Assembly (NCBI GenBank): GCA_002708415.1
Contig: PANS01000015.1
Span: 1 to 35,797, forward strand
Direction of reading: 5' to 3'
From: Micavibrio sp.
GTDB taxonomy: Bacteria > Pseudomonadota > Alphaproteobacteria > Micavibrionales > Micavibrionaceae
Length of the DNA stretch: 35,797 nt
The position numbers and the translations under genes were made by a program. The notes beneath the pieces are model-generated. The model had not been told where the DNA came from. It was given only the letters and a program-made list of their open reading frames with translations, and made no database searches. How positions within the stretch are numbered: the stretch's first letter is position 1; each line of letters starts with the position of its first letter. Of the stretch, positions 1 to 35,797 are shown piece by piece.

Positions 1-1
1 C

Positions 2-385
2 TATGATTTACGGACAAGCGTTGAAATCAGTGTCACTTGTGTCCCTTCCGATGCGCGTAAATTCGAGCGTTACAGCGAAAAAGTTATGCGCGCAGCCTTG
101 AAAGGCATGCAAAAGCGTGCAGGAATCGAAGAGTTTGATATTAGCTATAGCGAAGAAGAAACACACAAACACGGCAGCCTAAACGGTACGGGCGGCACGG
201 GGCGTCAGTCCAAAATTTATTCGGCGCAGCTTTGGTCTGGCCCCAATTCAGTCTTTACGGTTGAAGCCAAACTCAACGGCCCCTCTCACACGCAAGCCGA
301 TGCGGCCTATGCCGACATCCTAAAAACTGTGCATTTAAAGGTTGATGAAAAAGAAGAACCAGAAGAAAGCGCAAAAGAAGAGTAA
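2..385 (+). CDS. Hypothetical protein, C-terminal part (cut by window start)
   Basis: The reading frame is open from position 2 and ends in TAA at 383-385, giving 127 visible residues; the start lies outside the window. An internal ATG at 86 could be mistaken for the start, but the upstream codons encode normal protein (YDLRTSVEISVTCVPSD...), so the gene is longer. The visible part is hydrophilic, with a Gly-rich turn around GTGGTGR, a beta-like stretch (SAQLWSGPNSVFTVEAKLNG) and an acidic/lysine tail. I see no membrane segment and recognise no family. It ends directly against the stop codon of the convergent sufE gene with no intergenic bases. Confidence 0.7.
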   Translation, partial: YDLRTSVEISVTCVPSDARKFERYSEKVMRAALKGMQKRAGIEEFDISYSEEETHKHGSLNGTGGTGRQSKIYSAQLWSGPNSVFTVEAKLNGPSHTQADAAYADILKTVHLKVDEKEEPEESAKEE

Positions 386-793
386 TTAACTCTGACTAAG
401 CGCTTTTACCCGCTCAACCATCGCAAAAAATCCATTGCGGCGATTGGGCGAAAGATGTTGATCGAGGCCAATCTTCTTAAAAGTCTCTTCAATATCAATT
501 ATCCCAATCTCTTCTGGCGTTTTGCCCTGATAAGCTACTAGAACAAGCGCAATAAGCCCGCGGACAATATGCGCATCACTATCAGCGGTAAAATGAATAG
601 AGCCATTTTCTGACGTTTCAGCAATCATCCATACGCGCGACATGCACCCCTTCACAAGCGTTTCTTCAGTTTTGAGCGCTTCATCCATTGGCGGCAGCTC
701 TTTGCCCAAATCAATGAGATAGCGATAACGGTCCTCCCAATCGTCAAAAAGGGTAAAATTCTCTTGTAAATCTTGTAATTCTAGCGCGTTCAT
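386..793 (-). CDS. sufE: SufE-family cysteine desulfurase activator
   Basis: SufE accepts persulfide sulfur from a SufS-type cysteine desulfurase and passes it on for Fe-S cluster assembly in the cytoplasm. The 135-residue length fits the family. The sulfur-accepting cysteine is C50 in LVKGCMSRVW, which matches the VxGC motif and the position of the active Cys near residue 51 in E. coli SufE. The N-terminal helix with DRYRYLIDLG and the acidic helix near the C-terminus are also typical. The gene stands alone here, with no suf operon visible, and is convergent with the preceding unknown gene and divergent from clpX. SufE and CsdE paralogues are hard to tell apart from sequence alone. Confidence 0.9.
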   Translation of the reverse strand: MNALELQDLQENFTLFDDWEDRYRYLIDLGKELPPMDEALKTEETLVKGCMSRVWMIAETSENGSIHFTADSDAHIVRGLIALVLVAYQGKTPEEIGIIDIEETFKKIGLDQHLSPNRRNGFFAMVERVKALSQS

Positions 794-966
794 AATTCTC
801 TCACTCGTTACGAATGCTTTAATAGCATATTAACCAATTCACAATATATATTATTTATGCGCAATCACTTGATATTGTTGCAAATCAACTCTTGCACGGC
901 CTTTTTGAGCAAGCTAGGTTGATAGGAGTAGATTCTTTGATTTAGAAAGATAAAGAAAGCATATTC

Positions 967-2289
967 ATGAGTAAGTCATCCGACGAAGAAACAGACAGCA
1001 AAAACACCCTTTACTGCTCTTTTTGTGGCAAAAGCCAGCACGAAGTACGCAAGTTAATTGCGGGTCCTAATGTATTCATTTGTAATGAATGTGTTGAACT
1101 TTGCATGGACATCATTCGTGAGGAAGATAAATCTCAACTTGTTAAAGATGGCGATGATGGCATCCCTTCTCCAAGCGAAATTAACGGCTTTCTTGATGAT
1201 TATATTATCGGACAGGCACAAGCAAAACGCGTTCTCTCCGTAGCGGTTCACAATCACTATAAACGCCTAGAGCATGTTGCAAATAACAGCGGCGCCAATG
1301 ATATTGAACTTGCCAAATCTAACATTCTTGTTGTTGGTCCAACAGGTTGCGGTAAAACGCTTTTAGCACAAACGCTTGCGCGTATTATTGATGTGCCGTT
1401 TACAATGGCTGACGCCACAACATTAACCGAAGCGGGTTATGTTGGTGAAGATGTTGAAAATATTGTTCTGAAACTTCTTCAGGCGTCAGATTACAACGTA
1501 GAGCGCGCACAACGTGGTATTGTTTACATTGATGAAATTGATAAGATTAGCCGTAAATCTGACAACCCTTCTATTACACGTGATGTGTCTGGTGAAGGTG
1601 TTCAGCAAGCGCTTCTTAAACTTATGGAAGGAACAGTCGCTTCTGTCCCTCCACAAGGGGGGCGCAAACACCCTCAACAGGAATTCTTACAAGTTGATAC
1701 ATCAAATATTCTCTTTATTTGTGGTGGGGCGTTTGCTGGTATTGAAAAAATCTTAGCAAATAAAGGCCGCGGTCACACAATTGGTTTTGGTGCAGATGTT
1801 CAACCACCTGAGGAAGGTGATGTTGGAGAATTACTCTCAACATTAGAGCCAGAAGATCTTCTTAAATATGGACTTATTCCAGAATTTGTTGGTCGCTTAC
1901 CCTTGATTGCAACGCTTGAGAACTTAGATGAAGATGCGCTTGTTACGATTCTGACAGAGCCTAAAAACGCTCTTGTGAAACAATACCAACGCCTCTTTGA
2001 AATGGAGGGTGCCAAACTTGAGTTTACCGATGACGCCCTTAAAGCTATTGCTAAACAAGCTATTGCTCGTAAGACTGGCGCGCGTGGTTTACGTTCAATC
2101 TTGGAAAACCTACTTCTCGACACCATGTTTGAGCTACCAGACAAAGAAGGTATTGAGAAGGTCGTTATTGATGACAAAGTTGTTGATACGGACAAAGAAC
2201 CTACATTTATCATTGCTGATAAAAAGAAAGCTAAAAAATCCAAAAAGAAAGATGATGATGAAGAGGCATCTGAAGCAACTGGTTCTTAA
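967..2289 (+). CDS. clpX: ClpX, ATP-dependent unfoldase of the ClpXP protease
   Basis: ClpX is the AAA+ hexamer that recognises, unfolds and threads substrates into ClpP. The 440-residue protein has the N-terminal zinc-binding domain with C17, C20, C39 and C42, Walker A GPTGCGKT at 124-131, the GYVG pore loop at 157-160, Walker B IVYIDE at 185-190, and the sensor-2 GARGLR motif in the C-terminal subdomain. An unusual feature is the last 30 or so residues, a Lys-rich then Asp/Glu-rich tail ([15 protein letters not shown]), longer than in E. coli. The start is ATG at 967 with only a weak purine-rich ribosome site. clpP and lon, often adjacent, are not in the window. Codons favour T at the third position more than in the neighbours, as expected for a well-expressed gene. 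Confidence 0.97.
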
Positions 2290-2354
2290 TCTTTTTCTAA
2301 CTTTTTTAGTTCACTCTATACGAACGTATTCAAACTAACTTGGAGCTTTAAGAA

Positions 2355-3314
2355 ATGACCAACACTGCTATCCAACTCGAACCAAATAAAAAATATCGTT
2401 TGATCACACGATCAGATATGGATGGCCTCGTTTGTGCAGTTCTTCTTAAAGATTTAGGTGTTATTGATGATATTACCTTTGCACATCCAAAAGATATGCA
2501 AGATGGGATTGTGGAAGTTGGACCTGACGACATCACAACAAACCTACCTTACGTTTCTGGCGTACATCTCGCCTTCGATCATCACGCCAGTGAAATGGAA
2601 CGAATTAAAGAACGCCCGAACAATCATATTATTGATTCGGACGCCCCATCTGCAGCGCGCGTTGTTTATGATCACTTTGGTGGCGCTGCACAATTCCCAA
2701 ATATCAGTGAAGAAATGATGATTGCAGTTGATAAAGCTGATTCTGCAGCCTTCTCACGCGAAGATATTATGGAACCAAAAGGCTGGGAGCTTTTAAGCTT
2801 TCTAATGGATGCGCGAACAGGCCTTGGCCGTTTCCGCGATTTTAACATTTCAAACTATCAGCTCATGATGCAACTCATTGACGAATGTCGTGATGCGCAG
2901 TCAATTGACGATCTTTTACAGTTACCTGACGTTAAAGAACGCGTTGATCTCTATGAGAGCCACGCACAAAAATTTAAAGAACAAATTGAACGCTGCTCGC
3001 GCGTCGAAGATAACCTCGTCATGATTGATCTTCGTAATGAAGAAACAATCTTTGCGGGTAACCGCTTCATGATTTACGCCCTCTTCCCACAATGTAACGT
3101 GTCTATTCACATTCTTTGGGGCAAGAATAAGCAAAACACTGTATTTGCTTGTGGTAAATCTATTCTAAACAAAACGAGTAAAACGGACATTGGTCAGCTC
3201 ATGCTTCAATATGGTGGTGGCGGTCACCACGCTGCAGGAACGTGTCAGATTACGAACCTTAAAGCAGACGAAGTTCTCCAAGAATTGATTACTAAAATCA
3301 CTGCTGATGGCTAA
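2355..3314 (+). CDS. DHH-family phosphoesterase
   Basis: The 319-residue protein has the DHH and DHHA1 domain layout of RecJ/NrnA/exopolyphosphatase-like metal-dependent phosphoesterases. Motif I reads RSDMDG at 20-24 (D21 and D23), motif III is the signature FDHHASE with D75-H76-H77, and the C-terminal DHHA1 substrate-binding motif GGGGHHAAG is at 287-295. The first His of the usual motif I (HxDxDG) is Arg here. The substrate is not evident; small nucleotides, short RNAs or polyphosphate are possible. It starts 65 bases after clpX with a GGAG-like site (TTGGAGC) upstream, and its last eight bases overlap the next gene, so the two are probably translationally coupled. Confidence 0.85.
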   Translation: MTNTAIQLEPNKKYRLITRSDMDGLVCAVLLKDLGVIDDITFAHPKDMQDGIVEVGPDDITTNLPYVSGVHLAFDHHASEMERIKERPNNHIIDSDAPSAARVVYDHFGGAAQFPNISEEMMIAVDKADSAAFSREDIMEPKGWELLSFLMDARTGLGRFRDFNISNYQLMMQLIDECRDAQSIDDLLQLPDVKERVDLYESHAQKFKEQIERCSRVEDNLVMIDLRNEETIFAGNRFMIYALFPQCNVSIHILWGKNKQNTVFACGKSILNKTSKTDIGQLMLQYGGGGHHAAGTCQITNLKADEVLQELITKITADG

Positions 3315-4185
3315 TAGCCCGCCACTATTAAAACAAGGCGCGACGATTGGTATCATTGCGCCTTCAAGCTATTACGATAAAGAACAATTCTCCACCTCGA
3401 TCTCTCTATTAAAAAATAAAGGCTATAAAATCGTTTTTCACGATCAAGTGGATGCGCAACACAATCAGTTTGCAGGAACGCCGGAAGAAAAACTAAACGC
3501 CCTTCATGATTATTTTAAAAATCCACATATAGACGCCATATTCACGCTTGTTGGCGGTAATGGCGCGCTCCATCTTCTCGATAAAATTGACTACAACCTT
3601 ATCAAACAAAACCCTAAAATACTTATGGGTTTTAGTGATGTAACCGCATTACTTAATGCTATATCTTCACAAATAGGCCTTATAACCTATCACGGCCCAA
3701 CGATCGCAAGCTTTTCCAAAATCGCGACGGAAGACATTGATCAATGCTTTGATCTTTTGCACAATCAAACCCTGAACATCCCTATTCCTAACGATATCAA
3801 CACCGAAGGCTTACTATATGGAGGTAATTTAAGCGTTTTTCAGGCGCTCATCGGTACAGATTATGCTCCACCGCTTGATAAAGACCTTATCCTCTTCATC
3901 GAAGACACAAATGACCATTTAAGCCGTTATGACCGTATGATCGCGCATATGAAACTCGCAGGCTGGTTTAAAAATGTTAAAGCCATTCTTGTTGGAGAGT
4001 TTTTAAAATCACAAGATAACCCAGACCGCCCCTTTGGCATGGAAATCGAAGAAATCATTAAAACGCATACCCCAAACATCCCTATCGTGACCGATATGCC
4101 CTTCGGCCACGGCGAACGGTTAATAACTCTTCCCGTTGGCGCAAAAGTCCTCTTGAAAAACAGCACTCTTTCCTATAAATCGTAA
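3307..4185 (+). CDS. LD-carboxypeptidase (peptidase S66), muramoyltetrapeptide carboxypeptidase type
   Basis: Enzymes of this family remove the terminal D-Ala from the tetrapeptide of recycled or mature peptidoglycan (LdcA). The protein has 292 residues. The catalytic triad can be read as S110 in the nucleophile elbow GFSD, E199 in LFIEDTND and H268 in PFGHGE, all at family positions. LVGGNG near 81-86 and YHGP near 128-131 are further S66 landmarks. There is no signal peptide, consistent with cytoplasmic recycling. Its ATG lies inside the end of the DHH gene (8-base overlap). Related members hydrolyse microcin C7-like substrates (MccF), so the exact substrate is inferred from the family. Confidence 0.9.
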   Translation: MANSPPLLKQGATIGIIAPSSYYDKEQFSTSISLLKNKGYKIVFHDQVDAQHNQFAGTPEEKLNALHDYFKNPHIDAIFTLVGGNGALHLLDKIDYNLIKQNPKILMGFSDVTALLNAISSQIGLITYHGPTIASFSKIATEDIDQCFDLLHNQTLNIPIPNDINTEGLLYGGNLSVFQALIGTDYAPPLDKDLILFIEDTNDHLSRYDRMIAHMKLAGWFKNVKAILVGEFLKSQDNPDRPFGMEIEEIIKTHTPNIPIVTDMPFGHGERLITLPVGAKVLLKNSTLSYKS

Positions 4186-4309
4186 ACCTCATTCTTTATT
4201 AAGCGTGGTCACTGCTTCGCTTTTGCCTTGTATTAGGCGCGAAGAATGAAGCGTATATCAATACGTAAATGACGAGCAACGCCATAAAAGGCAAAATGGA
4301 AGTAGTGAA

Positions 4310-4645
4310 ATGACCTTTGTAGTGACCGATGCCTGCATCAAATGTAAGTATACAGACTGTGTTGAAGTTTGCCCTGTAGATTGCTTTTATGAAGGTGAAA
4401 ACACGCTCGTTATTCACCCTGACGAATGTATTGATTGCGGTGTATGCGAGCCAGAATGTCCAATTGAGGCCATTATCCCAGACACCGAGTCAGAAGCCGA
4501 CAAATGGCTAGAGATAAACCGTAAATATTCCGAAAAATGGCCCGTTATTACCCAGAAAAAAGCACCTCTTCCAACTGCAGAAGAGTATAAAGATGTTAAA
4601 GACAAAATGAAATTCTTTAGCGAAGAGCCTGGCGAGGGCGATTAA
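4310..4645 (+). CDS. fdxA: Ferredoxin FdxA, [3Fe-4S][4Fe-4S] type
   Basis: This is a small electron carrier of the Azotobacter ferredoxin I type. The 111 residues match the usual length. Cysteines are at 9, 12, 17, 21, 25, 40, 43, 46 and 50. By analogy with ferredoxin I, C9, C17 and C50 would hold the 3Fe-4S cluster and C21, C40, C43 and C46 the 4Fe-4S cluster, leaving C12 and C25 free. The long C-terminal extension after the clusters, rich in Lys and Glu, is typical of FdxA. The fdxA then carD order is common in alphaproteobacteria. A GGAAG-like sequence lies about nine bases before the ATG. A terminator-like hairpin follows the gene. Confidence 0.95.
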
Positions 4646-4672
4646 AACGCCTCTAAACCCCTTGAAAAAACA

Positions 4673-4700
4673 CAAAAAACAGCAGAAAACTGCGCTTTTT
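4673..4700 (+). terminator. Probable intrinsic terminator of fdxA
   Basis: An A-rich left arm is followed by GCAG (4682-4685), an AAAA loop, CTGC (4690-4693) and a run of five T. Flanking A and T runs can extend the stem. It lies 28 bases after fdxA. A second AT-rich hairpin (TTTTTCAA pairing with TTGAAAAA, 4696-4718) follows immediately and could help on either strand. Confidence 0.5.
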
Positions 4701-4943
4701 CAATTTTTTGTTGAAAAATAGCAAAAAATGACATATAGTCTTGTCCATAGCTTAACGATAAGCGGTTGAAACAGGGCGTGTCACCTAGGCGTTTTTTAAA
4801 AACATAAGACCTTGAGTGTTTCACAACAAATAAAAACCAAAACACTCGTTTCCTATAAATAAAATACTGAAAACGGCATGGCTTTTGCAATCATGTCGGC
4901 AGTAAAAATGACTTTAACTATGAACCAAAGGGAAAGATATAGC
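4701..4943 (+). other. fdxA-carD intergenic region and carD leader
   Basis: No gene is seen here. It holds the second half of an AT-rich hairpin (to 4718) and a clear 8-bp inverted repeat, GAGTGTTT at 4814-4821 and AAACACTC at 4840-4847, with an 18-base loop. The in-frame ATGs at 4878, 4893, 4911 and 4920 would add up to 22 residues to CarD but have no good ribosome site. I could not identify a convincing sigma-70 promoter by eye. Confidence 0.4.
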
Positions 4944-5513
4944 ATGGCTGATAACGACAATTTCGCAAAAGGTGACTACGTAGTATATCCGGCGCACGGC
5001 GTTGGACAAATCGAGAGCATTGATACACAGAGCATTTCTGGTATGGAGATCAAGCTTTATACAGTTAATTTTGAAAAAGACCGTATGCGCCTTAAAATCC
5101 CAATGATGAAAGCAAAAGAATCTGGGTTGCGTAAGCTTTGCACAACAACACGTCTTAAAGATGCTCTTAAAACACTTCAAGGCAATGCACGTATCCGCCG
5201 CACAATGTGGAGCCGTCGCGCACAAGAATATGAGCTCAAAATCAATTCAGGGGACCCTGTTATGATTGCTGAAGTTCTTCGTGATCTTAAGCGTAACACA
5301 GAGGATTCAGAACAGTCTTACTCAGAACGTCAAATCTACCAATCAGCAATGGAACGTCTTGCACGTGAAGTAGCGATTGTTGAAAAAACATCAGAAGACA
5401 AGGCTGTTATTCGCCTTGAAAAGCTGATGGGTATTGACCAAGACGCTAAAAAAGCAGCAAACGACGCTCTATTAGTTGAAGAGCAGCCAATGAAGCGCTC
5501 AAAAGCAGCTTAA
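4944..5513 (+). CDS. carD: CarD/CdnL-family RNA polymerase-binding transcription regulator
   Basis: CarD/CdnL proteins bind the RNA polymerase beta subunit and stabilise open complexes at rRNA and other growth-related promoters. The protein has an N-terminal Tudor-like RNAP-interaction domain (FAKGDYVVYPAHGVGQIESI, residues about 7-26), followed by the helical DNA-binding part containing W and RRAQEYE. The longer frame from 4878 is rejected: ATG 4944 is preceded by AAAGGGAAAG at a suitable distance and gives 189 residues, close to family length, with the conserved domain beginning a few residues in. A Lys/Ala tail ends the protein. The fdxA-carD neighbourhood is a familiar alphaproteobacterial arrangement. 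Confidence 0.92.
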   Translation: MADNDNFAKGDYVVYPAHGVGQIESIDTQSISGMEIKLYTVNFEKDRMRLKIPMMKAKESGLRKLCTTTRLKDALKTLQGNARIRRTMWSRRAQEYELKINSGDPVMIAEVLRDLKRNTEDSEQSYSERQIYQSAMERLAREVAIVEKTSEDKAVIRLEKLMGIDQDAKKAANDALLVEEQPMKRSKAA

Positions 5514-5564
5514 TTATAAGAATTTAACAAACCGATCCAACCTCCTTCGTTTTGTTATAAATAT

Positions 5565-5603
5565 AAATCCCTGCTCTCCTTTGTGGTTAGCGGGGATTTT
5601 TTT
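5565..5603 (+). terminator. Intrinsic terminator of carD
   Basis: AAATCCCTGCT (5565-5575) pairs with AGCGGGGATTT (5589-5599), 11 bp with one G-T wobble, followed by a run of T to 5603. It lies 52 bases after carD and is a strong rho-independent terminator. Confidence 0.85.
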
Positions 5604-5630
5604 ATACCAACATCCTGAATCTACTATATA

Positions 5631-6533
5631 ATGGTTATGATTCTGGGAAGTCCTTCCCGCCTGTACTCAAAAACACCTACCCGCGAAAGACCAAAGCCAC
5701 AAATGTGCCACTCGTCTCATCAGCAGAAAAAAGACAATAAATTTAGATCTCTGGGCACGCCCGACAAGATCTGGGCTGTCTCTGCCATCCATGGTGATTG
5801 CACACGTCTAGAGGGTCTCCACAACGCAATCTATGAACGTATCAACGTTGGTGATCGCTTGGTTTATTTAGGCAACTACACAGGCCATGGAGAGCAATCA
5901 CGCGAGGTCATTGATGAGCTCCTCACTTTCCGTCGTGCCCTCCTCGCCCTCCCAGGCATGAAGCCGAGCGACATTACTTATTTACGCGGTGGGCAGGAAG
6001 AAATGCTCCACCTTCTGACGCAGTTACAATTTTGCCGCGAGCCTGTCGACACTCTCCTTTGGATGCTTGGATCAGGCATGAGCAATACCATGCGTAGTTA
6101 TGGCATTTGCCCCCATGAAGGTATCACAGCCGCCCGTGAAGGCATTATGTCTCTGACCCGTTGGACGAATAAGATCAAAGAACAACTCCGCAATCAAGCT
6201 GGTTTTGATGCGTTTATGATGAACCACATGCGCGCCGCCTATACCGAATACCAAACAGATAAGATGGCTTTATTCGTCAATGCCGGCCTTGATCCATCTC
6301 TCACATTAGAACAGCAAGAAGATCGCCTATGGTGGCAGGGTGATAACTTCCATGACATGCACGGTGCTTATAAACCGTTTGAAAAGGTTATTCGCGGCTT
6401 TGACCCCAAACACCAAGGCGTTCAAATGAACGGTGTTACCGCATCCCTTGATGGCGGTTGTGGCTTTGGCGGTTCACTCATTTGTGCAGGCATGGAAGCC
6501 ACAGGCGATATTTTTGAGCTAATGGAAGCTTAA
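5631..6533 (+). CDS. Degenerate PPP-family (calcineurin-like) phosphatase homologue
   Basis: The fold is that of bacterial PPP-type phosphatases, but the metal-binding motifs are altered. The GDxHG position reads SAIHGD (51-56), GDxVDRG reads GNYTGHG (81-87) and GNHE reads GGQEE (120-124). Spacing, the surrounding helices and the late SLDGGCGFGGSLICAGM segment (canonical LDTGCVFGG-like) are preserved, so homology is clear although several metal ligands are missing. It may be a non-catalytic binding protein. The start is uncertain: ATG 5631 has no ribosome site and overlaps a TATAAT (5627-5632), so ATG 5703 (276 residues) is an alternative. The N-terminal 40 residues are basic and poorly structured. 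A palindromic repeat lies just behind the gene. Confidence 0.75.
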   Translation: MVMILGSPSRLYSKTPTRERPKPQMCHSSHQQKKDNKFRSLGTPDKIWAVSAIHGDCTRLEGLHNAIYERINVGDRLVYLGNYTGHGEQSREVIDELLTFRRALLALPGMKPSDITYLRGGQEEMLHLLTQLQFCREPVDTLLWMLGSGMSNTMRSYGICPHEGITAAREGIMSLTRWTNKIKEQLRNQAGFDAFMMNHMRAAYTEYQTDKMALFVNAGLDPSLTLEQQEDRLWWQGDNFHDMHGAYKPFEKVIRGFDPKHQGVQMNGVTASLDGGCGFGGSLICAGMEATGDIFELMEA

Positions 6534-6547
6534 CATCTTACATACCT

Positions 6548-6618
6548 GTCATTGCGAGAAAGCCTTCAGGCTGACGTGGCAATCTCTTCCGATTACTTCG
6601 CTAACCGCTCGCAATGAC
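6548..6618 (-). repeat. Dispersed palindromic repeat, copy 1
   Basis: The outer ends GTCATTGCGAG and CTCGCAATGAC are inverted repeats. The interior (…GCTGACGTGGCAATCT…) matches the reverse complement of the copy at 30902-30970, so this copy lies in the opposite orientation to the other three. It sits 14 bases after the PPP-like gene. Confidence 0.85.
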
Positions 6619-6673
6619 AACCCATCACAAAACCCTCTTGTATTTTTCTGGAAAATATATAGTTTCGTAAACT

Positions 6674-6916
6674 ATGTCAGATATAGCAGAACTAACAGAA
6701 ACATTTACAGGGCATACCCATGAACTTCCATCAGGGCAAGTTGTAAGTATTTGGGAAAACTCTAATACTGGGCTTCCCCCTTACAAAGATTGGCTAACAC
6801 TTCACTATCAAGCGACAGCTTTAGAAAAACAAGGTTTAAAAGCAACGCCGTATCGAGAAGCAATGGAAAAAATAAAAACTGCAGAAGCTCGCGCCAAGCA
6901 ACCAAAATTTATTTAA
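6674..6916 (+). CDS. Small hypothetical protein
   Basis: The frame encodes 80 residues, hydrophilic, with two predicted helical stretches (YKDWLTLHYQATALEKQG and YREAMEKIKTAEARAKQ) and no membrane segment or cysteine. I recognise no family. It has no ribosome-binding sequence; instead its ATG sits inside a perfect palindrome (6659-6675). It ends with a four-base overlap against the convergent metalloprotease gene. The codon use looks like its neighbours and the protein is not low-complexity, so it is probably real, but support is limited. Confidence 0.5.
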   Translation: MSDIAELTETFTGHTHELPSGQVVSIWENSNTGLPPYKDWLTLHYQATALEKQGLKATPYREAMEKIKTAEARAKQPKFI

Positions 6917-8391
6917 TCTGAAATCACCTTATACAAACGCCCCGCAATGATACGGTCATTGGCGGTTAAGCCATTAAGGACCATAAACTGCTGCGACATC
7001 AACTCATCAACCTTCATACGCGCACCAAGTGATTTTACAGTATCACCAGATTTAGCCGCAACAAGCTTGATGCGTTTCGGACGAATAGAATTTTTCTCTG
7101 ATGCTGTAAGACGCCTAAAGCTATAAGTCGTTTTCTTAAGCTCATCCATAAAGGCCGAATTAACAGTTTTTGGAATGGCCATTTGAAAGCGGAAGAACTC
7201 ACCTGGTTTCCACTCAATCGCCACAAGACGTATCGTCACCGACTTGCCCTGAACAACACCTGTAAACGCCGCCGTTGCCGCATTCATACCATTGACCTTA
7301 ATAGACTCGGCGCTACCGACAGTTTGATTTTTAAGCCAAACATTTTTGATATAATCAAGCGGTGGTATCGCTTGCTGCACTTTACCCATATCAAAAACAA
7401 TGACCGTCCCATTGTTATGCTTTGCCATCACAGCTGCTTGGGAGTTTGATATTTTTGTCCCTTCCGGCACAGAAAACATAAACCCGATTTTTGTGTGGTA
7501 AAAATTATTACCGCGCACAAAACCTTGATCCGCACTATCACCATACGTCATGCCGTTAATTTTTTGCAAATGACTATCGCGGTTCACGACAGCTTTTCTT
7601 TTTGAATAATTTTGTGCCTCAACCGAAGCTTGCTTTACGCGCTCTGATGTAATCGGGTGCGTAGAAAAGTAATTAAAGCCTGATGTCTTCTTACCCGATA
7701 ACTTCGCATCAAGTTTTGTCTGGGCATCAAGATTTTTTAAAAAACCCGCCATCGCATTTGCATCATACCCTGCGCGTGATAAATAACGCACTCCTAAACT
7801 ATCAGATTCATGTTCTTGACCGCGCGAATAAGATTTAATGTAAAGTTCTGATCCTAAGCCTGCCGCGCGACCAATATCCGCGTTTCCCGCTGCCGCGCCT
7901 AAAACAGCCGCGCCTAAATTAACCAAAAAACCTTGGGAAACACGTTCTGCCGCATGGCGCGCCGTAATGTGACCAACCTCGTGTGCAAGAACGCCCGCTA
8001 GTTCAGCTTCACTATTTGCAAGAGCCAATAGGCCACGCGATACATAGACATATCCGCCTGGCACAGCAAAAGCATTCACAATCGGACTATCAATCACATG
8101 AAATTTATATTGCACATCTTTACGTTCCGTATTGGCGGCTATTTTGGCACCAACTGTTGAAACATAATCGGCCAAAGGCCCGCTCATGAATTTACCAAAA
8201 CTCTTTTCGACATTTTGATGCTCTTGTGCACCCACGTCGGCTTCTTTATCTGCTGGTAATAAAGCTGTAAACTGACGATCACCCGTTGCAGGATTAACAC
8301 TGCATGCGCTCACTGTTAAAAAAGCAGCCCCCATAAAACCAAGAAGACTCTTCTTGCCAAAGCCCTTTGATTTCATCCATTGTAAACTCAT
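6913..8391 (-). CDS. M48-family zinc metalloprotease lipoprotein with C-terminal LysM-like segment
   Basis: Periplasmic M48 proteases such as BepA and LoiP take part in outer-membrane protein quality control. Starting at ATG 8391 the protein has 492 residues. An N-terminal basic stretch, a hydrophobic core and the lipobox VSAC give lipidation at about C30. The zinc motif HEVGH is at 137-141, with the third ligand probably E193 in the SRGQEHESD segment. A C-terminal region, KSGDTVKSLGARM...LNGLTANDRIIAGRLYKVI, resembles a LysM domain and suggests peptidoglycan binding. A longer frame starts at 8454, but AGGA lies eight bases before 8391; ATG 8376 is another option. The start overlaps that of the divergent nuclease-like gene. 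Confidence 0.88.
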   Translation of the reverse strand: MSLQWMKSKGFGKKSLLGFMGAAFLTVSACSVNPATGDRQFTALLPADKEADVGAQEHQNVEKSFGKFMSGPLADYVSTVGAKIAANTERKDVQYKFHVIDSPIVNAFAVPGGYVYVSRGLLALANSEAELAGVLAHEVGHITARHAAERVSQGFLVNLGAAVLGAAAGNADIGRAAGLGSELYIKSYSRGQEHESDSLGVRYLSRAGYDANAMAGFLKNLDAQTKLDAKLSGKKTSGFNYFSTHPITSERVKQASVEAQNYSKRKAVVNRDSHLQKINGMTYGDSADQGFVRGNNFYHTKIGFMFSVPEGTKISNSQAAVMAKHNNGTVIVFDMGKVQQAIPPLDYIKNVWLKNQTVGSAESIKVNGMNAATAAFTGVVQGKSVTIRLVAIEWKPGEFFRFQMAIPKTVNSAFMDELKKTTYSFRRLTASEKNSIRPKRIKLVAAKSGDTVKSLGARMKVDELMSQQFMVLNGLTANDRIIAGRLYKVISD

Positions 8392-9253
8392 GTTACGCGT
8401 CCTATTCATTATATTGTTGCTCACCCCTTCTTTTGCCTTTGCGCAAGAAGACAATGCATTTAGTTTTATTACTAACTCAAAAGAGCTTAAACATACCTAT
8501 TCAGGCAAAATTGACAAGATCATTGATGGGCAAACAGTTTTGTTAACCAACAATAAAATTGTCCGTCTTGTCGGTTTAGATATCCCCGCCTTTTCACAAA
8601 ATCCAGACTTTGATTTCACACTAAAAGCAAAAATGCTCCTGACCAAAATGCTCCCTAAAGGCACTGATGTCATGATTTATCAAACCCGCATGGCAAAAAA
8701 AGGGCGAATTAACCGTATGGGACACGATTTAGGCCACATTTTGACCAAAGAATCCAAAGATAAACCACGGGTATGGCTCCAAGGCCTATTGCTCTCCAAA
8801 GGCCTAGCTCGCGTCTACACGTCCTCCAGCAATCCAGAACTCGTAGATGAAATGCTCGCGATTGAGAATACCGCAAGAGAAGCAAAAATAGATTTATGGA
8901 ACGATGACAGCCCTTTTAAAGCCCTTACGCCAGATACAGCCGCTCAAAGTATGGGGAAATTCACAATTATAGAAGGCATTGTAAGCAAAACCGCTACCGT
9001 TAAAAACACGCTTTATCTTAATTTTGGAAAAAACTGGAAAACTGATTTTACAATTATGATTTCAAGCGCTCTTCGTAAAAAACTTGCGCGCCGCTCTTTA
9101 GACCTCATGAACTTAAGCGGACAAACTGTTCGGGTGAGAGGCTGGGTTCGTGAGTATAACGGCGCACTTATAGAGCTAGAAGACGCAGGGCATTTGGAAA
9201 TTCTCGATAATTCACCGTTGCAAGAGCCTGCCAAAGAGACTAATCTACCCTAA
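8390..9253 (+). CDS. Secreted SNase-like (thermonuclease-fold) protein, catalytic residues partly lost
   Basis: The first 18 residues (MLRVLFIILLLTPSFAFA) are a clear signal peptide, giving a 287-residue exported protein from ATG 8390; an upstream TTG at 8354 would bury it. The body matches staphylococcal nuclease-like domains: IDGQTV (45-50), IVRLVGLDIP (57-66), GLLLSKGLARVY and the IENTAREAKIDLWND helix. Compared with Staphylococcus nuclease, D19, R35 and D40 have equivalents (D46, R59, D64), but D21 is Gln48 and the catalytic Glu43 is Ala67. Activity may therefore be lost or altered. The C-terminal third (after about 190) forms an additional beta-rich region (FTIIEGIVSKTATVKNTLYLNF). No ribosome site precedes the ATG. 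Confidence 0.75.
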   Translation: MLRVLFIILLLTPSFAFAQEDNAFSFITNSKELKHTYSGKIDKIIDGQTVLLTNNKIVRLVGLDIPAFSQNPDFDFTLKAKMLLTKMLPKGTDVMIYQTRMAKKGRINRMGHDLGHILTKESKDKPRVWLQGLLLSKGLARVYTSSSNPELVDEMLAIENTAREAKIDLWNDDSPFKALTPDTAAQSMGKFTIIEGIVSKTATVKNTLYLNFGKNWKTDFTIMISSALRKKLARRSLDLMNLSGQTVRVRGWVREYNGALIELEDAGHLEILDNSPLQEPAKETNLP

Positions 9254-9293
9254 ATCATTAACTTGTTAAGATTTAAGGAGAGGGCCTAAAGCT

Positions 9294-10280
9294 ATGCCAC
9301 AGCGCAATAAAAATAACAGCTACCGCCCTGCTCCGCTAATGGATTTATTTCCGGAAATAGTCCCTTATTCCTCTGGTTATTTGCCTGTTGAAAATCCTCA
9401 TGAAATTTATTGGGAACAAAGCGGTAATCCTGATGGTACGCCTGTTGTCGTTCTTCACGGCGGTCCTGGTGGTGGGACTAGCCCTGTTAACCGTCAATTC
9501 TTCGACCCCGATCATTATCGCATTATTTTATTTGACCAACGTGGCGCGGGAAAATCAACGCCGCCTGTTTGCCTCATCAATAATACAACACAACATCTCG
9601 TTCAGGATATCGAAGCTCTTCGTGAGCATTTAGGTATCGAAAAGTGGCACGTCTTTGGCGGATCATGGGGCAGTACACTTGCTTTAAGTTACGCCGCCAA
9701 ACATGCTGATAAAATAAAAAGCATGGTCTTGCGCGGAATCTTTCTTATGGAAGAACAAGAAATAGATTGGCTCCTTTATGGTCTTAAAACAATCTACCCA
9801 GAAAGCTGGGAACAATTCGTTTCGATCATCCCTGAAAACGAACACGATGATCTTCTAAATGCCTACCACAAACGTTTAAACAGTGATGATCCTGAAATAC
9901 GAATGGAAGCTGCTATGAGTTGGAGCCTTTATGAAAGCGCCTGCTCTTCCCTTATTCCAAACTATGAAATTATTACAACCGATGAGCAGCGCGCTCAAGC
10001 CCTCGCCATTGCAACTATCGAAGTCCATTATTTTTATAACCAACTTATCAAAACAGAAGATAGCCTTCTCAATCAAGTTAATGCGTTTCGTTCAATCCCC
10101 ACCATGATTGTTCAGGGGCGTTATGATATGATTTGTCCCATAGCAACCGCGCATAAGCTTCATACCAACTGGCCAGAAGCAGATTATATTGTTGTGCCAG
10201 ATGGTGGACATTCTGCCCTAGACCCTCCTGTGCGCTCTCGTTTAATCGAAGCCACAGAAAACATGAAATCGATTTCTTAA
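9294..10280 (+). CDS. pip: Proline iminopeptidase (alpha/beta hydrolase, peptidase S33)
   Basis: This enzyme removes N-terminal proline from peptides in the cytoplasm. The 328 residues contain the oxyanion-hole motif HGGPGGG (55-61), DQRGAGKS (81-88), the nucleophile elbow GGSWGS with S124, the catalytic Asp in GRYDMICP (D278) and the catalytic His in PDGGHS (H306). All match the S33 prolyl aminopeptidase family. An AAGGAG sequence lies 13 bases before ATG 9294, a long spacing; ATG 9339 (residue 16) would start the conserved part but lacks a ribosome site. The gene is 34 bases ahead of pgk with no terminator between, so the two are probably co-transcribed. Confidence 0.93.
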   Translation: MPQRNKNNSYRPAPLMDLFPEIVPYSSGYLPVENPHEIYWEQSGNPDGTPVVVLHGGPGGGTSPVNRQFFDPDHYRIILFDQRGAGKSTPPVCLINNTTQHLVQDIEALREHLGIEKWHVFGGSWGSTLALSYAAKHADKIKSMVLRGIFLMEEQEIDWLLYGLKTIYPESWEQFVSIIPENEHDDLLNAYHKRLNSDDPEIRMEAAMSWSLYESACSSLIPNYEIITTDEQRAQALAIATIEVHYFYNQLIKTEDSLLNQVNAFRSIPTMIVQGRYDMICPIATAHKLHTNWPEADYIVVPDGGHSALDPPVRSRLIEATENMKSIS

Positions 10281-10314
10281 AAATTAAACTTATGACCCAG
10301 AGGATTTTTTCAAA

Positions 10315-11523
10315 ATGAATTTTCAAACGCTCAATGACATAGAAGTATCAGGGCAAGTTGTGCTCTTACGTGCCGACTTAAACGTGCCTGTTTCTGATGG
10401 AGCAGTTACCGATGCAACACGTATTCAACGCTTAAAACCAACCATTGATGCACTAATCAATTCTAGAGCAAAAATTGTTGTGCTCTCACACTTTGGCCGC
10501 CCTAAAGGGCAAGTAAATCCTGAATTCTCCCTAGAGTTTTTAACGGGTTCTCTAGAAAAACACTGGGACACACCTGTTTCATTCGCAAAAGACTGTATCG
10601 GAAATACAGCACAAAGCGCCATTGATATCTTACAAGAAGGATCTGTTTTATTGCTCGAAAATGTTCGTTTCCATGAAGGAGAAGAAACCAACAATGCGGG
10701 CTTTGCCTCTGCTCTTGCAACGCTTGGTGATATTTTCATCAATGATGCTTTTTCTGCTGCGCACCGTGCCCACGCATCAACCGAAGGCATCACACATTTT
10801 CTTCCTTCTGCAGCAGGCCTTCTTATGGAAGCGGAATTGAATGCCCTAAACAACGCCCTCGAAGCACCAGAAAAACCTGTTGCCGCAGTAGTTGGCGGCG
10901 CAAAAGTTTCAACCAAGTTAAGCGTTCTTAATAACCTCGTTAAAAAAGTAAATTACCTCATTCTTGGTGGCGGTATGGCCAACACATTCTTAATGGCGCA
11001 AGGAAACGAGGTTGGAAAATCTTTACGCGAACCAGATATGCTCGATACAGCCCGCGAGATTGTTGAAACAGCAAAGGCCAACAACTGTGAAATTATACTT
11101 CCCATTGATTGCGTTGTTGTTGAAAATTTAGGCGCAGGTGTTTCTTATGATACAGTCACTTTAGAAAACTTTCCTGCCAATAAAAGCGCTGTCGATGCAG
11201 GAGAAAAATCCACATCACACATCAATGAAATTTTGGACGGGTGCAAAACACTTCTATGGAATGGACCTATGGGAGTTTTTGAAATCCCGCCATTTGATCG
11301 TGGTACAAATGCTGTTGCAAAACATGCTGCAAAGTTAACTGCATCAGGACAACTCGTTAGTGTCGCTGGCGGCGGTGACACTGTGGCCGCTCTTGATAAT
11401 GCAAAGGTAATTGATGACTTTACTTATATTTCAACCGCTGGCGGCGCTTTCCTAGAATGGATTGAGGGGAAAACACTCCCTGGTGTTGCCGCACTTATCA
11501 ACGCACAATCACAAGCAGCCTAA
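10315..11523 (+). CDS. pgk: Phosphoglycerate kinase
   Basis: This glycolytic enzyme transfers phosphate between 1,3-bisphosphoglycerate and ADP. The 402-residue protein carries RADLNVPV, the substrate loop SHFGRPKG, LLENVRFHEGEE, GGAKVSTKL, LWNGPMGVFE and the nucleotide-binding VAGGGDTVAA, all canonical. AGAGGAT lies before the ATG. In many bacteria pgk follows gap or precedes fba; here the upstream neighbour is pip and neither gap nor fba is in the window. It is followed by a hairpin that also ends the convergent DUF2336 gene. Confidence 0.97.
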   Translation: MNFQTLNDIEVSGQVVLLRADLNVPVSDGAVTDATRIQRLKPTIDALINSRAKIVVLSHFGRPKGQVNPEFSLEFLTGSLEKHWDTPVSFAKDCIGNTAQSAIDILQEGSVLLLENVRFHEGEETNNAGFASALATLGDIFINDAFSAAHRAHASTEGITHFLPSAAGLLMEAELNALNNALEAPEKPVAAVVGGAKVSTKLSVLNNLVKKVNYLILGGGMANTFLMAQGNEVGKSLREPDMLDTAREIVETAKANNCEIILPIDCVVVENLGAGVSYDTVTLENFPANKSAVDAGEKSTSHINEILDGCKTLLWNGPMGVFEIPPFDRGTNAVAKHAAKLTASGQLVSVAGGGDTVAALDNAKVIDDFTYISTAGGAFLEWIEGKTLPGVAALINAQSQAA

Positions 11524-11530
11524 AAGATAT

Positions 11531-11565
11531 AAAAAAGCCCCTCTATTTTACTAGAGAGGCTTCTT
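11531..11565 (-). terminator. Bidirectional hairpin between pgk and the DUF2336 gene
   Basis: AAGCCCCTCT (11535-11544) and AGAGAGGCTT (11553-11562) form a ten-position stem with one mismatch. Read on the minus strand it is followed by six T, making it the stronger terminator for the DUF2336 gene. Read on the plus strand the tail is TTCTT, enough for partial termination of pgk. Confidence 0.7.
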
Positions 11566-11587
11566 ATGTGGAGTTGAAAACTTTTTA

Positions 11588-12733
11588 TTAGTGGCGGCTT
11601 TCGTTCAAAATAGTGCGTGCCATGCGTTCGTTCATTTTATCATAATACTTAAGAGCGAGAGCAAGCTCATTCTTATTAACAACCCTATCCATAGAATACC
11701 TAAAACGATGTGTTAGCAAAAACATATTCACAAAATCTGGCTTTGAAATATTTGTTGCCTTACAGGCAATTGCCAAACCCTGCGCTGATTTTTGCGATAA
11801 AATTTCACGCACCGTACCTTCTAACAAGCCGCAGTAAACAGAAAATTGAGCAACAAAACTAATGAGCTGACCACGGCGTAAATTAGAAATCATAACCTCT
11901 GGTGTTAAAAGGCCGCGCTCCATCATGCTCTCTGCTGCAATAATCATCTCAACATTTGGCGTTAAATCCGTTTCATTTTGCGCTGTCATTTGAAAAATAA
12001 TATCGTCAATTTCGCTATCAATACTTTGCATGTCAGAAATCATAAAATTTCGACGGATATATTCTTTTAAATCTCGCCCAACATGTTGATAAAGCTTTGT
12101 TACTGTTGAGCTTGGAATTTCACTACGCATAACAAATGATTTAGCGAGCGGATCTGAAAAACGTGCCATATTTGAAAAACGTGTAATCGCATGTGGCGTC
12201 AAAATCACACTCTCATTTTTAGAAAGAGTAATCGCCGTTTCAATATCTTTCGTATCGACAAGAACATTCATCAATAAATCTGATATTCCCTCTCGTCCTG
12301 CAATAGCTCTCCAATGTCCAGCCGATGTCGCTTTAACAATATAAATCAGATCAGTGTCCGTTAAGATTCTACTGTGCGTTAAAACTGGTGTAGCCACTTC
12401 TGCATCATCATTTGCAAGATGTAAAATCATGCGAAGCGGAATATCGTCCATAAGAGCAAGGCGCTCAGAAAGCGCTGCCCTTAAGTCTAGTTCTGCTTTA
12501 CTTAAAAGACCTATCAAAACATCTGTAATAAGCTCACTTTCATCAACTTTAAGGTCTATATCAAGAAGGTCAGCCATAACACCGGCAAGCTCTGCACGTG
12601 TTTCCGCTCCTGGCCTTTCTGAAAGGCAATGAAGCTTGTGACGATCATAAAGGCGCACCAAAAGCGGCCCAATCTCTGGCGATTTTTCTAATAAACCCAT
12701 ATACATTTTTGCTAACTGCCCCTGAACCAACAC
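11588..12733 (-). CDS. DUF2336-family protein
   Basis: This is an all-helical protein of up to 381 residues, rich in HEAT-like repeats such as LPLRMILHLANDDAEVATPVL and DLLMNVLVDTKDIETAITL; it resembles the DUF2336 family found mainly in alphaproteobacteria. The biochemical role of the family is not established to my knowledge. There is no signal peptide or membrane segment. The start is unclear: the longest frame begins with GTG 12733, directly followed by TTG 12730, with AGAGGT just before them; ATG 12706 is preceded by AGGGG at a long spacing. It is transcribed divergently from the small polar protein at 12986, with a 250-base AT-rich region between. Confidence 0.75.
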   Translation of the reverse strand: MLVQGQLAKMYMGLLEKSPEIGPLLVRLYDRHKLHCLSERPGAETRAELAGVMADLLDIDLKVDESELITDVLIGLLSKAELDLRAALSERLALMDDIPLRMILHLANDDAEVATPVLTHSRILTDTDLIYIVKATSAGHWRAIAGREGISDLLMNVLVDTKDIETAITLSKNESVILTPHAITRFSNMARFSDPLAKSFVMRSEIPSSTVTKLYQHVGRDLKEYIRRNFMISDMQSIDSEIDDIIFQMTAQNETDLTPNVEMIIAAESMMERGLLTPEVMISNLRRGQLISFVAQFSVYCGLLEGTVREILSQKSAQGLAIACKATNISKPDFVNMFLLTHRFRYSMDRVVNKNELALALKYYDKMNERMARTILNESRH

Positions 12734-12903
12734 GACCTCTTGTTTTTATCTGTTTTTTAGAGAAAGGTCGCTTATTTCCCTGCGACCTAAAATAGACATA
12801 AAATGTTACTTTTTCGTTAAAATAGGTAAAATTTTATCTATTTTTTCTTTTGTGACATTTAAGCCTAACCTCTTTGTTTAAATATTTTATTAAATATTCT
12901 TTG

Positions 12904-12944
12904 TTACCATTAAGTATAACATTATGGTAAATATTATGGCAAAT
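12904..12944. promoter_or_regulatory. Inverted and tandem repeats in the DUF2336 divergent region
   Basis: TTACCAT (12904-12910) and ATGGTAA (12924-12930) form a 7-bp inverted repeat with 13 bases between. Overlapping its right arm is a tandem 12-bp repeat, ATTATGGTAAAT then ATTATGGCAAAT (12921-12944). The layout resembles an operator for a dimeric regulator, but I cannot name one. Confidence 0.35.
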
Positions 12945-12985
12945 ATTTTCATCACATTAACATTTTGATATAAAAGGGTAATTTC

Positions 12986-13249
12986 ATGGTCGGATCAATC
13001 AATAGTGGCTATCAACAGCAAGCGCCTGTCTTCAAATCACTAAATCCGGGTATCACCCGCAATGAAACAACGCAAAATGCCGTCCAACAAGGCAAAGATA
13101 GCTCTGAAAATGCTTCCGTTTCCAAAGCACAAGGCTCAGACATAATCGGCGCACAAAAACAAGCGCAGTCTGTCCTACAAGTCGGCGAAGACACAGGGCT
13201 TTCATCACGTAGCAATGATCGAGGCCAAAACCTCGACATTTCGGTTTAA
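12986..13249 (+). CDS. Small polar hypothetical protein
   Basis: The 87-residue protein is rich in Gln, Ser, Asn and Gly, with no hydrophobic segment and no cysteine, and is likely disordered. AAAAGGG lies about seven bases before the ATG, a good ribosome site. It starts MVGSINSGYQQQAP and ends in LDISV. I do not recognise a family. It is divergent from the DUF2336 gene and stops 11 bases before the convergent AMP nucleosidase gene. A secreted or flagellar-type substrate is conceivable from composition alone, but nothing proves it. Confidence 0.6.
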   Translation: MVGSINSGYQQQAPVFKSLNPGITRNETTQNAVQQGKDSSENASVSKAQGSDIIGAQKQAQSVLQVGEDTGLSSRSNDRGQNLDISV

Positions 13250-13260
13250 TTTTATAAAAA

Positions 13261-14670
13261 CTACTGAAAAGCGACTTCGTTGAAAGAGCGAAGCTTACGG
13301 CTATGGAGCTTTTCTGGTCCAATGCCGCGTAAAATCTCCATTGTCCGCAAGCCAATTTGCAAATGTTGATTCACGCGCTCGCGATAGAATGTATCCGCCA
13401 TTCCTGGCAACTTAAGCTGGCCATGAAGCGGTTTATCAGAAACACAAAGAAGTGTGCCATAAGGTACCCTAAATCTAAAACCGTTGGCCGCAATCGTTCC
13501 AGATTCCATATCAAGGGCAATCGCCCTACTTTGTGAAAAGCGCTGATTTTGACGCACAGAAGATCTTAACTCCCAATTTCGATCATCAATTGTTGCAACC
13601 GTTCCTGTCCGCATAACCTTCTTCACATCATGCCCCTCAATGCCGCAAATCTCTTTTACCGCTTGCTCCAACGACACTTGCATTTCAGCCAAAGCAGGCA
13701 CAGGAATACTAGGATGTAAGTCCTTATAAAGGACATTATCTTCGCGCAGATACCCATGCGCCAAAACATAATCACCCAGCTCTTGTGAGTTCCTTAAGCC
13801 TGCACAATGCCCTAGCATCATCCATGAGTGTGGCCTTAAAACCGCAATATGATCCGTAATCGTTTTTGCATTTGATGGGCCAACACCAATATTGACCATC
13901 GTGATGCCATCGCCATCTTCACGTTTTAAATGATAGGCTGGCATTTGTGGTAAACGCTTTCCCTCTTCTGGTTGAACAAAGTCACCATAACCGTCCTTAC
14001 CTGCGCCTTGCTCTCCAATTTTAATAAATTCATCGATGTAAAACTGATAATTTGTAAAAATCACATAGTTTTGAAAATCTTCGGCCTTCGTCCCCGTGTA
14101 ATGCTTTAAACGTAGCAAGCTAATATCAGTGCGCGGCGCAGTAAATAAGGCTAAAGCCTCTGGCGCCCCCTCTCTGGCTCTAAAATAGCCATTAGCAATT
14201 TGATCATCCATCAAGCTCAAATCTGGTTGATCAAATATATTTGGTAGTGCCTCCATCTGCTCATGCGTTAAATCCCCTTCTAGGTGAAAATCCTCACCAA
14301 GCGCAAAATGGATAGGAATAGGTGTATCGCTTAAACCAACTTCAACCGAAACACCGTGATTTTTAAGAAGAAGTCCAATTTGTTTTTTATAATAATGTCC
14401 AAAGATATCAGGGCGCGTCACTGTTGTTTCATAAACACCGGGCTTTGAAACAAAACCATACGAAAGCCGACTATCAATACGGTCTTTATTTTGAACTTCT
14501 ATTCTTAGATACGGATAAAAACCAACGACCTTTTCGGTAATATTTTTTCCTGCCGTAAAGTCACCAAATGCGTTGCGTAAATGTCCAACTTGCGCGTCAT
14601 ATATATCCGAAATTGCTAGAGTGGCCTTATCGGCACAGGAATATTCTTGAGATTCAATCTTTTTAACCAT
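13261..14670 (-). CDS. amn: AMP nucleosidase
   Basis: AMP nucleosidase cleaves AMP to adenine and ribose 5-phosphate and helps set the purine nucleotide pool. The 469 residues fit the long bacterial Amn form: an N-terminal Amn-specific domain (about 1-190) followed by a nucleoside-phosphorylase-type catalytic domain, with VNIGVGPSNAKTITDH, RPHSWMMLGHCAGLR, AIALDMESGTIAANGFR and SDKPLHGQLKLPGMAD as the most recognisable segments. It lies 47 bases after ftsY on the same strand and may be the last gene of the dapF-mtaB-ftsY operon. No clear terminator follows. Confidence 0.93.
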   Translation of the reverse strand: MVKKIESQEYSCADKATLAISDIYDAQVGHLRNAFGDFTAGKNITEKVVGFYPYLRIEVQNKDRIDSRLSYGFVSKPGVYETTVTRPDIFGHYYKKQIGLLLKNHGVSVEVGLSDTPIPIHFALGEDFHLEGDLTHEQMEALPNIFDQPDLSLMDDQIANGYFRAREGAPEALALFTAPRTDISLLRLKHYTGTKAEDFQNYVIFTNYQFYIDEFIKIGEQGAGKDGYGDFVQPEEGKRLPQMPAYHLKREDGDGITMVNIGVGPSNAKTITDHIAVLRPHSWMMLGHCAGLRNSQELGDYVLAHGYLREDNVLYKDLHPSIPVPALAEMQVSLEQAVKEICGIEGHDVKKVMRTGTVATIDDRNWELRSSVRQNQRFSQSRAIALDMESGTIAANGFRFRVPYGTLLCVSDKPLHGQLKLPGMADTFYRERVNQHLQIGLRTMEILRGIGPEKLHSRKLRSFNEVAFQ

Positions 14671-14717
14671 GCATTATTATGGCCTAAAAAAGTTAAAATT
14701 CAATGGATTAAGGTGTT

Positions 14718-15896
14718 TTACGCTCCAACTAATGCTTTTGCGAATTCTTCGGCCTTAAACGGGCTAAGATCTTCAATCTTCTCGCCTACGCCAACGGCAT
14801 GGATAGGTAGCTCAAATTCTTCAGCCAACGATACAACGACACCGCCTTTGGCAGAACCATCAAGCTTTGTGACAACAAGCCCCGTCAGATCCACAACATC
14901 CTTAAAATTTTGAACCTGCGAATGCGCGTTCTGACCCGTCGTTGAATCGAGAACAAGAACAATGGCATGGGGCGCACTTTCGTCTTGCTTTTTAATCACG
15001 CGAATAACCTTGGCGAGCTCTTCCATCAGGTTTGCCTTATTTTGCAAGCGCCCAGCCGTATCAATCATGAGCAAATCAACATTATCTGCCTTAGCTTTTT
15101 CCAGCGCTTCAAACGCTACCGCAGCAGGATCATCACCAATATCCTTTTTTATCAAAGGACACTTTGCACGATTCGCCCAAACCTCAAGTTGTTCAACCGC
15201 CGCCGCACGGAACGTATCAGCCGCAGCAATCATCACCTTTTTATGCTGCTTGATATGATATTCATAAGCCAGCTTACCAATCGTTGTGGTTTTTCCTGCA
15301 CCATTGACACCACAAACAAGCATAACGAACGGTTTTTTATCAGCTTCTGTAATATCTAAAGGCTTTGCCACTGGCGTTAAGATTGTTGCAATACTCGACG
15401 ATAGAGCGTTTTTAATCTCATCTTCTTCAATTTCTTTATCAAAACGGTTTTCAGCAAATTCCGAAACAATTTTTGTTGCCGTTTTCGGTCCCATATCGGC
15501 CAAAATCAAAATTTCTTCAAGCTCGTCCAGCGCGTCTTGGTCTAATTTACGCTTGGTAAACACATCTGTGATGCTCTGCCCTAGCTTATTTGATGACTTT
15601 GAAAGCCCTTTAGAGAGCCTAGAGAACCAGCCACCCTCTTCGCTGTGATCTTCATCTAAATCTTCAGCTTCCTTTAAATCCGCGCCAAGCGTATGTTCTG
15701 GCACAGGTGTTAATTCCGTTTCATCAAGAATTTGTGTTGCTGTCTTATTAAGCTCCTTAACGGTCGCCTCATTCATTTCAGCGTCATATTCCGTTGCAGG
15801 CTCTAAAGCAGGGTCATTTTTATGACGAAGTAAGCGATCATCGTGATGTTCCTTCTCTTGTGAACCTTCATTCTTCTTTTTGCGCCAAAAAACCAT
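14718..15896 (-). CDS. ftsY: FtsY, signal recognition particle receptor GTPase
   Basis: FtsY is the membrane-associated partner of Ffh and delivers ribosome-nascent chains to the translocon. The 392-residue protein has a charged, acidic N-terminal A domain (about 1-90), the helical N domain, then the G domain: GVNGAGKTT (196-204), DTFRAAA (227-233), DTAGR (279-283) and TKLDGSAKGG (343-352). The N-terminus, MVFWRKKKNEG, is basic with an aromatic pair, suitable for membrane contact. The ATG overlaps the mtaB stop in a TAATG, indicating translational coupling. Ffh is encoded 2.7 kb away on the other strand. Confidence 0.97.
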   Translation of the reverse strand: MVFWRKKKNEGSQEKEHHDDRLLRHKNDPALEPATEYDAEMNEATVKELNKTATQILDETELTPVPEHTLGADLKEAEDLDEDHSEEGGWFSRLSKGLSKSSNKLGQSITDVFTKRKLDQDALDELEEILILADMGPKTATKIVSEFAENRFDKEIEEDEIKNALSSSIATILTPVAKPLDITEADKKPFVMLVCGVNGAGKTTTIGKLAYEYHIKQHKKVMIAAADTFRAAAVEQLEVWANRAKCPLIKKDIGDDPAAVAFEALEKAKADNVDLLMIDTAGRLQNKANLMEELAKVIRVIKKQDESAPHAIVLVLDSTTGQNAHSQVQNFKDVVDLTGLVVTKLDGSAKGGVVVSLAEEFELPIHAVGVGEKIEDLSPFKAEEFAKALVGA

Positions 15897-17155
15897 TACA
15901 AAACTTTTCCTATTAGTTGATTATTTTCTATACCATGAATCATTACATCCACCAAGCGACCAACACGTTGACCTTGGTCAAGCCTCACAGGCGCAAAATG
16001 TTCCGTTCGGCCGATATTTCCTTTTTCAACAATAACTTGTCGTTTTTGTTTCACGTGAAGCTTTAAAAATTTATCCACTTGTTTATCCCCTAAGTTACGC
16101 AAGATCGATGCACGTTCTTTACGGATAGGGTGCGGCACTTGCTTATTGGCGGGAATATTCGCCGCTGGCGTGCCTGGGCGCTCAGAATACGGAAAGACAT
16201 GAAGGAACGTCAAATCGCACTCTTCGACGATATCGGCGGTATTTTGAAACATTTCATCGGTTTCTGTTGGAAATCCAGCGATTATGTCTGCGCCAAAAAC
16301 CATATCGGAGCGATAATCACGCGCACGTTTACACATATCAATAGCATCTGCCCGCAAATGACGGCGTTTCATACGCTTTAAGATCATATCATCGCCAGCT
16401 TGAAGGCTCATATGAAGATGCGGCATAAGGCGCGGCTCTTCGGCAATTAAACGCCAAAGATCATCATCAATTTCTACTGGATCTAAAGAAGAAAGCCTTA
16501 GACGCGGCAATTCAGGCACAAGAGCTAATACGCGGCGGATCATCTGCCCCAAGGCAGGCTTCCCCGGAAGATCAGCGCCATAGGACGTTACATCCACGCC
16601 TGTCATCACAATTTCATTATAACCTGCGTCCACAAGCTTACGAACCTGATCAGCAATCTCACCAATCGGGACAGAGCGGGAATTACCACGGCCATAAGGG
16701 ATAATGCAGAACGTACAACGATGATCACAACCATTTTGAATTTGAATAAAGGCGCGAGCTTGGCTTTCTATGCCCTCTATTAAATGCCCCGCTGTTTCTT
16801 TCACCGACATGATATCATTCACAAGAACCTTCTCTTCACCAGCCAAACCCCATGTTTCAGCTTTGAGTTTAAGGTCGTTACCAATGATTTTATCAACTTC
16901 ACCCATACCCGCATAAGTATCGGGATCAATCTGCGCGCTACAGCCTGTAACAATGATTTTAGCCTTGGGATTATCGCGGCGAGCCCGACGGATCGCTTGA
17001 CGCGCCTGACGTTCAGCCTCCTTTGTCACTGCGCAAGTATTAAAGATAATAGCATCCTCTAACCCCGCATTTTTGGCATGGGTACGCATCACCTCGCTCT
17101 CATAGGTATTGAGGCGACATCCAAAAGTTACGAGTTCTGGCTCTTTTTGGCTCAT
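15896..17155 (-). CDS. mtaB: MtaB, tRNA (N6-L-threonylcarbamoyladenosine-C2) methylthiotransferase
   Basis: MtaB is a radical-SAM enzyme that converts t6A37 to ms2t6A in tRNAs reading ANN codons. The 419-residue protein has the N-terminal UPF0004 domain with C13, C41 and C72 for the auxiliary 4Fe-4S cluster, and the radical-SAM CxxxCxxC motif at C143, C147 and C150 (CDHRCTFC). GVDVTSYG, the SSLDP segment and HLHMSLQAGDD are family landmarks, and a short TRAM-like end follows. The opening VTFGCRLNTYESE favours MtaB over MiaB or RimO. It lies 32 bases after dapF and overlaps the ftsY start by one base, so all three are likely expressed together. Confidence 0.93.
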   Translation of the reverse strand: MSQKEPELVTFGCRLNTYESEVMRTHAKNAGLEDAIIFNTCAVTKEAERQARQAIRRARRDNPKAKIIVTGCSAQIDPDTYAGMGEVDKIIGNDLKLKAETWGLAGEEKVLVNDIMSVKETAGHLIEGIESQARAFIQIQNGCDHRCTFCIIPYGRGNSRSVPIGEIADQVRKLVDAGYNEIVMTGVDVTSYGADLPGKPALGQMIRRVLALVPELPRLRLSSLDPVEIDDDLWRLIAEEPRLMPHLHMSLQAGDDMILKRMKRRHLRADAIDMCKRARDYRSDMVFGADIIAGFPTETDEMFQNTADIVEECDLTFLHVFPYSERPGTPAANIPANKQVPHPIRKERASILRNLGDKQVDKFLKLHVKQKRQVIVEKGNIGRTEHFAPVRLDQGQRVGRLVDVMIHGIENNQLIGKVL

Positions 17156-17187
17156 GAGCTACGGTTTACAGGGGTTTTAGAGATAGG

Positions 17188-18024
17188 TCAAACATCTATT
17201 TTCCCCTCAAACGAATAAGCAACAGGGCCAGTCATCGCGACTTGTGCATCATCGGACGGCCAATCAATAATAAGATCACCACCATCAAGGGTGACCGTCA
17301 TCTTCCGTTTTGTAATACCGCGACGAATGGCGGCCACTGCCACAGCGCACGCACCAGAGCCACAAGCATCGGTAATTCCAGCTCCACGCTCCCAAACACG
17401 CATTCGCACATGATCAGGTGCAAGTACCTCAACAAATTCAACATTTGTCTTGTTTGGAAAAAGCAGGTCCGTTTCATAACGTTTTCCGTACTTTTCCACA
17501 CCATGATCCCCTAAATCATCCACGGAACCATCCACAAAGAACACACAATGCGGGTTACCCATCGATACAGCAACAGGATCATTAGGCTGACCAGGCTCAA
17601 CAGGATACGGCAAGTGAAGCGTATCGCACTCTTGTGAAAGCGGTATCTCATTCCATTTAAGTTTTGGTTCACCCATCTGCACGGTAACTTGACCATTTTC
17701 AGCGCGCGAACAATTAAGAGCCCCTACAGGTGTTTCCAATACGATTTGATCAACTTGTTCTTCACGCATCATGATATCAGCGACACAGCGTATTGCATTA
17801 CCGCATGACTCAAGAAAAGACCCATCCGCGTTATACATGTCCAAATACACTGTTTCCTGAAAGTTCTCAGAAATGCGTAAAATGACAATTTGATCGCATC
17901 CCACACCGCGCTTACGATCAGCTATCCTCCGAATTTGCGCCTCAGAAAGCTTAATATCCTTGACTCTGGCATCAAAAATGACAAAGTCATTCCCAAGCCC
18001 ATGCATTTTTTTAAAGTTAATCAT
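17188..18024 (-). CDS. dapF: Diaminopimelate epimerase
   Basis: DapF converts LL- to meso-diaminopimelate for lysine and peptidoglycan synthesis. The 278 residues contain MHGLGNDFV near the start and the two catalytic cysteines, C74 in the ESCGNAIRC motif and C221 in ACGSGACA. GNPHCVFF and the ETDLLFPNKTNVEFV segment are also standard. It is the first gene of the dapF-mtaB-ftsY run, an arrangement common in alphaproteobacteria. About 100 bases separate its start from the divergent small membrane protein gene. Confidence 0.96.
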   Translation of the reverse strand: MINFKKMHGLGNDFVIFDARVKDIKLSEAQIRRIADRKRGVGCDQIVILRISENFQETVYLDMYNADGSFLESCGNAIRCVADIMMREEQVDQIVLETPVGALNCSRAENGQVTVQMGEPKLKWNEIPLSQECDTLHLPYPVEPGQPNDPVAVSMGNPHCVFFVDGSVDDLGDHGVEKYGKRYETDLLFPNKTNVEFVEVLAPDHVRMRVWERGAGITDACGSGACAVAVAAIRRGITKRKMTVTLDGGDLIIDWPSDDAQVAMTGPVAYSFEGKIDV

Positions 18025-18128
18025 TACTGTGTTTTCTTTAGGTTAAATTTATTTACGTAAAACGGTTGACGTATTAAAAGTTTTAGTTTAGATACTTTTT
18101 ATCCGTTTGAGACAAAAGAGGTTCTACT

Positions 18129-18386
18129 ATGAACAATATTTATGAAACTGCCCGCTATGGCAATGATAATTATGCGTCCCCTACATCAGAAGATGCCGAT
18201 TACTGGCGTTTACGCCATTTAGTCAAAAAAGAAAAACGCCAAGCTTTTATCAATGGAGCCGCTTTTACAGGCATTAGCGTCTTCATCATCTTTTTGCTGT
18301 TCTTAACAATGAGCAACAGCGGCATAACCTTCATGACTTGTCACGAATTTGGTGAAACATTTACGTGTCGCCTTGGCGGACTGTAG
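18129..18386 (+). CDS. Small single-pass membrane protein of unknown function
   Basis: The 85-residue protein has a polar N-terminus (about 1-40, ending in the basic KKEKRQ), one strong hydrophobic segment (about 44-63, TGISVFIIFLLFLTM) and a short tail with two cysteines (TCHEFGETFTCRL). By the positive-inside rule the N-terminus faces the cytoplasm and the cysteine-containing tail the periplasm, where the pair could form a disulfide. AAGAGG lies before the ATG, and a TTGACG at 18065-18070 could be a -35 element. No family recognised. It is upstream of ffh but separated from it by a terminator and leader. Confidence 0.65.
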   Translation: MNNIYETARYGNDNYASPTSEDADYWRLRHLVKKEKRQAFINGAAFTGISVFIIFLLFLTMSNSGITFMTCHEFGETFTCRLGGL

Positions 18387-18475
18387 AAAGCCTTTAACGC
18401 TTGACAAAAGCGCTCTAAATCCATAAAACACCTTTAATTCATCGGCATTGTTGTTAATTGCCGTGTCTAGCGATA

Positions 18476-18515
18476 CCCCTCAGTCAGCGAAATTACGCCC
18501 ACTGAGGCATTTTTG
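18476..18515 (+). terminator. Probable intrinsic terminator upstream of ffh
   Basis: CCTCAGT (18478-18484) pairs with ACTGAGG (18501-18507), then CATTTTT. It separates the small membrane protein gene from the ffh leader. Confidence 0.6.
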
Positions 18516-18546
18516 CTATATGAATTAACATTGGCGTTTCGCTTTA

Positions 18547-18616
18547 TTTTTGCACAAGGCAAGAGGAGCGAAATGTACTAAAACTGTACATGAGCGACGA
18601 ATAACGATGTGCAAGG
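18547..18616 (+). promoter_or_regulatory. Structured leader of ffh
   Basis: An outer 7-bp stem TTGCACA (18550-18556) with TGTGCAA (18608-18614) encloses a perfect 6-bp hairpin ATGTAC (18573-18578), loop TAAAACT, GTACAT (18586-18591). GAGCGA flanks the inner hairpin on both sides. The structure ends 21 bases before the ffh GTG. I do not recognise a known riboswitch or leader class. Confidence 0.4.
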
Positions 18617-18637
18617 ATAAATGGGAACGACAAGAAA

Positions 18638-20254
18638 GTGTTTGATAATTTAAGCGATAAGTTAGGCAGCATCTTTGATAAGCTGCGCGGTAAAGGCTCT
18701 CTTTCAGAAGATGACGTGAATGCCGCAGCGCGTGAGATTCGCGTAGCCCTACTTGAAGCCGACGTTGCCCTTCCTGTTGTAAAAGAATTTATCGAGATTG
18801 TGAAAAGTCGCGCCATTGGTGCAGACGTCATTCAATCTGTCTCCCCTGTTCAGCAGGTTGTCAAAATCGTCCATGACGCGATGGTTGAAATGCTGGGTGG
18901 TGAAGATGCCGAAGAACTCAACCTCAAAGCAACACCTCCTGCCGCTTTCCTTATGGTTGGTTTGCAAGGATCTGGTAAAACGACTTCAACGGCGAAAATC
19001 TCGAAATTTCTGACCGATAAGCATAACAAAAAGATGCTTATGGCCTCATTGGATACCCAGCGCCCCGCCGCGCAAGAGCAGTTAGCTGTTCTTGGTGAGC
19101 AAACAGGCGTTGATACATTAGAGATCATTAAAGGCCAAAGCCCTATTGATATTACAAAGCGTGCAATGGAAGAAGCCCGTCTCGGCGGATATGACATTGT
19201 CATGCTTGATACAGCGGGTCGCCTATCCATTGATCAAGAGCTGATGGATGAAGTAGCAGAGATTTCTAAAATCTCAAAGCCTGCGGAAACGCTTCTCGTT
19301 GTTGATGCAATGACGGGGCAAGACGCCGTTAACGTTGCCAAAGAATTTGACGAAAAAGTCGGTGTAACTGGCATCATGATGACCCGTATTGATGGTGATG
19401 CACGCGGCGGCGCGGCGATGTCTATGCGCGGCATTACGGGCAAGCCGATTAAGCTCATGGGTACTGGTGAACAATGGGATAAAATCGAAGCATTCCATGC
19501 CGATCGTATCGCAGGCCGTATCCTTGGTATGGGTGATGTTGTTTCCCTCGTGGAAAAAGCGCAAGAAAGCATCCAAGAAGAAGACGCCATGGCGATGGCC
19601 GAAAAATTCAAAAAAGGTCAATTTGACTTTAACGACATGCTTCAACAAATGAAGCAAATGTCTAAAATGGGCGGCGCAGGCGCTCTCATGAAAATGCTTC
19701 CGGGCTTGGGCAAAATGGCCAAACAGATTGAGGAAGCAAACTTCGAAGAAAGCATCCTTAAAAAACAAGAAGCAATCATTCAATCAATGACCAAGGCAGA
19801 ACGTGAGAAGCCTTCCCTCATGAATGCCTCGCGTAAAAAGCGTATCGCCGCTGGTTCAGGAACAACAGTTCAAGAAATCAATAAGCTTTGTAAGCAACAG
19901 CAGCAAATGCAAACCGTCATGAAGAAAATCAAAAAGATGGGCATGGGCGGCATGATGAAACAAATGAAGGGCCTTATGGGTGGTAAAGCCGATGAGCTTG
20001 AGCTGATGGCGCAATCCATGGACCCTGACGCGCTTGCTGGTGATATGGCTGGATTAAACAGCCCGCTTGGCGAAAACCCATTTGAAGGTGGAAACGCTCC
20101 TGCTGGCCTACCGGGTCTTGGCGGCATGGGCGGTGGAATGCCTGGCCTTGCTGGTATGGGCGGCGCCCCTGGCATGGGGATGCCCAGCATGCCGACACGC
20201 GGCGGCACAAAGAAAAACCGTAAACCGAAGAATAAGAAAGGTAAGCGGAAATGA
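18638..20254 (+). CDS. ffh: Ffh, signal recognition particle protein
   Basis: Ffh binds signal sequences and 4.5S RNA and docks on FtsY. The start is GTG 18638, giving the usual MFDNLSDKLGSIFDKLRGKG. The G domain shows GLQGSGKTT (108-116), DTQRPAA (139-145), DTAGR (191-195) and TRIDGDARGG (249-258). The M domain follows from about 300, with Met-rich helices that bind signal peptides and the RNA-binding segment around SRKKRIAAGSGTTVQEIN. At 538 residues it is about 80 longer than E. coli Ffh because of a Gly/Met/Pro-rich repeat region and a Lys-rich end (KKNRKPKNKKGKRK). The last four bases overlap the next gene (ATGA). Confidence 0.97.
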   Translation: MFDNLSDKLGSIFDKLRGKGSLSEDDVNAAAREIRVALLEADVALPVVKEFIEIVKSRAIGADVIQSVSPVQQVVKIVHDAMVEMLGGEDAEELNLKATPPAAFLMVGLQGSGKTTSTAKISKFLTDKHNKKMLMASLDTQRPAAQEQLAVLGEQTGVDTLEIIKGQSPIDITKRAMEEARLGGYDIVMLDTAGRLSIDQELMDEVAEISKISKPAETLLVVDAMTGQDAVNVAKEFDEKVGVTGIMMTRIDGDARGGAAMSMRGITGKPIKLMGTGEQWDKIEAFHADRIAGRILGMGDVVSLVEKAQESIQEEDAMAMAEKFKKGQFDFNDMLQQMKQMSKMGGAGALMKMLPGLGKMAKQIEEANFEESILKKQEAIIQSMTKAEREKPSLMNASRKKRIAAGSGTTVQEINKLCKQQQQMQTVMKKIKKMGMGGMMKQMKGLMGGKADELELMAQSMDPDALAGDMAGLNSPLGENPFEGGNAPAGLPGLGGMGGGMPGLAGMGGAPGMGMPSMPTRGGTKKNRKPKNKKGKRK

Positions 20255-20580
20255 CGAAACTATACAGTGAGTTCAAACCCTACCAAACATGGAGTATTTC
20301 CTCCTTGTTGTTTTTTATTTTCATGGGGACTTATTCAGGTGTTCTAAAAGGACGTGAAATTATTTTCAATACACGCATAAGGCATGGACAATATGACGAA
20401 GCAATCCACGGTGTAACCCAAGGTGAAATTATTGATTATGCGCCTATTGGAATGATTTTGATTTCTTTTATTGCTGTTTTTATCTGCAACAAAAAAGAGT
20501 TAAACAAATTTAAAAGGTTTGCAAATCACCTGCACTGGGCACCCGTTGTACTTATAATTTTTTACAGTTTTATGAACTAA
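20251..20580 (+). CDS. Small integral membrane protein of unknown function
   Basis: The 109 residues include hydrophobic segments at about 14-31 (TWSISSLLFFIFMGTYSG), 64-79 (YAPIGMILISFIAVFI) and 95-107 (HWAPVVLIIFYSF). No family recognised. Its ATG overlaps the ffh stop (ATGA), which implies coupling to ffh translation, and it ends 41 bases before rpsP. The gene is more AT-rich than ffh and rpsP, which are often adjacent in related genomes, so it may be a later insertion in the operon. Confidence 0.65.
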   Translation: MTKLYSEFKPYQTWSISSLLFFIFMGTYSGVLKGREIIFNTRIRHGQYDEAIHGVTQGEIIDYAPIGMILISFIAVFICNKKELNKFKRFANHLHWAPVVLIIFYSFMN

Positions 20581-20621
20581 TTAACCAAATTGCAATTTGA
20601 CTATTAAAAAGGAGAACTAAA

Positions 20622-21128
20622 ATGGCACTAGCAATGAGACTATCAAGAGGCGGACGTAAGAAGCGTCCTTTCCACCGTATCGTCGTAGCAGACAAACGTA
20701 TGCCGCGTGATGGGCGTTATATCGAGCGTTTGGGAACATACAACCCACTACTCGCAAAAGATGACGAAAACCGCGTTAACCTTAATGAAGAGCGCATCAA
20801 ATACTGGTTAAGCGAAGGCGCAGAGCCGAGCTACCGTGTAGCCGTATTCTTGGGTAAAGCTGGCTTGGCTCCAATGCCGGCGCAGCGTAACAACCCACAA
20901 AAAGCTGAGCCATCAGAAGCAACGAAGCTTCGCGTCGCTGACAAAGAAGAGAAAAAAGCTAATGCTGCTGAAGCGGCCAAAGCGGCTGAAGAAGAAGCAA
21001 AAGAAGCAGCAAAAGCAGCTGCTGAAGAAGCTCCTGCAGAGGAAACGCCAGCCGAAGAAGCAGCTCCAGAAGCTGCAGCGGACGCTCCTGCTGAAGAACC
21101 TGAGGCACAAGAAGCAAAAACTGAGTAA
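20622..21128 (+). CDS. rpsP: Ribosomal protein bS16 with Ala/Glu-rich tail
   Basis: The first 85 residues are a standard bS16: [24 protein letters not shown] is split here by a leading MA, followed by [13 protein letters not shown] and the WLSEGAEPS motif. The protein then continues to 168 residues, about twice E. coli bS16, with an Ala/Glu/Lys-rich, probably disordered tail that repeats AEEAPAEE-like units. Such tails are common in alphaproteobacteria. AAAGGAG precedes the ATG at ideal spacing. The stop codon is 76 bases before the DUF559-RimM start, with the left end of the DUF559 cassette in between. Confidence 0.96.
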
Positions 21129-21140
21129 AAACAAATCATG

Positions 21141-21570
21141 TTTCCCTCTCCCCATGGGAGAGGGTGACTTGAACAAAGTGAAAGTCGGGTGAGGGGATTT
21201 ATTCATGCCAGACAAAACTATTCAAAACGCCCGTGAATTACGAAAAAACCAAACTGAAGCTGAAAAGCTACTCTGGTCAAAATTACGCAACAAACAATTA
21301 AATGGCTTTAAATTTAGACGGCAACACCCTTTCCCTCCCTATATCCTCGATTTTTTCTGCGAAGAGCTCAATCTTGCTATCGAATGCGATGGTGGTCAGC
21401 ACACAGAAGAAAAAGACAAAAAGCGCTCAAATTTTATTGAAAGCAACAATATTAAAATCCTACGCTATTGGAATAATGAAATTATTGATAATATAGAGGG
21501 TGTTTTGGAAGATATTTTAAATAACATAAATACACCTTCACCCAAACCCCCTCCCCAAGGAGAGGGCTCT
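21141..21570 (+). mobile_element. Small repeat-flanked DUF559 cassette inserted between rpsP and rimM
   Basis: The left end contains the palindrome CCCTCTCCCCATGGGAGAGGG (21144-21164 region) and GGGTGAGGGG (21187-21196). The right end (21536-21570) contains CACCC, CCCCCTCCCC and AAGGAGAGGG, a degenerate inverted copy of the left end. The DUF559 gene lies between. From family knowledge, DUF559 genes in many bacteria lie between such CCCTCTCC/GGGTGAGGG repeats, their last codons being the repeat itself (PSPxPxPxGEG). The cassette carries no transposase, so it probably moves with outside help. Boundaries are estimates. Confidence 0.65.
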
Positions 21571-22059
21571 AAGCGTATTTGCGTTGCCAAAGTTGCAACC
21601 GCGCACGGTATTAAGGGGCTCGTTAAACTTCACGTCTATGCCGATGACATCGCGCTCATCAAGGGTGATCTTTATACGGACAAAACTGATGATAAGACCC
21701 TAAAAATCACCCCAAAGAATGCAACAGCCAAACATTGGCTTGCCGAAATTGATGGCGTTACAGATCGCACACAGGCCGAAACATTTCGCGGCACAGAACT
21801 TTATATTGAGCAAACACTTCTGCCTGAAATCGGCGAAGATGAATTTTACTATTCAGACCTTATTGGCCTTCCTGCCATTGATGAAGAAGGAAAAGAGATT
21901 GGTGAGATTATCGCCGTTGAAAACTTCGGTGCCTCCGACTTACTCGATATCAAACCCAAAGGCGCACAAAGCTTTTACTTGCCAGTGACCGATGATACGC
22001 TGCTGGAGATTAGCGAGAACAAAGTAACTGTCGCTATACCTGAAGGTTTATTAGAATGA
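21205..22059 (+). CDS. rimM: DUF559 nuclease-like domain fused in frame to RimM, 16S rRNA processing protein
   Basis: RimM assists 30S maturation near bS16/uS19. Here one 284-codon frame holds two proteins. Residues 1-108 are a complete DUF559 domain with the PD-(D/E)xK-like residues D49 (YILDFF), E60 and D62 (IECDGGQH). Residues 110-122 (TPSPKPPPQGEGS) are encoded by the cassette's right repeat. RimM runs from about 123 to 284: ICVAKVATAHGIKGLVKLH, then a PRC-barrel (DEFYYSDLIGLPAIDEEGKEIGEI). The RimM part is full length and has no methionine, and no ATG, GTG or TTG lies near the junction, so the normal start codon has been lost. The stop overlaps the trmD start (ATGA). Whether the fusion is cleaved is unknown. 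Confidence 0.85.
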   Translation: MPDKTIQNARELRKNQTEAEKLLWSKLRNKQLNGFKFRRQHPFPPYILDFFCEELNLAIECDGGQHTEEKDKKRSNFIESNNIKILRYWNNEIIDNIEGVLEDILNNINTPSPKPPPQGEGSKRICVAKVATAHGIKGLVKLHVYADDIALIKGDLYTDKTDDKTLKITPKNATAKHWLAEIDGVTDRTQAETFRGTELYIEQTLLPEIGEDEFYYSDLIGLPAIDEEGKEIGEIIAVENFGASDLLDIKPKGAQSFYLPVTDDTLLEISENKVTVAIPEGLLE

Positions 22060-22760
22060 GCATAAACTTTAACCTCCTCACCCTTTTCCCTGACATGTTT
22101 CCAGGCATGCTTGGCCAGTCTTTGGCTGGTAAAGCGTTAGAGCGCGGTGACTGGTCATTCAACACGGTTAATATTCGTGATTTTGCGAGCGATAATCATA
22201 AAACAGTTGATGATACACCTTATGGTGGCGGCGCAGGCATGGTGATGCGCGCAGATATTGTTGAGAGCGCCCTCACCTCTATCCCAAAACAAAAACAAGG
22301 CCGAAAGATATACCTTTCCCCACGCGGTAAAGTGCTTAACCAAGCGCTCGTAAAAGAATTATCTCAAGAAGAGAACATCACACTTCTTTGCGGTCGTTAT
22401 GAGGGCATTGATCAGCGCGTTCTTGATGCACACGACTTTGAAGAAATCTCTATCGGGGACTATGTCCTTTCTGGAGGTGAGCCAGCCGCGCTTATTCTTA
22501 TGGATGCTTGTATTCGCTTACTTGATGGTGTGATGGGTAATGTTGATACGGCAGATAATGAAAGCTTTGGCACCAATACGGGCGGTCTTTTGGAATACCC
22601 GCATTACACACGACCAGCCGAATGGGTTGCATCAAATGGACAAACTTACGAAGTACCCGATGTTTTAAAAGGCGGTAATCATGCAGACATTGATAAATGG
22701 CGCAAAAAAGAAAGTTTAAAAATCACTAAGGCCGTGCGTCCGGACCTTTTAGAGAAATAA
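22056..22760 (+). CDS. trmD: tRNA (guanine-N1)-methyltransferase
   Basis: TrmD makes m1G37 in tRNAs and prevents +1 frameshifting. The 234 residues show the SPOUT knot motifs: LCGRYEGIDQRVLD, the IGDYVLSGGEPAAL loop that binds S-adenosylmethionine, and GLLEYPHYTRPAEW. PYGGGAGMVM near 57-66 is also a family landmark. It follows rimM with a four-base overlap and is part of the classical rpsP-rimM-trmD-rplS order. Its last 35 bases overlap, on the opposite strand, the end of the glycosyltransferase gene. Confidence 0.97.
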   Translation: MSINFNLLTLFPDMFPGMLGQSLAGKALERGDWSFNTVNIRDFASDNHKTVDDTPYGGGAGMVMRADIVESALTSIPKQKQGRKIYLSPRGKVLNQALVKELSQEENITLLCGRYEGIDQRVLDAHDFEEISIGDYVLSGGEPAALILMDACIRLLDGVMGNVDTADNESFGTNTGGLLEYPHYTRPAEWVASNGQTYEVPDVLKGGNHADIDKWRKKESLKITKAVRPDLLEK

Positions 22761-23673
22761 CATTCGGTTCAAGTCTATCTCTCAACAAATTACGCATATA
22801 CCCGACGCGTGCAATCTCATCAAACAAGCTCACCTTTGTGCCTTTTAAAGGCTTAATATCAAAATCAGTATCATTAGTATTTAAAAAATCCACATGTCCT
22901 AAACCAAAATGGGTACCGCCATTTGCAGCAAGTGAACGAACAAAAATAGGCAATCGATCTTTAGAGGCCTTCCATATTTTTTGAAGCCCACTAGACTTTT
23001 TATAAAACACCACTTTTTCTTTTTCTCTTTGACGTGAAGCATCGTCAGTAAACATATTTTGAACTCTTTCATCATCACCATGGTGTATAATGCCTAGAAA
23101 ATCATTATTTTCGAACCGAACATAATGAATACCCAGCATTCGCGCTCTACGTGACAAATTTGTATCTTCACTACCCCAACCGCTATAGCTTTCGTCATAT
23201 CCCCCCAAACGCTCAAAATTTGAACGTGTTAAGGCCATACGACCAAATAAGCCGCCTCCCCCTTCTTGTTCCGAAGAAAAACTTACCCTGTATGAAGGAT
23301 TTAAAATCACGTTAGGTTTTTTTGCAAATAAATCAGCCAAGGCTTCTGCAAACCCTTCCCCTGTGAAATTATCTGCATCAACATTACAGACAACATCTCC
23401 TGTTGCTAGGCGGTGCGCCATATTTTTTGCATGCGCCATTCTAAAAACAGGCTGATCTGTTCTGGCATAAATTAAGCGGCCTGCTTCAATTTCAGACAGG
23501 ACTTGAGTGTCAGTTGTCATCCACTCATGCATGCCGTCTTTATCGCCATAATTGAGAACAACAAACTCTACCCCCACATCATCTGTGTTTGGGTTTCCCA
23601 GCAAATTCCGAGGTAACGTTTGTTTTAAATGCTCTAAACGCCCCATGCATGTCGTACAAAACGATATTTTCAT
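22726..23673 (-). CDS. GT2-type glycosyltransferase with galactosyltransferase-like C-terminal motif
   Basis: The 315 residues begin MKISFCTTCMGRLEHLKQTL, typical of family 2 glycosyltransferases. The nucleotide-sugar/metal motif is NVDADN at 97-102, and GWGSEDTNLSRRA (165-177) matches the GWGxED motif of the Glyco_transf_7C galactosyltransferase region. The last third has no recognised domain. The donor and acceptor are unknown; surface polysaccharide or protein glycosylation is possible. There are no membrane segments. It sits antisense inside the trmD-rplS interval, sharing 35 bases with the end of trmD, which is unusual and suggests later insertion. Confidence 0.8.
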   Translation of the reverse strand: MKISFCTTCMGRLEHLKQTLPRNLLGNPNTDDVGVEFVVLNYGDKDGMHEWMTTDTQVLSEIEAGRLIYARTDQPVFRMAHAKNMAHRLATGDVVCNVDADNFTGEGFAEALADLFAKKPNVILNPSYRVSFSSEQEGGGGLFGRMALTRSNFERLGGYDESYSGWGSEDTNLSRRARMLGIHYVRFENNDFLGIIHHGDDERVQNMFTDDASRQREKEKVVFYKKSSGLQKIWKASKDRLPIFVRSLAANGGTHFGLGHVDFLNTNDTDFDIKPLKGTKVSLFDEIARVGYMRNLLRDRLEPNVISLKGPDARP

Positions 23674-23717
23674 CTATCTCACACACCAATTAAACATTAC
23701 GTAAACTAACAAAACTC

Positions 23718-23746
23718 TTGCAGGATTGCAAGCTTTCTGGCATAAA
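23718..23746 (+). promoter_or_regulatory. Candidate sigma-70-type promoter of rplS
   Basis: TTGCAG (23718-23723), a 17-base spacer and CATAAA (23741-23746). The match is modest. The -35 region lies in a small hairpin (CTTGCA with TGCAAG, 23717-23732). Because the glycosyltransferase is antisense, rplS needs its own promoter or read-through from trmD. Confidence 0.35.
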
Positions 23747-23748
23747 GC

Positions 23749-23784
23749 GGCAGTTTTTATAGTTAAAACGAAAAAGAAGCTGCC
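23749..23784 (+). promoter_or_regulatory. Hairpin in the rplS leader
   Basis: GGCAGTTTTT (23749-23758) pairs with AAGAAGCTGCC (to 23784), about ten pairs including G-T wobbles. It lies 62 bases before rplS and would be at the 5' end of a transcript from the candidate promoter. L19 leaders acting in autoregulation are known in other phyla; a similar role here is only inferred. Confidence 0.3.
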
Positions 23785-23846
23785 TTCATTTATAAAATGT
23801 CGATTATCGAGCTTCGCGTAATGGTTTAAAAATTAAGGATAACAAC

Positions 23847-24434
23847 ATGAATACATTGCAACAATTTGAAGCGCGTCAGACGCAACAATATCTAGAAAAC
23901 AACAACATCCCTGAATTTTCAGCTGGTGACACTATTAAAGTGAACGTGAAAATCCGTGAGGGTTCACGTGAGCGTGTACAGGCCTTTGAAGGTGTTTGCA
24001 TCGCCCGTTCAGGAACAACTGGCCCAAATGCGAGCTTTACGGTTCGTAAAATCAGCCTTGGTGAAGGTGTGGAACGTGTATTCCCTCTTTTCTCACCACG
24101 TATCGACAGCATCGAAGTCATGCGTCACGGTGATGTTCGCCGTGCTAAACTTTATTACCTTCGTGATCGTCGCGGTAAATCTGCGCGTATCTCAGAGCGT
24201 ACCACGGGTCACGGCATGGAAACAGAAGTGCAAGAAGATACTTCAGGTATGACACAAACAGCCAAACGCGCAGCGAAGAAAGCGGCTAAAGACGCCAAGC
24301 GCGCTGAAGGCCGTGCCGCTAACGAAAAAGTTAAAGCAGATAAAGCTGCAGCAAAAGAAGCAGCGAAAAAAGAAGCGGAAGCCGCTGCTGCTGCAGAAGC
24401 ACAAACTGAGAATCCTGAAGCTGCATCTGAATAA
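23847..24434 (+). CDS. rplS: Ribosomal protein bL19 with Ala/Lys/Glu-rich tail
   Basis: Residues 1-118 are a typical bL19: [67 protein letters not shown] and [16 protein letters not shown]. The tail to residue 195 is Ala/Lys/Glu-rich and likely disordered, like the bS16 tail. AAGGAT precedes the ATG. bL19 sits at the 30S-50S interface. It closes the rpsP-rimM-trmD-rplS group but is separated from trmD by the antisense glycosyltransferase. Confidence 0.97.
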
Positions 24435-24441
24435 AAACACA

Positions 24442-24512
24442 GTCATTGTGAACGCAATGAAACAATCTCTTGATGGATTGCTGCGTCGGCCTAAAGGCTT
24501 CCTCGCAATGAC
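24442..24512 (+). repeat. Dispersed palindromic repeat, copy 2
   Basis: Outer ends GTCATTG and CGCAATGAC, with an inner AACAATCTC / GGATTGCTGCGTCGGCC segment related to copies 3 and 4. It starts eight bases after the rplS stop. Confidence 0.8.
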
Positions 24513-24527
24513 AGACAAAAGAACAAC

Positions 24528-24560
24528 AAAAAGCGCTGATTGTATGATCGGCGCTTTTTT
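24528..24560. terminator. Bidirectional intrinsic terminator between rplS and a convergent gene
   Basis: AAAAAGCGCTGAT (24528-24540) pairs with ATCGGCGCTTTTT (24546-24558, one bulge) and has T runs on both strands. It ends rplS on the plus strand and the hypothetical gene on the minus strand. Confidence 0.85.
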
Positions 24561-24577
24561 ATTATGCACGCATCATG

Positions 24578-25042
24578 TTACTGCATCATGAACTGTGGAT
24601 TCAGCATATCATACGAACCCGTTACAGATGTTGGAAAAGCATCTGCTGTATAGTACTGTTTTTCACCCGTAACCTCATCAACAATAAAGAAGCGGCAATG
24701 CCCCAACGCATCCTCAGAAGCGGCATCATAACCTCCAACAGATAAAACAGAGCGGCGAAAAGATTCAAAAACAACAGAACCTTGGATCGAAGAATATTCA
24801 TGCCCGACAACCAAATCTGTATCATTATCATATAAAAAAGGCGTACCCTTTTCAGGCACAGCGCAAGTGATGCCTGGATTATACTCGCGAACTGACGTAT
24901 CTGCTGTAAAACTAACCCCAATAAAGGCTAATAATGCAACCTTTCGCAACGTTCCTTTGCCAGGATTAAACGCATCCATCAGATCAATCAGCTTACTACC
25001 TGATCCATAATAAGCCGTATTTTTATTGATTAAATATGTCAT
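24578..25042 (-). CDS. Hypothetical membrane-anchored protein
   Basis: The 154 residues have one weak hydrophobic segment at about 35-46 (VALLAFIGVSFT) preceded by basic residues (GKGTLRK), then a soluble part with two cysteines (ITCAVPEKG and GHCRFFIVDEVTGEKQYYTADAF). It looks anchored with the C-terminal part outside. No family recognised. The ATG is at 25042 with no good ribosome site. It lies 75 bases after the other hypothetical gene of this pair, with a terminator-like hairpin between; the two proteins share a loose Cys-x(n)-VDxxTGE-x(n)-TxD pattern. Confidence 0.6.
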   Translation of the reverse strand: MTYLINKNTAYYGSGSKLIDLMDAFNPGKGTLRKVALLAFIGVSFTADTSVREYNPGITCAVPEKGTPFLYDNDTDLVVGHEYSSIQGSVVFESFRRSVLSVGGYDAASEDALGHCRFFIVDEVTGEKQYYTADAFPTSVTGSYDMLNPQFMMQ

Positions 25043-25055
25043 ATTTACCCAAAGA

Positions 25056-25088
25056 GAAAAACGCCAACCCTATGACCAGCGCTTTTTT
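25056..25088 (-). terminator. Probable terminator of the 25118-25669 gene
   Basis: On the minus strand AAAAAAGCGCTGG is followed by a loop and TTGGCGTTTTT, with a core CGC/GCG stem extended by wobbles and A-T pairs, then a T-rich tail. It would separate the two hypothetical genes. Confidence 0.45.
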
Positions 25089-25117
25089 GTTAAATCTAAA
25101 TAATAAAAAAGGATATT

Positions 25118-25669
25118 TTAGAACGCAATGATACCTAATTTATAAGCAGTAACAGCTTGCTGGCCCTCAGGTGTCCTTATTTTACACAAACCCGCACTAT
25201 TTTCCCGCGGATTAGTCTGCTCAATAAATGTTGATGAGATACTCGCTATACGTTCATCATCAGTATTAAAGACCGCAGATTCACCAGTCTCTAGATCAAC
25301 AGTGCAATAATGCGCATCTGAATATGGCAAAGCCGTCAAACGACCAATAACTGCATTAAAACGATCATTCAACCCTTCGGTTAAAAAATCAACGGGATCC
25401 GCATTCACGTACTGACCATACTGAACCATGCAAGCAAATGTGTCAGCATTACTTTCACAGTTATTAAGATCGTCTTGATCTGAATTATAGAATCCTGCTC
25501 CTACTGCTAAAGTACCACCGATACCAACGGCTGTCACAATAGCGGCGCCTGCCACTGTCTGAAACGCTTTTTTTCTAACCCAAGCGCCAACAATAGCCTT
25601 ATCGTGCTTATGCGCATCATCTGCTGTCATATAAACACCATCACGTTTTTCTAAATTATCCACACTCAT
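25118..25669 (-). CDS. Hypothetical membrane-anchored protein
   Basis: The 183-residue protein has a polar, charged N-terminus (about 1-35), a hydrophobic, Gly/Ala-rich segment (about 37-60, FQTVAGAAIVTAVGIGGTLAVGAG) and a soluble part with four cysteines, ending in a hydrophobic IIAF. A GTG at 25678 would extend it by three codons, but GAGGAG lies eight bases before ATG 25669, so that start is chosen. A good promoter lies upstream (25700-25728). No family recognised. Membrane-anchored with an outside domain is the likely topology. Confidence 0.65.
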   Translation of the reverse strand: MSVDNLEKRDGVYMTADDAHKHDKAIVGAWVRKKAFQTVAGAAIVTAVGIGGTLAVGAGFYNSDQDDLNNCESNADTFACMVQYGQYVNADPVDFLTEGLNDRFNAVIGRLTALPYSDAHYCTVDLETGESAVFNTDDERIASISSTFIEQTNPRENSAGLCKIRTPEGQQAVTAYKLGIIAF

Positions 25670-25699
25670 TACACACACTCCTCTTAAAATTGAAAGTGA

Positions 25700-25728
25700 A
25701 TAGTATATATTTACATAATAAAAGTCAA
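25700..25728 (-). promoter_or_regulatory. Sigma-70-type promoter of the 25118-25669 gene
   Basis: On the minus strand TTGACT (25728-25723), a 17-base spacer and TACTAT (25705-25700); TATACT two bases earlier is an alternative -10. It lies about 30 bases before the start codon and is one of the clearest promoters in the window. Confidence 0.6.
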
Positions 25729-25926
25729 GCTTTTAATTTCTAGGATTAAATGCCTATTTATGTTATATATATTCCTATGGTTATCACGAAAAACACGAAA
25801 AAAGAAACGCGCCCACCACATTTTTTGACAAACAAACTGGGTTGGGTAATTCAACCTTTAAAATCAACTGGTTACGGCGCATATTTTTCCTTGAACTCAT
25901 CCTTCCTTTACGTTTAAATCCATTCC

Positions 25927-27366
25927 ATGAGCCCTAAAGATATGAACAACGCCCCTGAAAATAATAAGCCACGCACCCTTTTCCAAAAAATTTGGGATGA
26001 TCACGTCATTCATACCGATGATAATGGCACCTCGCTTATTTATATAGATCGTCATTTGGTGCATGAAGTCACCTCTCCGCAAGCTTTTGAAGGCTTGCGC
26101 GGCGCTAACCGCTCTGTTGCACGGCCAAAGGCAACGCTCGCCGTGGCCGACCACAATGTACCAACAACGGATCGCTCCAAAGGCATTAGCGAGCCTGAAA
26201 GCCGCCTTCAGGTTGAAACGCTCTCTAAAAACTGCGCCGAATTTGGCGTTCAACTGTTCGATATGGCGGATAAACGCCAAGGGATCGTGCATATTATTGG
26301 ACCAGAGCAAGGCTTTACCCAACCCGGCACAACGATTGTCTGCGGCGATAGCCACACCTCCACACATGGTGCATTTGGCGCGCTGGCCTTTGGCATTGGT
26401 ACAAGTGAGGTTGAACACGTTCTCGCGACACAAACCCTGATCCAAAAGCCCGCCAAATCAATGCGCATTACTGTTAATGGCACTCTCCAAGACGGTGTCA
26501 CAGCCAAAGACATGATTTTGGCTATTATTGGTGAAATTGGAACGGCGGGCGGTACAGGCTATGTTCTCGAATTTTCTGGTGATGCTGTACAGAGCCTTTC
26601 CATGGAAGGGCGCATGACCATGTGCAACATGTCGATTGAAGCTGGCGCGCGCGCTGGTCTCATCGCGCCAGATCAAACAACCTTTGATTATCTGAAAGGC
26701 CGCCCCATGTCTCCGACGGGCGAAGAATGGGATAAGGCCGTTGCTTACTGGGCAACACTGGCTGGTGATGCTGACGCAACGTACGATAAAGAAGTCGTGC
26801 TTGAAGCCAAAGACATCGCGCCAACCGTAACGTGGGGCACAACCCCCGAAGACGTTTTGCCCATTACCGCAAGCGTCCCTGCCCCATCGGATTTTGACGA
26901 TGAAGCCAAACAAAAATCCGTTGAACGCATGCTTGATTATATGGGCTTAGTGGCGGGCACGCCTTTAGAAGAGATTACAGTCGATAAAATTTTTATCGGC
27001 TCTTGCACCAATGGCCGTATCGAAGATTTGCGCGCCGTTGCCGCCGTTGCCAAAGGAAAGAAAGTCGCCGATAATATAAAACTTGCTATGGTTGTTCCGG
27101 GCTCAGGATTGGTCAAAGAACAGGCCGAAGCCGAAGGAATCGCCGACATCTTGATCGAGGCCGGCTTTGACTGGCGTGAACCGGGCTGTTCAATGTGCCT
27201 TGCCATGAACGCCGATAAGCTTGAATCGGGCGAGCGCTGCGCCTCAACCTCAAATCGTAACTTTGAAGGCCGTCAAGGGCGTGGTGGTCGTACACACTTG
27301 ATGTCCCCCGCTATGGCCGCCGCCGCGGCAATTAAAGGAAAGCTGTCCGATATAAGAAATTTGTAA
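25927..27366 (+). CDS. leuC: 3-isopropylmalate dehydratase large subunit
   Basis: LeuC with LeuD isomerises 2- to 3-isopropylmalate in leucine synthesis. The 479-residue aconitase-type protein has the three 4Fe-4S ligands C360 (IGSCTNGR), C421 and C424 (GCSMCLAMN), and also [32 protein letters not shown] and [19 protein letters not shown] spread through its length. The start may be ATG 25927 or ATG 25942; neither has a clear ribosome site, and conserved sequence begins around residue 15. A perfect TTGACA at 25825-25830 could be a -35 element with a poor -10. leuD is 1.8 kb downstream, separated by two unrelated genes. Confidence 0.96.
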
Positions 27367-27435
27367 AAAATATGTATTTTTATTGTTTAAAATCAGTAGA
27401 TTATAATTTTATTTAACATAATATTAAGTTTTTTG

Positions 27436-27464
27436 TTGACGTTATGTTAAACGTATGAGATAGT
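27436..27464 (+). promoter_or_regulatory. Candidate promoter of the lipoprotein gene
   Basis: TTGACG (27436-27441), 17-base spacer, GATAGT (27459-27464). It lies in the AT-rich 153-base gap after leuC. Confidence 0.45.
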
Positions 27465-27519
27465 GCTGCCACGATTAACAGATAACTATTATTTTAACGG
27501 CAAATAAAGGAATAGAAAA

Positions 27520-28080
27520 ATGATCAGTCTTAAAAGAGCACTTAAAGTTGCAGTAATACCAACAGTAGGAGTATTAGCGGCATGTACGGCAACAAACCAA
27601 GGTGTCAACACACCGCCACCTGCACCAACAACAGCAGCACTTAATACAACAGCAGCATTATCTGAAGAAATAAATATCAACAGAAATGACTTACAACCTC
27701 ACGGCGGCATATGTGTTGATATTAGTATAAGTCAAGCATTTACACTTGCAGAAGCACGCGGTTTTGCTGATTCTGTTGGCGCAGCGATGGCGAATGAAAT
27801 CACAACACCTACTCGTACACAGCCTGGTAGAACTGATAATCAAATAGATGCTATCCGTGAAACAATATCTGCAATTCCAGAGATTTCTGCACAAAGTCGT
27901 ATTTATGCTGGTGGCACTCAAGCTGATTGTGCACGACGCGGTTACTCTAGAGGTGATGATTTAGGAACAATGTTTGTTACAGGTGAAGCTGATGACATGT
28001 TTAACGGTAGAGGCACATGGGCAGAGAATGGCTTAAATAATACTTACCCTTTCACACCAGCACCAGCACCAGCTAACTAG
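27520..28080 (+). CDS. Hypothetical lipoprotein
   Basis: The 186 residues start with a basic n-region, a hydrophobic core and the lipobox VLAAC, giving lipidation at C22. A Pro/Thr/Ala-rich linker follows (about 23-48), then a soluble domain with two cysteines (GGICVDIS and ADCARRGYS) that may form a disulfide, and a short Pro-Ala tail. AAAGGAA precedes the ATG. There is no aromatic or Lys residue after the lipobox that predicts inner-membrane retention, so the outer membrane is likely. I recognise no family. It has its own promoter and terminator, so it is an independent unit between leuC and the HD protein. Confidence 0.75.
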   Translation: MISLKRALKVAVIPTVGVLAACTATNQGVNTPPPAPTTAALNTTAALSEEININRNDLQPHGGICVDISISQAFTLAEARGFADSVGAAMANEITTPTRTQPGRTDNQIDAIRETISAIPEISAQSRIYAGGTQADCARRGYSRGDDLGTMFVTGEADDMFNGRGTWAENGLNNTYPFTPAPAPAN

Positions 28081-28100
28081 TCTAAATATTATTAATTCAC

Positions 28101-28136
28101 AAAAACAGCTCCTTCAATTTTAAGGGGCTGTTTTTT
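28101..28136 (+). terminator. Intrinsic terminator of the lipoprotein gene
   Basis: AAAACAGCTCCTT (28102-28114) pairs with AAGGGGCTGTTTT (28122-28134, one G-T wobble), followed by TT. It begins 21 bases after the stop codon. Confidence 0.85.
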
Positions 28137-28152
28137 ATGTCTCCATCACATG

Positions 28153-28228
28153 GTCATTGCGAGCAAAGCGAAGCAATCTATTTGAAACTATATAGATTGC
28201 TTCGTCGGCATACATCCTTCGCAATGAC
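28153..28228 (+). repeat. Dispersed palindromic repeat, copy 3
   Basis: GTCATTGCGAG (28153-28163) and CGCAATGAC (28220-28228) are the outer arms; AAGCAATCTAT and ATAGATTGCTT form the inner arms. This is the most perfectly paired copy and could fold into a long hairpin. Confidence 0.88.
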
Positions 28229-28285
28229 ATAAAACAAAATAACTTGCGTCTCACATAGACTCTTGATAAACCCGTGCCAGAAAAA

Positions 28286-28294
28286 TGGTATAGT
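28286..28294 (+). promoter_or_regulatory. Candidate extended -10 promoter of the HD-domain gene
   Basis: TGGTATAGT matches an extended -10 (TG, one base, TATAGT at 28289-28294). No good -35 lies at 17 bases; TTGATA at 28263-28268 is 20 bases away. The gene starts 27 bases after the hexamer. Confidence 0.4.
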
Positions 28295-28321
28295 ACATAA
28301 GCAAGAAAGCGGCGCATAAAA

Positions 28322-29113
28322 ATGCCCTCCTCAACGAAACTAAAAGAAAAAGTCGAACAGCTTAAACAATCCATTGATCTCATCGCGCTTGATGCCGTGA
28401 TTGAAAGCTATGATTACGCAACAGACATCGTACTCACCTCTAATAACCATCTTATAGAAGAAAAACTCTGGAATCGTATTGAAAACTATGGCGAAGGCCT
28501 GTGCAATTATGGTCGCACTCTATCGCTTCACTTACGCCGTGTCTCTCTTGATGGTCGTGAGTTTCTTATGAATGAACTTGGTTTTAGCGCAAAAGCAGCC
28601 AATAATTTTCAAGTTGCAAATCTTTTTCATGATTTGGGAAAAACGCATGAAAGTTATGCGCGCGATATCTGGAATTTACCGCACCGTCCGACTGAAAAAG
28701 AGCGCACCGAAAAGCGTCTTCACACAGGATTTGGAACAGAAATATTTTTAGACGCTATTAAAGACTTGCCCAAGGAAGCGCAAGAACACCCTCACCTTGC
28801 GATTGTTGTCCCTGCCCTACAACTCTTTCACCATGAACGTGTCGATGGCAAAGGCTATGTTGGGCGTCAAGGCCATGAAATGGGTAAACTTATCAAAGCA
28901 CTTTGCATTGCAGACTGCAAAGACGGCGATCTTGTCCGTCGTGGGCATCACGTCACACAGCGAACAGAAAAAGAAGCATTGTTACGTATGAAGGGGTTGG
29001 ACGACTACGACACCAATTCAAAATATCACGGTGCGTTCGATGACATGCTCGATACCTATATTGCTTATCGCGAAGCACAAACCGGCGAAGAAATATTGCC
29101 TAAAACTGCGTAA
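28322..29113 (+). CDS. HD-GYP-like metal-dependent phosphohydrolase
   Basis: The 263 residues contain FHDLGK (102-107) and HHERVDGKGYV (170-180), the two main HD-GYP motifs; the final Pro of GYP is Val here. HTGFGTEIF between them provides the expected further His. HD-GYP proteins hydrolyse cyclic di-GMP or related nucleotides. There is no receiver, PAS or membrane domain, so it would be a stand-alone soluble enzyme. The N-terminal 90 residues have no recognised domain. It starts with ATG and no strong ribosome site. It lies between the lipoprotein gene and leuD. Confidence 0.8.
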   Translation: MPSSTKLKEKVEQLKQSIDLIALDAVIESYDYATDIVLTSNNHLIEEKLWNRIENYGEGLCNYGRTLSLHLRRVSLDGREFLMNELGFSAKAANNFQVANLFHDLGKTHESYARDIWNLPHRPTEKERTEKRLHTGFGTEIFLDAIKDLPKEAQEHPHLAIVVPALQLFHHERVDGKGYVGRQGHEMGKLIKALCIADCKDGDLVRRGHHVTQRTEKEALLRMKGLDDYDTNSKYHGAFDDMLDTYIAYREAQTGEEILPKTA

Positions 29114-29175
29114 AACGCTTAAATTAAGCCAAATCCCCCTTGAGTTTTAAAGGCTTTCCTGCTTTTCTGCTTTCC

Positions 29176-29787
29176 ATGGAAAAATTCACAATATTAAAAG
29201 GCATTGCCGCCCCCTTACGGATGATCAATATTGATACAGATATCATCATTCCAAAACAGTTTTTAAAGACAATTAAACGTACAGGCCTTGGTATTCATGC
29301 CTTCCATGACATTCGCTACAATGAAGATGGCAGTGAAAAAGAAGATTTTCCACTGAACCAAGAATCTTATCGCGGCGCGCCTATTCTCATCACAGGCGAA
29401 AACTTCGGCTGCGGCTCTTCGCGTGAACACGCTCCATGGGCGATCCTTGATATGGGCATCAAATGCATCATTGCCGAGAGCTTTGCCGATATTTTTTATA
29501 ATAACAGTTTTAAAAACGGTATTTTACCGATTGCGCTACCGAAAGAACAGGTCGAAGAACTTATGGCTTCAGCGGAAAAAGAACCGAGTGCTTTACTTGA
29601 AGTAGATTTGGAAAAACAAACCATAACACGCGGCAATAAAATCTCTTTTGACTTTGAAATTGATCCCGCTCGTAAACATAGCCTTCTTAACGGCCTTGAT
29701 GATATTGGCCTAACAGAAGAGAAAAAAGCGCACATTAAAAGCTTTGAAAGCAATGACAAAGAAAAACGCAGTTGGTTATACGCATAA
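29176..29787 (+). CDS. leuD: 3-isopropylmalate dehydratase small subunit
   Basis: The swivel subunit of isopropylmalate isomerase, 203 residues from ATG 29176. It opens [22 protein letters not shown] with [16 protein letters not shown], the standard LeuD start, and contains [22 protein letters not shown] 36 bases upstream would extend the frame but matches nothing in the family. There is no obvious ribosome-binding sequence before either start. The stop codon overlaps the ribosome site of leuB, ten bases before the leuB ATG. Confidence 0.95.
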
Positions 29788-29797
29788 GGACTATAAA

Positions 29798-30889
29798 ATG
29801 ACTAAAGACTTCACGCTCACAATACTTCCGGGAGACGGAATTGGCCCAGAAGCCATGGCAGAGGTACGTAAAGTGATCGCGTGGCTGGAAGAAAACCGTG
29901 GCTTTAACTTTACGCTACATGAAGATGATATTGGCGGAACGGCCTATGATCGTTACGGTGTGCCACTGGCCGATGAAACACTTGAAAAATGTAAAACGTC
30001 TGATGCCGTTATTATGGGCTCTGTCGGCGGCCCTAAATGGGATGAAGTAGAGTATGATAAACGTCCAGAGGCTGGATTACTTCGTTTGCGTAAAGAAATG
30101 GGATTATTTGCCAATCTACGCCCTGCTCTCGTTTTTGATGCACTCATTGATGCTTCTACGCTTAAACCTGAGATTGTTAAAGGCCTTGATATCCTCATTG
30201 TACGTGAGCTCACAGGCGGCGTTTACTTTGGTGAACCGCGCGGGATCGAAGATCTTGGCAATGGTCAACGCCGCGGTGTTAATACTCAAGTCTATGAAAC
30301 ATATGAAATTGAACGTGTTGGCCGTGTTGCCTTTGATTTAGCGCGAAAGCGTAGTAATCATGTGACCTCCTGCGAAAAAGCCAATGTCATGGAAAGTGGC
30401 AAGCTCTGGCGCGAGGATATAACCGCATTGCATGCAAAAGAATCTTCCGATGTAACTTTAGAGCACATGTACGCCGATAATTGCGCGATGCAGCTTCTTC
30501 GTAATCCATCTCAATTTGATGTTATTGTTACAGACAATCTATTTGGCGATATCCTTTCTGACGCGGCGGCGATGCTCACAGGATCATTAGGTATGCTCCC
30601 TTCTGCCTCATTAGGCGATGCAGGAAAACCTGGGCTCTATGAGCCTGTACATGGCTCTGCCCCCGATATCGCGGGTCAAAGTAAAGCCAACCCACTAGCA
30701 ACGATTTTAAGCTTTGCGATGGCATTGCGCTATTCTCTGTCATGCGGCGTTGAGGCAACAGAAATTGAAGAGGCCGTACAGCGCGTATTAAACAGTGGTA
30801 CACGCACGCCAGATATTATGGCTGAAGGTTGTACAGAGGTTTCCACAAGTGCCATGGGTGATGCTTTAATCAGTGAATTAGGCGTTTAA
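29798..30889 (+). CDS. leuB: 3-isopropylmalate dehydrogenase
   Basis: LeuB oxidatively decarboxylates 3-isopropylmalate using NAD. From ATG 29798 (TAAGGA just before) it has 363 residues; the frame opens earlier, inside leuD, but the conserved [12 protein letters not shown] follows this ATG directly. Substrate and cofactor motifs are [41 protein letters not shown] and [12 protein letters not shown], then [20 protein letters not shown]. It is the last leu gene, followed by a palindromic repeat and a terminator. Confidence 0.97.
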
Positions 30890-30901
30890 GCGAGTGTATC
30901 C

Positions 30902-30970
30902 TCATTGCGAACGCAGTGAAGCAATCTAAAAATAGATTGCCACGTCAGCGTACGGCTTGCTCGCAATGAC
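30902..30970 (+). repeat. Dispersed palindromic repeat, copy 4
   Basis: TCATTGCGAACGCAGTGAAGCAATCT is split here as outer arm TCATTGCGAA and inner arm AAGCAATCT, answered by AGATTGCCACGTC and CTCGCAATGAC. It starts 13 bases after leuB and just before a terminator. Confidence 0.88.
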
Positions 30971-30982
30971 AGCTCCAACATT

Positions 30983-31012
30983 AAAAAAGGCCGCTTAGAA
31001 GCGGCCTTTAAA
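30983..31012. terminator. Bidirectional intrinsic terminator between leuB and the prepilin gene
   Basis: AAAGGCCGC (30986-30994), loop TTAGAA, GCGGCCTTT (31001-31009), with A and T runs outside. It can end leuB on the plus strand and the prepilin gene on the minus strand. Confidence 0.85.
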
Positions 31013-31032
31013 ATTCTTATGTGACTAAGTGA

Positions 31033-31770
31033 TTATCCTTGGACTTGCACAACAACAACACAAAGTCCATCATCTTGCTCATCATATGTACCACCAGCAG
31101 CAGCTACATCACAGTTTGTTCCAAAAGAACCGACACTCCCCTGTCTAGAACGACCATCATCAAGTTTACGATCGATTTGAGCAGCTTGTGAGCCAGGCAG
31201 AGCCCCGTTGGTTGGGCCAATAGCTCCAGCAGGTGCAGAAGTAACAACAAGGAAATGACCTGGGCGGAAGTTCGCTAAACCGCCGATACCGCCGCCATCA
31301 TCATCATAGCCTATGCGGATACCGCCACCAGCCTTAGATGCCGGAACGCCTTCTCCAAAGAACATATTACCATTAACTTGCACACCTTGGATCAAGTTAG
31401 CAGCCGATAAATGAAACCAAGCACGTGCATTTTCAGTAGTTGCAGGATGCGTCACTAACACACTATCATTGGTACCAATACGACCATTACCATTACCGTT
31501 TGTTGCACAGTTACCAGCACAGTTGTTAAGGCGTGTACCACCGTTACGCATATCGCCCGGTAACTGACCATATTTATCCTTAAAAGTCGTTACAGCCGCA
31601 TCCATACCTTTAAGCTGAGCAATTGTTGCTGTAACTTGCGCGTTTGCGATCAATTCCTGACCTTTTAGAATACCACCGATCAACAGACCGATAATCACCA
31701 TAACAACAGCCAATTCAACGAGCGTAAAACCCGCTTCTTGTCTGCTTTCTACTTGTGAAATTTGTTTCAT
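31033..31770 (-). CDS. Type IV prepilin-like protein
   Basis: The leader peptide ends with Gly and is followed by FTLVELAVVMVIIGLLIGGIL, the class III signal cleaved by prepilin peptidase; Glu5 of the mature form is present. The remaining part has an early YGQLPGD segment as in GspG/MSHA-type pseudopilins, a Gly/Asn-rich middle and two Cys pairs (NNCAGNCAT; TNCDVA...LCVVV). At 245 residues it is longer than most major pilins. Two adjacent ATGs exist; AAAGGAG is better spaced for the second (31770), which is chosen. It is downstream of a secretin-led operon on the same strand. Confidence 0.88.
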   Translation of the reverse strand: MKQISQVESRQEAGFTLVELAVVMVIIGLLIGGILKGQELIANAQVTATIAQLKGMDAAVTTFKDKYGQLPGDMRNGGTRLNNCAGNCATNGNGNGRIGTNDSVLVTHPATTENARAWFHLSAANLIQGVQVNGNMFFGEGVPASKAGGGIRIGYDDDGGGIGGLANFRPGHFLVVTSAPAGAIGPTNGALPGSQAAQIDRKLDDGRSRQGSVGSFGTNCDVAAAGGTYDEQDDGLCVVVVQVQG

Positions 31771-31819
31771 CATTTTCTCCTTTGAAATTAAAAACCTTAT
31801 TATTTAGTATTTAAACCTT

Positions 31820-31833
31820 AAACCGAGCGGTTT
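31820..31833. promoter_or_regulatory. Perfect inverted repeat before the prepilin gene
   Basis: AAACCG-AG-CGGTTT, 14 bases, lies between the candidate promoter and the ribosome site. It may be an operator or a short hairpin in the leader. Confidence 0.35.
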
Positions 31834-31860
31834 GATAGAAATCGTGAATACGACACAAGT

Positions 31861-31890
31861 AATATACACGAAGCTTACAAAAATGCCCAA
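31861..31890 (-). promoter_or_regulatory. Candidate promoter of the prepilin gene
   Basis: On the minus strand TTGGGC (31890-31885), 18-base spacer, TATATT (31866-31861). I see no sigma-54 GG-N10-GC site, which some pilin genes use. Confidence 0.35.
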
Positions 31891-31970
31891 CCCATAATTC
31901 AATAATATAGGAAAGTTCCATTTTTCTAATCATCAGTCAGACGTAATGATCAATCAAAAAAATAAAATGA

Positions 31971-33065
31971 CTACTTGCAAGCCTTTTTTGACCGGTACTC
32001 GCTTGGTGTAACCCCTGTTAAGTCTTTGAAATGTCTATTGAAAGTTGTTATTGAATTAAAACCCGCTTCTTCCGACACTATCGCCAGATCTACATCAGTC
32101 TCAACCAATAATTGTTTAGCGTCCTCAACTCTGTACGCGTTTAAGAGCTGCGGCACGCTTTTATTAAAGTGAATATTCACAATTTTGGACAAGGCTGATT
32201 CTGTAACTCCCAATTCTCGAGCCAAATCAGACCTTCCATAAGCTGGTTCTTGATATATTTTTTCTACAGCCAATAGGCGCTCTATCTTCAAGGCATCATC
32301 AAGTTCTTGATTTGATAAGACGGCATCACTTCCTGCGTTTTTAGGGCGAATAGCCACAGCTTGCGGGTAAATACGAAACAAGCTTGTTGCCGCAAGATAA
32401 ACAAACGCAAAACCAACAAATGTTCTTACAAATGAAGCATCCGATATTTCTACAAAATCGTACGCAACCGCGCTAAATATAGCTATTACAGAAACATTCA
32501 GTGTAATAATGGAAATTATCAGCCAAAAACGTTCATTTCCACGCTTTTGCTGCAATAATTTACCCAAAACATCTTTATTAAACCAAACTGTTAAAAGACT
32601 AAAGGCTGAAATAATAATACCTACAACGATTAACCAATCAAACATCTCTGAACAATTAACTACACTCTTACATTCTATGGATGTTCCAACCTTTAAGTAA
32701 GCCATTAAATAACCAATGGGCATTAGAAACATTAAAAGAAAATAGCGAGCACTCGGAACCTGAGTAATTTGAGCAATTTGAAGAACCAACAAGGTACTTA
32801 ATGGCGCGATCGAAAACCAGAAAAACCACTGCAAATGCGGATAATATTCTACCAATGGCGCCCAAGAGCTTTCCGACAAATCAAGCGCAAAAGCTATTCC
32901 CAAAAACAAAAAGAATAAAATCGGAATAGTTCCTCGAGAAATGCGCCCCGACCGAAAAGCTAAATAGGTAAGAATATAAACACATTGCGCGCAACCAAAG
33001 AGAGAAAGTATTTCCGGAACGGAAAAACTAACATCACCAGATAGTAATTCTTTTATTACTGACAT
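31971..33065 (-). CDS. Membrane-embedded AraC-family transcription regulator
   Basis: The 364 residues have about seven hydrophobic segments in the first 235 (around 16-38, 47-63, 77-97, 106-124, 142-161, 180-202 and 211-229), a linker, then a C-terminal AraC-type double helix-turn-helix (about 258-360). The HTH shows DLARELGVTESALSKIVN and the second helix pair VSEEAGFNSITTFNRHFKDLTGVTPSEYR, a canonical AraC end. Such proteins would sense a signal in or across the membrane and act on DNA nearby. The ATG overlaps the upstream gene by ten bases, so it belongs to the secretin operon. The prepilin gene next to it is the obvious candidate target. Confidence 0.85.
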   Translation of the reverse strand: MSVIKELLSGDVSFSVPEILSLFGCAQCVYILTYLAFRSGRISRGTIPILFFLFLGIAFALDLSESSWAPLVEYYPHLQWFFWFSIAPLSTLLVLQIAQITQVPSARYFLLMFLMPIGYLMAYLKVGTSIECKSVVNCSEMFDWLIVVGIIISAFSLLTVWFNKDVLGKLLQQKRGNERFWLIISIITLNVSVIAIFSAVAYDFVEISDASFVRTFVGFAFVYLAATSLFRIYPQAVAIRPKNAGSDAVLSNQELDDALKIERLLAVEKIYQEPAYGRSDLARELGVTESALSKIVNIHFNKSVPQLLNAYRVEDAKQLLVETDVDLAIVSEEAGFNSITTFNRHFKDLTGVTPSEYRSKKACK

Positions 33066-33778
33066 AGTAACGGTTTACTCTCTAACGGATCGCCTTCTAA
33101 TATTGTATTACAAATATAGTCTTTCATAAAATTAATTTCATTAGGGTGCATATCATCAAGACTATCCTTCAAAATATTCAACATGACAGCATAAGCTTCT
33201 TCTTTATTTCCATCCGCTTGATGAATAAGCGCTGGCATTTGACGTGCCCAGATTCCTATTTTAGGATCTTTGTTTGCCGCTAAAATTTTTGCGAGTTCCA
33301 AAGCAACATCATTATCTTTCAAACTATAGCGTGCTAAATAAACCGCATGGCCTAACCACCGCCATTTTTCACCATAGGGACGAGCGCCAACAATTTTCAA
33401 GTAATCAAAAATATTACCTAACTTTGAAGTATCATCAACCGCACCATAATAATGCGCCGCAATCAATGGTGTAAAATTAGAATACTCATCAAGACTGTCC
33501 TGAACAAAAAACCATTTTTTTAGCTCTCCATAATTATAGTCACGCAAGTTTATACCTTGACCACCAACGCTGCCTAAATTTTGCAACATCAAACCATTCA
33601 TACGATACGCAAATTGTGCATCGGAAAGCCCCGTCATCGAAGCCCTTTTGCTTGATGGTGCAGGCGGCACATTCCCCCACTGTGCTTGAACATTCCTTGA
33701 TGATTGCCAAAAAAGAATATTTAAAGTCAGCGCACAAACAAAAACAATAAAACCAAAATTATGTTTAAATATAGTCAT
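33056..33778 (-). CDS. Exported helical protein of unknown function (TPR-like)
   Basis: The 240 residues begin with a basic tip and a hydrophobic segment (about 8-24) that is either a signal peptide or an N-terminal anchor. The mature part is helical with paired helices such as WLGHAVYLARYSLKDNDVALELAKILA and AYAVMLNILKDSLDDM, suggesting TPR-like repeats, but no strict consensus is seen. The start shares a base with the stop of the ABC-2 permease (TAATG) and the end overlaps the AraC gene, so it is tightly coupled to both. A partner of the permease or of the pilus machine is a reasonable inference. Confidence 0.7.
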   Translation of the reverse strand: MTIFKHNFGFIVFVCALTLNILFWQSSRNVQAQWGNVPPAPSSKRASMTGLSDAQFAYRMNGLMLQNLGSVGGQGINLRDYNYGELKKWFFVQDSLDEYSNFTPLIAAHYYGAVDDTSKLGNIFDYLKIVGARPYGEKWRWLGHAVYLARYSLKDNDVALELAKILAANKDPKIGIWARQMPALIHQADGNKEEAYAVMLNILKDSLDDMHPNEINFMKDYICNTILEGDPLESKPLLCQ

Positions 33779-34545
33779 TAAAACTGCTTACGTTTTAAAT
33801 CAACCATAGCTGCTGCTAATACAAGAAAAGAGAAAACAAGCATCTGTAATACAATAAACGTATAGCTGATAGCACCTTCCTTTGCGCCATACAAAAGCCA
33901 GCTACTTTGCCCCATTAAATCAAGCCTTGGAATAATGGCTGAAATAACAAGCATGACTTTTTCCATCAATACAAAAGCATCGCTGTAGTTGTAGGCTTCA
34001 ATAATTCCTAAAATTTGTCCTATCAATCTTGAAAGTAAATAAAAGGCACCCGTTATTAAAACGCTTGCAACTGCACTGGAAAGAACCATAGAAAAGAAAA
34101 AGGCAACATTGGCAATAATAACCAGCTCTGCAAAGAAACTAAATACCCATAAAAAATAAGCGCTTTGCACACTGCCTTTGGTTGCTAAAACATAAATACA
34201 GATAGCTGTTAATGCGGTAAAACAAAAAGCAATTACCGTAAATGCCACAACATGGGACAGCAAAAAATCAAGTCGTGTAATAGGACGCGTTAAAAGATAC
34301 TCAACATCCCTACTTTCAAACGATCTGCGAATAAAAAACACAACAAATAAAACAACACCAAAGACACTCGCTAAACGCAAGCCAGATGCCACAAAAACAA
34401 GGGTAAACTGATCCTGTTCGGTAACAGCGGACGAACCCATAAAAATAGAAAGGCTGACACCTATGGCTAAAAGCAAGAAAAATGAAAGGAACAACTTGTC
34501 ACGAACAGCAGCTGTTAGAACATAATAAATTAAATTCTTCAGCAT
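33778..34545 (-). CDS. ABC-2-type transporter permease
   Basis: The 255 residues form six hydrophobic segments (near 17-35, 47-69, 95-118, 126-150, 155-175 and 228-247) with the polar stretch RRSFESRDVEYLLTRPITRLDFL between the second and third, as in ABC-2 permeases. GGAG lies eight bases before ATG 34545. No ATP-binding subunit is found in the window; it could lie beyond the end. In Myxococcus, PilG-H-I, an ABC system, are needed for type IV pili, so a pilus role is plausible. It lies 25 bases after the secretin gene and overlaps the next gene. Confidence 0.78.
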   Translation of the reverse strand: MLKNLIYYVLTAAVRDKLFLSFFLLLAIGVSLSIFMGSSAVTEQDQFTLVFVASGLRLASVFGVVLFVVFFIRRSFESRDVEYLLTRPITRLDFLLSHVVAFTVIAFCFTALTAICIYVLATKGSVQSAYFLWVFSFFAELVIIANVAFFFSMVLSSAVASVLITGAFYLLSRLIGQILGIIEAYNYSDAFVLMEKVMLVISAIIPRLDLMGQSSWLLYGAKEGAISYTFIVLQMLVFSFLVLAAAMVDLKRKQF

Positions 34546-34570
34546 AAATATTACTCCATAAAACGATCAA

Positions 34571-35797
34571 TTAAAGCTTAAATGGACGACGATCACGTGA
34601 GAAAGTTCTATACATATCCTTATCCGTAGAATGTATCGTGTTTCCTTGCTCAACAATAGTTGCCTTAATCAATACAACAAGTTCTGTTTTTTCTACGCTA
34701 TCGCTTTGATTCTTGAATAAATTTCCTAATATAGGAATTTCAGAAACAACAGGAACGCCAAGTTGCTGAGAAGTAACCCTATCCTGCATAAGCCCGCCCA
34801 TAACCACGGCCTGACCATTGTTTAGTGTCAAGATAGAGTCAAATTCTTGTACGTTAACCTGTGGAATATTCGATACAACCCCAGCTGTAGCCAAATCTGG
34901 ATTAGGATCAGGAACTTGGCCAACAATGCTTGTTACCGTCGGCCTAATCGACATAGAAATCGTATTGTCATCTAAGTTAATAGATGGAATAACATTAATT
35001 AAAACTCCTTCTGGAACAGTATTGATCTCACTATTATATGTAACTGTTGGTGGAACACCAACTGCCGTTGCAGGTGTCACTGTTGAAGTTAACTCAAAAT
35101 ACACCACATTTTCAGCAACACTTAAAACAGAAGATTGGTTGTTCATCACCGTCATGCGTGGACTAGATAGTGCAGAAACGGTACCAAAACGTGAAAGCGC
35201 ATCAACAAACGCCGTTGTATCATTACCAGTATAGCTTATACGACCATTAATAGCAGGGTTTGTCGACGGTGATAAAACTCCTCTCACCAAACTTGTCGCG
35301 CCAGTAACAGGGGCTAACGGATCAACAATCTGAGATAGACCAAAACCAGCCGTTATATCGTTATTAAATAACCTTGTATTACTCCAATCAATACCAGCGG
35401 AATATTCATCTGATAAAGCAACTTCGAGAACTTTAACTTCAATAAGAACCTGAGAAGATACTTGCCTTTTTACTTCATCTAAATATTTTTCAACTTTTTT
35501 GTGAATACGCTCTGGCGCATAAACAGATATAATACCAGCCTGCTTATTAATAGAAAATCGCGCATCATAAGGTTGTGGCCCTTCAGTAGACGTTTCGTTT
35601 GCACTTTCTGCCGCTGCACCATCTTCACCTTCTGACCCCTCGGCAACCTCAAGATTGATTTCTGGAGCCTGAACCTGAACATCTGCACTGCCCTCAAGGT
35701 CTCCCTCATTTAACATGAGAGGCTCAATAGCACTTGCTAGTGATGATAGAGATGACAGCCCATCCGGTCCACCCAGAGATTTCGCATTTGACCCTAA
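34571..35797 (-). CDS. Secretin, PilQ/MshL/GspD type (N-terminal part beyond the window)
   Basis: Secretins form the outer-membrane ring for type IV pili or type II secretion. The frame is open to the window end, with 408 residues visible; the ATG at 35716 is internal. The visible part has an acidic, Ala/Glu-rich linker, an N-domain (ISVYAPERIHKKVEKYLDEVKRQV and VLIEVKVLEVALSDEYSAGIDW), and the secretin domain with SSPRMTVMNNQ, VLINVIPSIN, TLNNGQAVVMGGLMQD and the signature VPVVSEIPILGNLFK, ending in ELVVLIKATIV. The layout resembles MSHA-type MshL. It is the first visible gene of the operon. Confidence 0.9.
   Translation of the reverse strand, partial: LGSNAKSLGGPDGLSSLSSLASAIEPLMLNEGDLEGSADVQVQAPEINLEVAEGSEGEDGAAAESANETSTEGPQPYDARFSINKQAGIISVYAPERIHKKVEKYLDEVKRQVSSQVLIEVKVLEVALSDEYSAGIDWSNTRLFNNDITAGFGLSQIVDPLAPVTGATSLVRGVLSPSTNPAINGRISYTGNDTTAFVDALSRFGTVSALSSPRMTVMNNQSSVLSVAENVVYFELTSTVTPATAVGVPPTVTYNSEINTVPEGVLINVIPSINLDDNTISMSIRPTVTSIVGQVPDPNPDLATAGVVSNIPQVNVQEFDSILTLNNGQAVVMGGLMQDRVTSQQLGVPVVSEIPILGNLFKNQSDSVEKTELVVLIKATIVEQGNTIHSTDKDMYRTFSRDRRPFKL

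Follow-up and report, generated by a model that had tools for sequence, protein, structure and literature searches.

In REP and REPIN systems with a RAYT (TnpA-REP), the enzyme gene is flanked by inverted palindromes, and inverted pairs that lack the nuclease occur in the same genomes. The DUF559 domain has reportedly been seen alongside a transposase in a Legionella segment that is repeated and recombines. The DNA described here comes from a predatory-type bacterium whose family is called Micavibrio-like below. RPEs are small palindromic repeats that lie between genes as well as in frame within the genes of conserved proteins, where the hosts remain recognisable (accessible text of PMC10969869 and PMC2229807), and the second of these sources, a 2007 review, called the movement of such small repeats an open question. 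According to the accessible parts of the respective papers, CGTC REPs have been reported in Micavibrio aeruginosavorus (PMC3733652), DUF559 has been placed in the EDxHD homing-endonuclease family (PMC9403480), the homing endonuclease I-Bth0305I is a multi-domain protein with a long target (PMC3943268), Caulobacter VsrA is a DUF559 protein of Vsr-like repair (PMC12907096), and some Alphaproteobacteria have a fusion of DUF559 with a SPOUT methyltransferase (PMC1829167). Neither flanking palindromes nor an in-frame, repeat-flanked cassette was found described in the accessible text of the DUF559 reports cited here, and the element described below was not found in titles and abstracts on RimM fusions, Micavibrio palindromes, REPIN/RAYT, coding palindromes or RPE mobility, a scope that lies outside most subscription papers.

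The window, which is the whole stretch of 35,797 nucleotides that was analysed, contains a 284-codon open frame on the forward strand (21205-22059) in which a DUF559 domain and a complete RimM are joined by a translated repeat. The initial annotation had read the frame in this way, and the unbroken frame, Pfam and NCBIfam all agree with it. Pfam analysis of the product places DUF559 at residues 5-108 (124 bits), the RimM N-domain at 126-203 (56 bits) and PRC_RimM at 217-282 (40 bits); the NCBIfam model TIGR02273 (16S_RimM) matches the second half at 120 bits, and the top fold matches are RimM structures, so this half has both the N-terminal and the PRC-barrel domain of a RimM. It is the only RimM match, and its partner the only DUF559 match, in the source genome (G000; 1.37 Mb, 60 contigs, 77% complete). 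From their translations, we take the neighbouring genes to be rpsP (ribosomal protein S16; 20622-21128, forward strand) and trmD (22056-22760, forward strand), the latter starting within the stop of the fusion (ATGA).

Inverted repeats bracket the DUF559 part. The rpsP stop lies 15 nt before a palindrome, P (21144-21164), of the form CCCTCTCCC-CAT-GGGAGAGGG with perfect 9-bp arms, which did not match once in 100 shuffled versions of the window. It is followed by an inner motif b, GGGTGAGGGG (21187-21196, forward strand), which ends 8 nt before the DUF559 ATG and may act as its Shine-Dalgarno sequence; the motif also lies 3-8 nt ahead of the DUF559 ATG in six other genomes (G003, G110, G111, G107, G038 and G039). 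DUF559 itself, which has a predicted PD-(D/E)XK nuclease fold of the Vsr/EDxHD type, occupies residues 1-110 (21205-21534, forward strand). Between it and RimM lies a degenerate mirror image of the left-hand palindrome and motif, consisting of motif b' (CCTTCACCC, here degenerate as CCCTCACCC; 21535-21543, reverse strand) and palindrome P' (21547-21566). This right-hand repeat of the cassette is translated as the linker TPSPKPPPQGEGS, and an AlphaFold model (six sequences, pLDDT 77) has two folded halves connected by a low-confidence segment at residues 110-121 (pLDDT < 50). The RimM portion (residues 122-284 plus stop; 21568-22059, forward strand) has no canonical start of its own, and residue 1 is the single Met of the 284-residue product, as had been said at first of the Met-less RimM portion.

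Of 38 genomes searched with the fusion protein, 37 gave a match. The congener G003 has the same fusion, matched over residues 1-282 at 61-62% identity in an unbroken frame. In the other eight congeners the match is confined to the RimM part, with open frames of 164-215 codons; one of them, G006, has DUF559 elsewhere in its genome, fused to SufD. A search across 142 genomes of the order gave a match in 133, and among the matches listed those of G110, G111 and G107 span both domains. Together with G003 and G064, where both domains lie within one 323-codon frame, the search for further DUF559-RimM fusions that the initial annotation had proposed thus yielded five other genomes, four of which belong to three genera other than that of G000. 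The G064 copy is atypical: its N-terminus is degraded and codon 123, ahead of RimM, is an ATG. We include it among the fused copies with reserve. G038 and G039 carry the cassette directly upstream of a rimM that retains its ATG: the DUF559 stop overlaps this ATG in G038 (GGGAGAGGGACATGA), and in G039 the same frame has a TGA a short way ahead of it, so this genome is counted as unfused despite a reported 316-codon frame matching both domains. In G075 and G080, DUF559 lies downstream of rimM. In the two species of genus g3 that were viewed it is located between rimM and trmD, with 72% identity between the species, compared with 94% for RimM over 95 residues.

The comparison with relatives, also proposed at the outset, agrees with the suggestion that the insertion removed or displaced the start of rimM. 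In G000, G003, G110, G111 and G107 at most about 3 nt separate the right palindrome from the conserved RimM segment and rimM lacks its ATG, so that in the window the only ATG is that of DUF559; ahead of the same segment, an ATG is kept in most unfused relatives whose rpsP-rimM gap was read. It is extremely improbable that the fusion is an assembly or sequencing artefact. The source genome is a fragmented draft, but the fused frame is present in six assemblies, and we reject an artefact because a congener and four genomes in three other genera share the in-frame arrangement and two more have the cassette before an intact rimM. At five loci from relatives that lack the cassette, the rpsP-rimM gap holds other palindromic repeats, and it seems to be a spot where hairpin repeats commonly land.

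Whether RimM is made only as a fusion depends on the start codons within the frame. No ATG, GTG or TTG had been noted near the junction, which is correct for ATG and GTG and incorrect for TTG, as an in-frame TTG encodes residue 101 within DUF559 (21505-21507, forward strand) and could serve as an internal start. The in-frame start-type codons of the fusion are limited to ATG 21205, TTG 21505, TTG 21979 and GTG 21985, and apart from TTG 21505 none follows the DUF559 start before residue 259. The proposed dependence on the DUF559 start therefore stands in that the only ATG is that of DUF559, and has to be relaxed as to fusion-only RimM, given TTG 21505 and the relatives with an ATG. Indeed, RimM could be made separately, by initiation either at TTG 21505, which has AGAGGG just 5' of it, or at an ATT present at 21577, which would use the Shine-Dalgarno-like AAGGAG of the palindrome, and the fusion frame would then be incidental. 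We gave this alternative more weight because other fused genes hold internal ATG or GTG codons: an ATG at codon 101, the end of DUF559, in G110 and G111, a GTG at the junction in G111 and G107, and the ATG ahead of RimM in G064. In the stretch from the DUF559 core to the RimM segment, however, G000 and G003 offer only TTG codons. The TTG at 21505 encodes a conserved DUF559 leucine, is also TTG in G038, whose rimM keeps its own ATG, and as a start would leave a leader of about 22 residues; the GTG, at the valine of a KRV motif, likewise occurs in the unfused G018, which has an upstream ATG. Separate production thus appears unlikely overall, and an internal start may be less likely in G000 and G003, with TTG only, than in G110, G111, G107 and G064, where an ATG or GTG lies close to the junction.

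RimM is one of several core proteins that carry this domain. Across a family sample of 104 Micavibrio-like genomes, DUF559 was matched in 42 and strongly matched (E < 1e-20) in 36, with 46 strong matches in total; these include a few partial or contig-end-cut matches (in G051, G038 and G011) and exclude nine weak or fragmentary ones (E > 1e-20), one of which is in G009 of the same genus as G000. On reading of the frames, 25 of the 46 turned out to be joined in frame to a core protein, namely PriA (10), RimM (6), SufS (4) and one each of SufD, MurA, Mfd, TrpF and a class I tRNA synthetase. Fourteen of these 25 were checked by Pfam or alignment and the rest by eye, and some run off contig ends. 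The TrpF domain is split into two stretches by its cassette. Two further DUF559 copies were seen by eye just upstream of sufD; DUF559 is directly upstream of this gene in two genera and fused to it in a third, which is the same series of adjacency and fusion as at rimM. In PriA, inspection by eye of loci from several genera placed DUF559 at one inter-domain position. The PriA of G039 instead has it just before the helicase core, where that of G038, with DUF559 at the usual place, has a solitary in-frame palindrome.

A GTDB protein-similarity search, from which the best 80 of 505 relatives were used, extended these observations beyond the family. Among 71 loci not linked to rimM, at least one of them from the same family, repeat motifs were present on both sides of DUF559 in 48 and on at least one side in 60, with a motif density of 11.85 per kb near DUF559 and 0.12 per kb away from it. 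Eleven long frames around DUF559 were read; six were left uncounted as spurious GC-rich frames by eye, and all five given to Pfam were confirmed as fusions, with valyl-tRNA synthetase (ValS), a LipB-type ligase, a class I/II aminotransferase (read as BioF), a precorrin-8X methylmutase (CobH/CbiC) and a xylose-isomerase-like TIM barrel. The LipB-type gene with a DUF559 cassette is from a Burkholderiales MAG, and the lipB of G000 holds a solitary palindrome; LipB is thus a repeated target in distant groups.

The DUF559 domain is likely to be a nuclease of the homing-endonuclease (EDxHD/Vsr) fold, as predicted from sequence and model. Besides RimM structures, the best fold matches of the fusion are 3hrl (TMt 0.84), a DUF559-type protein that is also matched by sequence, and 3r3p (TMt 0.72; Foldseek E 0.005), the catalytic domain of I-Bth0305I. 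In addition to the profile match, the catalytic-type residues expected of a DUF559-type nuclease are present: E20, D49, E60, D62 and H66 are kept in all 25 fused copies, in 20-21 of the 21 unfused copies in the family and in 70-71 of the 71 other copies. DUF559 is under purifying selection in close pairs, with dN/dS values of 0.083 in the fused pair G110/G111 (RimM, 0.087), 0.090 in the unfused pair G038/G039 (RimM, 0.192) and 0.165 in the pair G075/G080 (RimM, 0.032), two remaining pairs being saturated in one part.

These data also bear on the idea, raised in the initial annotation, that the fusion ties a nuclease to 30S assembly. If the fusion had been selected as such, DUF559 would be a working enzyme held on RimM for 30S assembly or rRNA processing, and the low dN/dS of both domains in G110/G111 and the recurrence of fusion or adjacency at one site in several genera would be in keeping with this. 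Yet the same domain is attached to PriA, SufS, SufD, MurA, Mfd, TrpF and a tRNA synthetase, outside the family it is found on ValS, a LipB-type ligase, an aminotransferase and CobH/CbiC, and among the matches listed for the 142 genomes of the order the two-domain frame is present only in the six named. Such a role is therefore quite improbable, and the functional tie was dropped as a lead because the same cassette is fused to so many unrelated proteins. The other possibility that had been raised, a carried passenger, fits best, and this passenger resembles the enzyme of a mobile, translatable repeat.

Palindromes also occur without DUF559. Seven of nine such elements in G000, G003 and G006 lie in frame inside genes and two are intergenic. 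The host genes encode pyruvate dehydrogenase E2, MurB, RecO, LipB (cut by a contig end), PrmC and PdhB, all over NCBIfam cut-offs, and a dihydrofolate reductase below them. The MurB insert is absent in the congeners G001, G009 and G004, whose AceF has an ordinary linker at the place of the insert. Small palindromes in frame in conserved genes, as described for RPEs, are hence a feature of these three genomes but not of the loci sampled in genus g29, all eight of which were judged intergenic by eye (six inverted pairs and two singles, 0/8 in frame); beyond these eight, one further palindrome in this genus is in frame, in the PriA of G038. Two regions extracted from G110 and G112 to look for solitary palindromes contained none.

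The number of palindromes follows DUF559. When the pattern CCTCTCCCN{0,8}GGGAGAGG was counted in the 104 family genomes, it was present in 32 of the 36 with strong DUF559 and in 15 of the 68 without (Fisher 4e-11), and after subtraction of two palindromes per cassette 30 of the 36 carriers were still positive (1.6e-9). Permutation of labels within genera gave p = 0.0003. Ten genera include both states, and after subtraction DUF559 carriers have more palindromes in eight of them, both states have zero in another, and the trend is reversed in the last. In the genus of G000, the three genomes with strong DUF559 (G000, G003 and G006) have 6, 6 and 3 palindromes and the seven others have 0; one of these palindrome-free congeners, G009, has only a weak DUF559 match (9.7e-5) and was the only genome matched by a backwards control pattern. 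A composite pattern of motif b, spacer and P (GGGTGAGG N{0,30} CCTCTCCC) gave no match in six genomes, its order or gap being wrong for these elements. Counting against the main explanation, 15 genomes have palindromes without strong DUF559, and four with strong DUF559 have no palindrome of the exact pattern. A RAYT (Y1/HuH transposase) was rejected as the partner, since Y1_Tnp does not track the palindrome: the nine congeners G001-G009 have a single match each, seven of them being palindrome-free, and there is no match in G110, G111, G112, G107 and G064, which have 3-21 palindromes.

DUF559 might nevertheless be a mere hitch-hiker, with the palindromes moving by another transposase, by recombination or by replication slippage and carrying DUF559 genes along. 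The link to DUF559 is an association among genomes, g29 has paired palindromes without the gene, and there are the 15 genomes just mentioned. We consider this reading improbable, as the within-genus association survives the subtraction of two palindromes per cassette, the Y1 transposase does not follow the palindrome, nuclease-type residues are kept in every fused copy and dN/dS is low in two pairs.

The history of the insertion at rimM was approached through trees. On an RpoB tree of 23 genomes the fusion requires at least four changes, and it is absent from G001, the sister of G000, and from G112, next to G110. On a DUF559 tree, copies at rimM need two label changes (1-4 in bootstraps; shuffled mean 9.2, 0/500 as low) and those at priA five (shuffled mean 9.2, 0/500 as low), although the resolution of this tree is poor, with 20 of its 43 inner branches open, and near-copies add to the clustering figures. 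Copies at the same site are thus related, a pattern compatible both with homing to a cognate site and with an old, often lost insertion. A single old insertion at rimM, inherited and lost many times, is a real possibility at somewhat less than even odds: the clustered rimM-site copies branch as (G000,G003), (G038,G039) and (G107,(G110,G111)), broadly like the RpoB tree, while the changes needed on that tree and the fusion-free G001 and G112 speak for repeated or homing insertion. DUF559 of G000 is hardly closer to that of G003 (65% identity) than to that of G110 (64%), whereas RimM identity falls from 58% to 45%, and these near-equal values make us lean weakly to homing. This alternative concerns the history and not the nature of the element.

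Taken together, we favour the reading, with a probability of roughly 0.7, that this is a mobile element of a REPIN/RPE-like kind that can be translated, with DUF559 as its likely enzyme, and that RimM is a tolerated carrier. A cassette of the form P-b-DUF559-b'-P' would have inserted in the rpsP-rimM gap, directly at the rimM start. The right palindrome, open in the needed frame, would encode a flexible linker rich in Ser, Pro, Gly and Glu, so that DUF559 and RimM could be read as one protein; the rimM ATG, by then redundant, would have decayed. As judged from the sequence of motif b and of the open palindrome with its linker, RimM would now most likely be translated from the DUF559 ATG, with motif b as the ribosome-binding site. 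The cassette would be one autonomous copy of a widespread mobile element, and the small palindromes without a nuclease its non-autonomous relatives. Such an element could persist in core genes because its translation meets no stop and the addition is limited to a linker, alone or with a compact domain; at the 5' end of a gene or in a surface loop, a cassette would probably leave the host protein working. Cutting by DUF559 is the likely motor of spread, as suggested by the association, the fold and the selection on the domain.

As the number of palindromes goes with a single small gene in the 104 genomes, a candidate mobilising enzyme can be named, and a function to look for can be offered for DUF559, a common domain of unknown function. 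The data also indicate that core proteins, including RimM, PriA, SufS, MurB and RecO, can accommodate an entire nuclease domain or a translated repeat. A broader proposal, to which we give only just short of an even chance, is that DUF559 is the nuclease of an unrecognised, bacteria-wide class of mobile elements, which would have translatable palindromes as their ends, enter core genes without breaking the frame, favour certain sites (the rimM start and the inter-domain segment of PriA, for example), remain in place as a linker with or without the nuclease domain, and move by a homing-like cut rather than by a transposase; coding palindromes such as RPEs could move likewise.

Compared with the known systems, the element is like RPEs in that its palindromes lie in frame in conserved genes whose proteins remain recognisable, a likeness in description. 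It is unlike them in that a full-size relative carries DUF559 between the repeats and the palindrome number follows this domain; the accessible text of PMC10969869 and PMC2229807 names no enzyme for RPEs. VsrA and the DUF559-SPOUT proteins contain the same domain, described in the accessible text of PMC12907096 and PMC1829167 without flanking repeats, mobility or a RimM fusion. Self-splicing inteins offer no parallel, as Pfam matched neither an intein nor a Hint domain in the fusion. As in REPIN/RAYT systems, an enzyme gene lies between inverted palindromes (P-b...b'-P') and inverted pairs without the gene are also present, but the partner is a DUF559 nuclease and not a Y1/HuH transposase. The EDxHD homing endonuclease I-Bth0305I is comparable in the fold match to 3r3p and perhaps in the related copies found at the same site in several genera, whose branching also matches that of the hosts, but here DUF559 is one compact domain and its cassette stays in frame.
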